From Synechocystis sp. LKSZ1 (GTDB taxonomy: Bacteria; Cyanobacteriota; Cyanobacteriia; Cyanobacteriales; Microcystaceae), in the NCBI RefSeq assembly GCF_040436315.1, contig NZ_AP031572.1:2604001-2668000 (forward strand): a stretch of 64,000 nt of DNA, written 5' to 3'. Position numbers and translations under genes: made by a program. Below, piece after piece: positions 1 to 64,000 of this stretch (within the stretch, counting starts at the first letter, position 1; every line of letters begins with the position of its first letter). The notes beneath the pieces are model-generated. The model was given only the letters and a program-made list of their open reading frames with translations. It had not been told where the DNA came from and did not search any database.

Positions 1-143
1 GCCACCACAGCGCCAATCCCGCTACCATCGGTCATCTTAAATTCTTTAACCGTGCCAGTTTTACCCAATTTGCCGATTACATCCTGGGAAACCCGGTCTC
101 TGAGCCGATAAACTTTAACTTTTTGACCAATTTCGATTGCCAT
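1..143 (-). CDS. DUF2862 family protein, partial (runs off the left edge)
   Basis: The reverse strand reads an ATG at 143 followed by 47 codons with no stop before the window edge. The start of the protein reads MAIEIGQKVKVYRLRDR, then a segment with VSQDVIGKLGKTGTVKEF. This matches the short cyanobacterial and plastid family DUF2862, a small beta-rich protein of unknown function. The gene is divergent from the polysaccharide export operon that begins at 310. Only the N-terminal part is visible, so nothing can be said about its full length. Confidence 0.75.
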   Translation of the reverse strand, partial: MAIEIGQKVKVYRLRDRVSQDVIGKLGKTGTVKEFKMTDGSGIGAVV

Positions 144-309
144 AGGGATTAAGAAAAAATAACATAGTGCGGTAGATCACCCCTCAGTTTAGCGGAATTT
201 GGAACCCTTCGCCCCCAGGAACGCCCAGGGTCTTCCTTCCCTCGACAAAAAGAACCACTGTCGATACAATGACCCTTTAGTCCTTGACAGGCCGTCTTGC
301 CCATCACCT

Positions 310-1128
310 ATGGCTCTTTCGATACCCGCCCGCGCTAAGTGGTCTCCGGTTCAGCGCTACTTAGAACTTCTGCATATCCTAGTTGAGCGCAACCTCAAAG
401 GTCGGTATCGAGGCTCGTTTTTGGGAGTCTACTGGTCTTTACTCAATCCCCTAATCATGACCGGGATTTATACGGCGATTTTTGGGGCCGCCTTTAAATC
501 CTTCTACGGTGGTTCGACTATCAATTATATGTTGGCTGCCTTCACCGGACTGATCGTGATTAACTTTTTTTCTGCTGCGACAAACCAAGCCCTGGCTAGC
601 GTGGTGGGGTCAGGGCCATTGATGAATAAGATTCGTCTGCCAATCACGGTTTTTCCCCTCTCCATGATCGTCTCCAATGTTTTTCAGTTCGTGGTCGGCC
701 CCCTACCTCTCTTAGCTATCATCACTTTTCATAAATCCTGGGGATCAGGCTGGTGGTTGGTGAATACCCTTTGTTTGCTCTTGCCACTACTGTCCCTAAG
801 TTTAGTTTGCGCTGGGGTTGGCTATTTGGTGAGCGCCCTTTATGTCTTCTTTCGGGACTTACCCTACTTTTACGAACTGGTTTGTTTTGTTCTCTGGATT
901 GGCTCTCCTATTTTTTACCCCGTGGAGATTGTGCCCAAACCCGTACAGGCCTTCCTGATTATCAATCCTCTTATGCCGATCATTGAAAGTATTCGTCAAC
1001 TTTCCCTAAATGCTGAAAGGCCCGACCTGCTGATGATTGGGCACGGTTTACTCAACGGTATTATTCTCCTCGCTATCGGTTGGAGCTGCTTCCGGGCTTG
1101 GCAAAATCAGTTTATGGACTTGCTGTAA
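310..1128 (+). CDS. ABC-2 type polysaccharide/O-antigen export permease (Wzm-like)
   Basis: Inner-membrane permease of an ABC exporter that moves lipid-linked polysaccharide out of the cytoplasm. The 272-residue protein starts with a cytoplasmic segment (LLHILVERNLKGRYRGSFLG) typical of the Wzm/TagG family, followed by about six hydrophobic segments. The C-terminal part carries the usual family pattern of SPIFYPVEIVP and NPLMPIIESIR. An in-frame TTG at 199 would add 37 poorly conserved residues; I prefer the ATG at 310 because homology begins just after it. The cognate ATPase starts 11 bases downstream and a sugar epimerase follows, so the three form an operon for a surface glycan. The precise glycan is unknown. 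Confidence 0.88.
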   Translation: MALSIPARAKWSPVQRYLELLHILVERNLKGRYRGSFLGVYWSLLNPLIMTGIYTAIFGAAFKSFYGGSTINYMLAAFTGLIVINFFSAATNQALASVVGSGPLMNKIRLPITVFPLSMIVSNVFQFVVGPLPLLAIITFHKSWGSGWWLVNTLCLLLPLLSLSLVCAGVGYLVSALYVFFRDLPYFYELVCFVLWIGSPIFYPVEIVPKPVQAFLIINPLMPIIESIRQLSLNAERPDLLMIGHGLLNGIILLAIGWSCFRAWQNQFMDLL

Positions 1129-1139
1129 CCTTTTACTAG

Positions 1140-1898
1140 ATGACTGAAGTTATTCGCTTAGACCAGGTGTCGTTGTATCGTAGAACTCAAGAGGAGTTTT
1201 CCTACGATTTAAAGCGCACGATTTTATCTATCCTTGAGGGCAAGTATCGTAAGCCTAGCCGTAAACTTATTCTCGACCAATTGGATTTAGTGGTAAACTC
1301 CGGCGAGAAAATTGGCATTATTGGTTCCAACGGCTCTGGAAAATCCACCCTCTTGAAAGTCATCTGTGGCATTCTCCAACCGACGAAGGGCTCCCTCAAA
1401 GTCCGGGGAGAGATTGCCCCCTTAATCGAGCTAGGGGGAGGATTCGATGGCGACTTATCCGTTAAAGATAACATCATCCTCTACGGGGTAATGTTGGGCT
1501 TTTCCCGTCAGGAAATGAAGGAGCGCATTCCCTCCATTTTGGATTTTGCGGAACTGCAAGAGTATGCCTATGCGCCGGTCAAGGCCCTGTCCTCCGGCAT
1601 GATGGCCCGTCTGGGCTTTGCCATTGCGACGGATGTAGAGCCTAATATCTTAATTCTCGATGAAGTCCTTTCCGTGGGAGATGAAAGCTTTAAGCATAAA
1701 TGCCAGGCGCGGATGGATAGGCTCTGGAACCATGACACCACAATTCTGGTAGTATCACATGGGCTGGAATTCATTAAAGAATCTTGTCAACGAGCCATTT
1801 GGCTAGACCGCGGTCGGATTCGCTTCTCAGGCCCAGCGGAAGACACGATCCACCATTACCTAGAGGCGGTTCGGCAAAAGGAAACCGTCGGTACTTAA
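1140..1898 (+). CDS. ABC transporter ATPase for polysaccharide export (Wzt-like)
   Basis: ATP-hydrolysing subunit that pairs with the permease just upstream. The 252 residues include a Walker A motif (GSNGSGKST, about residues 62-70), the signature LSSGMMARLGFA, a Walker B ILILDEVLSVGD and the H-loop VVSHG. It has the long N-terminal extension seen in Wzt/TagH proteins (the sequence before the Walker A contains KRTILSILEGKYRKPSRKL). It ends soon after the nucleotide-binding domain, so it lacks the C-terminal carbohydrate-binding domain found in some Wzt proteins that recognise a capped O-antigen. This suggests export is not coupled to a specific chain-end cap, which is inference. Confidence 0.9.
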   Translation: MTEVIRLDQVSLYRRTQEEFSYDLKRTILSILEGKYRKPSRKLILDQLDLVVNSGEKIGIIGSNGSGKSTLLKVICGILQPTKGSLKVRGEIAPLIELGGGFDGDLSVKDNIILYGVMLGFSRQEMKERIPSILDFAELQEYAYAPVKALSSGMMARLGFAIATDVEPNILILDEVLSVGDESFKHKCQARMDRLWNHDTTILVVSHGLEFIKESCQRAIWLDRGRIRFSGPAEDTIHHYLEAVRQKETVGT

Positions 1899-1917
1899 AA
1901 CCATAGTTGAGGAACCC

Positions 1918-2850
1918 ATGAAAATTTTAATCACCGGAGGAGCGGGTTACATCGGCTCGGTCTTAACCCCGATCCTGCTAGCGGCAGGCTATGAAGTCAC
2001 GGTTGTTGATAGCTTTATATTTCGGCAAAATAGCCTGGCGGAATGCTGTCATTACGATACGTTTGAAGTGGTTCGGGGGGACTGTCGTGATCAGGCCTTA
2101 ATCAAGGATTTACTCAAAGATGCGGATGCGATTATCCCCCTGGCGGCCCTGGTGGGGGCCCCCCTCTGCGCTCGTGATCAGGTTGGAACCCAGACGATCA
2201 ACCAAGATGCAGTGGAAATGATCTGTCGCCTGGCTAGTCCCCAGCAACGAATTTTGATGCCCGTGACCAATAGCGGCTATGGCATTGGAGAGGCGGGTAA
2301 ATTTTGTACGGAAGAAAGTCCTCTACGGCCCATTTCCCTCTATGGTGTGACCAAGGTAGCGGCGGAAAAAGCGGTTTTAGAACGAGAAAATAGCATCACC
2401 TTCCGCCTGGCAACGGTCTTTGGCATGGCTCCCCGTATGCGCACCGATCTGTTGGTGAATGACTTTGTTTATCGGGCCTTTTATGACCGTGCTGTGGTGA
2501 TTTTTGAGGGTCACTTTAAGCGCAACTACATCCATATCCGGGATGTGGCCAAGGTCTTTTTGCATGGATTGGAAAATTTCGAGGCCATGAAGGGCAAAGC
2601 TTATAATGTGGGTTTAGAGGATGCCAACCTGTCTAAGCTAGAGCTTTGTGCCAAGATTAAGGAACATTTGCCCAATTTTGTTTACCTAGAGGCCCCCATC
2701 GGCGAAGACCCCGATAAACGGGACTACATTGTCTCCAACCAGCGGATCCTGAGCACTGGGTTTACCCCGGATTGGTCGTTGGATCGGGGCATTAAGGAAC
2801 TGATCAAGGGCTATACGATCCTCCGCAATAGCATTTATTCCAACGTCTAG
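1918..2850 (+). CDS. NAD-dependent epimerase/dehydratase (extended SDR)
   Basis: Sugar-nucleotide-modifying enzyme of the extended short-chain dehydrogenase family, 310 residues. The N-terminus has the Rossmann motif GGAGYIGS (residues 7-14). The catalytic tyrosine and lysine are in LYGVTKVAAEK, the YxxxK motif, near residue 145. A good Shine-Dalgarno (GAGGA) lies just before the ATG at 1918. It follows the ABC exporter ATPase by 19 bases, so it probably makes a nucleotide sugar for the exported glycan. The exact substrate (UDP-glucose/galactose or other) cannot be read from the sequence. Confidence 0.88.
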   Translation: MKILITGGAGYIGSVLTPILLAAGYEVTVVDSFIFRQNSLAECCHYDTFEVVRGDCRDQALIKDLLKDADAIIPLAALVGAPLCARDQVGTQTINQDAVEMICRLASPQQRILMPVTNSGYGIGEAGKFCTEESPLRPISLYGVTKVAAEKAVLERENSITFRLATVFGMAPRMRTDLLVNDFVYRAFYDRAVVIFEGHFKRNYIHIRDVAKVFLHGLENFEAMKGKAYNVGLEDANLSKLELCAKIKEHLPNFVYLEAPIGEDPDKRDYIVSNQRILSTGFTPDWSLDRGIKELIKGYTILRNSIYSNV

Positions 2851-2954
2851 GCCGGGCGGTCGAGGATTTCGTTAAGGGCCGTAAACAAAATGCTTCGGCC
2901 CCCGGTCGCCTCGGTACACTTGGGGGAGTTCCTTTCCATGGACGTTCTGAGTGA

Positions 2955-4487
2955 ATGTTAAACCAGCGCTGTAGCGGTATCTTATTGCATCCCACTTCCC
3001 TCCCCGGTCGTTTTGGCATCGGGGATCTCGGGGAAGAAGCCTACTGTTTTGTAGATTTCCTGGCCCAGAGTGGCCAAAGTATTTGGCAAATTTTACCCCT
3101 AGGGCCAACGGGCTTTGGCAATTCGCCCTACCTCTGCTACTCGGCTTTGGCCATTAATCCCCTACTGATTAGTCCTGAGAAGCTTGTTGAAGACCAGCTT
3201 TTACCCCCGGAAATTTTGGAGCAGATCCCGGAATTTCTCAATGCTCGTATTGATTTTGAGGCGGTTCGGGCCTATAAAATGCCCTTGTTTCAACAGGCCT
3301 GGGCTCGGTTTAAAAACCAGGTAGGGCCGGACTTAACGGCAGAGTTGCAACAATTTTGTCAGAGCCAAGCGGACTGGCTCGCAGACTATGCTCTCTTTAT
3401 GGCCCTCAAGGAAGCCTTAGCCGGTAGTAGTTGGCATACTTGGGACATTGCCCTGGCCCAGCGTCATCCCGAGGCCTTGGCCCAATGGCGAGAACAGTTA
3501 GCGGAGGAAATAGCCTATCAGCAATTTTTGCAATTTATCGGTTTCCGGCAGTGGCAGGCTCTGAAAACCTACGCGAATCAGCGCCATATTGCTATTTTCG
3601 GCGATATTCCCATCTATGTCGCCCACGACAGCGCTGACGTCTGGGCCAATCCGGATAACTTTTGTCTGAATCCGGAAACCGGAGAAGCGGCCCTGATGGC
3701 GGGTGTGCCACCGGACTATTTCAGTGAAACGGGCCAACTTTGGGGTAATCCTGTCTATAGCTGGCCCGCCTTGCAAAAAACCCAGTTTGCCTGGTGGGTC
3801 AAGCGCTTCCGGGCCATTCTGCAGTATGTTGATATTGTTCGCATCGATCATTTTCGGGGTTTCGAGGCCTATTGGGCCGTCCCGGAAGGTGAAACAACAG
3901 CTATGAACGGGACTTGGGAAATGGCCCCTGGTCGGGAATTTTTCCAAGTTCTACAGCAGGAGTTGGGAGAAGACTTACCCATTGTGGCGGAGGATTTAGG
4001 GGTGATTACTGCAGAGGTCGAGGCCCTGCGGGATGATTTTGACTTTCCAGGCATGAAGGTTCTCCATTTTGCCTTTGACTCTGACCGAGACAATCCCTTT
4101 CTCCCTTTTAACTATATCAACCCTAATTGCATTGTCTATACCGGCACCCACGACAACGATACGACGGTGGGCTGGTTCTACGGCCGGTCAGAAGAGGAAC
4201 AAAAGCGGGTCACAGATTACCTCGGCTGTGTCTGTCCCGAAGGTATCCATTGGAGTCTAATCCGCCTCGCCATGGGGTCAGTGGCCCGGATCGCCATTTT
4301 TCCCCTCCAGGATATTCTGGGCTTTGGTAACGATACCCGCATGAACCTACCGGGAACTGCAGAGGGCAATTGGGGCTGGCGCTACCACCCTGACCACCTA
4401 ACAACAGATCTCGCCAATCATCTGGACTTTGTGACGACGCTCTACGGCCGCAAGGTTCATTATCCTGAGGCTACCCCAGAGGCCTAG
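2955..4487 (+). CDS. malQ: 4-alpha-glucanotransferase (amylomaltase)
   Basis: Cytoplasmic GH77 enzyme that transfers alpha-1,4-glucan segments between oligosaccharides during glycogen turnover. The 510 residues match the usual size of about 500. Recognisable segments are GILLHPTSLPGRFGIGDLG near the start, WQILPLGPTGFGNSPY, the nucleophile region VRIDHFRGFEAYW, VAEDLGVIT for the acid/base glutamate and YTGTHDNDTTVGW for the third acidic residue. The stop is followed by a short gap before ftsH. The start at 2955 gives the canonical N-terminus. I see no sign of truncation. Confidence 0.95.
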   Translation: MLNQRCSGILLHPTSLPGRFGIGDLGEEAYCFVDFLAQSGQSIWQILPLGPTGFGNSPYLCYSALAINPLLISPEKLVEDQLLPPEILEQIPEFLNARIDFEAVRAYKMPLFQQAWARFKNQVGPDLTAELQQFCQSQADWLADYALFMALKEALAGSSWHTWDIALAQRHPEALAQWREQLAEEIAYQQFLQFIGFRQWQALKTYANQRHIAIFGDIPIYVAHDSADVWANPDNFCLNPETGEAALMAGVPPDYFSETGQLWGNPVYSWPALQKTQFAWWVKRFRAILQYVDIVRIDHFRGFEAYWAVPEGETTAMNGTWEMAPGREFFQVLQQELGEDLPIVAEDLGVITAEVEALRDDFDFPGMKVLHFAFDSDRDNPFLPFNYINPNCIVYTGTHDNDTTVGWFYGRSEEEQKRVTDYLGCVCPEGIHWSLIRLAMGSVARIAIFPLQDILGFGNDTRMNLPGTAEGNWGWRYHPDHLTTDLANHLDFVTTLYGRKVHYPEATPEA

Positions 4488-4584
4488 GACGACGCCTGGG
4501 GCGTTTCTCAATGGGCCATTCTCGGAACAACCTCCAACGGGCAAGTTAAGATAGAGGACAGTCTTTAACCTTACTGTCCTTGGC

Positions 4585-6486
4585 ATGCGTCAACGTCTCC
4601 TCCCTTCTACCCAGCGCCGGTTTTCATCTCGCTCCCGCTTTTGGGGTCAGTGGCTGGCTAGTTTGGCCCTGGTGCCGGCCCTCTTGACAACGGCTCCAGG
4701 CCTAGCCCAGGAAAACTCAGCCATGGGGAGTGGCAAAAACAACCTCACCTACGGTCAACTCTTTCAGGACATTAAGGCCAACAAGGTTAGCAAGGTTGAA
4801 ATTGACCCCAACCTACAGATTGCTTCGGTAACCTTAAAGGGCCAACCCCAGGACGCTAAACCCAAAACGGTACGCCTGTTTAAAACCAATCCTGAATTGA
4901 TCGAACTACTCAAGGAAAGCAATGTCACCTGGGGCATTCGCCGCACGCCCGACCATTCCGCTTTGTTTGGACTCTTAACCCATGTCCTGATCGTGGTTAT
5001 TTTAATTGGCTTAATTGCCATTGTGATCCGTCGCTCAGCCAATATGTCCGGCCAGGCCATGAGTTTTGGGAAGTCCCGGGCCCGTTTCCAGATGGAGGCC
5101 AAAACCGGTATCGGCTTTGGCGATGTGGCCGGTATCGACGAGGCTAAAGAAGAACTCCAGGAAGTAGTGACTTTCCTCAAGCAACCGGAAAAATTTACCG
5201 CCATTGGGGCCAAGATTCCTCGGGGCGTTTTATTGATTGGCCCACCAGGAACGGGAAAAACTCTTTTGGCCAAGGCCATTGCCGGAGAAGCGGGAGTACC
5301 CTTTTTCAGTATTTCTGGCTCAGAATTTGTGGAGATGTTTGTGGGGGTCGGGGCCTCTCGTGTCCGCGATCTGTTTAAAAAGGCCAAGGAAAACGCGCCC
5401 TGCCTCATTTTTATTGATGAAATCGATGCGGTAGGTCGTCAGCGGGGGGTCGGCTACGGCGGAGGCAACGACGAACGGGAACAAACCCTCAATCAACTGC
5501 TCACGGAAATGGACGGCTTTGAGGGCAACAGCGGCATTATTGTGATCGCCGCTACTAACCGGCCTGATGTGTTGGATACGGCCCTATTACGGCCCGGTCG
5601 GTTTGACCGTCAAGTCACGGTAGACTATCCCGACCTCGACGGACGCCATAAAATCCTAGCCATCCACGCCCAAAACAAAAAAATTGCCCCAGAGGTGGAA
5701 CTGGCCACCATTGCTCGCCGTACCCCTGGCTTTACCGGAGCCGATCTGGCCAACGTAATGAATGAGGCCGCTATTTTCACGGCCCGTCGTCGGAAGGAAG
5801 CGATCACCATGGCGGAGGTCAACGATGCCATTGACCGGGTGGTCGCTGGCATGGAAGGGACGCCCCTGGTAGATAGCAAGAGTAAGCGTTTGATTGCTTA
5901 CCATGAAGTGGGCCATGCCCTGATCGGTACCCTCTGCCCTGGCCACGATCCCGTAGAAAAGGTGACGCTGATCCCCCGCGGCCAGGCCCGGGGCCTAACC
6001 TGGTTTACCCCCGATGAAGAACAGAGCCTAATGACGCGCAGTCAACTGATTGCTCGCATTGCCGGTTTACTGGGAGGCCGGGTGGCCGAAGAAGTTATCT
6101 TTGGGGCGGATGAGGTTACCACGGGGGCCGGTAACGACATCGAAAAAATCACCTACCTGGCCCGGCAAATGGTGACTAAGTTGGGAATGTCTTCCCTCGG
6201 TCTCGTGGCCCTGGAAAATGAAGACGGCACCAATTATCTAGGAGGCGATTGGGGCAAACGTTCCGAATATTCCGAGGAGATTGCTGCTCGCATTGATAAA
6301 GAAATTCGCTGGATTGTGGAAGCAGCCCATCGTCGGGCTATCCAAATTTTGGAGGATAATCGGGCCTTGATGGATCGTTTGGTTGATCTTCTGATTGAGC
6401 AAGAAACCATTGAAGGTGAACAGTTCCGGCAATTGGTGGCGGAATTTCATCCCCTACCCGACCTCAAGACCATGACCCCGGTCTAG
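4585..6486 (+). CDS. ftsH: ATP-dependent zinc metalloprotease FtsH
   Basis: Membrane-anchored AAA+ protease of 633 residues that degrades damaged membrane proteins; in cyanobacteria FtsH complexes act in photosystem repair and iron control. The N-terminus has a hydrophobic stretch ([18 protein letters not shown]) then a periplasmic part and a second hydrophobic segment ([18 protein letters not shown]). The AAA module has Walker A GPPGTGKT and Walker B LIFIDEID, and the second region of homology follows. The zinc site reads HEVGH, a variant of the usual HEAGH that keeps both histidines and the glutamate. Cyanobacteria carry about four FtsH paralogues; the C-terminus resembles the FtsH2/FtsH4 branch, but I cannot assign a number. 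Confidence 0.95.
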
Positions 6487-6489
6487 GCT

Positions 6490-6654
6490 ATGAAGAAATC
6501 TGCCAATAAGGCCTTTCTGCCCCAAAAACCCTGTCTGGTTTGTGGCCGGCCCTTTACCTGGCGCAAAAAATGGGCCGACTGTTGGGAAGCGGTGAAATAC
6601 TGTTCCGAACGCTGTCGCCGTCGCCGTTCTTCGGCAGGCCAAGAATCGGGCTAA
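6490..6654 (+). CDS. DUF2256 small zinc-ribbon-like protein
   Basis: A 54-residue protein starting three bases after the ftsH stop codon. It contains [16 protein letters not shown] followed by [11 protein letters not shown], giving two CxxC-like pairs (CLVC and CSERC) that suggest one zinc-binding knuckle. This is the pattern of family DUF2256, which has no established function. The close spacing suggests co-transcription with ftsH. It is short enough to be missed by gene callers. The family assignment is from the cysteine pattern and the conserved FTWRKKW segment. Confidence 0.8.
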
Positions 6655-6684
6655 GATGGAGCCAGTCCCCTCTCTAGCAACCTC

Positions 6685-7233
6685 ATGACCTTTGGTTCCG
6701 AACCGGCTCCGATTCTTCAGCAACGTCTCCACTACCAAGGCCGTAAATTTAGCTTTGATGTTAGCCGTCGTCGTTTACCTAATGGGGTCGAAGGGGAGTG
6801 GGAATGTATTCGCCATCCCGGTGGGGCCTTGGCGGTTCCCGTCACCGATGATAATCTGTTGATTCTGGTTAAGCAGTACCGCGTTACAGTTCAGGGCCGA
6901 CTGTTAGAATTTCCTGCCGGTACCGTCGAACCGAACGAAGACCCCGCAGAAACGATTAAGCGGGAACTAGAAGAAGAAACAGGCTATCGGGCCCATCGTT
7001 GGCGGCCCATTGGGAAGTTTCCCCTGGCCCCGGGTTATTCCGATGAATATATCTATGCCTTTTTGGCCCAGGAACTAGAGCGTTTGGCCGAGCCACCGGA
7101 TCAAGACGAGGACGAAGATATTGAAGTCGTTCTGCTCACCTTTGAAGAATTTGAGCAGGCCATTGCCGCAGGAGAACCCATTGATGCCAAAACCATCACC
7201 AGCTATTTCTGGATGCGCTACCTGCTTTCCTAG
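6685..7233 (+). CDS. Nudix hydrolase (ADP-ribose pyrophosphatase-like)
   Basis: Hydrolase of nucleoside diphosphates linked to another moiety. The 182 residues hold a complete Nudix box, GTVEPNEDPAETIK then RELEEETGY, fitting Gx5Ex7REUxEExGU at about residues 75-97. The preceding strand LLEFPAGTVEP is typical of the ADP-ribose/ADP-sugar pyrophosphatase subgroup. It sits 30 bases after the DUF2256 gene and in the same direction, so it may share the ftsH transcript. Substrate is inferred from the subgroup only. Confidence 0.88.
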   Translation: MTFGSEPAPILQQRLHYQGRKFSFDVSRRRLPNGVEGEWECIRHPGGALAVPVTDDNLLILVKQYRVTVQGRLLEFPAGTVEPNEDPAETIKRELEEETGYRAHRWRPIGKFPLAPGYSDEYIYAFLAQELERLAEPPDQDEDEDIEVVLLTFEEFEQAIAAGEPIDAKTITSYFWMRYLLS

Positions 7234-7442
7234 ATTTCAATGAAGGCGGTGGAGTCACGAAGGCACTGCTGATAACGCTTCCTTCGGCCCTTGCTAAAGC
7301 AACAGTCCCGTAAATTTTGGCAATGTTTCTTCATAGGTCTTCACAGCATTGGGCTGGTATTTTGCGAGACATTACATAGACGATCCGGGAGATTCATTCC
7401 TTCGCTAGGCTCAGATCAACCCACCTCAAGACTGGATTGAAT

Positions 7443-9482
7443 ATGAGTCAAAACTCGATGGAAAACCTGCGGAATGTTGCTTTGGTTGGCCCCTACGGCA
7501 GTGGCAAGACGACCCTTTTAGAAAGCCTGCTCTGGGTGACGGGCAAGGTGACTCGTAAAGGATCAATCAAGGAAGGTAATACAGTTGGAGATGCGAGCCC
7601 AGAGGCGCGGGCCCGGGCCATGGGAGTTGAAGTCAACGTTGCCAGTTTAAATTGGGATGACCTGGCGCTGACCATCCTAGACTGTCCGGGTTCCATTGAA
7701 TTTGCCCAGGAAACCTACAATGCTTTGGTGGGGGCCGGTTCAGCGGTGGTGGTTTGTGAGGCTGATGTGAGTCGAGTCTTGACCCTGGCCCCGTTGTTTA
7801 AATTTTTGGATGATTGGGAAATTCCTCACCTGGTGTTTATTAACAAAATGGATCGGGCCAAAAATAGCTTTCTAGAAATCCTCCAGGCCTTGAAAACCAT
7901 TTCTAGTCGTCCCCTGGTGCCGCAACAATATCCCATTCACCAAGGCGATGACTTGATTGGCTATATTGATCTCGTGACCGAGCAGGCCTACCACTACCAT
8001 CCCCAGTCCCCGGCTGATCCAGTGCCGCTCCCTCCAGAGCTTGAGGAAGAAGAGCACCTCACCCGTCAGGAAATGCTAGAGGCCCTGGCGGAATTTGATG
8101 ACCATCTCCTGGAAGAACTGTTGGAAGACATTGCTCCACCCCAGGCCGAAATTGAAAAAGACCTGAAATGGGAATTGGGGGCCGATTTAATTGTGCCGGT
8201 ACTGTTGGGGGTTGCCGACCAAGACTACGGCGTTCGTCCCCTGCTGGAGATCCTAAAACGAGAAGCCCCAGCCCCCTCCCTCACGGCAGAACGACGAGGC
8301 CTGACGATGACAGAGGCCGACGAACCCATTGTGCAAGTCCTTAAAACCTACTTCACGTCCCAGGGAGGCAAGCTATCCTTGGTGCGGGTTTGGCAGGGAA
8401 TGCTCCAGGAAGGGGGCCTGTTGAATGGAGTTCGTCCTGGCGGTATCTATCGTCTCTTTGGCCAACAACAGCAACCGATCACCCAGGCCCAGGTTGGGGA
8501 AGTGGTGGCCCTGGGCCGGTTAGAAGGTATTCAAACCGGGGATACCTTATCTTCCCAGACAGGGATCGAGCCTCTACCCCAGGCCGCTATCCTAGAGCCG
8601 GTCTATGCCCAGGCTATCCTGGCTGAAAATCGTCGGGACGAAGTTAAATTAAGTGCGGCCCTGGCTAAGTTAGTCGAAGAAGACCCGGCCCTGCGATGGG
8701 GCCAGGAACCAGAGACGAAGGAAGTTGTCCTCTGGGGCCAGGGAGAAATTCATCTCCAGGTGGCCCTCGACCGACTCCGCCGCAAGTATAATTTGCCTCT
8801 CCAGGCCCATGACCCCCAAACGCCTTATAAGGAAACCATTCGCCAGAGCGGCAAAGTTCATGGTCGTTACAAGCATCAAACGGGCGGACACGGGGCCTTT
8901 GGTGACGTTTACCTGGCCCTGGAACCCCTAGAACGGGGGGCCGGTTTTCGCTTTGAAGAAACCATTGTGGGCGGTGTTGTACCCAAGCAGTACATCCCTG
9001 GGGTAGAAATGGGGGTGCGGGAATTTTTGGCCAAGGGGCCCTTGGGTTTTCCGGTGGTGGATATTGCTGTCACCCTCACCGATGGTTCTTACCATAGTGT
9101 GGATAGCTCCGAGCAGGCCTTTAAACAAGCGGCCCGGTTGGCGATGACGGAGGGAATGCCCCAATGTCAGCCGCTGTTACTGGAGCCGATTCTGAGTGTT
9201 AATATTGCTACCCCATCGGAGTTTACAGCCAAGGTTCTGCAATTGGTGAGTGGGCACCGGGGCCAGATTTTGGGGTATGAACCCCGCAGTGATTGGAAGG
9301 CCTGGGATCAGGTTTCGGCCTATCTACCCCAGGCGGAAATGCAGACTTTCATTGTGGAATTGCGTTCCCTATCCATGGGAGTAGGAACCTTTACTTGGCA
9401 GTACGACCATCTTCAGGAGGTTCCCGAAAAGCTGACTCAGAGCGTGCTGGCGGGCCAGGCTAATGGCAACGGTAAGGCCTAG
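7443..9482 (+). CDS. Elongation factor G-like GTPase (EF-G2 type)
   Basis: Translation-factor GTPase of 679 residues with the full EF-G domain plan. The G1 loop is GPYGSGKTT, G3 is DCPGS and G4 is NKMD. Later segments ALDRLRRKYNL, YKETIRQSGKVHGRYKHQTGG and FTWQYDHLQEVP correspond to EF-G domains III-V. In classical EF-G the G3 loop reads DTPGH and its histidine activates water for hydrolysis; here serine takes that place, as in the EF-G2-like side branch. This argues for a paralogue rather than the main translocase. An in-frame TTG six bases upstream is possible, but the ATG at 7443 is preferred. No strong Shine-Dalgarno is seen. Confidence 0.85.
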   Translation: MSQNSMENLRNVALVGPYGSGKTTLLESLLWVTGKVTRKGSIKEGNTVGDASPEARARAMGVEVNVASLNWDDLALTILDCPGSIEFAQETYNALVGAGSAVVVCEADVSRVLTLAPLFKFLDDWEIPHLVFINKMDRAKNSFLEILQALKTISSRPLVPQQYPIHQGDDLIGYIDLVTEQAYHYHPQSPADPVPLPPELEEEEHLTRQEMLEALAEFDDHLLEELLEDIAPPQAEIEKDLKWELGADLIVPVLLGVADQDYGVRPLLEILKREAPAPSLTAERRGLTMTEADEPIVQVLKTYFTSQGGKLSLVRVWQGMLQEGGLLNGVRPGGIYRLFGQQQQPITQAQVGEVVALGRLEGIQTGDTLSSQTGIEPLPQAAILEPVYAQAILAENRRDEVKLSAALAKLVEEDPALRWGQEPETKEVVLWGQGEIHLQVALDRLRRKYNLPLQAHDPQTPYKETIRQSGKVHGRYKHQTGGHGAFGDVYLALEPLERGAGFRFEETIVGGVVPKQYIPGVEMGVREFLAKGPLGFPVVDIAVTLTDGSYHSVDSSEQAFKQAARLAMTEGMPQCQPLLLEPILSVNIATPSEFTAKVLQLVSGHRGQILGYEPRSDWKAWDQVSAYLPQAEMQTFIVELRSLSMGVGTFTWQYDHLQEVPEKLTQSVLAGQANGNGKA

Positions 9483-9532
9483 GGCCTCGATCCGGCCTGG
9501 GGGCTTGCGGGACTTGCCATGACTCCCAAAGT

Positions 9533-9559
9533 GGCCCCTATCCTAAAAAATGAGGGGCC
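9533..9559 (+). terminator. Possible terminator after the EF-G-like gene
   Basis: A perfect 7-bp inverted repeat, GGCCCCT (9533-9539) and AGGGGCC (9553-9559), with a 13-base loop lies about 50 bases after the stop codon at 9482. A T-rich run (TGTGTTTTTT) follows about ten bases later. The spacing to the T run is loose for a classical intrinsic terminator. The region lies between two converging genes. Confidence 0.4.
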
Positions 9560-9679
9560 TGACTTGTGTTTTTTCCTAAGGTTCATTGACCTACCTACAA
9601 AAATAGCCCTTCCCAAAAATTCTCCAAAGAACCGTGGCAAGAGCTAGAAGCAATAGTGGTAACGAACTAATTAGAGGGT

Positions 9680-11728
9680 TTAGACGACGCTAAACACGAT
9701 GACAAAGCCGAGCACCGCCGCAAAGACGATCAGGGCATAGAATTGGGCGCGGCCATTTTCTAGATATTTCAGGCCTTCACCACTGACGAGGGTGACGAGA
9801 CCGGTTAGGTTAACCGCCCCATCAATGACCTTGTAGTCAACTTCCATGATTTGTCGGGCCAGGCGACGGGAGCCTTGCACAAAAACACGGTCATAGACAT
9901 CGTCGAAATACCATTTGTTCAGGGAAAAACGGTATAAAACGGGGAATTTTTCGGCAATGCTGGCCGGGTCAATTTTCCCTTGTAGGTACATCAAAATCGC
10001 CACGCTAATACCAATTAAGCCGATGCCGATGGAGCTACCGGCCATGATGTAGAATTCATTCCAATCAAAGTGGGTGACGGCTTCGACCACTTCTCCAGGG
10101 GCATGGATAAAGGCCTCAAATTGGTTGGCCCAGGGCCGGCCAATCAGGCCAATCAATACCGAGGGCACTGCCAGGGCCATCAGAGGAAAGGTCATGGTCA
10201 GGGGCGATTCGTGGGGTTCATGGCTATGGCCGTGGTCGTCGTGGCTGGCCTCATCGTGATCGAGTTCCCGCACATCCATGGCACCCGGGCCAAAGGCCGG
10301 TAACAGGTCATAGAAATCCAACACCTTATTTTTTAAGGCCGAGTCGTTGCCGCGAAAAGACCCTTCAAAGGTCATAAAGTACATGCGGAACATATAGAAA
10401 GCGGTTAGACCAGCCGTTCCCCAACCAATGGCCCAGAGGGCCGGATTAGCCGCGAAGGCCAGGCCTAGAATTTCATCCTTCGACCAAAAGCCTGCGAAGG
10501 GAGGAATACCGCAGATAGCCAGGGTACCGATCAGAAAACAAGTGGCCGTAATCGGCATATATTTCCGTAGGCCGCCCATGATGCGCATATCCTGGGCCAG
10601 CACCGGGTCGTGACCAACCACCGCCTCCATACCGTGGATGACTGAACCGGAGCAGAGGAAAAGCATGGCCTTGAAGTAGGCGTGGGTCATCAGGTGAAAC
10701 AGACCAGCGGAATAGGCCCCAATGCCCATGGCCATGACCATATAGCCCAACTGGGAAATGGTGGAATAGGCCAGGCCTTTTTTGATGTCATTTTGGGTCA
10801 AGGCAATGGTGGCCCCCAGAAAGGCTGTAAAACAGCCTGTCCAGGCAATCACGTTCATTACCGCCGGGATGGGCTCAAACACTGGGTACATGCGAGCCAC
10901 CAGGAAAACCCCTGCCGCCACCATCGTTGCCGCATGGATCAGGGCCGAAATCGGGGTCGGGCCCTCCATTGCATCGGGCAACCAGACATGGAGGGGAAAC
11001 TGGGCCGATTTGGCCACAGGGCCAAGAAAGATCAGAATGGCGAATAGAGCGGCAATCGTCCCACTCAAGCTACCGGAGGCCACCAAGGTTTCTAAACGTT
11101 CCCCCGCAACCCCAAAATCAAAACTATTGGTGGCCCAGTAAAGACCGAGAATCCCCAACAGGAGACCAAAGTCCCCCACCCGGTTGGTGACAAAAGCCTT
11201 CTGGCAGGCATCGGCTGCGGCCTTGCGGTCATACCAAAAGCCGATCAGCAGGTAGGAACACATCCCCACCAATTCCCAGAAGATATAGACCTGGACAAGG
11301 TTGGGGCTAATCACCAACCCCAGCATGGAGGAAGCAAATAAACTTAAATACGCATAAAAACGAACATAGCCAGGGTCGTGGGCCATGTAGCCATCGGTGT
11401 AGATCATCACCAACAGCGCGACGGTCGTGACAATCACTAACATCAACGCGCTGAGGTGGTCGATGACGTAGCCCATTTGTAAATGGAAACTTCCTGCAGA
11501 AGCCCATTCCACCATTTGGGAGTAGCTGTTGTGACCCTGGAGTTGGCTCCACAGCAGGCCACCAGAAAGCACCATGGCCGTACCTAAACAGAAGATGATG
11601 AACACTGCATTCAACTGCCGTAGTCCATTAGTCATCTGGTTAAAAGAGATGAGTCCAATGCCGACTACCGCCGCTCCGATCAGGGGGAGTAGGGGGATTA
11701 GCCAGGCATACTGGTAAAGCAGTTCCAT
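9680..11728 (-). CDS. ndhF: NAD(P)H-quinone oxidoreductase subunit 5 (NdhF1)
   Basis: Large proton-pumping membrane subunit of the photosynthetic NDH-1 complex in the thylakoid membrane, used in respiration and cyclic electron flow. The 682 residues contain many hydrophobic helices and the conserved antiporter-like core, including YAYLSLFASSMLGLV, FWELVGMCSYLLIGFW and LPDAMEGPTPISALIHAATM. The length and N-terminal sequence fit NdhF1 rather than the CO2-uptake forms NdhF3/F4, which are usually shorter and placed with ndhD3/cupA. A histidine-rich loop (HDDHGHSHEPHE) lies near residue 500. The gene stands alone, with no ndhD next to it. Confidence 0.95.
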   Translation of the reverse strand: MELLYQYAWLIPLLPLIGAAVVGIGLISFNQMTNGLRQLNAVFIIFCLGTAMVLSGGLLWSQLQGHNSYSQMVEWASAGSFHLQMGYVIDHLSALMLVIVTTVALLVMIYTDGYMAHDPGYVRFYAYLSLFASSMLGLVISPNLVQVYIFWELVGMCSYLLIGFWYDRKAAADACQKAFVTNRVGDFGLLLGILGLYWATNSFDFGVAGERLETLVASGSLSGTIAALFAILIFLGPVAKSAQFPLHVWLPDAMEGPTPISALIHAATMVAAGVFLVARMYPVFEPIPAVMNVIAWTGCFTAFLGATIALTQNDIKKGLAYSTISQLGYMVMAMGIGAYSAGLFHLMTHAYFKAMLFLCSGSVIHGMEAVVGHDPVLAQDMRIMGGLRKYMPITATCFLIGTLAICGIPPFAGFWSKDEILGLAFAANPALWAIGWGTAGLTAFYMFRMYFMTFEGSFRGNDSALKNKVLDFYDLLPAFGPGAMDVRELDHDEASHDDHGHSHEPHESPLTMTFPLMALAVPSVLIGLIGRPWANQFEAFIHAPGEVVEAVTHFDWNEFYIMAGSSIGIGLIGISVAILMYLQGKIDPASIAEKFPVLYRFSLNKWYFDDVYDRVFVQGSRRLARQIMEVDYKVIDGAVNLTGLVTLVSGEGLKYLENGRAQFYALIVFAAVLGFVIVFSVV

Positions 11729-11880
11729 TATTTAATACCTACTTGCAAATCTAGTCCTTATTGTATGGACACCGCCCCCATTGTGGCACAAACCTCCCCG
11801 CAAGATTGATGATTTCTATGGGGTTGTTGTCTTCTGGAAGGATGCCATAATCAAACCATTCCGTCACCATATCCCTGCCC

Positions 11881-13164
11881 ATGTCTGCTGACCTAGAAAC
11901 CCTTTTGGATTTAGCCCTCAAAGCTGGAGCTGATGCGGCGGAGGTTTACCAGGCCTCGTCCCTCTCCCATCCCGTTTTTTTTGAAGCTAACCGTCTCAAG
12001 CAGTTAGAAACGGTTGAATCCGAGGGCCTGGCCCTGAGACTGTGGCGGGAAGGTCGTCCGGGACTAGCGGTGGCCTATGGCCCCATTGATCCTCAGCGGC
12101 TTGTGGGGAAGGCCTTGGAATTAGCCGCCCTCAATGACCCCGAAGAACCAGCTCTGGCCCCACCCCGTCGGAATTGGCACTCTTCCTTGGGGGAATCTGT
12201 TTCAGTGGAAAATTTGATCGATATTGGCAAGGCTACCATTGCGGCCCTGCGCTCGGCCTATCCTGAGGTCATCTGTGGCGGAGAACTGAGTTGCGAGACA
12301 GAAAAAACACGCCTCCTCAATAGTCAGGGCCTGGATTGCCAGATTGAAGAGACCAGTGTTAGCTACTATTTCGGCGTGGAATGGATACGGGGAGAGGATT
12401 TTCTCGCGGTCTATGACGGTGATTACGGCCGCGGGGCCTTTACGACCGACGAGGTGATTGCCCAACTGCTCCAACGACTCCATTGGGCCAAGGCCCTGGC
12501 TCCGAGCCCTACCGGAAAACTGCCCGTACTTTTCACCAGTAATGCCGCCTCCCTACTTTGGGATACGGTGGCCGCGGCCCTCAATGGTAAACGGGTGTTA
12601 GAGGGGTCTTCCCCCTGGAGTGAGCGTCAAGGGCAGGGGGTGGTCTCTCCCCTAATTAGCTTGGCTCAGGACCCGAACCTCAGTCCCTACGATTGTCCCT
12701 TTGACGATGAGGGCACCCCCACCCAGGCCTATTCCCTGATCCAACGGGGCCAACTCCAGCAGTTTTATAGTGACCGGATGACGGCCCGTCGTCTCGGCCA
12801 ACTCCCTAGCGGCAACGGTTTCCGGCCTGGCCTGGAGTATTATCCTGTCCCGAGTTTAGTCAATTTAGTCGTGGCCCCTGGCCAAGAAGATGGGCAAAGT
12901 CTACTGCAAGCCTTGCCCCAGGCCTTGATCGTGGCTCAAATTTTAGGGGACGGAGCCGATCTGTCCGGCGATTTTTCCGTCAATGTGGATTTGGGCTATG
13001 CTGTTGCTGACGGGGAAGTTCTGGGACGGGTTAAGGACACCATGATCGCGGGCAATGTCTATCAACTTTTAAACCAAGTTATCGCTGTGGGCAATGACCG
13101 TCGTTGGCAAGGTTCCTACTATACCCCTTCTCTTTTAATTGATGGGGTTGCCATTGTTGCCTAA
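11881..13164 (+). CDS. TldD/PmbA family protein (TldE/PmbA-like metallopeptidase subunit)
   Basis: A 427-residue member of the TldD/TldE family. In other bacteria TldD and TldE form a heterodimeric metallopeptidase that degrades unfolded peptides and matures microcins; TldE lacks the metal-binding residues. The N-terminus LLDLALKAGADAAEVYQASS and the C-terminal DGADLSGDFSVNVDLGYAV are characteristic. No HExxxH motif is visible, which favours TldE/PmbA. The 3' third (12582-13164) is present again, nearly unchanged, at 25664-26210. The gene is intact here, and the copy is a fragment. Confidence 0.88.
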   Translation: MSADLETLLDLALKAGADAAEVYQASSLSHPVFFEANRLKQLETVESEGLALRLWREGRPGLAVAYGPIDPQRLVGKALELAALNDPEEPALAPPRRNWHSSLGESVSVENLIDIGKATIAALRSAYPEVICGGELSCETEKTRLLNSQGLDCQIEETSVSYYFGVEWIRGEDFLAVYDGDYGRGAFTTDEVIAQLLQRLHWAKALAPSPTGKLPVLFTSNAASLLWDTVAAALNGKRVLEGSSPWSERQGQGVVSPLISLAQDPNLSPYDCPFDDEGTPTQAYSLIQRGQLQQFYSDRMTARRLGQLPSGNGFRPGLEYYPVPSLVNLVVAPGQEDGQSLLQALPQALIVAQILGDGADLSGDFSVNVDLGYAVADGEVLGRVKDTMIAGNVYQLLNQVIAVGNDRRWQGSYYTPSLLIDGVAIVA

Positions 13165-13231
13165 ACAGCATTAACTAACAGTTCGATTTACCTTTTATCA
13201 AAAAAGATCTCTATATTGAGCGTCTAAATAG

Positions 13232-13429
13232 CTAGGGCCGGCCTGATGGACTTTGAGCCCAACGCCAGCGTCGATGCTGAAACATGAATAGCCCCGTGAG
13301 CAATAAAAGGGCCGGAACAAGGCTACTTAGGACATAAATAAAGTGGGTCAACCAGCCACCAAAATGACCAATGGGCAAAATATACTGGGCCGCCAAAATC
13401 CGTGGGGCTAGGGGAAGCCATCCTCGCAT
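13232..13429 (-). pseudogene. C-terminal remnant of a PepSY-associated transmembrane protein
   Basis: A 65-residue reading frame whose centre (GHFGGWLTHFIYVLSSLVPA and the following LLLLTGLFMF) looks like the last transmembrane helix of PepSY_TM iron-uptake-associated proteins. Those proteins normally exceed 350 residues and end with a similar G-x-F-G-G then a helix and a basic WRR tail. The rest of the gene is absent: upstream on this strand lies the promoter region of the giant gene. I read it as a remnant; a small functional one-helix protein is possible. A second, further decayed copy is at 25555-25669. Confidence 0.6.
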
Positions 13430-13510
13430 TTTTAGACTTTAGGATGGCCCCGCTGTATTGATCAAAAAAGATAAAAATATCCTTGTTAAAGGCATTTTCT
13501 TAGAGAAAAA

Positions 13511-13541
13511 TTGACAATCATTGGTTTTGATTTTCTAGGAT
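13511..13541 (+). promoter_or_regulatory. Possible promoter of the giant surface-protein gene
   Basis: TTGACA (13511-13516) and TAGGAT (13536-13541) are separated by 19 bases, upstream of the ATG at 13646. The spacing is longer than ideal and no experimental start is known, so this is only a candidate. Confidence 0.3.
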
Positions 13542-13645
13542 CAAACCAACAAAACTTACTTCCTTCTCAGTCAATTATGCTATAAGGGCTAGTAACACCA
13601 TCTTTATTTCAATGCCACCACCCACTCAATGGGGATAGGGTATTT

Positions 13646-16600
13646 ATGTCTTTGAATCTTACCAACCGTCTCTCGGCCATTACCCAAGACAGCGCAGGAA
13701 CGACCCATGTTGTTTGGTTAGAAGGAACGAATATTTGGCACGCGGTTTATGATCCCATTTCCCAAACCTGGAAAGATGCCCAGGCCATTGTCAATACTGC
13801 CGGTCAGCATATCCGCAGTCTCAATCTGATTGCAGATTCAGGGTTAATTATCGAATCTGGAACTAGTAGTGGCAATACTAGTACGCTCATCCCAGGTCTG
13901 GCAGTGGTTTATCAAGAAGGCCGGGAAAACGACAGTAACTTTTTCCATACCGCCGCCCAATATAACGCCAATGGGAATCTGCAATGGTTACCTAGTCCCC
14001 AGGCCCTGACTGCGGATCAAGTGGGTGATTTAGAACCTCGGGCGGTGGCAGATAACGGTTTTGTGACGGTGGTAGGGCAAAAGGTTGATCTCGTCAAAGC
14101 CCAAAACCAAGCCATTCGAGAAGATGCGGATTTGTACTCTCAAGCGTTTCAAATTTACAGTAACCAATTCCCCACAACCCCATCAGCCCTAGCCACGCCT
14201 ATTGCTACTTACACGCCCCAGATTGCCAAAGATGGCGTCATCCAAGGGAGCTACATTCAGGGTGGACAAAGTGCGGTGACTGCATTAACCCCTGCTACTT
14301 ACCAACCCTTGACTCTTGCGGAAACACAATCCAGTAGCTTTCAGGGATGGGGGGCAAATTGGACAGTTTCTCAGACATTTGATACCAACCTAACCAACTT
14401 AAAACTGTTTGAGGGAATGTCTAGTGTACCTCAGTCTCTGCTAACGCCCATTTTTAAGAAATTCAATATTACTGGAACATTACTGGGATCTTCAGGGAAC
14501 AATCCTAATCTTTCATTTTTTGGGGGCGGAATTAGTACAGAAGGACTGTTGCTCAATGCCTCGATGGCAATTCAATTAAATAAAGATGAGCCAGGCAGTA
14601 ACAATACCTCATCTGGAAATACAGGAAGCAGTCTCAATCCGGCAGGAAACACAACACAACTCTCCCGTAAGCCAGAAATTTCCATCTCCGCCATTGCCGC
14701 GACCCTTTATACCTTTGATAAAAGCTTAGGTGAAGACAATCTTTCTTATCCTTTAACAGTGGAAACGGGGAGCGTTGGCCTAACAGTTGGCTTTACATTT
14801 CCGTTGCCCATTGAAGGAACACCCATTCTATTTAACTTGTTAGGCAGTGCTGGCCTGGGAATGCAGTGGCAATTATCCCCCAAAGACCCGCAAACCTACG
14901 TCTCTCCCGTTGGGGCGGCTTTATCTCCGACAGGGGGGGGGTCTGATACGGTGCTGGCGACGCTATTTAATGTTCCTCCTTTAGGGGCCTTCGCCGCAAT
15001 TGGCCTGGCGGTGATTTCTGATGTTACAGAAGTGATTGAGTTAATTTTCAGCGACGTTGATCCTGACAGTAATGAAGCCATAGAACTGGAATCCTTGTTG
15101 TTTTCGATACCGGTTGCTACAGGCATTGATGGCGGGATTAAAATCCCTTATGTCTTTGAGGCCATCGCCGGGATTCAACTCAGCTTGGTGGGGACGTTTG
15201 GCGGCACTCGGGCGGCGGATAATGGTGCATTTCAGTATGACCGTGATTTCAGTCTTGGCTTTCCCATGAATATCACCATTAAACTCTTAGGTTTTCTAGG
15301 AGGAACTATTGGAATTTATCCTTATTTTACCTGGGGAGATGATCCCAGTAGTAGTGATTTACTCGCACTTAATCAAGCTAGCACTGATTCTCCCATTGCC
15401 ATCGTCAAAGGGCCTCTTTTAGAAATTCAAGGGCTACCAATTAATGGAAATCCCACTCCCGATGACTTTGAAGTTGCACTCACGGATCCCCTAGGGCAAG
15501 TTACAAAAGTTCCGGTTTTTGGGGTCATCACTCAGGGAGATACAACCCTACTGCGGCTAGAATCTGCGCTTCCCGTAACCACCTTAAATAATGAATCCTT
15601 CTCAAATATTACGGTTACTTATCAAAATAATGCTCCGATTCCTGTTATCAATCAATCCTCCAATACTTTTACCTATAATTACAATCCGATTAGCGGCACT
15701 AACAGTAACTATCAAGTCACGGAGCAACAGATTTTAGTTGCCTTTAATGCCATATTGAATCCAACTATTACTCCTGCTCTGTCTCGCTTTGATGTCACAG
15801 ATGTCAATGGAAATTCTATCCTGATTGAGTCCGTTGCCGTGACCCCAAACAGTGTCATCCTAACTCTAGCAGGAACCCCCAGTGGTCTCTATTCCGTAAA
15901 TTATTCAAGCAACGGCACAGGTAATTTATTGACAACGGCCGATGGTGGGGTAATTACTAGTTTTAATATTGCGAGTAATGCTCCCCCAAGCACTTCTGCA
16001 CAGGTGAATCGTACCTATAGTAATATCCCTGCTGCCTCGGGAAATACTATCACCACTAATCCTCTGCTTGGTAGCACCGTTGCCCAAGATTACGCTGAGG
16101 ATAGCCCACCGAATTTAGTTGTAACTGATGCTGGTGTGTTGCTGGCCTGGAGTAGTGATACCCCACCGATTACCCCCATTTCTGCCTTATTATCAGGAAC
16201 TCAAATTACCCTGACCTTTGCTGACAGCCTCAATAATGACAGCTCTGCCCAGCCTGGGATAAGTCAGTTTCAAGTTCTGATTAACAATCAAGCTACTACG
16301 ATTCAGGATGTGTTCACGTCAGGAAATAATGTTATTATTACGGTAAATTCAAACACTATTATTGATGCTAACGATACAGTTTCTGTTAGCTACAACATTG
16401 ATGCTACACCCGGAAATAGCCTTAATAACCTGAATCTTTCTGATGCGACTGATTTTGCTTTTTGGGTGCCGGACTTCACAATGTCTGTGACTCCAGCGAG
16501 TAGTCCAACCGAGGCTCCAATGGTGTTAGCGGGAGTGGCGATCTCGAATGTTCTGACGCTGACGTTTGATCAACCCCTAAATCCAACGAATCCCCCTGCA

Positions 16601-19417
16601 CCGAGTCAGTTTAGGGTGACCGTGAACAATGCCAATACAGTGATTGACGTTACGAATGTTGGAGTTGAAAATAACTCTGTTGTATTGAGACTCACTGCAC
16701 CCATTGGTCAAGGAGATATTATTACAGTGATTTATGGTTTGGGTAGTGGCACATTAGTTAATAGTAATAGCATCCCAGTTTCTCCCTTTACAACTAGCGA
16801 TATTCTGACCACATTTACCAATCCTGGGACGGTGATTAAGACGCTGTTGGCCACGCCAAGTACCTCAGGAGTGAGTATTGCCGACCAAACCTCAATTATT
16901 GGCACAAGTGGCTTAAATTACGATCCGGTGGTGTATTTTAACCAGGCTACGAATCAGGTATTTGCCGCTTGGGTGAATGTGGATAGCAGTCAAATTCAGA
17001 ATCAAGCTATCCCAGGCCAGGAGTATAGCAACTCAGAGATGATTAACCAGGCCCTGCAAAGCTCAACGATTTATTTTTCTGTTGCGAGTTTAGATGGTCT
17101 AGGAACCAATAGCCAAACCATTCCCTGGTCAGTTGCGACTCCCATTGCGAATCAAATAGGTCAGGATACGAATGTTACGCTTGGCCTAGGGCCTGATGGT
17201 TTAATTATGGCGGCCTGGTTAAATACCCAACTGAATAATGATACGCCTACAACCACGATTTACTACTCCACATTGAATTCAAGCGCTGGCACTCACCCCC
17301 CGGCCTGGTCTGCCCCTACTGCCTTGCTCCCCAACATTAACCCCGATCCATTTACACCTTTAACCATTGGCACGATTAATCAAAACCCTGCCGTCTTCTG
17401 GACTGAATCTGCCCCCGCATCCTATCGCCAATTAGTCCTCAACGCTGCCCCATCGGTTTATTTACGCCTGGGAGAACGAAATGGAACGGTAGCCCGCAAT
17501 AGTGGCCAATTTCAAGCCGCCGCCAATGGCACCTATAGCGGTAATTTTACCTTGGGTGAGATGGGGGCCTTAGAAACCACAAGTAACACTGGCGATCCCA
17601 ATCCCGCAGTTTTATTTCAGGGAGGAGACGTTACGCTCAATCAACCCGTACCGCTCGCTGACCAGGCCTTTACCATTGAGTTGTGGTTTAAGTTACCGAA
17701 TTTACCCAAGGAGTCCATCAATCTGATTTCTGCATCGGGATTATTTGGCCTGGGCCTGGAAGTTGATCTAGATGATGCGAGTGCACCGCCATTACTGACT
17801 TTTGGCCTGAATAACTTAGGTAATGGGGATGACGCTCAAATTCAGGCGAGTCAAACCTTAGCCAGTGATGTTTGGTATTACGTTTTTGGCACCTATGATG
17901 GCTCCAGTCAAACTCTAAGTTTGTATTTGAATGGTGTTTTAGCCAGGACAGTTAATAATGTCGAATTTGATAGTTTTCCCACATCAGCCACCTTGGTTTT
18001 AGCTGGAAATTCTACGGCAAATAACCCAGTCTATTTAGATGAAGTGGCATTCTATCCCAAGGCATTAACGGCATCTGATGTTAATGCGGCGGATTTAACC
18101 AGTGCAAATTTCCAAAATCTCACAGGAAATCAAATTCTTGAGATTATTGCTGGTACAAGTCAAATTGGCAACCACTACGCCGCTCAATACAACCAACCGA
18201 TTCCCCCAGGCCCTAATACTTACTATTCCGTTTGGGATGCTTCAAGTTGGCAACTCCCCAGTCAAATTAACCCCACACCCGTAATCGTTCCCACACAATT
18301 AGCAAGCATAACAATCCCTATTTTTGACTTAGTTTCTGCAACTCCCGCCCAGGCCCACACGACGATTACTCCCAATGGAATTGCCGATGTCGTCTATCAA
18401 ATTACGCTCTCTGGACAGCAAAATAAAATCATTACTGGAATTTCCGTGACAAGCGGCAGCCAGGCCTGGGGGATTGGGACTGACAACACTGGCAAGACAC
18501 TCACCGGTAATCAGCTCGGTCTACTCCTGGGAGATACCCTACTCAATAGCCTCAACCCCGATACTCAATCCTTTAGCCACCCAATTCAAGGAATAACGGA
18601 AGATCTCTTTTTGTTTGTTGATCTGGGCAGTAACACTACAACCTCACCTAATCCAGCTAATGTCACTGTTTATTTTCAAAATAACGACAATCCTCTAACG
18701 CGTAATAATATTTCTCCCTATTTAATTGATGCAGTGTCAATGGGGCCTGGGCAAATCGTCACGGGAACCGCAACGGTCACCGAAGCAAATGATTCCTCCC
18801 TCGCGCTGATTGATAGTGGGTTTATTATTAATTCCGATAATCCGGCCATTGGGTATGTTTTGGCCAGTGGGTTTAATTCCGATGGTAGTTTGTCCTATGT
18901 GGCAGTAGGGAATAGAGGCTATAGCGACACTCAAGGCAACGTCATCACCAATGGTACGGTTCAGATATTATTTAGTGGCAGTGATATTCTCTCCGGCAGT
19001 GGCTCCTTAAGTACCATCAATCTCGATGGCAATTCCAATGGCGTCTTAATTACCAATATTCTTGATGGCGGCGATAATCAACGAAATCTCTCTCTTTCTT
19101 TAGCAACAGGTGATATTGACGGGGATGGGATTCCTGATTTAGTGATTGGTGCGCCCAATGTCGGTAACTTTGCCGGGGCGGTTTATGTCATCTATGGCAG
19201 TTATCTCACCAGTCAAAAAGGACAAACCATTGATGTTACTAATCTCAGCACGACATCAAACGGTATGGGATTTGTGGTTAATGGCAACGCGGCCGAGGAT
19301 TTAGCCGGATTCTCTGTGGTGGTGGGGAACTTTGATGGGGATGCCTATGATGATATTGTTTTTGGGGCCCCTATGCCAAAGATAGTAACGGAAATCGGGT
19401 TGGTCAGGTTTATCTAG
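13646..19417 (+). CDS. Giant surface/secreted protein, N-terminal part (frameshifted)
   Basis: First 1923 codons of a gene that originally ran to 25509 (about 3950 codons). No signal peptide is seen at the ATG (MSLNLTNRLSAITQD), so export by a type I system is likely. From the N-terminus: a propeller-like region; a beta-rich block with glycine-rich strands at about residues 370-620; three SwmB/Ig-like modules at about 690-780, 850-940 and 960-1060 (for example LTLTFDQPLNP and SQFRVTVNN); a LamG/concanavalin-like domain at about 1265-1480 (AFTIELWFKLP); then FG-GAP repeats with Ca2+ loops DIDGDGIPDLVIGAP and NFDGDAYDDIVFGAP. The frame breaks right after the second repeat at GGGGCCCC (19364-19371) and runs into a stop at 19417. 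The DNA is more AT-rich than neighbouring housekeeping genes. Confidence 0.85.
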   Translation: MSLNLTNRLSAITQDSAGTTHVVWLEGTNIWHAVYDPISQTWKDAQAIVNTAGQHIRSLNLIADSGLIIESGTSSGNTSTLIPGLAVVYQEGRENDSNFFHTAAQYNANGNLQWLPSPQALTADQVGDLEPRAVADNGFVTVVGQKVDLVKAQNQAIREDADLYSQAFQIYSNQFPTTPSALATPIATYTPQIAKDGVIQGSYIQGGQSAVTALTPATYQPLTLAETQSSSFQGWGANWTVSQTFDTNLTNLKLFEGMSSVPQSLLTPIFKKFNITGTLLGSSGNNPNLSFFGGGISTEGLLLNASMAIQLNKDEPGSNNTSSGNTGSSLNPAGNTTQLSRKPEISISAIAATLYTFDKSLGEDNLSYPLTVETGSVGLTVGFTFPLPIEGTPILFNLLGSAGLGMQWQLSPKDPQTYVSPVGAALSPTGGGSDTVLATLFNVPPLGAFAAIGLAVISDVTEVIELIFSDVDPDSNEAIELESLLFSIPVATGIDGGIKIPYVFEAIAGIQLSLVGTFGGTRAADNGAFQYDRDFSLGFPMNITIKLLGFLGGTIGIYPYFTWGDDPSSSDLLALNQASTDSPIAIVKGPLLEIQGLPINGNPTPDDFEVALTDPLGQVTKVPVFGVITQGDTTLLRLESALPVTTLNNESFSNITVTYQNNAPIPVINQSSNTFTYNYNPISGTNSNYQVTEQQILVAFNAILNPTITPALSRFDVTDVNGNSILIESVAVTPNSVILTLAGTPSGLYSVNYSSNGTGNLLTTADGGVITSFNIASNAPPSTSAQVNRTYSNIPAASGNTITTNPLLGSTVAQDYAEDSPPNLVVTDAGVLLAWSSDTPPITPISALLSGTQITLTFADSLNNDSSAQPGISQFQVLINNQATTIQDVFTSGNNVIITVNSNTIIDANDTVSVSYNIDATPGNSLNNLNLSDATDFAFWVPDFTMSVTPASSPTEAPMVLAGVAISNVLTLTFDQPLNPTNPPAPSQFRVTVNNANTVIDVTNVGVENNSVVLRLTAPIGQGDIITVIYGLGSGTLVNSNSIPVSPFTTSDILTTFTNPGTVIKTLLATPSTSGVSIADQTSIIGTSGLNYDPVVYFNQATNQVFAAWVNVDSSQIQNQAIPGQEYSNSEMINQALQSSTIYFSVASLDGLGTNSQTIPWSVATPIANQIGQDTNVTLGLGPDGLIMAAWLNTQLNNDTPTTTIYYSTLNSSAGTHPPAWSAPTALLPNINPDPFTPLTIGTINQNPAVFWTESAPASYRQLVLNAAPSVYLRLGERNGTVARNSGQFQAAANGTYSGNFTLGEMGALETTSNTGDPNPAVLFQGGDVTLNQPVPLADQAFTIELWFKLPNLPKESINLISASGLFGLGLEVDLDDASAPPLLTFGLNNLGNGDDAQIQASQTLASDVWYYVFGTYDGSSQTLSLYLNGVLARTVNNVEFDSFPTSATLVLAGNSTANNPVYLDEVAFYPKALTASDVNAADLTSANFQNLTGNQILEIIAGTSQIGNHYAAQYNQPIPPGPNTYYSVWDASSWQLPSQINPTPVIVPTQLASITIPIFDLVSATPAQAHTTITPNGIADVVYQITLSGQQNKIITGISVTSGSQAWGIGTDNTGKTLTGNQLGLLLGDTLLNSLNPDTQSFSHPIQGITEDLFLFVDLGSNTTTSPNPANVTVYFQNNDNPLTRNNISPYLIDAVSMGPGQIVTGTATVTEANDSSLALIDSGFIINSDNPAIGYVLASGFNSDGSLSYVAVGNRGYSDTQGNVITNGTVQILFSGSDILSGSGSLSTINLDGNSNGVLITNILDGGDNQRNLSLSLATGDIDGDGIPDLVIGAPNVGNFAGAVYVIYGSYLTSQKGQTIDVTNLSTTSNGMGFVVNGNAAEDLAGFSVVVGNFDGDAYDDIVFGAPMPKIVTEIGLVRFI

Positions 19418-19524
19418 TCCCTGGTTTTGCTCAAGAGGGTTCTCCTAATTCGAGTGTTATTTATACGGGTCAAAGTTTTGATATTCCCAATCCCGAACCG
19501 AATCCACCAAGTCCAACCCTAACA

Positions 19525-22500
19525 GTGGGTGAAGGGGCCGGGTTTGCCCTGGGAGTTTCACGGCGATTAACTAATGGCCCATCTACATTTACAGGCAGTA
19601 CAACTACGGATGATCTTTTTATTGGTGCACCTAACTATCAAATTCAAGTCGCTAATCAGTGGACGAATAAAAGTAATCTCCCCGGCCAAAACCAATCCAA
19701 TTTTCCTGATTCGAGTTGGGTTTCAGCCGGAGCAGTTTATGTTTTTAATTCAAATCAAGGCTTAAGTTCCAATGCAACTCCTTGGGCGACCTATACCGGG
19801 CCAACGATTCCCAATGCTCAAGGGACTGCCACTAGCTACTTTGCCGGAACTGTAATTGGCTCAGGTTTGAACACGGATTTCACAGATTATGATGGAGATG
19901 GCCGCCAAGATTTAGTGATTGCTGGGCCTGGGGCCAATACCAATACGGGACAGGCCTATTTGCTCAGTGGGGCGGGTGCAACTAAATCAACAAATTTACA
20001 AGCCTTAAATACAGTCAGTAACCTCGTGATCAATGGGGGCCTGGCTGGGGGCAAAACAGGAGCAGTTATCACCTCACCGGGAGACTTAAATGATGATGGC
20101 TATCAAGACTTCTTAATTACTGCTCCCCAGGGGGCCAATGCGACGGGTCAGAGTTATGTCCTGTTTGGGCCGCTAGATTTAAGTCAATTCGGGACTATTT
20201 TTGATTTAAATGTCACCGCTAACGACAACAAAACCACATTTTTACTCAACGGCAATCAACCCTACCAGGCCACGGGAACAGCAGCAGTTGGCGTGGGTGA
20301 TATTAACAATGACGGCATAGATGACCTAATGCTCACGGCTCCAGTGGCTCAACAACTCTATGCAGTTTATGGACACCCTTGGTTAGCAGACGATGGCAGT
20401 ATCAAACTTTCGGATGTTTCTTCTAATAATGGCTTTGTGATTGATGGCTATGAATATTCCCTTCCCTCTAGCCTCTTTGGTTATGTCCTCACCTTTGATC
20501 TTGGTTATGGTGCTAATTTTGAACTGACTTCTGCTTTGTTACAGTTAATTTCGCCCACCGGTCAAGTCATCTGGCGGTCAAATCCAGGGGTAGGAGTTAC
20601 TGTTACGCCCGAAGCCTACGCCATTATGCAAAGTGACGGTAACTTTGTGGTCTATGGCCAACCTGGTAATAATCCCGGTGATGTCATTTGGAGTTCCAAT
20701 ACATCAGGGAATAGCGGTGCTGTCTTGAAACTAGCGGCGGACGGCGGTCTTTATATCGTTGATTCCGAGGGCAATGTTGTCCCAAATGGCACCCTACATC
20801 CTGGGAATACCAGCCTGATTAGCACTGCTGTCACCCTAGAGGAAAATCAAGAAATCAATATCAAGTTCGATACATTTCTGGCTAATGGGGAGAATGGGGG
20901 CAGTCTCTTTGGTAATGGTCTCAACGTCGTGATGGTTGGGGATGTTAATGGTGATGGCTTTGCGGATGTGATTTCTGGGGGGAGTCCCGCTGGGGGAGTG
21001 CTTATTTTTGGCAACAGCACGAAAGATTTACTCGATGCAGCCCTAGGCACTGACGATTTAATTATTTCGGTGGAAAACGCTCAAGTTAAAGAGTTTGTTG
21101 CCCTTGGAGATTTTAATGGGGATGGCCTGGCTGATTTTGGCGCTATTGATCAGCAGGACAATTTCTATCTGATTTTAGGCAGTCCGGAATTAGGTGGCCA
21201 AGGTAGCCTGATTATTGACAGTACTTTGCCAAATTTATCTAACTTTAACCAGGCCTGGGGAGTTGGAGATTTTAATGGGGACGGTTACGATGATTTTGTC
21301 TTACAAGGCCCTAATTCTACAAGTGTTGTTTACGGCAACGCCAATGGAACATTAACCGACTCATCTTCTTTAACGTTTGGTAACAGTTTTCCCCTACCCA
21401 GTTCTTTCACCGGTATTGACTTAAATGGGAATGGCATCAGGGAGATTATCGCTGGTCAGCCCAAATTAAACCCAGTCGCTAATATCGGTGGCTTTGGCGG
21501 TGGCATCCAGTATTTTACCTATGAGTCTGGAAATCCTGTTTTACAACCTACGGTTAATCCTCCCAATGCCTCAGTTACGGCGGCTCTCGGGCTGTTGCCA
21601 TGGGGGCAAATTTCGTTTCCCAATCAATATGCCCAAAGTGTGACATCATTTGCAATTTTAGATGGCTGGCTCTATCAAGCGTTTTACGGAATTAACGAGC
21701 GTATTTCCACTAAAGATTCCTATATTTATATCCAACGAAGCCGAGATGGTGTCAACTGGGAAAACCTTACTCAAGTCGTCCCGCTTGACAGTAATGGTAC
21801 GCCAATTGATCTTAAGAATTTACCCCCCTCAATTACAGCCTACAATGGCACGCTTTATTTAGGCTTTACTGCTGACAATGGCCAGGTGTGGGTTGCAGAA
21901 GGTGTCAATACTAATGCCAACGCCGGGATACGCATCAATGCAGTACCAATCAACCAAACCTCGAACAATGGCCCAACATTAGTGGCCTTTAATGATGAAC
22001 TCTATGTATTCTTTGTTAAAGATAATTCGGATGATCTGATTCTCTATTCTAGTTCCAGTAATCCGGGGAGTAGTAGTGGTTGGGATAATGGCAATACTGT
22101 TTTAACCTTTAACGGTGTTGCTCAGTCGACTAATCAACCCCTCAGTGCTATTGTTGTCCCTGGTTCAGATGGGGATACTCTTGCCGTAGCGTTTCGCTCC
22201 AATAACTCTGCCGCTGCTTGGACTAGCCTTCTCAACTCCAGCGATTTAACGAATTGGCAAGGTTCAGCAGAATTAAACCAAGTTGATACCAATTCCCAAG
22301 TATCTCTAACCGTTGTAGATGGGACTTATTATTTATTTTTTACTACATCCAATGGGGATAGTTTTGAATATATTACTTCCACAGATGGCTTGAACTGGGG
22401 AGACACTGCATCAGTTCCCGATGATGAGAATGCAGACCTTAACGGGTTGTCTTCAGTTCTATTTAACCAAAGTTTTATTATATCATTGAATGAAAAAGAT

Positions 22501-25500
22501 ATTGACTCTCTTCTTTTTGCTTTCTCAGATCCCTTATTTGATCCTAATCAAGTCAGTCGTTGGGGTGAGCAAGTCCAGGACATTGGCGATTTTAATGGTG
22601 ATGGTATTGCTGATTTAGCTGTGTTGGCCCCTGGCTACCGAAATCTACTGCAACTTCCAATTTTTAACTACCCAACAATAAACAATTTAGGAGGAGTATT
22701 TATTTACTATGGCGAGGAGGGTGGTATTTCGGTCAATAATCCTCCTGATGTTGTTTTAGCTGCGCCAGATCTTCCCAATGAAACCATTTTTGAGTTGCTG
22801 GAAATTACCCCTATTAGTGATGTAAATGGGGATGGCTTTGATGATCTGTTAATCAGCGCACCTCTCACCCCTGTTATTGCAGGTCAATTTCCTGATGTCA
22901 ATGGTGATCAAGGGGTAAGCTGGGTTGTTTTTGGCGGAACCCATTGGGGAAATGAATACACCGCGAATTCGCCTTTCGGTTTAGGGAACCTTGCCAACAA
23001 TCAAACCAATAACACTCAAAACTTTAATCCCTATGGTTTTGTGACGACTGGATTACCCAGTTCCCAGGCCGGTATTTCCATCAGTGGTGGGGCTGATATC
23101 AACGGCGATAGTTTTAGTGATTTTGCTCTAGGTGCGCCGGGTAACTTCGACAATCTCAACTATGTTCTGTTTGGTAGTGACTTTACCTCCCAAGTCAATC
23201 AACTGGGTACAATTGGCGATGATGTCATGCTCGGTAGTCCCACAGGAGAAATTTTTGTTGCGGGCCAAGGGGATGATCAAATCTATACCAAAGGTGGGGT
23301 AGATACAGTCTATGCCGGGCCTGGGGATGATTTTGTCACGGTCACTGATACCAATTTCCGGCGATTGGATGGGGGCAGCGGGAACAACATTCTCAAATTC
23401 ACGGGCTACACCAATCAAAATTGGGATTTAACCACCCTGTCTCCAGGCCTGCGACTGAAAAACTTTAATATTCTCGATGTCCGGAACTACGGGGCCAATA
23501 TCCTCACCCTCAATGCTCTGACGATTACCCAACTTTCAGCTAATAACGAAATTCGAGTTCTCTTAGATGCCAATGACAAGCTTAATCTCGATCCCAGTTT
23601 TAATAGCCCCAGTGAAAAAGTCTATCTCGATAACCAAAACTATTACCGATACACCTCAAGTGCTTCTGCTGCAACCGTCTTAGTCAATGTCCCCAATCAA
23701 GTCACTTTTACCGCTCTCAGTACCAACACACCAATTCTGAACACCATCCCCACGGCCCAAGCGAGTGCCTTGAGCACTGATAATAATGCCAGTTCCCTGA
23801 CGGGGGCTACGCTGGTTACGACCGCTAGTACCGATCCACCGCAACCCACTCGCTTGTTTGTCTCTAATCCAACGGTTGCTGAAGCGGCCGGTGTCGCAAC
23901 CTTCACGATCCAACGGACTGGGGACTTGAATAAATACGTTGCTGTTAATTATCGTACCCAGGACGGTAGTGGTAAAGCCGGCGATCGCTATCTTCCCAAT
24001 TTGGGGCGTTTTGTCTTTGCTCCCCAGGAGGCCAGCAAAACCATTACGATTGACTTGCCCAATGATGCGATCTATACAGGAACTAAAACTTTTGGATTAC
24101 AGGTATCTCTACTGGTAGAAGCAGATACAGGGGAGACGTTGCCCCTAGAATTTGAGGCGGAGGCCGCTGGGGAAGGGGGACAAATTCGGGGTTGGCGCTT
24201 AGAGGAGCAGGCCACGAACAATGGCGTTTTAGGGGGCGCCTTACAGTTTGAGGTGACAAGCACCGAGGGCCAAGCCCAAGTAAGTCTGAGCCTAGACGGC
24301 CTGCCCGATTTTAATAGTTACTACAGCTACAGTCCTCAGACGGATACTTACCAGGAACTATTATTCGATGGTTCGACCGGAGCGAGTTTTCGCTCGGACC
24401 AAGGCCATACCGTCCAGCTCGTGGGCCAGGACGGAGAACGGGGAGATAGTGATGATGTTCCCAACGGCCTGGTACAAGTCCATGGCTATGTGGGACGGAC
24501 GATTCCAGGTCTGGTATCCCAGGATCATCGTATTTTTTGGGCACCAACCTTGGCCGATGGCCAGGGCCAATGGCGCTTGATTGGGACGTCTAGTCAAGAT
24601 TATGAATTAGGCTGGATTGCCGTGGATGATTTGCAGGGTACCATTGATGGTCTATTGCCCAGTGATCCTAACTACCAGGCCCTGGCCTTAGGCCGTAAAC
24701 AGGTTCTTTTCCACAACAAAGGTGGGGCGGCCCCACAGGCCTTGAGTCGGCAGATTGCTCTAGAGGGCTTCGTCAATGCAGACAATTTGGCACCCACGGA
24801 GGAAGAGTTTTTTGGTGAATTACAGCCCTTTAGCCTAGCGGCTAATCGCTACCATATACTCTATGCTCGCCAAGGAGAGAGCCTGACTTTTTCGTTAACT
24901 GAACCGCCCCAGATCGTTAATGATAGCCGTGGTTATCATCAGCTCTCTTTTGGTGGTATTACCGCTGAAATGAGTTCAAGTACGGTGTTCATTCCAGGGC
25001 CTTGGAACGAACGGGTTTCTGTGCAGGCGTCCCTGAGCCGAGCGGCGGATTATGAAAATGTCATTGCGCTCTACCCGGTTGATACCTTAACGGGGGGATT
25101 AACCTTGCTGGGCCCTGAAGCTACTGATCCGAGCACCTTATATCCCGGTGATCCTGGTTATGCTCAAGTGGCCCTTGAACGAGCCAGAAACCCCGTGACA
25201 GGCGTAATTTTGAATACACCGTCAAACTTGGCGACGAACCAACAACGGCTAGAACTCCAGGGCAATACCCTCTATGGCATGGTTATCGTCCCCAACACCA
25301 CGCTGGAGGCCGTCCTTAACCAAAACCCCAATAATCTCCCTGGATCAGGCCCAGTTGCTCTGTTTTCCTTTGGGGCCGCTAATCCCGATGGTCGTTCCCA
25401 CATGGCCCGGTTAGGCAGTAATCTCTTTGGCTTTGAAGATATTTGGGGGGGCGGCGACCAGGACTATAATGATATGGTTCTCCGTCTCGTGCCACAGATC

Positions 25501-25509
25501 ATCACTTAG
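19525..25509 (+). CDS. Giant surface/secreted protein, C-terminal part (same gene, after frameshift)
   Basis: This frame is open from 19372, directly at the break, so it continues the upstream protein; the GTG at 19525 is only the first start-like codon. It has about ten more FG-GAP-type repeats with Ca2+-binding loops (DYDGDGRQD, DVNGDGFAD, DFNGDGLAD, DFNGDGYDD, DFNGDGIAD, DVNGDGFDD). A bulb-type mannose-binding lectin domain lies at about residues 308-435 with the motif QSDGNFVVY. RTX-like glycine/aspartate repeats are at about 1225-1290, a Calx-beta domain at about 1440-1530, and a C-terminal module from about 1580 ends in a DUF4114 sequence (GFEDIWGGGDQDYNDMVLR). The whole looks like a calcium-stabilised adhesin or outer-layer protein. 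The role is inferred from domains only. Confidence 0.85.
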   Translation: MGEGAGFALGVSRRLTNGPSTFTGSTTTDDLFIGAPNYQIQVANQWTNKSNLPGQNQSNFPDSSWVSAGAVYVFNSNQGLSSNATPWATYTGPTIPNAQGTATSYFAGTVIGSGLNTDFTDYDGDGRQDLVIAGPGANTNTGQAYLLSGAGATKSTNLQALNTVSNLVINGGLAGGKTGAVITSPGDLNDDGYQDFLITAPQGANATGQSYVLFGPLDLSQFGTIFDLNVTANDNKTTFLLNGNQPYQATGTAAVGVGDINNDGIDDLMLTAPVAQQLYAVYGHPWLADDGSIKLSDVSSNNGFVIDGYEYSLPSSLFGYVLTFDLGYGANFELTSALLQLISPTGQVIWRSNPGVGVTVTPEAYAIMQSDGNFVVYGQPGNNPGDVIWSSNTSGNSGAVLKLAADGGLYIVDSEGNVVPNGTLHPGNTSLISTAVTLEENQEINIKFDTFLANGENGGSLFGNGLNVVMVGDVNGDGFADVISGGSPAGGVLIFGNSTKDLLDAALGTDDLIISVENAQVKEFVALGDFNGDGLADFGAIDQQDNFYLILGSPELGGQGSLIIDSTLPNLSNFNQAWGVGDFNGDGYDDFVLQGPNSTSVVYGNANGTLTDSSSLTFGNSFPLPSSFTGIDLNGNGIREIIAGQPKLNPVANIGGFGGGIQYFTYESGNPVLQPTVNPPNASVTAALGLLPWGQISFPNQYAQSVTSFAILDGWLYQAFYGINERISTKDSYIYIQRSRDGVNWENLTQVVPLDSNGTPIDLKNLPPSITAYNGTLYLGFTADNGQVWVAEGVNTNANAGIRINAVPINQTSNNGPTLVAFNDELYVFFVKDNSDDLILYSSSSNPGSSSGWDNGNTVLTFNGVAQSTNQPLSAIVVPGSDGDTLAVAFRSNNSAAAWTSLLNSSDLTNWQGSAELNQVDTNSQVSLTVVDGTYYLFFTTSNGDSFEYITSTDGLNWGDTASVPDDENADLNGLSSVLFNQSFIISLNEKDIDSLLFAFSDPLFDPNQVSRWGEQVQDIGDFNGDGIADLAVLAPGYRNLLQLPIFNYPTINNLGGVFIYYGEEGGISVNNPPDVVLAAPDLPNETIFELLEITPISDVNGDGFDDLLISAPLTPVIAGQFPDVNGDQGVSWVVFGGTHWGNEYTANSPFGLGNLANNQTNNTQNFNPYGFVTTGLPSSQAGISISGGADINGDSFSDFALGAPGNFDNLNYVLFGSDFTSQVNQLGTIGDDVMLGSPTGEIFVAGQGDDQIYTKGGVDTVYAGPGDDFVTVTDTNFRRLDGGSGNNILKFTGYTNQNWDLTTLSPGLRLKNFNILDVRNYGANILTLNALTITQLSANNEIRVLLDANDKLNLDPSFNSPSEKVYLDNQNYYRYTSSASAATVLVNVPNQVTFTALSTNTPILNTIPTAQASALSTDNNASSLTGATLVTTASTDPPQPTRLFVSNPTVAEAAGVATFTIQRTGDLNKYVAVNYRTQDGSGKAGDRYLPNLGRFVFAPQEASKTITIDLPNDAIYTGTKTFGLQVSLLVEADTGETLPLEFEAEAAGEGGQIRGWRLEEQATNNGVLGGALQFEVTSTEGQAQVSLSLDGLPDFNSYYSYSPQTDTYQELLFDGSTGASFRSDQGHTVQLVGQDGERGDSDDVPNGLVQVHGYVGRTIPGLVSQDHRIFWAPTLADGQGQWRLIGTSSQDYELGWIAVDDLQGTIDGLLPSDPNYQALALGRKQVLFHNKGGAAPQALSRQIALEGFVNADNLAPTEEEFFGELQPFSLAANRYHILYARQGESLTFSLTEPPQIVNDSRGYHQLSFGGITAEMSSSTVFIPGPWNERVSVQASLSRAADYENVIALYPVDTLTGGLTLLGPEATDPSTLYPGDPGYAQVALERARNPVTGVILNTPSNLATNQQRLELQGNTLYGMVIVPNTTLEAVLNQNPNNLPGSGPVALFSFGAANPDGRSHMARLGSNLFGFEDIWGGGDQDYNDMVLRLVPQIIT

Positions 25510-25554
25510 AGCCAGCGGTCAATATCTTAAGATTAGAGGGCCTTTTACTTGATT

Positions 25555-25669
25555 CAACGCCACCGTCGATGCTGAAACATTAATAGCCCCGTGAGCAATA
25601 AAAGGGCCGGAACAAGGCCAGCTGGAGCTTAAATAAAGCGAGTCAACCAACAACCACAATGACCAATGG
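25555..25669 (-). pseudogene. Decayed second copy of the PepSY-protein remnant
   Basis: This 115-base stretch matches 13260-13374 with about 14 mismatches by eye. On the reverse strand it reads PIGHCGCWLTRFI, then an in-frame TAA, then LVPALLLLTGLLMFQHRRW, so it cannot encode the helix intact. It is joined at CAATGG (25664-25669) directly to a copy of the tldE 3' region. In the original locus the two parts are in the opposite order. Confidence 0.7.
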
Positions 25670-26210
25670 TAAACGGGGACTAGAGGGCTCCTCTCCCTTG
25701 ATTAGCTTGGCTCAGGATCCTCAACTCAGTCCCTATGATTGTCCTTTTGACGATGAGGGCACCCCCACCCAGGCCTATTCCCTGATCCAACGGGGCCAAC
25801 TCCAGCAGTTTTATAGTGACCGGATGACGGCCCGTCGTCTCGGCCAACTCCCTAGCGGCAACGGTTTCCGGCCGGGTCTGGAGTATTATCCTGTCCCGAG
25901 TTTAGTCAATTTAGTCGTGGCCCCTGGCCAAGAAGATGGGCAAAGTCTACTGCAAGCCTTGCCCCAGGCCTTGATCGTGGCTCAAATTTTAGGGGACGGA
26001 GCCGATCTGTCCGGCGATTTTTCCGTCAATGTGGATTTGGGCTATGCTGTTGCTGACGGGGAAGTTCTGGGACGGGTTAAGGACACCATGATCGCGGGCA
26101 ATGTCTATCAACTTCTAAACCAAGTTATCGCTGTGGGCAATGACCGTCGTTGGCAAGGTTCCTACTATACCCCTTCTCTTTTGATCGATGGAGTTGCCGT
26201 TGTTGCCTAA
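25664..26210 (+). pseudogene. Partial duplicate of the tldE/pmbA-like 3' end
   Basis: This 547-base block repeats 12582-13164, including the stop codon, with few differences apart from a deletion of 36 bases near its start and some changes around it. An open frame from an ATG at 25659 covers 183 residues, of which about 175 equal the C-terminal part of the intact gene. The ATG belongs to the adjoining PepSY remnant, no Shine-Dalgarno is evident, and the N-terminal two thirds are missing. It is therefore a gene fragment. Similarity stops exactly at the stop codon. The low divergence points to a recent copy or to gene conversion with the intact gene. Confidence 0.85.
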
Positions 26211-26286
26211 GCCCATGGAGTGCCATCGGTTCTCTTTTTGAAGCCCTCTCCGATTTATGACATAGATAACGTCACTGAGGATTACG

Positions 26287-28926
26287 ATGGTTGCACCTAT
26301 TCACAATAATCCCTTTAATGGCTTGTCGGCCCAGGAAGCTGCCGATCGCTTAAAGCAAGATGGCTACAACGAACTACCCTCGACCCAGCATCGTACCTTT
26401 GTGACGATTGCGCTGGAAATTATCCAAGAGCCAATCTTCTTGCTCCTGATTGCCTGCGGTGTCATCTATCTCTTTTTAGGCGACGCTCAAGAAGCAATTA
26501 TTCTACTGGGGTTTGTCTTTTTTATCATTGGCATCAATCTTTACCAGGAGCAAAAAACCGAGCGGTCGTTGGAGGCCCTGCGAGACCTATCCAGCCCTAG
26601 GGCCTTGGTGATTCGGGATGGAGAGCGCCAGCGGATTGCCGGGAGAGAAGTAGTACAAGGTGATTTAATTGTGGTTGAGGAGGGGGATCGGATCCCCGCC
26701 GATGCCGTACTGTTGTGGGCGACGCACTTAACCGTCGATGAGTCGCTGTTAACTGGCGAGTCAGTTCCCGTTAGGAAGCGTGCTATTCATCCGTCAGAGG
26801 ATCCCGAGGAACTGTCAGCAACGCTAAGGCCTGGGGGAGACGATTTACCCTGCGTCTATTCCGGCACTCTCACCGTTCAGGGTCAGGGCATTGCCCAAGT
26901 ACAAGCAACGGGGATTGACACGGAGATGGGTAAAATCGGTAAAGCCCTACAAACGGTTGAACCCGAAGAGACTGTATTACAAAAAGAAACCCGTCGCATT
27001 GTCGGTAAATTGACGATTATCGCGCTAGCGATTTGTGTGGTAGTAGTTATTCTGTACGGACTCAGTCGGGGCGATTGGCTGAATGGATTTTTAGCGGGGC
27101 TAGCCTTAGCCATGGCTATTTTACCCAATGAAATTCCGGTCGTTCTGGCTATTTTTTTGGCCCTCGGAGCTTGGAGATTCTCTCAAAAACAGGTGCTAAC
27201 TCGTCGTATTCCAGTGGTTGAAACCCTTGGATCAGCAACAGTTCTTTGTGTGGATAAGACGGGGACTCTCACCTTGAACCAAATGGCCGTCAAACAATTG
27301 TTGGCTTACAATTCTTCTCAATCCTATCTGTACGATGTCACTCTGCATGAGCGAGAGCCCTTGCCAGAAACTGTACATCCCTTGATTGAGTTTGGCATCT
27401 TAGCCAGCCGTAAAGATCCCTTCGATCCAATGGAAAAGGCTTTACAGCAGATTGGGCGGAGTTATCTGGCACAGACGGAACATCTACACGATGACTGGGA
27501 ACTGTTGCACGAATATCCCCTATCCACGGATCTCTTAGCGATGTCTTGTGTTTGGGAAGCTCCCACCGGTGAACTCACGGTTGCGGCGAAAGGGGCCCCT
27601 GAGGCGATCGCCGATCTTTGCCATTTCAGCATCAGTCAGCAACAGGAACTGGCGGAATACATTCAGGTTATGGCCAAGGAAGGCCTACGAGTTCTCGGCA
27701 TCGCCCAAGGCCGCAAAGCAGGAGCCTTACCGCAAACCCATGCTTTTGAGTCGTCCCCGCCCGATTCTCCCCTCAAGATTGATGAGCGACTGCCCGTTCA
27801 ACAACACGACTTTGAGTTTGAATTTGTCGGACTAGTTGGGCTAGAAGATCCCGTTCGCCCGACCGTCGCCCCAGCAATCGCTGAATGCTATAGTGCCGGC
27901 CTTCGGGTTGTCATGATTACGGGGGATTACCCAGTGACAGCGCAAAACATTGCTCGCCAAATTGGACTGACACCTACGGAGAAGGTCATTACCGGCAAGG
28001 AATTGGAGCAAATGAGTGAAGCGGAGCTGCGGGATCGCATTCAAAGCACCAATATTTTTGCCCGTGTCGTCCCTGAACAAAAATTGACCATTGTCAATGC
28101 CCTAAAGCGCTCGGGGGAAATTGTGGCCATGACTGGTGATGGGGTAAATGATGCCCCGGCTCTCAAATCTGCCCATATCGGCATTGCCATGGGGGAACGG
28201 GGAACGGATGTAGCAAGAGAATCAGCCGATCTCGTGTTACTTAATGATGATTTCTCCTCCATTGTGGAATCGGTAAAACTGGGGAGACGCATCTTTGACA
28301 ACCTCAAAAAAGGCATGGCCTATACTTTAGCGGTTCATGTTCCCATTGCAGGAATGTCCCTAATTCCTGTGGTATTTGGCTGGCCGTTAGTTCTACTCCC
28401 TATCCACATTGCCTTTCTGCACCTCATTATCGATCCCGCCTGTACCGTCGTGTTTGAAGCTGAACCCGCAGAAAGCAATATTATGCGTCGCCCCCCTCGT
28501 AATCCCAAAGAACCCCTGTTCAGTCCTCGAACTTTGCGATTGGCCTTACTCCAGGGGATCAGTGTTTTAATAATACTGGTTATTGTATTTGCGATTGCCT
28601 ATTACAGCGGTAGTGGTGAATTAGATGCCCGTGCCTTGGCCTTTACGACCTTGATTATTTCTAACCTAGCAATGATCTTAACCAATCGTTCCTGGTCGCG
28701 AACCATTCCAGAAATGCTGCAAGCACCTAATCAGGCATTATGGTGGGTTCTGGGCGGTGGAGTTTTCTTTTTGGGCCTAATTCTCTACGTTCCCTTGCTA
28801 AGACACCTGTTCAGCTTTTCCTTTCTTCATGCTGATGATTTACTGGTTAGCTTGATGTCTGGCGTTGTTAGTATTTTCTGGTTTGAAGGACTAAAGCTGT
28901 GGAATCGTCGGAGCGTAAATCGGTAA
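26287..28926 (+). CDS. Cation-transporting P-type ATPase
   Basis: Membrane pump of 879 residues that couples ATP hydrolysis to cation transport. It has the actuator motif LTGES, the phosphorylation site CVDKTGTLTLNQM, the ATP-binding region with AAKGAPEAI, and the hinge MTGDGVNDAPALKSAHIGIAMG. No N-terminal heavy-metal-binding domain is seen, which places it in the P2/P3-like group and not with Cu or Zn/Cd pumps. The fourth membrane helix reads AILPNEIPVVL, in the place where calcium pumps have PEGLP and related bacterial pumps PEEFP. The ion is therefore uncertain. A diacylglycerol kinase gene follows by 17 bases. Confidence 0.9.
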   Translation: MVAPIHNNPFNGLSAQEAADRLKQDGYNELPSTQHRTFVTIALEIIQEPIFLLLIACGVIYLFLGDAQEAIILLGFVFFIIGINLYQEQKTERSLEALRDLSSPRALVIRDGERQRIAGREVVQGDLIVVEEGDRIPADAVLLWATHLTVDESLLTGESVPVRKRAIHPSEDPEELSATLRPGGDDLPCVYSGTLTVQGQGIAQVQATGIDTEMGKIGKALQTVEPEETVLQKETRRIVGKLTIIALAICVVVVILYGLSRGDWLNGFLAGLALAMAILPNEIPVVLAIFLALGAWRFSQKQVLTRRIPVVETLGSATVLCVDKTGTLTLNQMAVKQLLAYNSSQSYLYDVTLHEREPLPETVHPLIEFGILASRKDPFDPMEKALQQIGRSYLAQTEHLHDDWELLHEYPLSTDLLAMSCVWEAPTGELTVAAKGAPEAIADLCHFSISQQQELAEYIQVMAKEGLRVLGIAQGRKAGALPQTHAFESSPPDSPLKIDERLPVQQHDFEFEFVGLVGLEDPVRPTVAPAIAECYSAGLRVVMITGDYPVTAQNIARQIGLTPTEKVITGKELEQMSEAELRDRIQSTNIFARVVPEQKLTIVNALKRSGEIVAMTGDGVNDAPALKSAHIGIAMGERGTDVARESADLVLLNDDFSSIVESVKLGRRIFDNLKKGMAYTLAVHVPIAGMSLIPVVFGWPLVLLPIHIAFLHLIIDPACTVVFEAEPAESNIMRRPPRNPKEPLFSPRTLRLALLQGISVLIILVIVFAIAYYSGSGELDARALAFTTLIISNLAMILTNRSWSRTIPEMLQAPNQALWWVLGGGVFFLGLILYVPLLRHLFSFSFLHADDLLVSLMSGVVSIFWFEGLKLWNRRSVNR

Positions 28927-28943
28927 AGACAAGCATGATATAG

Positions 28944-29351
28944 ATGATCAGAACTGTCACTGAAAATGCTATGCACAAAAGAAATCATAGCTCCGGTTAT
29001 CATCCAATCCAAAAGCTCAAGATTATCCTAAAGGGCCTGCGCATTGCCGTCATCTCTGATTTTAGTGTTGCCTACAAGCTTGCTTTATCTATACCGGTAC
29101 TTATTCTTTCTTTCCTGTTTCGCCAATGGGTTGATGTCACGCTCATTTTACTAGCAACGGGAATGATGCTGACTGCCGAATTATTTAATAGTGCGGTTGA
29201 AATTTTATGTGACTTTATAGAGCAAAGTGAAAATACTCAGATTGGTATCATTAAGGATATTGCGGCGGCAGCAACTGGTATTAGTATTTTTGTCTGGGCT
29301 ACGACGCTAGTGCTGGAAGGAAGCCATCTTTGGCAATTACATAAAAGGTAA
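28944..29351 (+). CDS. dgkA: Diacylglycerol kinase (DgkA family)
   Basis: Small integral membrane kinase that phosphorylates diacylglycerol or undecaprenol. The 135-residue frame contains the family core LTAELFNSAVEILCDF (the glutamate and asparagine of the active site) and IGIIKDIAAAATGISI, with three hydrophobic helices. The ATG at 28944 gives a longer N-terminus; an internal ATG at 28971 (MHKRNHSSG) is also possible. It lies 17 bases after the P-type ATPase stop and is likely co-transcribed. Confidence 0.88.
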   Translation: MIRTVTENAMHKRNHSSGYHPIQKLKIILKGLRIAVISDFSVAYKLALSIPVLILSFLFRQWVDVTLILLATGMMLTAELFNSAVEILCDFIEQSENTQIGIIKDIAAAATGISIFVWATTLVLEGSHLWQLHKR

Positions 29352-29745
29352 ATTAACCTGAATTATTCCCTTCGGATTGGTAAGATACAGAATGCGTATC
29401 AGAATCTGAGCTATCTGACTGGCTTTGAGATTTGACCGGCAATCACCGTAAAACACAACTTCTGCAACCAAACAATTACCCCAGACTGCCTTCTCTGTTC
29501 CGCCATCATTACCCAGCAACCTGATTCAACTGACTCAGGATAGTTATTAGGAACGGTTGGCAACACCTTCCACTGCCTTTTTTATAAAGGTCAGCAACAG
29601 GGCCAGGGGATTGATCTTTTGGTTGATGGTGCATGCCTAGAGGGAACCTGACCAGACGATCAGCATCACAGGCAATCTAGTCCTTCAGGTAGCCGTTACC
29701 ACCAAGCTTGTGATACTTTAAGGCGATAATCAATCGGAGATATTT
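29352..29745. other. Intergenic stretch, no convincing gene
   Basis: About 390 bases between dgkA and the YrdC-like gene. A reverse-strand frame of 60 codons (29337-29519) overlaps the dgkA end and shows no family I recognise; it could be a gene scrap. The rest has several stops in all frames. A Shine-Dalgarno (GGAG) for the next gene lies near 29734. Confidence 0.6.
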
Positions 29746-30393
29746 ATGGCTTTAACTCAAACGGTACAGATCCTGAAGCCCAGTCTAGGTATTGTGCCCC
29801 AACTCCTACAACATCTGGAGCAGGACAGAGTTGTATTACTCCCCATGGATACGGTTTATACCCTGGTGGCCCACGGGGCCAGACCCCAAGCTATTGCGGC
29901 CCTGCGTCAGCTCAAAAACTTTGATAAGGACCAACCCCTTGGCATGTTGACCCGTGGTGACCGGGCGGAAGAAGTCGTACAAACCACACCGGCAAGCCGA
30001 CGCATGATGGCGCATTTTCCCTGTCCGATTACCATGATCATGACGGCCCAGCCCCACCTAGACCAGGGAATTACCCAGGGATTTGCTAATATTTTTGTGG
30101 CTTGTCCCGACCCCTTCATCTACGATCTTATCGGAGCCATTCCCTTTCCCTTAGTATCGGCTACGGCCAAAGTTGGCGGTGAACCCATTACCAGTTTCCA
30201 GGCCGCCCAGCGTTATTTCAGTCATCTCGTCCCCGTGATTGTGGATGGTGGTGTGTGTCGTTACAGTCGTCGGGGTACCCTGATCGATTTCACCTTGCCC
30301 ATTCCCACCATTATGAACTTCGGCCCCATGTCCGTGGACGACCTCCGGCCCCTACTACCGGAGATTATTCTGCCGTCCCACCTGATGAAATAG
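29746..30393 (+). CDS. YrdC/Sua5/YciO-type protein
   Basis: A 215-residue protein of the YrdC fold. Members of this family make threonylcarbamoyl-AMP for the t6A modification of tRNA, or bind RNA/nucleotide with unknown purpose (YciO). The segment VVLLPMDTVYTLVAHGA aligns with the usual PTDTVYGL motif but differs at two positions. LKNFDKDQPLGML matches the K-x-R-PL region only loosely. The later FPLVSATAKVGGEPITS fits the conserved serine region. The deviations make a YciO-like, non-Sua5 role plausible. The start at 29746 has a GGAG Shine-Dalgarno. Confidence 0.8.
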   Translation: MALTQTVQILKPSLGIVPQLLQHLEQDRVVLLPMDTVYTLVAHGARPQAIAALRQLKNFDKDQPLGMLTRGDRAEEVVQTTPASRRMMAHFPCPITMIMTAQPHLDQGITQGFANIFVACPDPFIYDLIGAIPFPLVSATAKVGGEPITSFQAAQRYFSHLVPVIVDGGVCRYSRRGTLIDFTLPIPTIMNFGPMSVDDLRPLLPEIILPSHLMK

Positions 30394-30485
30394 GCCCTGG
30401 GCGATCCATATGAACTAGTTGCCATCGAGAAGAGAACCGACCAGGGTAAGCTAGGACAAAGACTATAATCCCCCTCAATTGTTCT

Positions 30486-30752
30486 ATGCCCTGGTTCGTT
30501 AAGATTGAGCGTGGCATTGTTGATAAAGCCACCTTTGACCAGTATGTCCCGGCTCACAAGGCCTACGTTCAACAACTCATTCAGGAAGGTTACCAGGCCA
30601 AAAGCGGTTACTGGGGAGACTTCGGCGGGGGCATGTTGTTATTCCAGGCCAATGATTTAGAAACCGCTCAGGCCATTGTGGCCAAGGATCCGCTCATTCA
30701 GAATCATTGCGTCACCTACGAATTACACGAGTGGCGCATTGTCGTGGAGTAG
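30486..30752 (+). CDS. YCII-related domain protein
   Basis: An 88-residue single-domain protein of the YciI-like family, which has a ferredoxin-like fold with a conserved His-Asp pair and unknown enzymatic role. The pattern is clear: MPWFVKIERG, then HKAYVQQLIQEG, GGGMLLFQANDLETAQAIV and KDPLIQNHCVTYELHEW. It stands between the YrdC-like gene and tRNA-Leu with its own short leader. Confidence 0.85.
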   Translation: MPWFVKIERGIVDKATFDQYVPAHKAYVQQLIQEGYQAKSGYWGDFGGGMLLFQANDLETAQAIVAKDPLIQNHCVTYELHEWRIVVE

Positions 30753-30860
30753 GCTCACCAGACTCCCTCCTCAGGCACCGTTTCTCACGCGATGCCCCCG
30801 GTTCAAGAATACCCAGAATCCGAAGCGTCTAACTCTTAGATTGCGGTAACAATACCTAAT

Positions 30861-30940
30861 GCGGACGGAGAGACTCGAACTCTCACATCAGAGATACTAG
30901 AACCTAAATCTAGCGCGTCTACCAATTCCGCCACGTCCGC
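30861..30940 (-). tRNA. tRNA-Leu (anticodon UAG)
   Basis: The reverse strand folds as a tRNA of 80 bases. The acceptor halves GCGGACG and CGTCCGC pair fully. The D arm carries GGTAGACGC, and the anticodon stem CTAGA/TCTAG encloses the loop TTTAGGT with anticodon TAG. The T arm is GAGAG-TTCGAGT-CTCTC. The extra arm is short for a leucine tRNA, but the UAG anticodon and the D-arm form fit leucine. The CCA end is not encoded, as is common in cyanobacteria. Confidence 0.95.
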
Positions 30941-31107
30941 GTGACAAGAATATTATCATAGCCCAAAAACCGTGTCTTGACTATGCACCGCCCAATTTTC
31001 TAGGCCCTGATTAATGACCCATCCTCAGTACAGGGCCAGCTGCATCATTGAGCATAAATTTTCTGATTAAAATAACGTTGAATGTAAAAAACATCAGACG
31101 ATTTTGC

Positions 31108-32412
31108 ATGGATGATGACAAACCCCTCGTGCCTTCCCCAACGCCACCGTCACCGGACAGCGGGGCCGCTTGGCTCAACCATTTAGCGAATTTGTGGAAT
31201 ACGACCCAGAGTGGCCTCCATCGGTTACTACCCCTCGATAAACTGGCCCAGGGCCTGGTGCGGGGTTTTACCGTCAACGAAGACCAAATTGCTGAAATTT
31301 TGGCCCAGGTCAGGGCCGAACTTCCCACCACCGAAATCATTTTAATTGGCAAACCCCAGGCCGGGAAAAGCTCCATTATCCGCGGTTTGACAGGGGTTTC
31401 TGCTGCTATTGTGGGCCAGGGCTTTCGTCCCCACACCCAAAATATCCAGCGCTACGCCTACCCTTCCCCGGATCTTCCCCTCTTTCTCTTTACCGATACC
31501 GTGGGTTTAGGGGAGGCGAACCACACCACGGAAGCACTTCTGGCCGACCTAGAAGCCACCCTCCAGACTGGTGGAGAACCGGCCAGGGTACTGGTCTTGA
31601 CCCTTAAAATTACGGACTTTGCAACGGACAGTCTGCACTATATTCTCAGTACTCTTAGGCAAAAATATCCCCAGATTCCTTGCCTATTGGCCGTGACCTG
31701 TCTCCACGAAGTCTATCCCAGCCGAGCAACGGAACATCCTGCCTATCCCCCCGATTTTCCTGAGGTTCAGCGGGCCTGGACAGCGATTCAGTCCAGTTTT
31801 GCGCCCCTCTGGGATCAAGCCGTGTTATTGGACTTCACTCTGGAAGAGGACGGCTACGAGCCAACTTTTTATGGCCTAGCGGCCCTGCGGGAAACCTTAG
31901 CCAGTTTATTGCCTGAGGCCGAGGCCCGCACCATTCATCACCTTTTAGATGGCGAAACGGGGAAACGCTTGGGCTCTGTGTATCGAGATGTGGCCCGACG
32001 CTATATTTTAACTTTTGCTCTTATGGCTGGTACCTTGGCGGCCATTCCCCTGCCCTTTGCCACGATGCCCGTACTCACGGCCCTCCAGGTCTCCCTCGTG
32101 GGTCTCCTGGGCCAACTCTACGGCCAGGTGTTAAGTCCCTCCCAAGCGGGGGGCGTGGTCAGTGCCATTGCGGGAGGATTTCTGGCCCAGGCTGTGGGAC
32201 GAGAACTTATTAAGTTTGTCCCCGGCTTCGGCACGGCGATTGCGGCCTCCTGGGCCATGGCCTATACCTGGTCTTTAGGGGAAGGGGCCTGCGTCTATTT
32301 CGGGGATTTGATGGGCGGTAAAAAGCCCGACCCTCAGAAAATTCAGAACGTGATGAAGGAGGCTTTCCAAACGGCCCAGGAACGGTTTCGTGATCCCCAA
32401 AGCAAATCTTGA
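31108..32412 (+). CDS. GTPase with C-terminal membrane-associated (DUF697-like) region
   Basis: A 434-residue protein whose middle carries a GTPase domain: G1 loop GKPQAGKSS near residue 81 and a switch-II region LFTDTVGLGE. After about residue 300 come hydrophobic glycine/alanine-rich helices (ILTFALMAGTLAAIPLPFA, GGVVSAIAGGFLAQAVG) typical of DUF697-type membrane association. Such proteins occur widely in cyanobacteria; no function is established. An upstream TTG at 31048 would add 20 residues, but the ATG at 31108 is preferred. Confidence 0.8.
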   Translation: MDDDKPLVPSPTPPSPDSGAAWLNHLANLWNTTQSGLHRLLPLDKLAQGLVRGFTVNEDQIAEILAQVRAELPTTEIILIGKPQAGKSSIIRGLTGVSAAIVGQGFRPHTQNIQRYAYPSPDLPLFLFTDTVGLGEANHTTEALLADLEATLQTGGEPARVLVLTLKITDFATDSLHYILSTLRQKYPQIPCLLAVTCLHEVYPSRATEHPAYPPDFPEVQRAWTAIQSSFAPLWDQAVLLDFTLEEDGYEPTFYGLAALRETLASLLPEAEARTIHHLLDGETGKRLGSVYRDVARRYILTFALMAGTLAAIPLPFATMPVLTALQVSLVGLLGQLYGQVLSPSQAGGVVSAIAGGFLAQAVGRELIKFVPGFGTAIAASWAMAYTWSLGEGACVYFGDLMGGKKPDPQKIQNVMKEAFQTAQERFRDPQSKS

Positions 32413-32565
32413 TGACTAGAGGGCCAAGCATTGTCGAAGTCTGCATTGCTCCAATTGAAATCTTGCGACAGACTCCGTTTTTCAATTGCTGATGGGTTTC
32501 CCGTCGTCCCTTGACCCAATTGGTTAAAATTGCATTAACTCCCTTGTTGATCAGTTGGTAAATTC

Positions 32566-33204
32566 ATGACATCCTACGCATCTGCTACTGCCCGGGCCGA
32601 AATGAGTGAACTTCGGCGTTTAAAAAGTTTGTTACCCCCGGAACTCCAGAGTTGGGTCATGGTAGAGGGAAGTACGGAAGTCAATCCGCCCCTGATTCGC
32701 TCGGAAGAGTTGGGCCGGGATGAAATCGAGATTCAGATCGACTTACCGAAATGGGAAAATCTGGCCATCGACCAACGCAATCTACTCTTTTGGCATGAAG
32801 TAGCCCGCATTCAAAACGATACGATCCCCCGAGAAGGATGGGAAATGGCGGCCCTGGCCATTGGTCTTGGTGGAGCCGTCGGGGAACTTTGGGTACAGGA
32901 TGGCCTGCTTCTGCTCCTGGCCCTGGGCCTGTGTGGCATTTCCGGTTATCGGCTCTGGCAGAAAAATAATGGGGATAAAAAGCTCAAGGAAGCCATTGAG
33001 GCCGACGAAAAAGCCATTAGCCTGGCAACCCGCTTTGGCTATACCCTCCCCAACGCCTATAAAAGTCTCGGCAGTGCCTTTAAATCGCTAATCGAACAAA
33101 CACCAAACCGTCGTCAGCGCAAACAATACGAATCTCGTCTCCAGGCCCTGCGCCAGAGTGCTGCCAAGATGAAGGCCAAAACGCAACAGAGCCAAGTTCG
33201 TTAG
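32566..33204 (+). CDS. DUF3318 domain protein
   Basis: A 212-residue cyanobacterial protein of unknown function. The N-terminal part (LRRLKSLLPPELQSW) and LLFWHEVARIQND are hallmarks of DUF3318. Two hydrophobic stretches in the middle (MAALAIGLGGAVG and LLLLLALGLCGISGY) suggest a membrane hairpin. The C-terminus is basic and helical (RRQRKQYESRLQALRQ). The HExxR-like sequence HEVAR is not a full metalloprotease motif. Confidence 0.85.
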   Translation: MTSYASATARAEMSELRRLKSLLPPELQSWVMVEGSTEVNPPLIRSEELGRDEIEIQIDLPKWENLAIDQRNLLFWHEVARIQNDTIPREGWEMAALAIGLGGAVGELWVQDGLLLLLALGLCGISGYRLWQKNNGDKKLKEAIEADEKAISLATRFGYTLPNAYKSLGSAFKSLIEQTPNRRQRKQYESRLQALRQSAAKMKAKTQQSQVR

Positions 33205-33220
33205 AACTAACCCTACCCGT

Positions 33221-33241
33221 CCTCCCCTTCACAAGGGGAGG
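33221..33241. repeat. GC-rich hairpin repeat (CCTCCCCTT/AAGGGGAGG)
   Basis: A perfect 9-bp inverted repeat with a 3-base loop, followed by GTGCCGAAGGCGGAGGGG. This matches a short palindromic element I recall as common between genes in many bacteria including cyanobacteria. It lies 16 bases after the DUF3318 gene and may help end its transcript, though there is no T run. Confidence 0.55.
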
Positions 33242-33393
33242 TGCCGAAGGCGGAGGGGTAAAAATCGCGAATATCCCACTTCTGCAACCCTCGCCCTCAA
33301 TCACTTCCCCAGGACGGGAGGGGGATGAGAGCAGATTGTCCCAACTGAGATGTACCCACAAACTCGAAGAGGCCTGATTAGCTGGCCTTTTGA

Positions 33394-34179
33394 CTAGCGG
33401 AGGGGCCACCAAGATACTTTTTCTCGGGTTGCACTATAAACTTCCTTCAGGGCCTCCGGGGCCAATACCTGGATCAGGTCGTCTCCTTCTTCCTTACACA
33501 ATTTAATAAATTCCATCTGTTGCATGCCCTTCAAAACCTGCTCCACTGTCCGCTGATTCAATTGACAGGCACGGGCGATCACATCAATGGGCAGATCAAA
33601 ATGATAAATCCCCTTGGCATCGGGCTGATTCCCTAGCTCGCGTTCCTGGTAGATCAAGGCCCGCAGGAGTGTTGCGACGGCCTGGGGAGGATAGGCACTG
33701 CAATTGAGCAGATGATATTCAAATTTTTGGCTCAATTCAAAAATAAAGCGATAGCGCTCCCGAAAAAGCTCATGGTCTTCGTAGAGACGTTGAACCTGCT
33801 CTAAGGGAATCTTGAGCACATGGGTTGTCTTATAGGCCTCGACCAAGCAGGGAAAGGCCCGACTGGCCTGGCCATAACTAAACGGTAACGAGCGAAAGCC
33901 AAAACAACTGCCGGCGTAATTGATGGCAATGATGCGGTCGAGGGGGGTACTGCGGGTAATCACCAGGCCCTCGTCCAGGATGACGTAGAGAAAATCATGG
34001 AACTGCTCTGGCAAAAATGCCGTGTAGACCGGGCGGTTAGAAAACAGTTTTTCCAGCTTCAGGGCCTCCGGTGACAGGTAGCCAGCAAGCCAATCCTCAG
34101 AGAAATCCCGAAAAAGATGCGTCTGGTGAATCAGCTGAGAAAGGAGCGTCGGAGTGGGGGAAGAAGTTCGCTTTGCCAT
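33394..34179 (-). CDS. Crp/Fnr-family-like transcriptional regulator
   Basis: A 261-residue protein (from the ATG at 34179; an upstream in-frame start at 34248 would add 23 residues). The N-terminal half resembles a cyclic-nucleotide-binding beta roll (FLYVILDEGLVITRST and GSCFGFRSLPF), but I do not see the conserved phosphate-binding loop of CAP. The C-terminal part has a helix-turn-helix (DVIARACQLNQRTVEQVLKG). It is divergent from sbpA, with about 195 bases between the starts, so it might control sulfate uptake; this is inference. The ligand is unknown. Confidence 0.7.
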   Translation of the reverse strand: MAKRTSSPTPTLLSQLIHQTHLFRDFSEDWLAGYLSPEALKLEKLFSNRPVYTAFLPEQFHDFLYVILDEGLVITRSTPLDRIIAINYAGSCFGFRSLPFSYGQASRAFPCLVEAYKTTHVLKIPLEQVQRLYEDHELFRERYRFIFELSQKFEYHLLNCSAYPPQAVATLLRALIYQERELGNQPDAKGIYHFDLPIDVIARACQLNQRTVEQVLKGMQQMEFIKLCKEEGDDLIQVLAPEALKEVYSATREKVSWWPLR

Positions 34180-34374
34180 AACCCAAAGGAAAATGCTGAG
34201 ACAAAAGGACAGAGCCTGCACAGAAAGCCTTTTCAAATCATGACACAAAGCTAATCAAGAACGGGCACGGCCACACCCGCACCAAGATCGACTCAGGAAT
34301 GTGTTGTAATTTATTTTGAATTCGTGTAGTATTTGATTTCAGCACGGACTAATAACACTTAGATTTGAGTCACA

Positions 34375-35400
34375 ATGAAGATTAAAGCCCTATACCCCGT
34401 GGGCCTACTGGCCGTTACGGCAGGCGTTGCAACACCCTTGGTTACCCAGTCTGCCTTCAGTCAACAGAAAGGCAAGGATGTGGAAATTACCCTGGTTTCC
34501 TATGCGGTCACCCGGAGTGCCTACGAAAAAATCATTCCCAAATTCGCCGCTAAATGGGAAAAAGAGAAAGGCCAGAAAGTGACCTTTAAACAGAGCTATG
34601 GGGGGTCTGGTTCCCAAACCCGAGCCGTCATTGATGGTCTAGAAGCGGATGTCGTGCAATTGGCCCTAGAATCCGACGTCGATAGAATCCAAAAAGCCGG
34701 CCTAATCAATCCCGGTTGGCAAAAGGAAGCTCCCAACAATGGCATTGTGACGAAATCTGTCGTTGCGCTGGTAACTCGGCCCGGCAATCCCAAAAAAATT
34801 AAGGACTGGCGTGACCTGGGTCGCGATGATGTCAAGACAATTACAGCCAACCCCAAAACCTCAGGGGTAGCCCGCTGGAACTTTATAGGCCTGTGGGGCT
34901 CTGTAACCCAAACCGGTGGCAGTGAAGCTAAGGCCAGAGAATTCACGACCAAGGTTTATAACAATGTTCCGGTTCTGCCCAAGGATGCCCGAGAAGCGTC
35001 GGATACTTTCTATAAGCAAAACCAAGGGGATGTCCTGCTCAACTACGAAAATGAAGTTCTGCTGGCTAAATCCAAGGGAGAAACGGAACCCTTCATTGTC
35101 CCGCCGGTGAATATTTCCATTGATGCCCCCGTAGCTGTTGTGGATAAGGTAGCCAATAAACGGGGTACCCAGGAAGTAGCGACGGCTTTTGTGAAATACC
35201 TCTACACCCCCGAGGCCCAGGAAGAATTCGCCAAGGCGGGCTTCCGGCCGGTTAATGCAACGGTGGCCAGCAAATATGCCAGCAAATTCCCCAAAGTACC
35301 CAAGCTCTACACCATTTCTGCCTTTGGCGGTTGGGATAAGGTGCAGGACAAGTTCTTTAAAGACGGTGGTATTTTCGACCAAGTCTTTAAAGCCAAATAG
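34375..35400 (+). CDS. sbpA: Periplasmic sulfate-binding protein
   Basis: Periplasmic receptor that captures sulfate (and thiosulfate) for the CysTWA permease encoded downstream. The 341 residues begin with a signal peptide (KALYPVGLLAVTAGVAT... ending near SAFSQQ). The sulfate-binding family pattern follows: VSYAVTRSAYEKIIP, SYGGSGSQTRAVIDGL and DVVQLALESDVDRI, with LLNYENEVLLA and PEAQEEFAKAGFRPVN further on. A hairpin after the stop (35445-35469) may reduce read-through into the operon, raising binding protein relative to permease. Confidence 0.95.
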   Translation: MKIKALYPVGLLAVTAGVATPLVTQSAFSQQKGKDVEITLVSYAVTRSAYEKIIPKFAAKWEKEKGQKVTFKQSYGGSGSQTRAVIDGLEADVVQLALESDVDRIQKAGLINPGWQKEAPNNGIVTKSVVALVTRPGNPKKIKDWRDLGRDDVKTITANPKTSGVARWNFIGLWGSVTQTGGSEAKAREFTTKVYNNVPVLPKDAREASDTFYKQNQGDVLLNYENEVLLAKSKGETEPFIVPPVNISIDAPVAVVDKVANKRGTQEVATAFVKYLYTPEAQEEFAKAGFRPVNATVASKYASKFPKVPKLYTISAFGGWDKVQDKFFKDGGIFDQVFKAK

Positions 35401-35444
35401 GTAACGTTCTTTGGGTGGGCGATTGATTCATTAAGACATCAGGT

Positions 35445-35469
35445 GTTCCCCATTTCTAGCGTGGGGAAC
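35445..35469 (+). terminator. Hairpin after sbpA (terminator or attenuator)
   Basis: GTTCCCCA (35445-35452) and TGGGGAAC (35462-35469) form a perfect 8-bp stem with a 9-base loop, followed by TTTCT. It sits between sbpA and the NIL gene of the same operon, so it may be a partial terminator or an RNA-stabilising hairpin that favours sbpA expression. Confidence 0.55.
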
Positions 35470-35533
35470 TTTCTCGTCACTATTCATTTTCTGCTAATTC
35501 CCAATTGCTATGTTCTAATCCCAGGAGGTTGTT

Positions 35534-35830
35534 ATGGCCACTGTTAAAATTACTGCCTTAGATACCGAGCATCCCTCTCGTTTGGCCCAAACGCGCATCC
35601 GCATCCAAATTCCCCGCCAATACCAGCAAGACCCGATCATCTCGCAATTAGCGACCCGTTATCACCTGGAAATTAACATCCTGGCGGCGATTCTAGGGGC
35701 CAACGGCAAGGAAAGTGGCTGGTTTGACCTCCACCTCGTGGGAACAGAAAAAAATATCCAAGATGCCCTGGTCTACCTCGGAGACCTCAATATCAATATT
35801 ATTTCCGATCTGGAAACCGACGGTTGGTAA
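35534..35830 (+). CDS. NIL-domain protein of the sulfate permease operon
   Basis: A 98-residue protein consisting of one NIL domain, a ligand-binding-type module also found at the C-terminus of MetN methionine transporters. The segment [19 protein letters not shown] and later [19 protein letters not shown] show the fold. A strong Shine-Dalgarno (AGGAGG) precedes the ATG. Its TAA overlaps the cysT start codon by one base, so translation is coupled. In other cyanobacteria a small gene occupies the same place between sbpA and cysT. A sensing or regulatory role for sulfur compounds is likely but unproven. Confidence 0.85.
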
Positions 35831-36702
35831 TGACTCATTTGACTGAAGTAGCCTCAAAATTCCTGGCCCCCCAGCCACGTCCGTGGTTGGGACTGATCGG
35901 CTCTCGTTTTTCGCCCCCTTGGGCCGTTACACTTATCTATTTGTTATTTCTACTGATTCTGCCCATTGCGGCCCTGACGACTAAATCGCTTTCCTTGGGC
36001 TGGGGCCGTTTCTGGGAAATTGCCACCTCCGACATTGCTCTTTCGGCCTACGACGTTACCTTTGTCACGGCCTTGGCGGCCGGGGCCATTAATGGCCTGT
36101 TGGGAACTATCGTCGCCTGGGTTTTGGTGCGTTACCAGTTCCCCGGTAAAAAAATTGTTGATGCCGCTGTGGATTTACCCTTCGCCCTACCGACTTCCGT
36201 TGCCGGGTTAGTCTTGGCTACGGTCTATAGCGACAATGGTTGGATTGGCCAGTTATTTGCCCCCTTTGGCATTCGCATTGCCTTTACCCGCCTGGGGGTG
36301 TTTGTGGCCATGTTGTTTATTTCCTTACCTTTTATCGTGCGGACACTCCAGCCCGTGCTTCAAGAAATGGAAGAAGAGGCTGAAGAAGCGGCCTGGTCGT
36401 TGGGGGCAACGGAATGGCAAACCTTTTGGCGGGTTATTTTTCCGCCCCTATTACCGCCGATTTTGACGGGCATTGCCCTGGGCTTTTCGCGAGCAGTGGG
36501 GGAATACGGTTCCGTAGTGATCGTGGCCTCCAACATTCCTTTCAAAGATTTGATTGCCCCGGTGTTAGTCTTCCAGCGCCTAGAGGAATACGACTACGAA
36601 GGCGCTACGGTGATCGGTGCGGTTCTGCTCCTAGTCTCCCTTGTTTTACTCCTCGTGATTAATCTCTTACAACAGTGGGGTCGTCGTTATGCCGTGGATT
36701 AA
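35830..36702 (+). CDS. cysT: Sulfate ABC transporter permease CysT
   Basis: Inner-membrane subunit of the sulfate/thiosulfate importer. The 290 residues have about six transmembrane helices and the ABC permease EAA loop [21 protein letters not shown]. The start at 35830 overlaps the stop of the NIL gene (TAATG). The end overlaps cysW by 14 bases. It forms the channel with CysW, powered by CysA. Confidence 0.95.
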
Positions 36703-37498
36703 ACCGAAATATCTTCTCATTGCCCTAGCCCTGGCTTACTTAGGCCTAATCCTCGTTATCCCCGTCGTTTCCGTTTTCTACGAAGCCTTTCATAACGGTC
36801 TGGGACAATTCTTAACCACCATGAAAGACGATAATTTTTTAGCAGCAGTACGTCTTACTTTGATTATTGCGCTCATTGCCGTTCCTCTCAACACGGTGTT
36901 TGGCCTCTGTGCAGCCTGGGTTTTGGCGCGTAATCAATTTCCCGGCCGGGCTCTGTTTCTCAGTGTGCTGGATTTACCCTTCTCCATTTCTCCCGTAGTT
37001 GCGGGTTTAATGATTGTTCTGCTCTACGGACAAAAGGGCTGGATTGGCTCATTTTTCCACGAAGCCGATATTAAAATTCTTTTTGCCATTCCCGGCATGA
37101 CCATTGCCACCATTTTTGTCACCCTGCCCTTTGTGGCCCGAGAGGTGATTCCGGTCTTAGAGGAAATGGGGCCAGAGCAGGAGGAAGCCGCTCGAATTCT
37201 GGGCGCTAAGGATTGGCAAATTTTCTGGCGGGTTACTTTACCCAATATTCGTTGGGGCTTGCTCTACGGAGTATTGCTGACCAACGCTCGGGCCATGGGG
37301 GAGTTTGGTGCGGTTTCGGTGGTTTCCGGCAGTATCTTGGGACAAACCAGTACCCTGCCTATTTTTGTAGAACAAGAATACAAAAACTATCAAACAGAAG
37401 CCGCCTTCAGTGCCGCTGTCGTCTTAGCGTTACTGGCCGCCGTCACCCTAGTGCTCAAGGAAATCCTTGAACGATACACCGGTCACCACTCAAAATAA
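36689..37498 (+). CDS. cysW: Sulfate ABC transporter permease CysW
   Basis: Second membrane subunit of the sulfate importer, 269 residues, with EAA loop [21 protein letters not shown] and [14 protein letters not shown] near the C-terminal half. It begins within the cysT end, the expected tight coupling of an equimolar pair. A 48-base gap separates it from cysA. Confidence 0.95.
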
Positions 37499-37546
37499 CC
37501 TTCCGTATTGCTTGTAAACATCGCTAGTTTCTAGGACTTATCTTTC

Positions 37547-38596
37547 ATGAGCATTATTATTAGCAAAGTTGAAAAAAACTTTGGTAGTTTCAAAGCCCTA
37601 TCCGAGATTAATTTGGAAATTCCTGATGGTAAACTAGTGGCTCTCTTGGGCCCATCAGGGTCAGGTAAATCAACGCTTTTGCGGACTATTGCCGGCTTGG
37701 AGAAGCCCGACCAAGGCCAAATTATTATCAATGGCCAGGACACAACTCACATCGATATTCGTAAACGAAACATTGGTTTTGTTTTTCAACACTATGCTCT
37801 TTTCAAACATCTGACCATTCGTCAAAATATTGCCTTTGGCCTAGATATTCGCAAGCATCCTAAAAACCAGATAAAACAACGGGTTCAAGAACTCTTGGGC
37901 CTAATCCAGTTAGAAGGCCTGGGAGACCGCTATCCTTCCCAATTATCTGGTGGCCAAAGACAACGGGTGGCCCTGGCCCGGGCCCTGGCCGTACAACCCC
38001 AAGTTCTGTTGCTAGATGAACCCTTTGGGGCCCTGGACGCTAAAGTGCGGAAGGAACTGCGGAGTTGGTTGCGGCAATTGCACGATGAAGTTCATCTAAC
38101 GAGCGTATTTGTGACCCACGACCAGGAAGAAGCCATGGAAGTAGCCGATGAGATTGTGGTGATGAACCAGGGCAAGATTGAGCAGATTGGCTCCCCCGCA
38201 GAGATTTATGACCATCCCGCAACGCCGTTTGTGATGGAATTTATTGGCGAAGTCAATATTTTGTCGCCGACAGCGAATCTTTTCCAAAATCATCCCGAAA
38301 TCAACACCAATGAATTTCCCCGTCATGCCTCAGCTTCGGTGTTTGTTCGTCCCCATGATGTGGGTATCCAGACGGCTCCTGATGAGGTAACGAGTCCAGC
38401 CGTAGTGAAACGCATTATCCATTTGGGTTGGGAAATTCAGGTGGAATTAAGTTTGAATGATCAAGCGATAGTTGTAGCTCACCTAAGTCGGGAACAGTTC
38501 AACGAGCTTCGCTTAGAAGTGAGTCAATCAGTCTATATCAAACCCCGCCAAAGTAAATTCTTTTCTGAAAACGGATTTCTCACCTATGCCATCTAG
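37547..38596 (+). CDS. cysA: Sulfate/thiosulfate ABC transporter ATPase CysA
   Basis: ATPase of the sulfate importer, 349 residues. Walker [10 protein letters not shown], signature [15 protein letters not shown], Walker [13 protein letters not shown] and H-loop [14 protein letters not shown] are all present. The C-terminal part from about residue 240 ([12 protein letters not shown]) is the TOBE-like regulatory domain usual in CysA/MalK-type subunits. Its last 11 bases overlap the start of the next reading frame. Confidence 0.95.
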
Positions 38597-38996
38597 TTTT
38601 CCCGCCTTCATAAACCAACGTTTTTGGGCTTTAATACTTATTTTTCTAGGATTTTTATTATCCCCTGCTTGCTGGTGGAATGATCTATTGATTAATCTAC
38701 CTTTAGCTTATGTCTTTGGCCGCTTCTGTAGTTGGTTTATTCCTCAGTTACTTTTACCTGGGGTAATTCTTGGTTATTGGTTCTCTAACTTAGTGGGTAT
38801 TGTCTTAATGCATATCGGTGCCCAGCAAGCTTTTCAGAAAGGGAATCAAAACGTATCACTCCAAGACCAAATCAAGTCAGGCCTAATCACCTCTACTACG
38901 TTTACCTTAGTGATTCTCAGTCTTGCTTACTTTCAAGTTGTTGATCTCTCAAACTATATTCCCAGTGAATTATTTGCAGTTGAACCAGTATCTTAG
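38586..38996 (+). CDS. Small membrane protein in the sulfate operon, unknown function
   Basis: A 136-residue protein with about three to four hydrophobic segments ([55 protein letters not shown]). I do not recognise a characterised family. It overlaps cysA by 11 bases and is followed 63 bases later by the cysR-like regulator, so it belongs to the sulfur operon. It could assist transport or sense membrane sulfur status, but nothing in the sequence proves either. Confidence 0.7.
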
Positions 38997-39012
38997 CTGA
39001 GCTCTATGCTCG

Positions 39013-39035
39013 CAAGAAATAGTATTCATTTCTTG
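39013..39035. promoter_or_regulatory. Inverted repeat upstream of the cysR-like gene
   Basis: CAAGAAAT (39013-39020), a 7-base spacer, then ATTTCTTG (39028-39035) form a perfect 8-bp dyad ending 24 bases before the ATG of the regulator. It could be an operator for an autoregulated Crp-type dimer or a weak terminator of the operon upstream. Confidence 0.45.
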
Positions 39036-39059
39036 TTTGATCCACCTTCCTAATTTGAA

Positions 39060-39623
39060 ATGCCTCAATCTATTGCTAGCTCATTAAAAAATTTCACTAC
39101 GAGAACTTTATTACCTCATAAAAATAATTGCTTCTGGAAAATAGAAAGTGGTATTGTTCGTACTTTCACTTGGTTAGAGGATGGTACTCTGGTGACTCTT
39201 GGGCTATGGGGGCCTGGAGATATTGTTGGCAAGAATTTTGCTAGCATTACGCCCTATAAGTTGGAATGCCTAACGCCAGTTCAAGCCTCTCTAATTTTGC
39301 AAAACCATGATGAACTGATTGAGATGCTGGTTGCTCATATTCAGCAAATGAATGAACTGGCTGTTGTTCGTCGCCAAAAAACCGTTGATAAAATGCTATT
39401 TCAGTTTCTTAAATACTTAGCTAATAAATTTGGCAAGATGACCACAAAAGGGCAATTGATTGATATTCGTTTAACTCATCAGGATTTAGCAGATTTATTG
39501 GGAACTAGCCGCGTCACCATTACCCGATGCCTAGGACAACTAGAAGATCAAAAATTGATCAATCGCCAAGTATTAAGGGGAATTGTCATTCCAGAGGATG
39601 AAATTTGGCACTATGAAATTTGA
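39060..39623 (+). CDS. cysR: CysR-like Crp-family regulator of sulfur acquisition
   Basis: A 187-residue Crp/Fnr-type regulator. The N-terminal half holds a shortened beta roll (IESGIVRTFTWLEDGTLVTL, LWGPGDIVGK), and the C-terminal part holds a winged helix with recognition helix LTHQDLADLLGTSRVTITRCL. CysR of Synechococcus PCC 7942, encoded among its sulfate permease genes, is required for growth on alternative sulfur sources; position and size fit the same role here. The symbol rests on context as well as fold. The N-terminus is shorter than in ordinary Crp proteins. Confidence 0.75.
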   Translation: MPQSIASSLKNFTTRTLLPHKNNCFWKIESGIVRTFTWLEDGTLVTLGLWGPGDIVGKNFASITPYKLECLTPVQASLILQNHDELIEMLVAHIQQMNELAVVRRQKTVDKMLFQFLKYLANKFGKMTTKGQLIDIRLTHQDLADLLGTSRVTITRCLGQLEDQKLINRQVLRGIVIPEDEIWHYEI

Positions 39624-39635
39624 AATCTATCGGGG

Positions 39636-39926
39636 TCAGTAGTGCCAACTATCACCAGCAAAATTTGAACGAACTCTAAAATCAATATTGGCTGTCTTTA
39701 AATAAGCCAAGGCTTTCTCAATTTTCTGGGGAGTTCTTCTCATTTCTAATTCAAATCTCCCTGCTTCTTGACGATTATCTAAAAAATCCGCTTTTGTTAT
39801 ATTGACAACCAAGTCATAATAGGCAATCAGTTTATAAATAATTGGAGTTGATTTATAAGAATAAGGGATTGATAAGCCAAGCCTAATTGTAACTAGATTT
39901 TTATTGAAGGAGCTAACTTCTCTCAT
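39636..39926 (-). CDS. Second NIL-domain-like protein
   Basis: A 96-residue protein read toward the cysR-like gene. VTIRLGLSIPYSYKSTPIIY and GRFELEMRRTPQKIEKALAY line up strand by strand with the NIL protein at 35534 ([35 protein letters not shown]). It is therefore a diverged paralogue. It converges on the cysR-like gene with a 12-base gap. Its function is unknown; the same family in the same sulfur locus suggests a sensing role. Confidence 0.75.
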   Translation of the reverse strand: MREVSSFNKNLVTIRLGLSIPYSYKSTPIIYKLIAYYDLVVNITKADFLDNRQEAGRFELEMRRTPQKIEKALAYLKTANIDFRVRSNFAGDSWHY

Positions 39927-39991
39927 TCTTTTTTTAAAGATAACAATGTGTTTTTATCCACCTTACCACATACTAAAAAAGTAGGTTGATT

Positions 39992-40549
39992 ATGGAAGCA
40001 ATGTTTTTAGTAGCGAGCGATTGGCATAGTATTGCATTTCGTCTTTGCTTAGCTTTATTGGTTGGCTGCTTAATTGGAATCAATCGCCAAAAAGGTGGAC
40101 GGCCCGCTGGCATGAGAACCTTTATGTTAGTCAGTATGGGATCGGCTCTGTTTGTAATGATTCCTTTGCAGGCGGAGGGGGATAGCGCGTTTGCTGCAAC
40201 CAATGCCCTAAGTCGAACTATTCAAGGCGTAAGCTCTGGGGTTGGCTTTATCGGTGCAGGTCTGATTCTGCAACAATCTGATCATCGAAACCAGACTAAA
40301 GTGCGCGGTTTGACTACGGCCGCTTCTATCTGGATTGCTGCCGCTTTAGGAGCAACGATTGGTTGTGGACTATGGCAAACGGGACTATTAGGTGGCTTTT
40401 TAACCCTATTAGTACTAAGTGGAGTAAAACGCCTACGACGCTGGATATTAATTGCCCTAGGAAAGCGTCGGCAAGCCCAGCTTTTAGAGCTAGAAGAGTT
40501 GTCTGAGCCAGAACAAAATGAGTATTTTTTTAACCAAGAACTATTATAG
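39992..40549 (+). CDS. MgtC/SapB family membrane protein
   Basis: A 185-residue membrane protein with about four helices. The MgtC pattern is seen in LIGINRQKGGRPAGMRTFMLVSMG and SSGVGFIGAGLILQQ, followed by GLTTAASIWIAAALG. MgtC proteins help growth at low magnesium or affect ATP synthase. Start is taken as the ATG at 39992; a TTG six bases earlier is less likely. The C-terminal tail is cytoplasmic and acidic. Confidence 0.85.
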   Translation: MEAMFLVASDWHSIAFRLCLALLVGCLIGINRQKGGRPAGMRTFMLVSMGSALFVMIPLQAEGDSAFAATNALSRTIQGVSSGVGFIGAGLILQQSDHRNQTKVRGLTTAASIWIAAALGATIGCGLWQTGLLGGFLTLLVLSGVKRLRRWILIALGKRRQAQLLELEELSEPEQNEYFFNQELL

Positions 40550-41084
40550 TACATGATTCACTCAGAGATGAATAAGTCCTTGTGGAAGATAGATCTTTTC
40601 CGCTTTTCACAAGTGTAATTTTCACTTTTAAGCTTAAAATAAATACTAGAATTAACCTCCCAGCGATCCAACAAATCAGTGCCTCTATCTTGGGAAGTAT
40701 CACTCTGTAGTGATAATAATTTTCTCTTGAGTTGAAAACTTAAGTTCATTATTTAACTCAACCCCTTGGGAAAAAAGACTTTTATATAAAACCAATAGAC
40801 AATTTGGGATACGAATCTCAAAGAGAAGTCAATCCAGGAATATTAAGGTCTTATTAGTTTTTGTTAAATTGACGACAAAATTTATCCTTTTGTTTAAATC
40901 TTTAGTCAAAATAGTATAGCCAATGTAACTCGGCCCTTTAAAAAGAGCAATAAAGGCTAAAAAATTGTTGTCTATAACACAATTTCTTGTCTTTTCCTAG
41001 AGACTATGCCAAGCTTAATAAACACTTAAAAACAATTCCCATCGGATTAGTGTATTTTGCAGATAATTATTAAGGATTGTAACA
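40550..41084. other. AT-rich intergenic region
   Basis: About 535 bases without a supported gene. A 63-codon reverse frame (40558-40749) has no recognisable family or Shine-Dalgarno. An imperfect dyad lies at 40962-40985 and the region probably holds the promoter for the small membrane protein and the HEPN-like gene that follow. Confidence 0.6.
40962..40985. promoter_or_regulatory. Imperfect inverted repeat, possible operator
   Basis: AAATTGT (40962-40968) and ACAATTT (40979-40985) form 7-bp arms separated by 10 bases, about 100 bases before the ATG at 41085. The symmetry suits a dimeric regulator. No factor can be assigned. Confidence 0.35.
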
Positions 41085-41324
41085 ATGGAAGATGTTTCTT
41101 TGAGTTTTTCTCGTCAGTCTAGAGGTAAATCAACTCTTAATCGTAAGGGAATCTATAAATTGTGGTGGCATATTCGAGCCTACGCTATTATCGCTGGTAT
41201 CCTAGTTCTTGGACTACTGAAATTAACAACACTCGTTTTCGTTGATAGTCTTGTCATGCTAAAATCTTTACAAGGATTCAAGCGAAAAAATAAAATAGCA
41301 ACAAAGATCGCTTTATTTCCCTAA
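41085..41324 (+). CDS. Small single-helix membrane protein, unknown
   Basis: A 79-residue basic protein with one hydrophobic helix (YAIIAGILVLGLLKLTTLVF) between lysine/arginine-rich ends. No family is recognised. It ends five bases before the HEPN-like gene, so the two are probably translated from one message. AAGGATTG before the ATG offers a weak Shine-Dalgarno. Confidence 0.6.
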   Translation: MEDVSLSFSRQSRGKSTLNRKGIYKLWWHIRAYAIIAGILVLGLLKLTTLVFVDSLVMLKSLQGFKRKNKIATKIALFP

Positions 41325-41329
41325 AAATA

Positions 41330-42130
41330 ATGAAACAGCTTAAATCTCGTTCTCACGATTTACGGACGTTATTTGAGCGAGAGATTACAGCCGAATACAT
41401 CGCTGAGCCTCTGCAAACTCTACCCGCAGAATTGGCAATTGTTGAGGGCCTAGTCAGAATGGAGCAAAAGGACTTTGATGTGATGGGGGTAGAGCATCAG
41501 GGCCTAATCACAGGCTATTTAGAACGAGGGGTCTTGATTACACCGGGATTAACGACCTGTCAAGACTACCAAACGGTCTTCAAGCTTCAGGATCTCGTCT
41601 CAGCCGGAACCCCTCTGATCAAGTTACTCCCCATCTTTAAACAAACCCATCGTTTATTTGTCTTAGAAGGTAATGTCGTGACTAGTATTATCACCCAGGG
41701 TGATCTGCAAAAGGCACCGGTACGAATGCTGTTGTTTAGCCAAGTAACGTTGCTAGAGATGAATCTGCTCCGTCTCATTCGACTCTATTACCCCGGAGAT
41801 TCTTGGCAATCGGTTCTCAAAAGTGATCGGGTAGAACTTGCTCAACGCCATTTACAGGGTAGTCAAGCTAGAAATGAGGTAATTAGCTTATTAGACTATC
41901 TACAGTTTTGTGATAAGCGTGACCTAGTGCTCCGTCACCCCGATCTCTTTAAGAAATTAAAATTTCCGTCTAGAAATGCCGGAGAGTATCTTTTCAAGTC
42001 GGCGGAAAAATTACGAAATTGCTTGGCCCATGCCCAGGATTTAGTCCATGACTCCACTTGGTCAGAACTCATTACCTTAGCTGAAGGAATTGAATCCCTG
42101 CTCATTCGCTGTGAAGCAATCGGATCATAA
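41330..42130 (+). CDS. CBS-like protein with C-terminal HEPN-like domain
   Basis: A 266-residue cytoplasmic protein. The N-terminal half (ERGVLITPGLTTCQDYQTVF, PIFKQTHRLFVLEGNVVTSI and ITQGDLQKAPVRM) resembles a CBS-type regulatory module with the usual I-T-x-x-D end. The C-terminal half is helical and carries EKLRNCLAHAQDL at about residues 226-238: R229-N-C-L-A-H234 fits the RNxxxH motif of HEPN ribonuclease domains. The combination suggests a ligand-gated RNase or a scaffold. It lies inside the sulfur region beside a tiny membrane protein. The domain calls are by eye and should be confirmed by profile search. Confidence 0.6.
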   Translation: MKQLKSRSHDLRTLFEREITAEYIAEPLQTLPAELAIVEGLVRMEQKDFDVMGVEHQGLITGYLERGVLITPGLTTCQDYQTVFKLQDLVSAGTPLIKLLPIFKQTHRLFVLEGNVVTSIITQGDLQKAPVRMLLFSQVTLLEMNLLRLIRLYYPGDSWQSVLKSDRVELAQRHLQGSQARNEVISLLDYLQFCDKRDLVLRHPDLFKKLKFPSRNAGEYLFKSAEKLRNCLAHAQDLVHDSTWSELITLAEGIESLLIRCEAIGS

Positions 42131-42348
42131 TTGCTCATATCAAACAAGGTATATCCTAAGAGTGTCTTCTATTAATTTTTGATATTAAAAAGCCTATTTT
42201 TATTGACTCTAGGTATTTATTTTAAATAAATTTAAAACATATTTAATTGCACCAATTGATGGTAGTACTTGATGTGACTTATACAACATCTAAATAAAAT
42301 AAATCATGCTATCTTTTAAGGAGTTTCTATAATCCTTAGATTCATTGT

Positions 42349-43341
42349 ATGCTTCGAAAATTACTTCTATTGTGGTCTAAGGTAGGCAAACAAATCAATT
42401 CTCTAGCCTACAGAATCATTTCCGTCATTTTCGGGATAACCTTATTTCTTGCTTTAGGCATTTCAGCTTCCAACTCAGCAAACCCTAGTAGTTCTATCCA
42501 GTTTGTTTCCCCTAGCTGGGTTCAAGAGCACTTGAGTGACCCTAAGCTTAGAATTCTCGACGTTCGCATTAATCCCTTGGAATACATTGATGGACATCTA
42601 CCCCAAGCGGTCAATATTGCTGACAATAACTTTCGCGGCCCCAATGGTTTTCTTCCAGTTCAGTACTGGGAAACAGCAAAAATAGGTAGCTTACTCTCCA
42701 AGGCAGGAGTTAGTAACAACAATAAAGTACTAGTCTATTCCGATGGTAATAATGTTCTTGGTGCAACAATGGTTGCCTATTTACTAGAACGTTCTGGTGC
42801 GAAGGATATTGCTGTCTTAGACGGCGGCTTCAAAGGCTACAAAGATGCGAAAGAAAATGTGACGAAGGAATTCCCTCGCTATAAAAATGGGAACTTTACC
42901 CTCAAAGATAACGAAAATATTCGTATTAGCTTATCAGAGCTAGAAAAGCTGATCGGTAAACCGGGAGTAGTAATTATCGATCCACGTCCCCCAGAGTTAT
43001 TTGAGGGTAAAACCAATCTTTGGGTAAGAAACGGGCATATTCCAGGGGCCAAAAATATTCCTTGGCCCACTTTTACTGAAGCCAATAATCCCGATGAGGC
43101 CCTCAAGAACCCTCACCAGCTAAAATCCCTTGATGCAATCAAAAAAATTCTTGCCGACCGAAATATAAAACTCAGCGACAATATTATTGTTTCCTGTAGC
43201 ACTGGTCGGGAAGCAACCTTGCAATACGTTGTCCTGAAACATTTGTTGGGTTATCCTAAGGTTAGAATTTATGAAGGCTCGTGGACAGAATATAGTACCA
43301 CAAACTTGCCTGTTGAAACTGGCCCAGAAAGAGCAGTATAA
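42349..43341 (+). CDS. Periplasmic thiosulfate sulfurtransferase (rhodanese), RhdA-like
   Basis: Two-domain rhodanese of 330 residues that transfers sulfane sulfur, for example from thiosulfate to cyanide or other acceptors. A signal-anchor lies at the N-terminus (IISVIFGITLFLALGISAS). The first, catalytically inactive domain has ILDVRINPLEYIDGHLPQA. The second has VIIDPRPPELFEG and the active-site loop CSTGREA with the catalytic cysteine. A periplasmic rhodanese (RhdA) induced by sulfur limitation is known in Synechococcus PCC 7942, and the setting agrees. Confidence 0.88.
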   Translation: MLRKLLLLWSKVGKQINSLAYRIISVIFGITLFLALGISASNSANPSSSIQFVSPSWVQEHLSDPKLRILDVRINPLEYIDGHLPQAVNIADNNFRGPNGFLPVQYWETAKIGSLLSKAGVSNNNKVLVYSDGNNVLGATMVAYLLERSGAKDIAVLDGGFKGYKDAKENVTKEFPRYKNGNFTLKDNENIRISLSELEKLIGKPGVVIIDPRPPELFEGKTNLWVRNGHIPGAKNIPWPTFTEANNPDEALKNPHQLKSLDAIKKILADRNIKLSDNIIVSCSTGREATLQYVVLKHLLGYPKVRIYEGSWTEYSTTNLPVETGPERAV

Positions 43342-43563
43342 ACAGTAATCAAACAGAATCCAAGATAGCATTTACCTACTTTTTAAGGATTTTAATAGTA
43401 GGTATTTTCTGCATCAAGAAAACAATATGATCACTCCTTTTGCCTTGAATTCAGTCTTAAAAATATTTAAACATACTTCTAACAAATGACTTGACAAGAA
43501 AAAGATTAGTGAATAACATAAAATACAGTATCCCGATAAATAAAGTGTATTTCTTTTAAAGTC

Positions 43564-44091
43564 ATGGTGCTATATCTTGTCGAATCAGAAATTCAAGAAC
43601 TAGGTATTGAGCAAATCAAAGAATCCATTGAGCACATTTCTCAACTCATTGCACCGGATGCCGGCAAAGTGGTTGAAGTACAAGTCGGCGAAGATTTAAA
43701 GCGTTTATTTATTGTTGTTGATGCTGATAACCAAGAATCAGCAAAAAATAGCATCGAGCACGCTGGCTTCCCTGTTCATTTGCTCAAAGAAGTTCGCTTG
43801 ATCGGGCAGGATTTGGTGACTCTAAGCAAACGCAAAGCTAAGGCGAACTATTTGGTTGAATGGAATTTGCCTCCGGGATTAACCATGGAGCTATATCTGG
43901 CTCGTAAAGCCGAAAAGACGCCGCTTTATGAACAAATTCCCAGTGTTCAATTTGAAAGAACCTACGTTTGTGAAGATTTGAGTAAATGTCTTTGTTTCTA
44001 CGACAGCCCTAATGAAGTGACGGTAAAACAAGCACGAGATATTGTCAGCGCTCCGATTGACCGTCTAACTCCCATTCAAAATCTTTATTAG
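43564..44091 (+). CDS. DUF4242-like protein
   Basis: A 175-residue protein. The C-terminal half (LVEWNLPPGLTMELYLARK, then RTYVCEDLSKCLCFYDSPN and VKQARDIVSAPIDRLTPI) matches the DUF4242 pattern of a ferredoxin-like fold, some members of which bind nickel. The N-terminal half starts with YLVESEIQELGIEQIKESIE and may be a degenerate second copy. It is followed after about 37 bases by the acyl-CoA-dehydrogenase-like gene and is probably co-transcribed. A role in organosulfur use is suggested by position only. Confidence 0.7.
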   Translation: MVLYLVESEIQELGIEQIKESIEHISQLIAPDAGKVVEVQVGEDLKRLFIVVDADNQESAKNSIEHAGFPVHLLKEVRLIGQDLVTLSKRKAKANYLVEWNLPPGLTMELYLARKAEKTPLYEQIPSVQFERTYVCEDLSKCLCFYDSPNEVTVKQARDIVSAPIDRLTPIQNLY

Positions 44092-44128
44092 CTCATCCTA
44101 TTTGTTTATTTTTCAGGAACTTGAGACC

Positions 44129-45205
44129 ATGCTTGCACAACAAGAACGAGTTCAATCCTTGCTTTCTAATCATGCCCATGCTTTAAATGATGGTTCTGGA
44201 GGAGCGAATGTTGGTCATTCCCTGGGGTTATTAGGAGAAGTGGGATGGTTGGGTTATGGTGTCCCCTCGGGATTAGGGGGCCAGGAAGGCTCGATAGCAG
44301 AGGCGGTAGAGGCGATTGCCCTAGTTTCTGAAGTTTGTCTCACCAGTGGCTTTTCCTTTTGGTGCCAAAGGGCGGTGATTGGGTACTTGGCACATTCTGA
44401 CAACGCTTGGCTCAAATACCACATTTTGCCGCTACTACTGCGAGGAGAAATGTCTGGGGCAACGGGCCTGTCCAATGCCATGAAGCATTTAGCTGGGCTG
44501 GAAAAACTACGCATAGAGGGACGCATTCATGGGGATTCAGTTACTGTCAATGGATTCTTGCCCTGGGTTTCAAATCTTAAGCCTTATCAATTCCTGCTGG
44601 TCGTTGCCGCAGAGACCCGTCAAGGAGACTCTCTCGTTGTTGCCGTTCCGGCCGACACCCATGGTGTTAACAGGGGCAGGGATCTCAAGCTAATTGGACT
44701 TCAGGGGGCCTGGACAAGCACGATTAATCTCGATAATGTGCAACTTTCTTCGGATTGGATTATTAGCCACAATGCGCAACAGTTTTTAGCAACCATTCGA
44801 CCTCAATTTTTGCTATTACAGTGCGGCCTGGCTTTAGGCATTACCCGTAAATCCTTGTTGGAAGTTAGCTATTGCCTTCAGCAAACTAAAAAAAGCCTTA
44901 GCCACCGCTATCGTCAGAAGTATGAGCAATTACTTGCCCTGGAAGAAACCTTAAGAAACTTAAGTACATGGGAATACCATGATCTTGCTCAAGTCTGTCG
45001 GTTGTTTCAACTGAGAATCGACCTAACACGCCTAGCCGTCGAGTCCGTCAGCTTAGAATTAGAAGCCCAGGGAGGTAGTGCATATATTCGTTCTAGTTCT
45101 ACGGCCAGACGATTGCAAGAAGTTGCTTTTTTACCCGTTTTAACCCCTAGCTTGGTTCAGCTTGAGCAAGAACTTCATCGCCATAATTTAACCGCTATTG
45201 GTTAG
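44129..45205 (+). CDS. Acyl-CoA dehydrogenase-like flavoprotein (SfnB/DszC-like)
   Basis: A 358-residue protein of the acyl-CoA dehydrogenase fold (GWLGYGVPSGLGGQEGSIAE, LLLRGEMSGATGLSNAMKH, GLQGAWTSTINLDNVQL). Members with this fold that sit in sulfur loci (SfnB, DszC type) act as FMN/FAD monooxygenases on sulfones or other organosulfur compounds. The gene lies between a DUF4242 gene and a sulfonate-type transporter, supporting that role. The ATG at 44129 has AGGA nearby; a TTG at 44102 would add nine residues. The substrate is unknown. Confidence 0.75.
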   Translation: MLAQQERVQSLLSNHAHALNDGSGGANVGHSLGLLGEVGWLGYGVPSGLGGQEGSIAEAVEAIALVSEVCLTSGFSFWCQRAVIGYLAHSDNAWLKYHILPLLLRGEMSGATGLSNAMKHLAGLEKLRIEGRIHGDSVTVNGFLPWVSNLKPYQFLLVVAAETRQGDSLVVAVPADTHGVNRGRDLKLIGLQGAWTSTINLDNVQLSSDWIISHNAQQFLATIRPQFLLLQCGLALGITRKSLLEVSYCLQQTKKSLSHRYRQKYEQLLALEETLRNLSTWEYHDLAQVCRLFQLRIDLTRLAVESVSLELEAQGGSAYIRSSSTARRLQEVAFLPVLTPSLVQLEQELHRHNLTAIG

Positions 45206-45238
45206 TTGTTGGTCTTTATTTCCATAGGGTTCTCTATC

Positions 45239-45871
45239 ATGTCACGCTTACCAACTGCTCCCTCTGCTCCAGACTTGCTTGCAATACCGGTGGATGCTAA
45301 GCCCATTCTTAAAGTCGTCGATCTCGGTTTAGCGTATCACCATCGACAAAAAGTTTCTCCCATTTTTGAGGGGATTCATCTAGACATTTACCCAGGGGAA
45401 GTAGTGTGCTTACTGGGGGCAAGTGGATGCGGAAAATCTTCTCTGTTATCTGCCGTCGCTGGTTTTGTGAGTCAGGGCCATCCTCAAGCAACCGTTAGAC
45501 ACTGGGGGCAGACTTATCTACAGTCCGAGCCCTTACAGGCCCCTGATCCGCGGATTGCCGTCGTCTTTCAAGATGCAACCTTATTACCCTGGTTGACAGT
45601 TTGGCAGAATGTAGCCTGGGGATTACAGTTACGGGCGATGCCGCGGTTATCCCGTTCAGAACTGCGAGAGCGGGTAGGCGAAGCACTGTTGAGCGTTAAT
45701 TTACAGGGCTTTGAGTCGAGCTACCCCCGTCAGCTATCAGGCGGTATGGCCCAACGAGTCGCCTTGGCCAGGGCCCTGGCCCGTCATCCGACCCTACTCC
45801 TGCTGGATGAACCCTTTAGTGCGCTAGATGTCATTACTCGTTTAGAAATGCAAGTTTACAACGGGTTTTAG
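45239..45871 (+). pseudogene. Truncated sulfonate/nitrate-type ABC transporter ATPase (SsuB-like)
   Basis: The frame codes for 210 residues with Walker A GASGCGKSS, Q-loop AVVFQDATLLPW, signature [15 protein letters not shown] and Walker B LLLLDEPFSALD. It then breaks off after ITRLEMQ with five unrelated residues and a stop. The H-loop histidine and the C-terminal part (roughly 50 or more residues in the family) are missing. The bases that follow read as the middle of the permease in another frame, so a deletion has removed the end of this gene. ATP hydrolysis should be impaired. Confidence 0.8.
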
Positions 45872-46422
45872 TCAGCCTTCTCTTGGCCACTATTGTCGGG
45901 ATTCCTTTGGGAATTTTATTAGGATTATTTAAAGGCATTGAAAAATCAACCTCAGTCCTTTTTCAATTTATTCGTATGATTTTTCCCCTATTCTGGATGC
46001 CGATTGCCGTTATGGTCTTTGGCATTGGGGATGCACCGATCTATTTTTTATTGACCATCGCTGCTGTCTGGCCCATTATTCTCAATACAAGCATGGGAGT
46101 CGTCTCCGTTGATAGACACTGGTTATTGTTGTCGAAAAGTCTCTGCGCCAATGCCTTAGAAGCTTTAACCCAGGTTATTGTACCTGCTATTATTGCCCAT
46201 ATTTTAACGGGATTACGCCTAGCTGTTGGTATCATTTGGATTGTGCTAGTTCCAGCGGAAATGCTAGGAGTGACCTCGGGCCTAGGTTACTATATCTTAG
46301 ATACAAGAGACCGTTTGGATTACTCTGAGCTAGTAGCAGTTATTTTGATAATTGGTGTTATTGGCTATGGTTTAGATACTTTCTTAAGGTTGATGCACCA
46401 AGCCTGGGCTCATCATCGTTAG
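45850..46422 (+). pseudogene. Truncated sulfonate-type ABC permease (SsuC-like), 5' end deleted
   Basis: From about 45850 the frame reads ASLQRVLVSLLLATIVGIPL, which is how the membrane domain of SsuC/TauC permeases begins after a first N-terminal helix. It goes on through ILLGLFKGIEKSTSVLFQ, the EAA-type loop ALEALTQVIVPAI, and GIIWIVLVPAEMLGVTSGLGY to a normal C-terminus. The first 70 or more residues, including the start codon, are missing. A TTG at 45883 could start a shortened product of 179 residues. No solute-binding-protein gene is next to it, so the transporter is probably dead. Confidence 0.8.
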
Positions 46423-46486
46423 CTCTAAATAAAACCAGTTTTTGTTTTTTTTAACTTCAATTCTGGTATTAGCTCTTCTAAAATTT

Positions 46487-47158
46487 ATGGCGCTTTCCCA
46501 AGATTACTCTTCTTTTAAAAAAAGATTATTTAGCGTAAAGTGTGTCAGTTATGCTGGCTTTGTTTTTATATGCTCTATTGTGTTTATTAGTCTAGTAATT
46601 ACTGTTCATTACAATCCCTTGGGTCTGGGCTGGGATCAAGCTATTCTCATTGCACTGCATCAAACTCATCAACCGATTCTAGACCACTGGGCTAAAATCT
46701 TGACGGATTTAGGAATCTGGATTGTAACGGCACCTGTCTTGGGACTCATTGCCTTAATTTTGACCTATCAACAGCAATGGCAAAAGGGAGTTTATATTGC
46801 AATCACTGTCTTTGGTGCGATCCCTCTCAGCTACGGGCTAAAACATCTTTTTAATCGTCCTCGTCCCCACCTCTGGTCTAGTGATGTAGCCTGGCCGACT
46901 AATCCTTCCTTTCCCAGTGGCCATGCTTTCTCTAGTATGATGTTTGTGACTTTAATAATTCTCCTGTGGCCTTGGAGGGGACGGACTTGGGTCGTGCTAG
47001 CGGGAAGTCTTTTTGTCATCTTGATTGGCTGGACAAGACTGTACCTTGGGGTTCACTATCCGAGTGATATTTTGGCTGGTTGGAGTATAGCAATTGCCTG
47101 GTGTGTGAGTGTTTATCTAATCTATTCGCCGGGGCAGACCATCCAAAAAGACGAGTAA
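46487..47158 (+). CDS. PAP2-family membrane phosphatase
   Basis: A 223-residue membrane phosphatase, probably acting on phosphatidic acid or undecaprenyl diphosphate. The three motifs of the family are present: KHLFNRPRPH, PSFPSGHAFSS and TRLYLGVHYPSD, with the catalytic histidines. About five helices surround them. The ATG at 46487 is taken as the start; a TTG at 46442 would extend it by 15 residues. Its end overlaps the reverse-strand amidotransferase by 42 bases. Confidence 0.88.
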   Translation: MALSQDYSSFKKRLFSVKCVSYAGFVFICSIVFISLVITVHYNPLGLGWDQAILIALHQTHQPILDHWAKILTDLGIWIVTAPVLGLIALILTYQQQWQKGVYIAITVFGAIPLSYGLKHLFNRPRPHLWSSDVAWPTNPSFPSGHAFSSMMFVTLIILLWPWRGRTWVVLAGSLFVILIGWTRLYLGVHYPSDILAGWSIAIAWCVSVYLIYSPGQTIQKDE

Positions 47159-47890
47159 TTCTCCGGGTTGAATCGTTGTCCATACTTCATTGTCTGTAAG
47201 GGGCAAGGTGGCAATAATTGCAACTCGGTCATCAGGATTTGTTAAGGCCTGAAAATCAACGGTAATATCTTCATCAATCAAATGAGCCGCTGCAAAAGGG
47301 GCCTGGCGAATCAGATAACTTAAATTGGTTGTACAGTGACAAAATAAATATTCTCCATTAGATAATAAATAGTTAAAAATGCCCTTTTCTGCTAATCCTT
47401 TGGTTACTTGATTAATGACTGTATAAAGATCAAGTAAAGCCGGTTGGCCCTGGGGGAAAGTTTCCCGTAATGTTTCTAACATTATACAGAAAGCCTTCTC
47501 ACTATCTGTGCTACCAACAGGCTGATATACCCCCCGTAAAGATGGGTTAAAATTTTCCAAGTGACCATTGTGGGCAAAAACCCAATATTGGCCCCATAAC
47601 TCTCGTTGAAAGGGATGACAATTTTCGAGTCCGACTTCTCCTTGAGTAGCCTTGCGAATATGGGCAATTACCTGGGTTGATTTAATGGGATATTGTTTAA
47701 CCAATTGGGCTATGGGAGAAACAATTGAAGGATAGTCATCTAAAAAAAGCCGACAACCCCGATCTTCAAAAAAAGCAATTCCCCAACCATCTCGATGTTC
47801 ATCGGTTTTTCCTCCCCTTGCACAAAAGCCTTCAAAGGAAAAGCAAATATCCGTGGGCACATTGCTATTCATTCCGAGTAATTGACACAT
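47117..47890 (-). CDS. Class II glutamine amidotransferase (YafJ-like)
   Basis: A 257-residue Ntn-type amidotransferase. The N-terminus is MCQLLGMNSN, putting Cys2 as the nucleophile exposed after loss of methionine, which fixes the start at 47890. HIRKATQGEVGLENCHPF and WVFAHNGHLENF are the conserved glutamine-binding regions. Proteins of this kind (YafJ/GAT type 2) have uncertain partners. It lies downstream of the TerC operon, with a 119-base gap. Confidence 0.88.
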   Translation of the reverse strand: MCQLLGMNSNVPTDICFSFEGFCARGGKTDEHRDGWGIAFFEDRGCRLFLDDYPSIVSPIAQLVKQYPIKSTQVIAHIRKATQGEVGLENCHPFQRELWGQYWVFAHNGHLENFNPSLRGVYQPVGSTDSEKAFCIMLETLRETFPQGQPALLDLYTVINQVTKGLAEKGIFNYLLSNGEYLFCHCTTNLSYLIRQAPFAAAHLIDEDITVDFQALTNPDDRVAIIATLPLTDNEVWTTIQPGELLVFLDGLPRRID

Positions 47891-48009
47891 ACAACTCCTG
47901 CGACCTGATCCGTTCCATATATCAGGCTTCAATTGTAGGAAAATTTCCCACTAAAATGCTTCAGTGTCAATAGGAATCACTCAAATTGCTTTGTGTCATT
48001 CAGTTAAAA

Positions 48010-48714
48010 CTAAGAAGAGAGGGAACTATTCTCCTGTTTGGAAAAACCCCAAATAAATAGCAACACAATTACTGATAAGACGAGCCATTCTGGTGGTACA
48101 TAGCTGGGAAGTAGAGCCTTAGAGAGAAGACGCACCCCTACCCAAAAAATTGTTAGGTAAGCGGCATCCTGAAGATAGGTAAAGCGATTGAGCCATTCAA
48201 TAAAGAGTTCTGCCAAAAAACGTAGGGCAATTACCCCGACTAGGCCCCCCATCAGCACCAACCAGGTTTGATCCGAAATAGCGATCGCTGTCGTGACACT
48301 ATCCAAAGAAAAGACTAAATCTGTGACGGCAATTAAGGGAATGATTTGCCAATAGGATGATCTTGGCTCCTGAACGGTGAGCATTTCATCTTCTGGTTCC
48401 GCTTCTCCCGCTAGACGTTGCCAAAAATATTTACCTGTTAACCCTAAGAGATAAAGGGCTCCTACGACCTGGAATTGCCAAAATTGAACAATCCAAGTTG
48501 CCATTAAAATTAGTAAAATACGCAGTAAAAAAGCGCCTCCCAAGCCCCAGTTAAGAACCCGCTTTTGGTACTTTTCTTCTGGTAAATGCTGAACTAAGGC
48601 TGCTAAAGCTACAGCATTATCTGCAGAAAGGATAGTTTCTAAAGCAACTAGGGAGAGTAAAACCCCAATGGTGTTAGGAACGAGATTGCTATTGAGGGAG
48701 AAGGGGTCTGGCAT
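48010..48714 (-). CDS. TerC-family integral membrane protein
   Basis: A 234-residue protein with about seven helices. LVALETILSADNAVALAALV and VTDLVFSLDSVTTAIAIS contain the two acidic DN/DS motifs of TerC proteins. The family belongs to the LysE exporter superfamily and includes manganese exporters in Bacillus and tellurite-resistance proteins. It is the last gene of an apparent operon with DUF202, two CadD-like genes and an APC permease. Start is the ATG at 48714; a TTG just upstream is less likely. Confidence 0.88.
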   Translation of the reverse strand: MPDPFSLNSNLVPNTIGVLLSLVALETILSADNAVALAALVQHLPEEKYQKRVLNWGLGGAFLLRILLILMATWIVQFWQFQVVGALYLLGLTGKYFWQRLAGEAEPEDEMLTVQEPRSSYWQIIPLIAVTDLVFSLDSVTTAIAISDQTWLVLMGGLVGVIALRFLAELFIEWLNRFTYLQDAAYLTIFWVGVRLLSKALLPSYVPPEWLVLSVIVLLFIWGFSKQENSSLSS

Positions 48715-48770
48715 AGTCAAAAAATATCAATAATAAAGGTGAGGATAAAAAATGATCAAAATACTCGGAA

Positions 48771-49229
48771 CTATTCAAAAACGAAACTACTGAGGGGGCT
48801 TAAGGGGGCCGTAAAAAAGTAATATACAACCCCCGAGCCTAATAATAAAATTGCCAGGCTAAAAAGAATGACCCAACGATCAGCAGGCTCGTAGGTATCT
48901 TCATCAATATCATGGCGTACTGCAAAATAATGCTGAGTTGACAATAAAACAGTCAATAACCCAATAATCGAAAAGACTAACCCTAATCGCCAGCCATTTC
49001 CCGGAGTTTGCAGGGCCGGAGGATGAAAAAGACGCAAACGAGCAATCAAAACTCCAAACCCCATTAAGGCCACTGCGCTTCGCATCCAGGCTAGATAGGT
49101 TCGCTCGTTGGCCAGGTGGTCACGCACTCGAGACGAGTTACGGCGCTTAGGTTTTTCGAGTTCCTGGGCATCTTGACCTAGGGTTTTTGGGGGATTTTTA
49201 GAGGCCATATTTTTGAACAATAAAAACAT
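48771..49229 (-). CDS. DUF202 (YidH-like) membrane protein
   Basis: A 152-residue membrane protein. The signature RVRDHLANERTYLAWMRSAVAL leads into three hydrophobic helices, which is the DUF202 plan. Function is unknown. An internal ATG at 49208 (MASKNPPK) may be the true start. It lies 24 bases after the first CadD-like gene and is part of the same transcript. Confidence 0.85.
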   Translation of the reverse strand: MFLLFKNMASKNPPKTLGQDAQELEKPKRRNSSRVRDHLANERTYLAWMRSAVALMGFGVLIARLRLFHPPALQTPGNGWRLGLVFSIIGLLTVLLSTQHYFAVRHDIDEDTYEPADRWVILFSLAILLLGSGVVYYFFTAPLSPLSSFVFE

Positions 49230-49253
49230 AAAATCTCCTAATAGTAGTGGTTG

Positions 49254-49898
49254 TTAACGGGGGATGAGCAGAGCATAACTCCGGTTTTCCCAGACAATAA
49301 AACAGCCCAGAGCAATTAAAACAAAGGGCACAATTCGTTTCCCTCGATGGGTCAGTATTTTAGCGATCAGGGTATGGCGCGTTAGCCAGTAGGCAACTGC
49401 ACACCACAGGCCGACGAGAGAGAAGAAAAGACTCAGTACGATTAGTAAACCCGGCCCATTAAGACTGGCAAAGAAGGGCACGTAAATACCGATATTGTCC
49501 CCACCATTGGCAAAGGTAATCGTTGCCACACTATAGGTAAACGGGGTTAATTTATGTTTGAGAAAACCGGTGGAGGAATTAGGCGTGACGGTGTGTAGTT
49601 CGGAAACGGTTTCAACCTCCAGGCCCTGCCAGAGTTGTTTAGCGCCAATGGCAATGGGCAGAAACCCCAGGAGTCCAATCCACGCCTTAGGAATCACTAA
49701 ACCTCCGATAAATCCCGGTAAACTTAACAGAATGATTAAGGAAAATCCTAGATATTGACCAATAATTAATTGATGAATGTGTAACTTGGGATTGGCTTTA
49801 ACCTGGCTAAAGAGAAACATCAAAATTAGGATATCATCGATATTGGTTGCCGCAAAGGAAGAAATCGCTGTCAAGGTAATCTGTAGCAACCAATCCAT
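49254..49898 (-). CDS. CadD-family transporter (first copy)
   Basis: A 214-residue membrane protein of the cadmium-resistance transporter CadD family within the LysE superfamily. Features are SSFAATNIDDILILMFLFSQ with the conserved N-DD motif, GQYLGFSLIILLSLPGFIGG, and TFANGGDNIGIYVPFFAS. It probably exports a divalent metal ion. It is a paralogue of the next gene upstream in the operon (49933-50652). Start is the ATG at 49898. Confidence 0.85.
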   Translation of the reverse strand: MDWLLQITLTAISSFAATNIDDILILMFLFSQVKANPKLHIHQLIIGQYLGFSLIILLSLPGFIGGLVIPKAWIGLLGFLPIAIGAKQLWQGLEVETVSELHTVTPNSSTGFLKHKLTPFTYSVATITFANGGDNIGIYVPFFASLNGPGLLIVLSLFFSLVGLWCAVAYWLTRHTLIAKILTHRGKRIVPFVLIALGCFIVWENRSYALLIPR

Positions 49899-49932
49899 AG
49901 TCAATGGGCCATCAATCCTAAGGGGTTAAAAT

Positions 49933-50652
49933 TTATTCCTTCTTACTGGCTAAAATAGGAACTTCAGAAGACCGTAGTAAGCTTAGTAGGCCACAACCAC
50001 CGACGATTAAGGTTAAGACCGTCAAGCCTCGATTTTCGAGGGTATGGCTGTCAATGAGGATTAAAATCCCCAAGGCAATGAGTACGAAAGGAACCAGTAA
50101 ATTGCCATAGCGGGTTAAATTTTCCGCCAAGACTTTAATTTTGGTGAGTTGGTAGGCGGCATAACACCAGATACCTACCAGAACAAAGAACTCACTGAGA
50201 ATAATGGTGAGACTTTCCCAGGAGCTACTGGCAAAGAGCGGCATATAGATGCCAATATTATCACCGCCATTGGCAAAGGTGATGGCCGCTACCCCGTAGG
50301 TTTGGGGAGAGAGCAAGCCGCCGAAGGGTTTTCCCTCTACCAGGGACAGATTTTCTGCCTCCTCGTCATCGTCCTCCTGATTGAGTAACCGACTCGCTCC
50401 CAGAAGAATGGGCACTAATCCCAGCAAACCGATCCAGGGCCGGGGAAACAGCATCCTTCCAATAAAGCCGGGCAGACTGGCTAACACCAGAGCCGTAAAC
50501 CCGAGGTATTGGCCTGCTACGATTTGCCGACGACGAAGCCCGGCATTGACTTGGGTAAAAAAGAGTAACAGGATCAGGATGTCATCAAGATTGGTGGCGC
50601 AAAAGGCCGAGATACCGGTGGGAATTGCTGTTAAAAAACCGAGTTCATTCAT
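49933..50652 (-). CDS. CadD-family transporter (second copy)
   Basis: A 239-residue CadD-like protein. It has ISAFCATNLDDILILLLFF, GQYLGFTALVLASLPGFIG and ITFANGGDNIGIYMPLFAS, matching its neighbour closely in the motifs but with a longer C-terminal helix. A frame extended to 50808 would overlap the permease gene; the ATG at 50652 fits the family N-terminus. It begins 13 bases after the APC permease stop. Confidence 0.85.
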   Translation of the reverse strand: MNELGFLTAIPTGISAFCATNLDDILILLLFFTQVNAGLRRRQIVAGQYLGFTALVLASLPGFIGRMLFPRPWIGLLGLVPILLGASRLLNQEDDDEEAENLSLVEGKPFGGLLSPQTYGVAAITFANGGDNIGIYMPLFASSSWESLTIILSEFFVLVGIWCYAAYQLTKIKVLAENLTRYGNLLVPFVLIALGILILIDSHTLENRGLTVLTLIVGGCGLLSLLRSSEVPILASKKE

Positions 50653-50665
50653 GGGGTTGAGCACT

Positions 50666-52156
50666 TTAATCTTGGTAGGAACGGAGGGTGGAGGTCGCAA
50701 GAAGGGCTTCTTCCTGGCGCACAAATTGGTCGTGCATTTCGTGAATATGGCGTTGCATCCGTCGGGCCAGACCGGGAAAACGTAGACGCTGAATGGTAAA
50801 CCAACCACAGGTCACTGCTAGGTAAAGCATGAAGAGGTAAGGGAAAAAGCTATAGGGGGCTTCGGGAACAGGAAAGAGGGGACTACCTTCAATGCCGATA
50901 CTGCCTAACAAGGGAAGCATCATAAAGAGGACGGCGGCCGCAGAGATTCCCAGATCGCGACGTTTGAGTTTATTGATCTTGTAGAGATAGACCGGAGCGG
51001 CAATGGAAATCAGCATATACACCGTCAGAAACCCATAGCTGGCGATCGCGCCGAGATAGCCCATGCTGTCAAAGAGCTTGACCCCATTGAAGGCCATCGC
51101 GGTGGGAACGGAGAACAGAATCAAAGAACAGAGAGTAACGGCATTGTGGGGGGTACGATTGGCGGCATGGGTCGAACCCAGGGAGGCGTGAAACAAACCA
51201 TGACGAGCCATCATGAAGAAGATCCGGGCCGCCGGGTTAATACTACCCAACACGCAGGCAAAGAAGCTAAAGAGAGCGCCAATGGCCACCAACTCTCCCA
51301 GGAATCCGACTCCCGCTTGCTGAGAGAGGAAGGTCAACGGCGTTTCAGAATCGGTGATGGCCATGCCCGTGTCCCGGAAGCCCAAAATCTCAATATAGGC
51401 TGTGCTGACAAAGAAGAAACCGGCTAAAACCACACTACCCAGTAGTGCCCGAGGGATGGTTTTTAAAGGACTCTTGGCCTCATCTCCGAGGGAAGTGGCA
51501 CTTTCAAAGCCGGAAAAGCCAAACATAACCAGAACGAGGCCCATGGCTACCTGACCAGGCTTCACATCCTGCAACGTTAACTGGGCCATATCTAGGGCAA
51601 ATCCCTGGTGGGCCCAGATAATCAGCGCCAAGGCCACGATCAGCACCAGGGAAATCCCTTCTAGCCAGAGCATTGCCACTGCCGATAATTGAATATCTTT
51701 GTAGGCGGCATACCAAGCAATCCCCGCGCCAATGGCCAGAAGGGTAATACTAGCGGGATGAAGGCCCCAGTGCCCTAACAAGGTGGTACTAAAATTTGCC
51801 AAACCGCACAGCACAGACATTCCAGTAAAGAGATAAGCCAGCACCAGGCTCCAACCGCAAATAACACCGGCCATCGGGCCAAGGCCCTGGGCAATGTAGG
51901 AATAGAGGGAACCGGGAGAAGCCGAACGGCTAGCAAACTGGTTGATGTTGAGGCTGACCAAAACTAGGCCGATCAAACCGAGGGTAAAACTCAGCCAGGT
52001 ACCATTCCCAGCAAGCGCCACAATCAAGCCCAGGTTAGACGCCGGAATCGTCGTTGGTGCAATGACCGCAAAGGATTGGGCAAGCACTTCTCCAAAGGAC
52101 AAACAATTAGGCTTTAGTCCATGGGCACTGCGAGTGGTAGAAGGAAGACTGGTCAT
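50666..52156 (-). CDS. APC-superfamily amino acid permease
   Basis: A 496-residue transporter with about twelve helices. LIVALAGNGTWLSFTLGLIG, SRSASPGSLYSYIAQGLGP and FGFSGFESATSLGDEAKSP are typical of the APC family. It probably imports an amino acid or amine; the substrate cannot be read. It is the first gene of an operon with the CadD, DUF202 and TerC genes and is divergent from the LysR gene. Confidence 0.88.
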   Translation of the reverse strand: MTSLPSTTRSAHGLKPNCLSFGEVLAQSFAVIAPTTIPASNLGLIVALAGNGTWLSFTLGLIGLVLVSLNINQFASRSASPGSLYSYIAQGLGPMAGVICGWSLVLAYLFTGMSVLCGLANFSTTLLGHWGLHPASITLLAIGAGIAWYAAYKDIQLSAVAMLWLEGISLVLIVALALIIWAHQGFALDMAQLTLQDVKPGQVAMGLVLVMFGFSGFESATSLGDEAKSPLKTIPRALLGSVVLAGFFFVSTAYIEILGFRDTGMAITDSETPLTFLSQQAGVGFLGELVAIGALFSFFACVLGSINPAARIFFMMARHGLFHASLGSTHAANRTPHNAVTLCSLILFSVPTAMAFNGVKLFDSMGYLGAIASYGFLTVYMLISIAAPVYLYKINKLKRRDLGISAAAVLFMMLPLLGSIGIEGSPLFPVPEAPYSFFPYLFMLYLAVTCGWFTIQRLRFPGLARRMQRHIHEMHDQFVRQEEALLATSTLRSYQD

Positions 52157-52333
52157 CGGCTATTTCTCTCATCGAGTTAGGTGATTGAGAAATCCCTTAC
52201 GGAAAATCTGGATATTTCCTCAGAGGAAACATCTCTTCACTCTAGAGAGACGGATCAAGGAGATCAAACACTCTTGTTTGTTAAATCCATAAACAAAAGT
52301 AATGGATAGAGATCGAATGAGAGTAAAATGTTT

Positions 52334-52348
52334 TGAAATTCAATTTCA
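52334..52348. promoter_or_regulatory. Palindrome 1 in the LysR/permease intergenic region
   Basis: TGAAAT (52334-52339), a 3-base spacer, and ATTTCA (52343-52348) form a perfect dyad. It lies between the divergent LysR and permease genes and is a candidate LysR operator half. Confidence 0.45.
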
Positions 52349-52352
52349 TTTG

Positions 52353-52367
52353 AATCAAAGTTTGATT
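52353..52367. promoter_or_regulatory. Palindrome 2 in the LysR/permease intergenic region
   Basis: AATCAAA (52353-52359), one base, then TTTGATT (52361-52367) form a perfect 7-bp dyad that ends 16 bases before the LysR start codon. With the palindrome just upstream it could be the binding region for the regulator. Confidence 0.5.
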
Positions 52368-52383
52368 AGGGTGCGCCTCTTAG

Positions 52384-53313
52384 ATGACCTTTGAGCAATT
52401 ACGGATTTTTATGGCTGTGGCCGAGCATCTCCATTTCACCCACGCCGCTGATGCCCTCTACATTACTCAACCCGCTGTTAGTGCCGCGATTCACAGTTTG
52501 GAAACGGAATATGGGCTTAAATTATTCCATCGCATTGGCCGCCGGATTGAGATAACAGACGCGGGAAAATTACTCCAGGTAGAGGCCCGGAAGATTCTGG
52601 ATCAGGTCAAGCTGACGGAACGAGGGTTACGGGAATTTAACCAGCTTCAGCAGGGGGAGCTAAACCTAGGGGCCAGCTTTACCGTGGGAAATTACTGGTT
52701 ACCAGAAAAAATTAGTCGATTTAGGCACAACTATCCAGGCATTACCATCCATTGCACTCTAGCTAACGCCGATGATATTTGTACCGGGACAGCGTCGGGC
52801 CTCTACGATCTAGGCCTCATTGCTGGGGAAGTTAAACCCGTTCAGAGAAAAGTTCTCGAAGAAGAAACCGTGGGGGGCGATCGCCTAGAAATTATCGTTG
52901 GGAAGGAGCATCCCTGGTTTGAGCACCCCGTCGTCAAAACCGAGGAACTGCTAAAAACCAGTTGGGTCATGCGGGAACCCGGCTCCGGTACTCAGCAAAT
53001 GTTTGAGCAGGCCCTGGCCCGTTGGGGCATTCTTCCCAGTGAACTGGAAATTATTTTGATTTTTAAAAGTAGCGAAATGGTCAAAGCGGTTGTGGAAAGC
53101 GGTGTTGGTGCAACGGCATTACCAGAATTAATGGTCAAGAAAGAACTACGACTTAAAACCCTAAAGGCTATTAAAGTTATTGATGCTTCCGGCACTGTGA
53201 TGGCTAAAATTACCCGCCCCATCTTGCAACTCAAACATTGTCAACGGTTTCAGACCAGGGCCGCCAAGGCCTTTGAAGCGCTCCTGCTCGACCCCTCATC
53301 AGGAACCCGCTAA
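52384..53313 (+). CDS. LysR-family transcriptional regulator
   Basis: A 309-residue regulator. The N-terminal winged helix reads FEQLRIFMAVAEHLHFTHAA, then ITQPAVSAAIHSLETEYGLK. An effector-binding domain follows (LNLGASFTVGNYWLPEKISR). It is divergent from the APC/CadD/TerC operon, with a 227-base gap holding two palindromes, and is therefore a likely regulator of that operon. It resembles the CysL/YeiE-like branch, but the effector is unknown. Its end overlaps the prohibitin gene by 15 bases. Confidence 0.9.
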   Translation: MTFEQLRIFMAVAEHLHFTHAADALYITQPAVSAAIHSLETEYGLKLFHRIGRRIEITDAGKLLQVEARKILDQVKLTERGLREFNQLQQGELNLGASFTVGNYWLPEKISRFRHNYPGITIHCTLANADDICTGTASGLYDLGLIAGEVKPVQRKVLEEETVGGDRLEIIVGKEHPWFEHPVVKTEELLKTSWVMREPGSGTQQMFEQALARWGILPSELEIILIFKSSEMVKAVVESGVGATALPELMVKKELRLKTLKAIKVIDASGTVMAKITRPILQLKHCQRFQTRAAKAFEALLLDPSSGTR

Positions 53314-54123
53314 CGTTTCCCAATGACTGAGATCCAATAGCTGATTGCCTGGCTCCCCCATAATCATAGGAAGTTTCCCGTTCCATTTTTTAATGGCCTG
53401 GGCCTGTAAAATTTCTGGGGTTAAGGTTCCTTTAAGAATTTCATTGGCTCTCGCCTCTCCTTGGGCTAACCTTACTTTTGCCTCTGCTTTTCGAGCGGCC
53501 TTGATAGTCAAAAATTCTGCCCGTTTGGCTTCCTGTTCAGCAATTTGCTTGGCTTCAACGGCATCACGAAAGCCCTCCGAAAAGTTTACCTGTACCAAGG
53601 CAATGTCATCCACCGCCACATGATAGGCTTGTAAACGCGCCATGAGAAGACGGTCTATCTCGGCTTTGACCTGAGTCCGTTGGGTAATGATTTCCTCGGC
53701 GGTGTAGTGAGCAATCGCCGTTTTGAGGGCCTCAATCATCGTGGGTTCCACAATACTGGTAGATACTTGGGCCAGAATACCGACTTGCTCAAAGATTTGG
53801 GGCACGAAAGCCGGGAGCAAATGCCAGTTGAGAGTCAGTTGGGCCGTAACATCCTGCAGATCTCGAGAAGCAACCGAGGCAAAGATATCCTGTTTCTGGA
53901 CACGAATGCTAAGTTTTTCTACGGTTTGCGCCAAGGGCAGAATCGGATGTAGGCCCTCCTCCAGTACCGAAGTCTTCACCCGGCCAAACTCCATTAAAAC
54001 GCCTCGTTCCCCGGCCGGAATAACAACAAAGAAACACGAGAGAAAGGCCAAGATGAGCAGGCTTATCAGTACCTGAAAGGCAATTAAGGCCTCTCTCGAA
54101 CGACGAGCGGCAGGATTCGACAT
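53299..54123 (-). CDS. Prohibitin/SPFH (stomatin-like) membrane protein
   Basis: A 274-residue protein of the prohibitin family. An N-terminal hydrophobic anchor (FQVLISLLILAFLSCFFVV) is followed by IPAGERGVLMEFGRVKTSVL and EGLHPILPLAQTVEKLSIR, then a charged helical region rich in AEQEAKRAEF. Such proteins form membrane ring assemblies; a prohibitin homologue is known in Synechocystis. The start at 54123 (MSNPAARRS) is preferred over one 20 codons upstream. Confidence 0.9.
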   Translation of the reverse strand: MSNPAARRSREALIAFQVLISLLILAFLSCFFVVIPAGERGVLMEFGRVKTSVLEEGLHPILPLAQTVEKLSIRVQKQDIFASVASRDLQDVTAQLTLNWHLLPAFVPQIFEQVGILAQVSTSIVEPTMIEALKTAIAHYTAEEIITQRTQVKAEIDRLLMARLQAYHVAVDDIALVQVNFSEGFRDAVEAKQIAEQEAKRAEFLTIKAARKAEAKVRLAQGEARANEILKGTLTPEILQAQAIKKWNGKLPMIMGEPGNQLLDLSHWETLAGS

Positions 54124-54301
54124 ACAACATCCACCCCAGGGAGTGGGGCTCCTATACAGTATCAAGTTTTTATCAAAACACAAAGGCGCTTTGCTTGAGA
54201 TTAAATTACAGATGATTTACAAAACAATCTCATGTAATATGGATAAAGCGTTGGCACAACCATCGCTATCATTCCTATAGCCCCATGGAGACATTTTGGC
54301 T

Positions 54302-54943
54302 ATGAATCTCTTTTCCCAACCTTCCTTAACCCTCGGGCGACGAACACTTCAGCAAGTCCTCGCAGTAGGTCTCTTGGTATTACTGGTCTTTGCGGTTAAT
54401 GCTGGTTCTGTCCAGGCCCTTACAGAACCCACCGCAAGTCAGGCAACCTCCAGCACAAACCAAACCGCTACGCCTTCCTTCAATAAGTTTTTAGAAAAAA
54501 CCCAGCGTTCCTACGATAAAGCCCTCGCTAAAACCCAACAGGCGATCGCCGATCTCTCCCAACAACTAGCCCAAATTAGCACCACGACAGATATTGCTCT
54601 ACGTAAACAACTCAAGGATAGTCTTGAAGACAAGCAGGACGATCTGGAAAATGCCGCTGACAAGTTCGACGATCTAGCCGAAAAACTACAAAGTCTAGGT
54701 AAAAAACTGACTAAAACCCAAGATCCCAATCAGGCTAATTTTCAGGCCAATGTGGAGTCTGCTCAACTTTCCCTCAGTCAACTGGCTCAATCCCTTGATA
54801 CCTTAGCTGATAGCACAGAAAAGGCAAAAAAAGGAGCGACAGCAGAAATCCGAACACAAATTGACCAGCAGATCCAAGGAGTCCAGCAAGCCCTAGACCA
54901 AGCTAATCAAACCGTGCAAAACATTACCCAGGCTCCCGCTTAA
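54302..54943 (+). CDS. Secreted or membrane-anchored coiled-coil protein, unknown
   Basis: A 213-residue protein with an N-terminal signal or anchor (LAVGLLVLLVFAVNAGSVQA). The rest is almost wholly helical and rich in Q, K, D, A and S, with heptad-like stretches such as AIADLSQQLAQISTT and DKFDDLAEKLQSL. This indicates a long coiled coil in the periplasm or outside. No family is recognised. The neighbouring cysK gene runs in the same direction after a 98-base gap. Confidence 0.75.
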   Translation: MNLFSQPSLTLGRRTLQQVLAVGLLVLLVFAVNAGSVQALTEPTASQATSSTNQTATPSFNKFLEKTQRSYDKALAKTQQAIADLSQQLAQISTTTDIALRKQLKDSLEDKQDDLENAADKFDDLAEKLQSLGKKLTKTQDPNQANFQANVESAQLSLSQLAQSLDTLADSTEKAKKGATAEIRTQIDQQIQGVQQALDQANQTVQNITQAPA

Positions 54944-55041
54944 TCTAGCCATGGTATTAATCTGTTCCTCTATACCTTGATAGCTAATATCTTCAGGGAG
55001 TAAGGTTTAGCCCAATCTCCCTTCTTTCATAACCCCACTTG

Positions 55042-55986
55042 ATGATTCCCATGCCCATTGCCCAAAGTATTACCCAGCTTGTTGGCCGTACTCCCCTCGT
55101 TCAACTCAATAGAATCCCTGCGACGGAAGGCGTTACCGCTCAAATCCTTGTCAAGCTTGAAGGAATGAATCCTTCCGCTTCTGTTAAGGATCGCATCGGC
55201 GTTAGTATGATTGAAACCGCTGAAGCACAAGGGCTAATTCAACCAGGCGAAACAATTTTAGTAGAACCAACTTCGGGTAATACGGGAATTGCACTAGCCA
55301 TGATTGCTGCTGCTAAAGGATACCAACTCATTTTAACGATGCCTGACACGATGAGCTTGGAGCGTCGAGCGATGCTTCGGGCCTATGGTGCCGTTGTAGA
55401 ACTGACCCCCGGAATTCAAGGAATGCGTGGGGCCATTGCTAAAGCCGAAGAAATTGTTAGAGAAAAGGAAAATGCCTTCATGCTGCAACAGTTCTGTAAT
55501 GTTGCTAATCCTAAGATTCATCAGGCAACCACCGCTGTAGAAATTTGGGAAGATACTGAAGGTAAAGTCGATATTTTAATTGCTGGCGTTGGCACCGGAG
55601 GAACCATTACGGGGGTGGCACGAGCCTTGAAAGCACGTAAACCGAGTTTCCAAGCCATTGCGGTTGAACCGAGTAATAGTCCAGTGTTATCAGGCGGTTG
55701 TCCTGGCCCTCATAAAATTCAGGGCATCGGCGCAGGTTTCATTCCTCCCGTAATGGAACTTGACCTCATTGATGAAATTATCTCTATTGGTGATCAAGAT
55801 GCGATACATTACAGCCGTCGTTTAGCTAGAGAAGAGGGCCTTTTATCTGGTATTTCGACGGGGGCGGCTTTAGCGGCGGCGATACAAGTGGGTCAACGCC
55901 CAGAAAACACCGATAAGTTGATTGTGATCATTCAACCCAGTTTTGGCGAAAGATACCTGAGTACACCTTTATTTCATCAAATATGA
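55042..55986 (+). CDS. cysK: Cysteine synthase (O-acetylserine sulfhydrylase)
   Basis: PLP enzyme that makes cysteine from O-acetylserine and sulfide, the last step of sulfate assimilation. The 314 residues include the PLP-lysine segment [11 protein letters not shown], the substrate loop PTSGNTGIA, and the glycine-rich phosphate-binding [10 protein letters not shown]. The start may instead be the ATG at 55051, three codons on. It lies about 20 kb from the sulfate permease operon and is followed by a long non-coding region. Confidence 0.93.
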
Positions 55987-56858
55987 TTGGTTAAATTCGT
56001 TGATTCTCAATCCTACATGATAGGGTTGCCAGCCTATTCAAAAACAATATTTTAGTTAACAGGAGTTCGAAAGAATTTAGTTATTATAAATCTCACACAA
56101 CAATGCTTACAACATGTACAATTTAATGGCTTTATTGACAAAAGTCATTGAGAATAAAATTTGTTTTTTAATGTTGACAAGGTTTTGTAAAATCTTGATT
56201 CTTGAATTCTTCATTCAGTAAGGCTTCCGGGATTTGATTTTAGTCAAACTCAGGTTCAATAGCTATCTCTTGACGACCAGTTTTAATCTAGTTAACGTTT
56301 GTTTTTGATAAAGGTTTCATGGAGAGATCTTGGTCTGACGGACAAATAAATGACTCAAAATATCAAGCGTTGTTAGAAGCTATTACAAAACAATTATTTC
56401 TTTTTGATACAAATGTTTGACAAAGGGTGAGTACTATAGCTGATTTAGTTGATTATGGGACAATCACGAACAAGGAAAGGCTTGCTGGCAAAGGATTTCA
56501 GTCAGTCGAGCCGTATTATTGTCAATCTAAACAGCTATACCTCTGGGAACATTGATTGTAAAGTTTTGTGTTGATTTTCAATATTTGTGTTGCTAAATAG
56601 TTCGGATAGAACATAATTTAAGTAGTTCAAATAAAGTATGACTTTGTAATACTTAGGTATTTAAATATTTAGAATAATCTCTTGGTCTTGAATTTTGATA
56701 AAAATAGACTAGAATTTTCCTGATTATAGGAAATTGAGTAAGGGAAATAACGTTATTAAAGCCTTCTCTAAGTAAGAGTAAATCAAAAAGATAACGATTG
56801 ACGCAATCACTTCTTTTTATTGAGTAACGCAAAAATTTATTTTTTTCTTGAATTCATC
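55987..56858. other. Long AT-rich non-coding region before the second giant gene
   Basis: About 870 bases without a supported gene. It contains a 39-codon frame (56455-56574) with no Shine-Dalgarno or recognisable family. A dyad TTTCCT/AGGAAA lies at 56716-56733. This probably holds the promoter and a long leader of the giant gene that follows. Confidence 0.6.
56716..56733. promoter_or_regulatory. Small dyad upstream of the second giant gene
   Basis: TTTCCT (56716-56721), a 6-base spacer and AGGAAA (56728-56733). Possible operator, about 125 bases before the ATG at 56859. Confidence 0.3.
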
Positions 56859-59800
56859 ATGGCAACTAATTTCAATTTCACCGGTAATCTGCTCGAGCAA
56901 AAAACAGTCTTCCTAGAGACTGGTGCTCAGGCAACTAAATCAACCTACGATAACGTTAAGTTTTTTTGGGGTGATACTCCACTACTACAAATCGGTACTG
57001 GGGGTAGTGATGGAGGTATTGAAGTTCTAGAGTACGAAAAAGACAAGAAAAAGATTCAGAATATAGCAGTTATAGGGACTATCTATAGCATCTACGGTGG
57101 TCAGCAGGTCAAGCTTTTTAATGGTGCTGTTGCCTTCAACGATGTCTTGTCGGATAAAAATAAAGATAGATTGGTTGGTGAAGTCAAACGTAGCGATCGT
57201 GTTGAAGGTGGTTACGATCCTGTTCAGGATATTCTCGGTCTCAAATACACCACTATCACACTTGCTCGCGAATTCCCTAATGCAACGACGGGTGTTGCCG
57301 CGTTTAATGCCACTCCTGATATTTTTCCAGGAACAAATATTATTCCCACCTTTGGTTCTTCTGCTCTTCTCTTCTTTCCGGGGGGAAAACCCCAGCTCCT
57401 AGGCCTTCGCGTTCAACTGCCGGATTTGTATTTGGGCTCTGTCTTCGATTGGTATTACCAGAAAAAAAATAAAGGTGCTTTTAATATCCCTACGTTTGAA
57501 GAGAAAGAGCCAGCTCCTGGAAAGCCCATTGACCCCAAAAAACCACTCAAGATTGGTCAATTAACAGGAATAGCAGTAGAGTACAATGGTCTTGATAGAT
57601 ACTTAGAATTAAATGGCAAAACTGATGTTAATCTCTTCGCTTTAGCGAATCTAACCTTTGATATTGCTCGCCCGCGCTTTATTCGTATTTATGACAATAA
57701 AGTAGAGGTGTCTTTCGAGACAGTTTTGCAATACTTTGATCTAGGTGCTGTTAGGATTAACGAGATACGTTTTTCTCTTGATACTGTCAAGGCCGAAGGA
57801 AAAGTTAGTGGCGAGATCCTTGTCCGTGTTTGGAATAATTTAAAACTTGGTGGTAATTTTGGAGTCCGCTTACTCCGCAACGAGACAGGTGTTTTTAGTG
57901 GTGCACAGATCAGTTCGGCCGGGATTTATGCAGATAATCTGAATATCTTGATATCTACGCCGGAATCTCAAATTTACCTACAGCGTCTTGGGGGTCAATT
58001 TGAAAATGTTCCGCCATTACTTCCCGGACAAACCTTTAACCTAAATGGCAACGCTGCAGTTTCTCTAGGCCCCGGGTTTGAAGTAGATTTTCCCGATTGG
58101 TTGGGCGGCAGCAAAAAAGGCCAAGGGATTTATGCGGTGCGGCTTGATGGGGGGATAACTTTAAAAATTCCGGAAGGATTTGACGTCAATGCTTCGCTCA
58201 GTATGTTGGGGTTCACTATCGGACAGAATCGGACTTACCTGAATATTGCCAACGCGGTTCGTGGTTGGGGAACAGTTTTGGAATCACGAAGCCAGCTTAC
58301 CCTGCCCTTTAATGTCTTTGTATTTGATGGTTTATTCAGCGTTGATGCACGGGTAAACTTTACGCTAAGGGGAACAGGCTCACTCAGACTTCCCAGCTTT
58401 ATTCCTTTTACGGGTAATCGAGAGTTTGCTGGCGGAGGGGGGATAATCAAATATGCTGCTCCTTACAGCCCAAACGCTCAGTTTCGACCAGAATATGGTT
58501 TTGTTGCTGCTTGGATTAACGTTCCTTCTCCTCCCTTTTTCGGAGATCGTGTTGGTGCTAGGGTGATGTTTTATGGTAAATTAGATCTCATTCTTGGCAA
58601 AGATATTGATGGTTTTAGTGGCTTAGGAACGGTTGACTCTCTCGATGAGTTTAGTCAACTTGCCACGTCTGATACTTTACTCACAGCTTACGAACAGCAA
58701 CAGACCGGCGATCCGCTGCCGAGCAGGGCCTTTGAGGTTAGTCAGGGGCGAAAATGGGCTGCCGTCAGTGTCCGTTGGTTAGCCAAAAATAATATTGAGA
58801 ACCCGTCCTCACTGTTTGAGCTGGTCGCACCCGACGGTACCGTTTATAGAGATTTTGCAACGGGAACCAAAGTCAAACTGATCGAGGAAATGAGCAGTGC
58901 TCAAGGGATCTCCATCGGCATTATTAATCCGGATGCCGGGACTTGGACGGTTCGGCAAGTCACAGATGTTGATTTAGGCCCCGTTCAAATCAAGATGTAT
59001 GAAAACTCAATAGCCCCAGTTGGCAAGATCGAGCAAGTTCTTCCCGATACTAACGGCCAATGGGTGGACATTATTTACTCCGTTGCAGATGCGGATTCAA
59101 GTAGCGTCAAAGTGGATCTGTATATGGATACCGACGGAAAAGGACAAGATGGAACGCTGCTGACTACCCTGGACTTTGAGCCCAGTACTGCAACCGGAAC
59201 CTATCGTTTGATGTTAGAGGGCCTTCCCAAAGGCGAATATTACTTCTACATTGCAGTGGATGATGTCGAGCATGTCCCCACCGTTCGCTATTTTGATAAT
59301 GGTGCTGATTCATTAGTGAATACTCAACCAGAGCATCCGATTGGAAGTCTTGAAATTGGTCAGGGCAATGATTTATCCGTGGTTAGTGATCTCAGTGCCA
59401 ATTGGATTGGTGATGGCAAATTTTTAGTGACCTGGAGTGATACAGAGAAGCCTCAGTACTACAACATTCGTTGGTCTGATAATCCTGCCGGGAGTTCTGA
59501 CAATGCCATCGGCACCGACTATACCGGTGTTCAACCAACCCCCGGATTGGCAACACTCTACAAAGAGGAGAGTGGTCGTTTTTATCACGAGTTGATCGTC
59601 GATGGCTTTACCGAAGGTGAGTTATATCGCTTTCAAATTCAATCAGTCGATAGTCAGAATCATTTAGGGGCTACAGGGAAAACCTCCTTGGCGGTCGCGG
59701 GGAATTACAGTACGACGATTGCCTTAAGTAATCCTGACGAGTGGAATTGCGTCGCCGTCGTTGGGCAAACCTACACCACTGTCGTCGCCCAAGATACCCC

Positions 59801-62168
59801 AAATGAAACAAAAACCGTAACGCCCTTAGTTCTTCCTGAAGGGGCCAGCTACAACCTCCAAACCCATCAATTGATTTGGCAACCGACAATTGAGCAGTTG
59901 GGTGAACATTGGGTGCAATTTAAAGTCGAGAACCAATTTGGGGATGTTTACCTGGAAACGCAACGATTACAAGTTCTTGAATATTCCCTTGAGCAGTATC
60001 AAACGATTAAATTGCCGGAAGACTTCGAGATATTTGAGTCTCAACAAACGAATCCTATTAATCTTAATTCCATAATTTCTTATTCCGAAAATGATGATAC
60101 CCTAACGATTAGTGGAAACGCTAGTGCCAGTGTCAATACCCAAGGCGGTAATGATACGCTCCTAGTCGGGGCTTACACCAAAGGTTTTGGAGGAGCAGGA
60201 AATGATACTTTACAGGCTGTTGCTGGCATTCTTCCTGGTGGTGTTTATCTAGATGGTGGTGAGGGTAATGACAGGATCAGCGGCAGTAATGGCGACGATA
60301 CCCTCTTAGGAGGAAACGGCGATGATGTCATTCAATGGAGTTTTGGAGATGATTCAATTGATGGTGGCTCTGGTACTGATACTCTGACTGACATTCAATT
60401 TCTTGACTTAACGCAGAGTGAGAAAAATAGTATCAAAAGTATTGAAATCTTTCAACTTGCTGATGGTGGAGAGGTTGTTCTTAATCAAGCTGCTCTCTTA
60501 GCGCTGGCACCTGACAATAATACGCTATATATCGAGGGCCAAAAGGGGACGGTTTATCTGGCGGACAAGTGGAAGCAACAAGGACAAATGACTCATGGCG
60601 GTCATGATTTTCTGCTTTATAGGACGGGAGAGACTAGACTAGCCATAGAAAAAAGCAATGTATTAGTATTTCAGACGGGCGAAGTTGATACGCTATTTGG
60701 ACAATTTAGCACAGAGGAATTTGAAGGAGTTCTCGAGAACGTATCGACCTTTACTCTAAGCCAACTTCCTAATTCGGAATATAGTGTTCCCTCGGAGGGT
60801 TTTAATTTAGCATTATCGGTTGATCAATTAGGTGGCAGTGGAGTCGTTGTCCTCGATATTCTCCCGGAATATCAAGGAATTAATACCATTTTGCGCCAAG
60901 ATCCTCTGACTGGTGATTGGTCTGAATTTATCTTTAATAGTCAGGTCGGTGCTGAGCTAATTGATAGCAATCAGGATGGCCAATACGAACAGATTCGCTT
61001 TCATCTAAAAGACGGTGGTTTCGGGGATGAAGATGGCCTCGTAAATGGCAGAGTTCAACTAACAGGGTTATTAGCGCAAACCACTCCCGGCTTAGCAACT
61101 CCACTGAACAGCTCAAGCTTCTTAAATGAACTCGGAAAGCCTGTCCCTTTAACCGTCAGAGCTGTATCTGTGCCGGATCAAGGTAAATTTGAATTTGGTT
61201 TGATCAAGTCTGATTATAGTACGTTTCTTGGTCTTCCTGGCGCTTACAACCCCACGGATGAAGGATGGTCGCTATTCGTGGCTCTTGACACCCATGCCGT
61301 CATTTTCGGTGATGACGAACAATCTTTGCCCAAACCCATTTCACCAGAGATGTTTCCAGCAGATCCCCAGGCATTAAATCGTTCTTTCGCTCAACAGGTA
61401 TTAGCTTCCGGTCGTTCCTTAGCACCAACGGAGGGCAAGCCCGTAGGCACACTCCTTCAGAATACGATTGAAGATGCTTATGGTCTAGATCCCTATATTC
61501 TTGATCTAAACCATAATGTAATGTACTCCGATAAAAACAACAATTTAGAGATTACCAAAGACAGTCGCGGCTTTACCCAAGTTTCGGCAGTGACCCCCAA
61601 CGGTAAGTTTGCGGTTGAGATTGCCAGTTTACCGATTTTAGCTCCCGGTATGGATGGAACAGAAACCCCAACTGAAATTCAGCTTTATCGAGCGGCGGCG
61701 CACAACAATACGCTGGGACTATATCGTCTTGCTAATGCCCAAGGGGATATTGACATCAACAATGATGGAATCATTGATTTTAAACCAGGCCAAGATGGCT
61801 ACGCGGCGGCGGCGGTCAATATGACACTCAATAACGATCCTTTGACAGGAGGAGTCGTGCTCAACACGCCCGATAATTTTAGTAAACAGACAACAACAAC
61901 GACATTACAAGCAGGAGCTTTATACGGAATGTTAATCATTTCGGATGGTTCAGCGCAGCAATTTTTGCAGGAAAATCCCAAAAATGAATTGGGTAGAGTT
62001 AATACCTTCTTCATGTATAGCGAGGCAAACCCTGACAATCAGTCTCACTTTATGCGTCTAGGACAGTCAATTTACGGTGTTGAGGATCTATTTAACCGTG
62101 GAGATGCTGATTATAACGATCTTCTCGTTAACTTCAATTTTTTAACTAGAGAAGCAATTAATGTCTAA
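56859..62168 (+). CDS. Giant secreted RTX/FN3/DUF4114 surface protein
   Basis: A 1769-residue protein without a signal peptide (MATNFNFTGNLLEQ), suggesting type I secretion. Residues 1-600 are beta-rich with no family recognised. At about 624-714 is a subtilisin-P-like strand set (KWAAVSVRWLAKNN, PDAGTWTVRQVTD). An FN3-like part follows at about 834-947 and an Ig-like part (ASYNLQTHQLIWQPT) at about 964-1040. RTX repeats occur at about 1087-1187 (GGEGNDRISGSNGDDTLLGG). The C-terminal module from about 1320 ends in DUF4114 (YGVEDLFNRGDADYNDLLVN), closely resembling the end of the first giant protein. The frame could start at 56820 (TTG), but the ATG at 56859 is preferred. It is probably a calcium-binding exoprotein or adhesin. 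Confidence 0.85.
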   Translation: MATNFNFTGNLLEQKTVFLETGAQATKSTYDNVKFFWGDTPLLQIGTGGSDGGIEVLEYEKDKKKIQNIAVIGTIYSIYGGQQVKLFNGAVAFNDVLSDKNKDRLVGEVKRSDRVEGGYDPVQDILGLKYTTITLAREFPNATTGVAAFNATPDIFPGTNIIPTFGSSALLFFPGGKPQLLGLRVQLPDLYLGSVFDWYYQKKNKGAFNIPTFEEKEPAPGKPIDPKKPLKIGQLTGIAVEYNGLDRYLELNGKTDVNLFALANLTFDIARPRFIRIYDNKVEVSFETVLQYFDLGAVRINEIRFSLDTVKAEGKVSGEILVRVWNNLKLGGNFGVRLLRNETGVFSGAQISSAGIYADNLNILISTPESQIYLQRLGGQFENVPPLLPGQTFNLNGNAAVSLGPGFEVDFPDWLGGSKKGQGIYAVRLDGGITLKIPEGFDVNASLSMLGFTIGQNRTYLNIANAVRGWGTVLESRSQLTLPFNVFVFDGLFSVDARVNFTLRGTGSLRLPSFIPFTGNREFAGGGGIIKYAAPYSPNAQFRPEYGFVAAWINVPSPPFFGDRVGARVMFYGKLDLILGKDIDGFSGLGTVDSLDEFSQLATSDTLLTAYEQQQTGDPLPSRAFEVSQGRKWAAVSVRWLAKNNIENPSSLFELVAPDGTVYRDFATGTKVKLIEEMSSAQGISIGIINPDAGTWTVRQVTDVDLGPVQIKMYENSIAPVGKIEQVLPDTNGQWVDIIYSVADADSSSVKVDLYMDTDGKGQDGTLLTTLDFEPSTATGTYRLMLEGLPKGEYYFYIAVDDVEHVPTVRYFDNGADSLVNTQPEHPIGSLEIGQGNDLSVVSDLSANWIGDGKFLVTWSDTEKPQYYNIRWSDNPAGSSDNAIGTDYTGVQPTPGLATLYKEESGRFYHELIVDGFTEGELYRFQIQSVDSQNHLGATGKTSLAVAGNYSTTIALSNPDEWNCVAVVGQTYTTVVAQDTPNETKTVTPLVLPEGASYNLQTHQLIWQPTIEQLGEHWVQFKVENQFGDVYLETQRLQVLEYSLEQYQTIKLPEDFEIFESQQTNPINLNSIISYSENDDTLTISGNASASVNTQGGNDTLLVGAYTKGFGGAGNDTLQAVAGILPGGVYLDGGEGNDRISGSNGDDTLLGGNGDDVIQWSFGDDSIDGGSGTDTLTDIQFLDLTQSEKNSIKSIEIFQLADGGEVVLNQAALLALAPDNNTLYIEGQKGTVYLADKWKQQGQMTHGGHDFLLYRTGETRLAIEKSNVLVFQTGEVDTLFGQFSTEEFEGVLENVSTFTLSQLPNSEYSVPSEGFNLALSVDQLGGSGVVVLDILPEYQGINTILRQDPLTGDWSEFIFNSQVGAELIDSNQDGQYEQIRFHLKDGGFGDEDGLVNGRVQLTGLLAQTTPGLATPLNSSSFLNELGKPVPLTVRAVSVPDQGKFEFGLIKSDYSTFLGLPGAYNPTDEGWSLFVALDTHAVIFGDDEQSLPKPISPEMFPADPQALNRSFAQQVLASGRSLAPTEGKPVGTLLQNTIEDAYGLDPYILDLNHNVMYSDKNNNLEITKDSRGFTQVSAVTPNGKFAVEIASLPILAPGMDGTETPTEIQLYRAAAHNNTLGLYRLANAQGDIDINNDGIIDFKPGQDGYAAAAVNMTLNNDPLTGGVVLNTPDNFSKQTTTTTLQAGALYGMLIISDGSAQQFLQENPKNELGRVNTFFMYSEANPDNQSHFMRLGQSIYGVEDLFNRGDADYNDLLVNFNFLTREAINV

Positions 62169-62285
62169 TACAAATAAATTATTCTGGTGTTCAGGAGACT
62201 CTTTCGTCTAATCACTAGAATGGAATCATTTATAAATTTGGAGTCGTAACTTCTCAGGTCTGGCTATTGCATTTTGCCAAAAGAA

Positions 62286-63521
62286 TCAACTGTTAATTCC
62301 TAGGTGATGACCCGCGATCCAGCCTGTTGTCCAGGCATTTTGGAAATTAAAACCGCCAGTAATACCATCAATATCGAGGACTTCTCCGGCAAAAAAGAGA
62401 CCGGGACAACGCCGACTTTCCATGGTTTTGAAATTGATCTCCTTGAGATTGACGCCGCCGCAGGTGACAAATTCTTCTTTAAAAACCCCTTTTCCCTGTA
62501 CTTGATACTGGCCTTGGGTTAGGGCCTGGAGGAGGGCCTGGATCTGGACTTTGGAAACATCGGCCCAAGTGGTCGTCGGAGCAATGTTGGCAAAGCAGGC
62601 CAGATTTTGCCACAGACGCTTGGGTAAGGGGACGGGCGAAAGTCCCTGGAGTTGCTTTCGGGCCTGTGCTTGTTTTGTGGTTAGTAGGACTTGACGAATG
62701 TGCTCCTGGGAATACTGGGGTAACCAATTAATCACCAAGGGCATGCGGTAATGGTGGTCGTACAGACAACGGGCCCCCCAAGCCGAGAGCTTAAGAACTG
62801 CAGGGCCACTCAGGCCCCAATGGGTAATTAACAATGGCCCAGTCTGCTCTAGCCGCGTTTTGTCTCCAGTCATCAGGCGTAAATGGACGGGTTCGACGCT
62901 AATACCGGCGAGGTCAGCCAAGCGGGGATCTCGCAGTTGCAGGGTAAAGAGGGAGGGGACAGGGGGAAGGATGGAATGGCCCAGGCTCTCAGCCCATTGG
63001 TAGCCCAGGGGATGGCTCCCTGTTGCGATTAAGACTCGGTTGGCACTTAAGCTTTCGCCATTTTTGAGCAGGAGTTGGAAAGGCCCAGCGGTTTTTAGGA
63101 TTTGACGCACGGGCGATTGGGGGCGTAGTTGTACACCACTAGCTTGGGCGGACTGGAACAGACAAGCGACAATGGTTTGGGAGCTATCGGTGACGGGAAA
63201 CATACGCCCATCGGCTTCAGTCTTCAGGGCCACGCCCCGAGTCTGGAACCAAGCAACGGTATCACGGGGCTGAAATCGACTCAGGGGCCCCCGCAGGGCC
63301 TGTCCTCCACGAGGATAGTTTTGAACCAACTGGGCCGGGTCAAAGCAATGATGGGTGACATTACAGCGGCCGCCCCCGGAGATACGAACTTTACTTAAAA
63401 ATTCCCGCCCGGCTTCTAACAGCGTCACCCTAGCTCGGGGAAAGGTTTCCGCACAGGTAATGGCAGCAAAAAAGCCCGCCGCGCCCCCGCCGACAATAAC
63501 GACTTCTGGCCCTGGGGTCAT
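62286..63521 (-). CDS. HI0933-family FAD-dependent oxidoreductase
   Basis: A 411-residue flavoprotein of the HI0933/BaiN type. The FAD-binding motif is VIVGGGAAGFFAA near the N-terminus, followed by the family mark RISGGGRCNVTH. The C-terminal LFFAGEVLDIDGITGGFNFQ is also characteristic. The reaction is unknown; related proteins reduce flavin-linked substrates. The start codon at 63521 overlaps the stop of the upstream small gene as ATGA, so translation is coupled. Confidence 0.9.
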   Translation of the reverse strand: MTPGPEVVIVGGGAAGFFAAITCAETFPRARVTLLEAGREFLSKVRISGGGRCNVTHHCFDPAQLVQNYPRGGQALRGPLSRFQPRDTVAWFQTRGVALKTEADGRMFPVTDSSQTIVACLFQSAQASGVQLRPQSPVRQILKTAGPFQLLLKNGESLSANRVLIATGSHPLGYQWAESLGHSILPPVPSLFTLQLRDPRLADLAGISVEPVHLRLMTGDKTRLEQTGPLLITHWGLSGPAVLKLSAWGARCLYDHHYRMPLVINWLPQYSQEHIRQVLLTTKQAQARKQLQGLSPVPLPKRLWQNLACFANIAPTTTWADVSKVQIQALLQALTQGQYQVQGKGVFKEEFVTCGGVNLKEINFKTMESRRCPGLFFAGEVLDIDGITGGFNFQNAWTTGWIAGHHLGINS

Positions 63522-63832
63522 GACGGTTCCTCCGCTTCATTCTGCCAGGTAGCTATGGCCCGGAAGACGTCAGGGATGACGCAAGCCAGGGGAAATTCCA
63601 ATAGGGTTTCAGAGGTACCCAGGTAACCCGATTGGGCAAAAAAAAGCAATAAACGAGCTAAGGCTACCCAGACTTCGGCGTCGTATTCCCAATCCTGGTT
63701 TTTTCTGGCGTAGCAGGCGATGGATTGGAGGGCCCAGTAGTAATTATTACGAACGATACTACCTCCCTTTTTAAAACTGGGGAGGTCAGCGGCCGTAATC
63801 ACTAAAATGTCGTCTTTGAGCCAGGCTTTCAT
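63518..63832 (-). CDS. Small protein of unknown function
   Basis: A 104-residue protein from the ATG at 63832 (MKAWLKDDILVI); five further residues upstream are possible. It has a helical pattern with WALQSIACYARKNQDW and VWVALARLLLFFAQSGYLG, and no recognised domain. It overlaps the HI0933-like gene by four bases and is probably its operon partner. Confidence 0.65.
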   Translation of the reverse strand: MKAWLKDDILVITAADLPSFKKGGSIVRNNYYWALQSIACYARKNQDWEYDAEVWVALARLLLFFAQSGYLGTSETLLEFPLACVIPDVFRAIATWQNEAEEPS

Positions 63833-63965
63833 CGCAGGTCTGGACAATCCAAATACTTAGAATAACAGCAACAGCAGCGTTCTCCTGCTTTCCATTCCTG
63901 GGCTAAAGATACAGAAGCCGGCAAGAACCGCTAGTCTAGAGAGACGGTTTCTGGAACTTGATGGC

Positions 63966-64000
63966 ATGGCGGCACAAGATTTTGACGTGATTATTGTGGG
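63966..64000 (+). CDS. Start of a flavoprotein or dinucleotide-binding protein, partial
   Basis: An ATG at 63966 opens the sequence MAAQDFDVIIVG, cut by the window edge. The D-x-x-I-V-G start is typical of FAD-binding Rossmann proteins such as dihydrolipoamide dehydrogenase. Too little is visible to name it. Confidence 0.45.
   Translation, partial: MAAQDFDVIIV

Follow-up and report, generated by a model that had tools for sequence, protein, structure and literature searches.

The locus studied here raises the question of what a two-domain protein, encoded between sulfate-type transporter genes and a rhodanese gene of a cyanobacterium, does in the cell, and whether the small open reading frame (ORF) directly in front of it belongs to the same system. 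The window, i.e., the whole stretch of DNA analysed, comprises 64,000 nucleotides of Synechocystis sp. LKSZ1 (NZ_AP031572.1, positions 2,604,001 to 2,668,000). From the sequence alone, the original prediction proposed a HEPN-like ribonuclease fused to a CBS-like sensor, acting as a nucleotide-gated RNase with a membrane partner, as a toxin–antitoxin-like pair, or in the sulfur-stress response. Our results make it very probable that the protein joins a CBS pair to a HEPN domain.

Gene Organization and Genomic Context

The ORF list with translations places the gene for the 266-aa protein (CBS-HEPN gene) at positions 41330..42130 of the plus strand. The small ORF of 79 aa precedes it on the same strand (41085..41324), and the gap between both is 5 bases, as originally described; the motifs ITQGD and RNCLAH were likewise found where predicted, at residues 121–125 and 229–234. 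Upstream (5′) of the CBS-HEPN gene, the window contains sulfate-type ABC transporter genes, a Crp-family regulator, and mgtC, and downstream (3′) a rhodanese gene. By sequence and gene order, the ABC genes probably represent cysT, cysW, and cysA, Pfam having been applied to the ATPase alone of the three. Promoter predictions numbered 8, as compared to 5.7 in shuffled sequences, and terminator predictions 1, as compared to 1.1.

This position, with sulfate-type ABC genes and a Crp-type regulator on one side and rhodanese on the other, speaks for a switch responding to sulfur or methionine status. In such a switch, the CBS half would sense S-adenosylmethionine (SAM), methylthioadenosine (MTA), or the adenylate pool, and under sulfur limitation RNA levels would be adjusted by the HEPN half, with no role in defence. 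Against this reading stands the sister genome G002, in which the crp-like gene, the g136-like ORF, the rhodanese gene, and a PAP2-like gene are clustered inside approximately 3 kb. The same segment contains neither the CBS-HEPN gene nor mgtC nor the small ORF, and cysTWA follows about 10 kb further on. Since the CBS-HEPN gene is missing from this segment, it was either inserted there in the window's species or lost from G002. Comparison of window positions 35824–47158 with G002 (L178, L184) also showed that cysTWA and the crp-like, g136-like, and rhodanese genes occur in a different order, and that mgtC, the small ORF, and the CBS-HEPN gene are restricted to the window's version of the segment.

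The N-Terminal CBS Pair

The AlphaFold2 model calculated from 27 sequences (mean pLDDT 85.9, pTM 0.75) features a CBS pair at approximately residues 23–130 (41396..41719, plus strand), followed by a helical domain at residues 129–263. The solved structure closest to the predicted CBS pair was 2yzi (Z 13.9, rmsd 2.6, 116 residues aligned). AcuB with bound ADP/ATP or AMP/ATP was among the best fold matches (Z 13.7–13.8, rmsd 1.9, 110 residues aligned), and the MTA- and SAM-bound CBS pair 3kpb, a further point for the sulfur reading, also appeared among them (Z 12.6). Searched alone against Pfam, the window protein gave no CBS match; PF00571 matched 22 of the 23 alignment members at E ≤ 1 (best 1e-7). 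Among PDB sequences, phmmer recovered YbtU alone (E 0.12), and the profile search gave CBS proteins with E values of 0.004 at best. Taken together, the structural match and the Pfam matches of the members indicate that a tandem CBS fold is very probably present, in agreement with the original assignment.

The second CBS motif (ITQGDL) includes T122 and D125, both of which are invariant in the wide 18-row alignment A3. An Asp is absent from the first motif (G62-Y63-x2-R66) of the window protein and of the cyanobacterial rows shown. As only the second motif combines Thr and Asp, general knowledge of CBS domains leads us to expect one classical nucleotide site per chain.

The Probable C-Terminal HEPN Domain

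The predicted HEPN domain covers approximately residues 132–263 (41723..42118, plus strand). Its helices were predicted at residues 129–153, 165–180, 193–209 (broken), 215–233, and 244–263, and H234 follows directly after the helix 215–233. When the C-terminal half was folded alone, two of the five models were confident (mean pLDDT 87, 81, 66, 65, and 59). HEPN-type chains, namely HEPN-type toxins, Csm6, and HI0074, occupied the first 12 structural rows (Z 6.5–7.7), many of which represent the same few proteins, and the next row dropped to Z 5.2. The best row was 6m6w (Z 7.7, rmsd 2.8, 91 residues aligned), a Z value under the level considered safe for helical bundles. HEPN is named in six of the 12 titles and MntA-HpeT in two; 7bxo, 5yep, and the Csm6 structure 6tug are presumably also HEPN-type. 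PMC3710099 counts 1jog as HEPN. Foldseek yielded no match for the C-terminal half at E ≤ 0.001. Given the non-significant Foldseek result and only two of five models being confident, the fold evidence supports a HEPN-like fold at modest strength, short of proof. The structure prediction proposed originally as a check thus returned a helical, HEPN-like C-terminal half.

Against Pfam, HEPN_Swt1 (PF18731) was the sole match of the window protein (E 0.025; 15.3 bits, with a Pfam cut-off of 27.5; 16.6 bits in a search of its own genome). At E ≤ 1, the same family was detected in 19 of the 23 alignment members (best 5.2e-4). No NCBIfam match was obtained for the window protein. PADLOC models matched weakly and were disregarded, with PDC-M34B at E 0.0079 (3 of 18 members, best 6.3e-4) and Csx1/Csm6 in 1 of 18 members (E 0.005). 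Many HEPN families also have a conserved acidic residue in helix 2 (Ex3[KR]); invariant E183, D195-K196-R197, and E219-x3-K223 are mere candidates for its counterpart.

Conservation of the Predicted Active Site

Conservation of R229 and H234 had been named beforehand as a test of the HEPN assignment. The 111 loci collected, window included, encode 92 distinct proteins, 91 of which were kept; a row of 200 aa (L088) was left out. R229, N230, and H234 were conserved without exception in all 91, including the window protein, whose identity to the 90 homologues ranges between 53% and 64%. Alignment A3 additionally includes two proteins from haloarchaeal plasmids and six divergent relatives from cyanobacteria, at 23–25% identity to the window protein; 14 invariant columns remain, T122, D125, R229, and H234 being among them.

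These residues (RNCLAH; 42014..42031, plus strand) conform to the R-x4-6H motif with a polar residue after R, and are predicted to form the active site at the end of a helix. By itself, such a short motif is little proof, because the window protein alone reaches only a sub-threshold HEPN_Swt1 score and no CBS match; it is the homologues that lift the assignment above chance. In active HEPN domains, as described in PMC3710099, the motif sits where a helix gives way to a loop, and R is directly followed by N; the window motif agrees. A catalytically idle HEPN fold, limited to binding RNA or a partner protein, would accord with the modest structural match and with RNase activity being a prediction, but the invariance of R, N, and H makes it very unlikely.

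The Small Upstream ORF

The 79-aa product was originally described as a one-helix basic protein, and its composition bears this out: 14 K+R residues stand against 3 D+E, and a single stretch is strongly hydrophobic. Its codon use is coding-like (z 3.5 versus base-composition shuffles), and the chance of 79 open codons is approximately 0.002. Together with the 5-base gap and the shared strand, these features argue for a toxin–antitoxin pair in which the membrane-protein-like ORF would partner the large gene.

The search for co-occurrence in other genomes, also part of the original prediction, revealed nothing convincing. With tblastn, no match fell below E 0.58 at the other 110 CBS-HEPN loci (which include duplicates, and one of which, L110, has only 96 bases upstream), or below E 0.28 in the remaining four genomes of the genus. 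In 195 genomes of the order, 15 others matched at E 0.012–0.1 only, i.e., at chance level, and 12 of the 16 matches are interrupted by stops. The large gene is retained in its absence. Furthermore, even the most widespread neighbour family is present at only 27 of the 80 named loci, and no conserved adjacent antitoxin gene is apparent. The toxin–antitoxin pair is therefore the least probable of the readings considered, and both it and the membrane partner were rejected for want of a conserved partner at the other loci, in the genus, and in the order. The small ORF is probably an orphan outside the system, as judged from these sequence comparisons. Of the first mechanism proposed originally, the nucleotide-gated RNase thus stands as the likeliest, whereas the small protein as its partner falls.

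Distribution of the CBS-HEPN Gene

In total, 388 genomes of the order were searched, of which 71 matched and 317 were without a match. Counted from the rows, 61 of the 71 genomes carry a full-length copy, the window's own genome included and one of them (G334) with internal stops; one carries a split copy (G372), four a partial copy only (G249, G278, G169, and G336), and five a divergent relative only. The remaining four genomes of the genus gave no CBS-HEPN match. Matches were also obtained in 34 of the 386 genomes of a phylum-wide sample, five of them over the CBS half alone; the three matches outside the order were all of the latter kind. The broken, split, and partial copies in G334, G372, G249, G278, G169, and G336 are a sign of repeated gene loss, and such a patchy, standalone spread is often seen in accessory effector genes.

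The distribution also bears on the possibility that the same two domains constitute a housekeeping factor of RNA processing or translation rather than an arrest or defence effector. The clear sequence conservation, at the identity values given above, and neighbours that are often stable within genera would suit such a factor. However, a housekeeping role predicts wider retention, and thus the patchy spread, with most genomes of the order and all others examined in the genus lacking the gene and six carrying damaged copies, counts against it; we regard this reading as unlikely.

No CBS-HEPN match was obtained in phage records or viral contigs, and a virus-borne origin of the gene was accordingly rejected. 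Plasmid matches were haloarchaeal only, and the paralogue query against plasmids yielded no match. Nine plasmid records were matched, and six of them were read: the R is kept in 6/6 and R-x4-H in 5/6. In the sixth, from Halorhabdus tiamatea (L159:3983-4669), an ISHti6 (IS630-like) transposase gene cuts the HEPN end short. At all six loci examined (L143, L144, and L157–L160), a divergent gene encoding 115–127 aa starts 78–122 bases from the CBS-HEPN relative; Pfam gave no match for the four of these products that were scanned. At L158, a restriction endonuclease gene lies directly beyond the divergent gene.

Neighbouring Genes in Other Genomes

The neighbourhood of the gene differs between families, and some genes recur among the 80 named loci. 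A convergently oriented ARD-like cupin gene was found at 27 of these loci, less than 1 kb from the end of the CBS-HEPN gene in 24 and at approximately 3 kb in three. A TOBE-domain protein is encoded nearby at 24 loci, a small Met/Cys-rich protein upstream on the same strand at 19, and enzymes read as Cys/Met PLP enzymes at 10; the Pfam family Cys_Met_Meta_PP was detected in 2 of 99 scanned neighbour proteins. One Met/Cys-rich protein (120 aa, L034:5447-5806) gave sub-threshold Pfam matches only.

Among the matches listed, and read by eye, a cupin gene lies within 5 kb in at least 11 genomes of family f33, at least 16 of f2 (two with a broken CBS-HEPN gene), and at least two of the three of f20, while 22 genomes of f33 and six of f2 have none nearby; judged against the named loci, f33 seems to represent Nostoc-like genomes and f2 Microcoleus-like ones. 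In a tree of 44 cupins, 12 rows of the general type formed a supported group (99/99), none of them near a CBS-HEPN gene, and the rows near a CBS-HEPN gene fell into three separate lineages outside this group, the root being a midpoint only. This suggests that one or more special ARD-like cupin paralogues accompany the CBS-HEPN gene, and such a paralogue is a possible functional partner. An example lies at L036:10005-10556; such paralogues recur in Nostoc-like and Microcoleus-like genomes and in one further family.

The frequencies of the ARD-like cupin and of the putative Cys/Met PLP enzymes, raw counts without a background rate, are in line with the sulfur/methionine switch introduced above. 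On the other side, at four loci (L032, L033, L047, and L111), at most one recurrent neighbour family is in common with the rest, and in the window genome no cupin occurs at E ≤ 1e-15 among the matches listed. We therefore consider this switch unlikely, about on a par with the housekeeping factor. A still more speculative idea, which we hold to be rather improbable, is that the signal is SAM or MTA and that the CBS-HEPN protein is tied to the fast-evolving ARD-like cupin paralogue near it in members of three families. If true, RNA cutting would be linked to the methionine/sulfur status of the cell, perhaps when phage upsets it.

The surroundings of the gene are often stable among members of one genus. 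A mobile defence island would behave differently, and this stability, like the lack of matches in phage records and viral contigs, counts against the defence role proposed below. Neighbour proteins were also scanned with PADLOC, without a control set. The 99 proteins came from 24 of the 80 named loci, each neighbour family being represented once and 28 repeats left out. The scan returned 41 families, 21 of the 25 shown being found in a single protein. Ten neighbour proteins compared singly, again without a control set, gave four matches, i.e., subtilase/IetS, a mad3/mad8-like protein, and two TPR proteins.

Proposed Function

We favour, as the somewhat more probable account, a single-gene, ligand-gated HEPN ribonuclease, for which we infer RNase activity, a ligand, dimerization, a target RNA, and a role in arrest or anti-phage defence. 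The N-terminal CBS pair would bind an adenosine-type nucleotide, T122 and D125 lying at the expected ligand site. Binding would rearrange the dimer and thereby switch the C-terminal HEPN pair, which would cut RNA by means of R229 and H234. Activation may then lower translation or arrest growth. By analogy with DS-11 (see below), phage infection would be the likeliest occasion, with general energy or nutrient stress as an alternative. The cupin gene recurring nearby gives a concrete starting point for tracing the pathway of the ligand.

Comparison with Known Systems

The original prediction considered the element as possibly not described before; the architecture is, however, already present in PMC3710099 and PMC13092281. 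In the former, CBS-HEPN fusions of the Abi2/Swt1 block (alr3009; Pelobacter gi 118580987) were predicted to be active in 2013 and proposed to act as ligand-gated RNases, responding to a ligand through RNA stability or degradation. The window protein has the same domains, and its sole Pfam match is also HEPN_Swt1; some of those fusions carry an extra HD domain, and alr3009 is likened here by domain make-up, not by orthology. PMC6563490 lists HEPN and CBS entries separately. In literature coverage that left out most subscription journals, no title naming a cyanobacterial CBS-HEPN family was found.

MntA-HepT (HEPN-MNT) toxin–antitoxin systems share the HEPN fold, provide the best structural rows (6m6w and 7ae2), and have an R-x4-H site (R102A and H107A in entry titles). 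They differ in that no MNT antitoxin gene was recognised beside the window gene, where the CBS pair would regulate in cis. Csm6/Csx1 proteins (CARF+HEPN) likewise join a sensor of an adenine ligand to HEPN, with 6tug among the top rows (Z 7.2); their sensor is CARF, whereas that of the window protein is CBS. Csm6/Csx1 is tied to the cyclic oligoadenylate of type III CRISPR.

The closest parallel in architecture is DS-11, a one-protein CBS-HEPN system from a screen of E. coli strains that was shown in 2026 to act against phage (PMC13092281). According to that study, its defence was lost on mutating either a CBS residue in contact with adenine or the HEPN catalytic residues, and its ligand was not identified. 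Like the window protein, DS-11 combines CBS and HEPN in a single protein, both parts being required in DS-11; the likeness is one of architecture by description, not of sequence alignment, with the adenine contact Y157 of DS-11 unmapped onto the window protein. The CBS-HEPN architecture is thus already known, and the cyanobacterial protein adds a member to it. DS-11 is the one CBS-HEPN protein found with an experimental role, and the well-conserved cyanobacterial family, with its distant relatives on archaeal plasmids, adds another system for the study of ligand, target RNA, and role.
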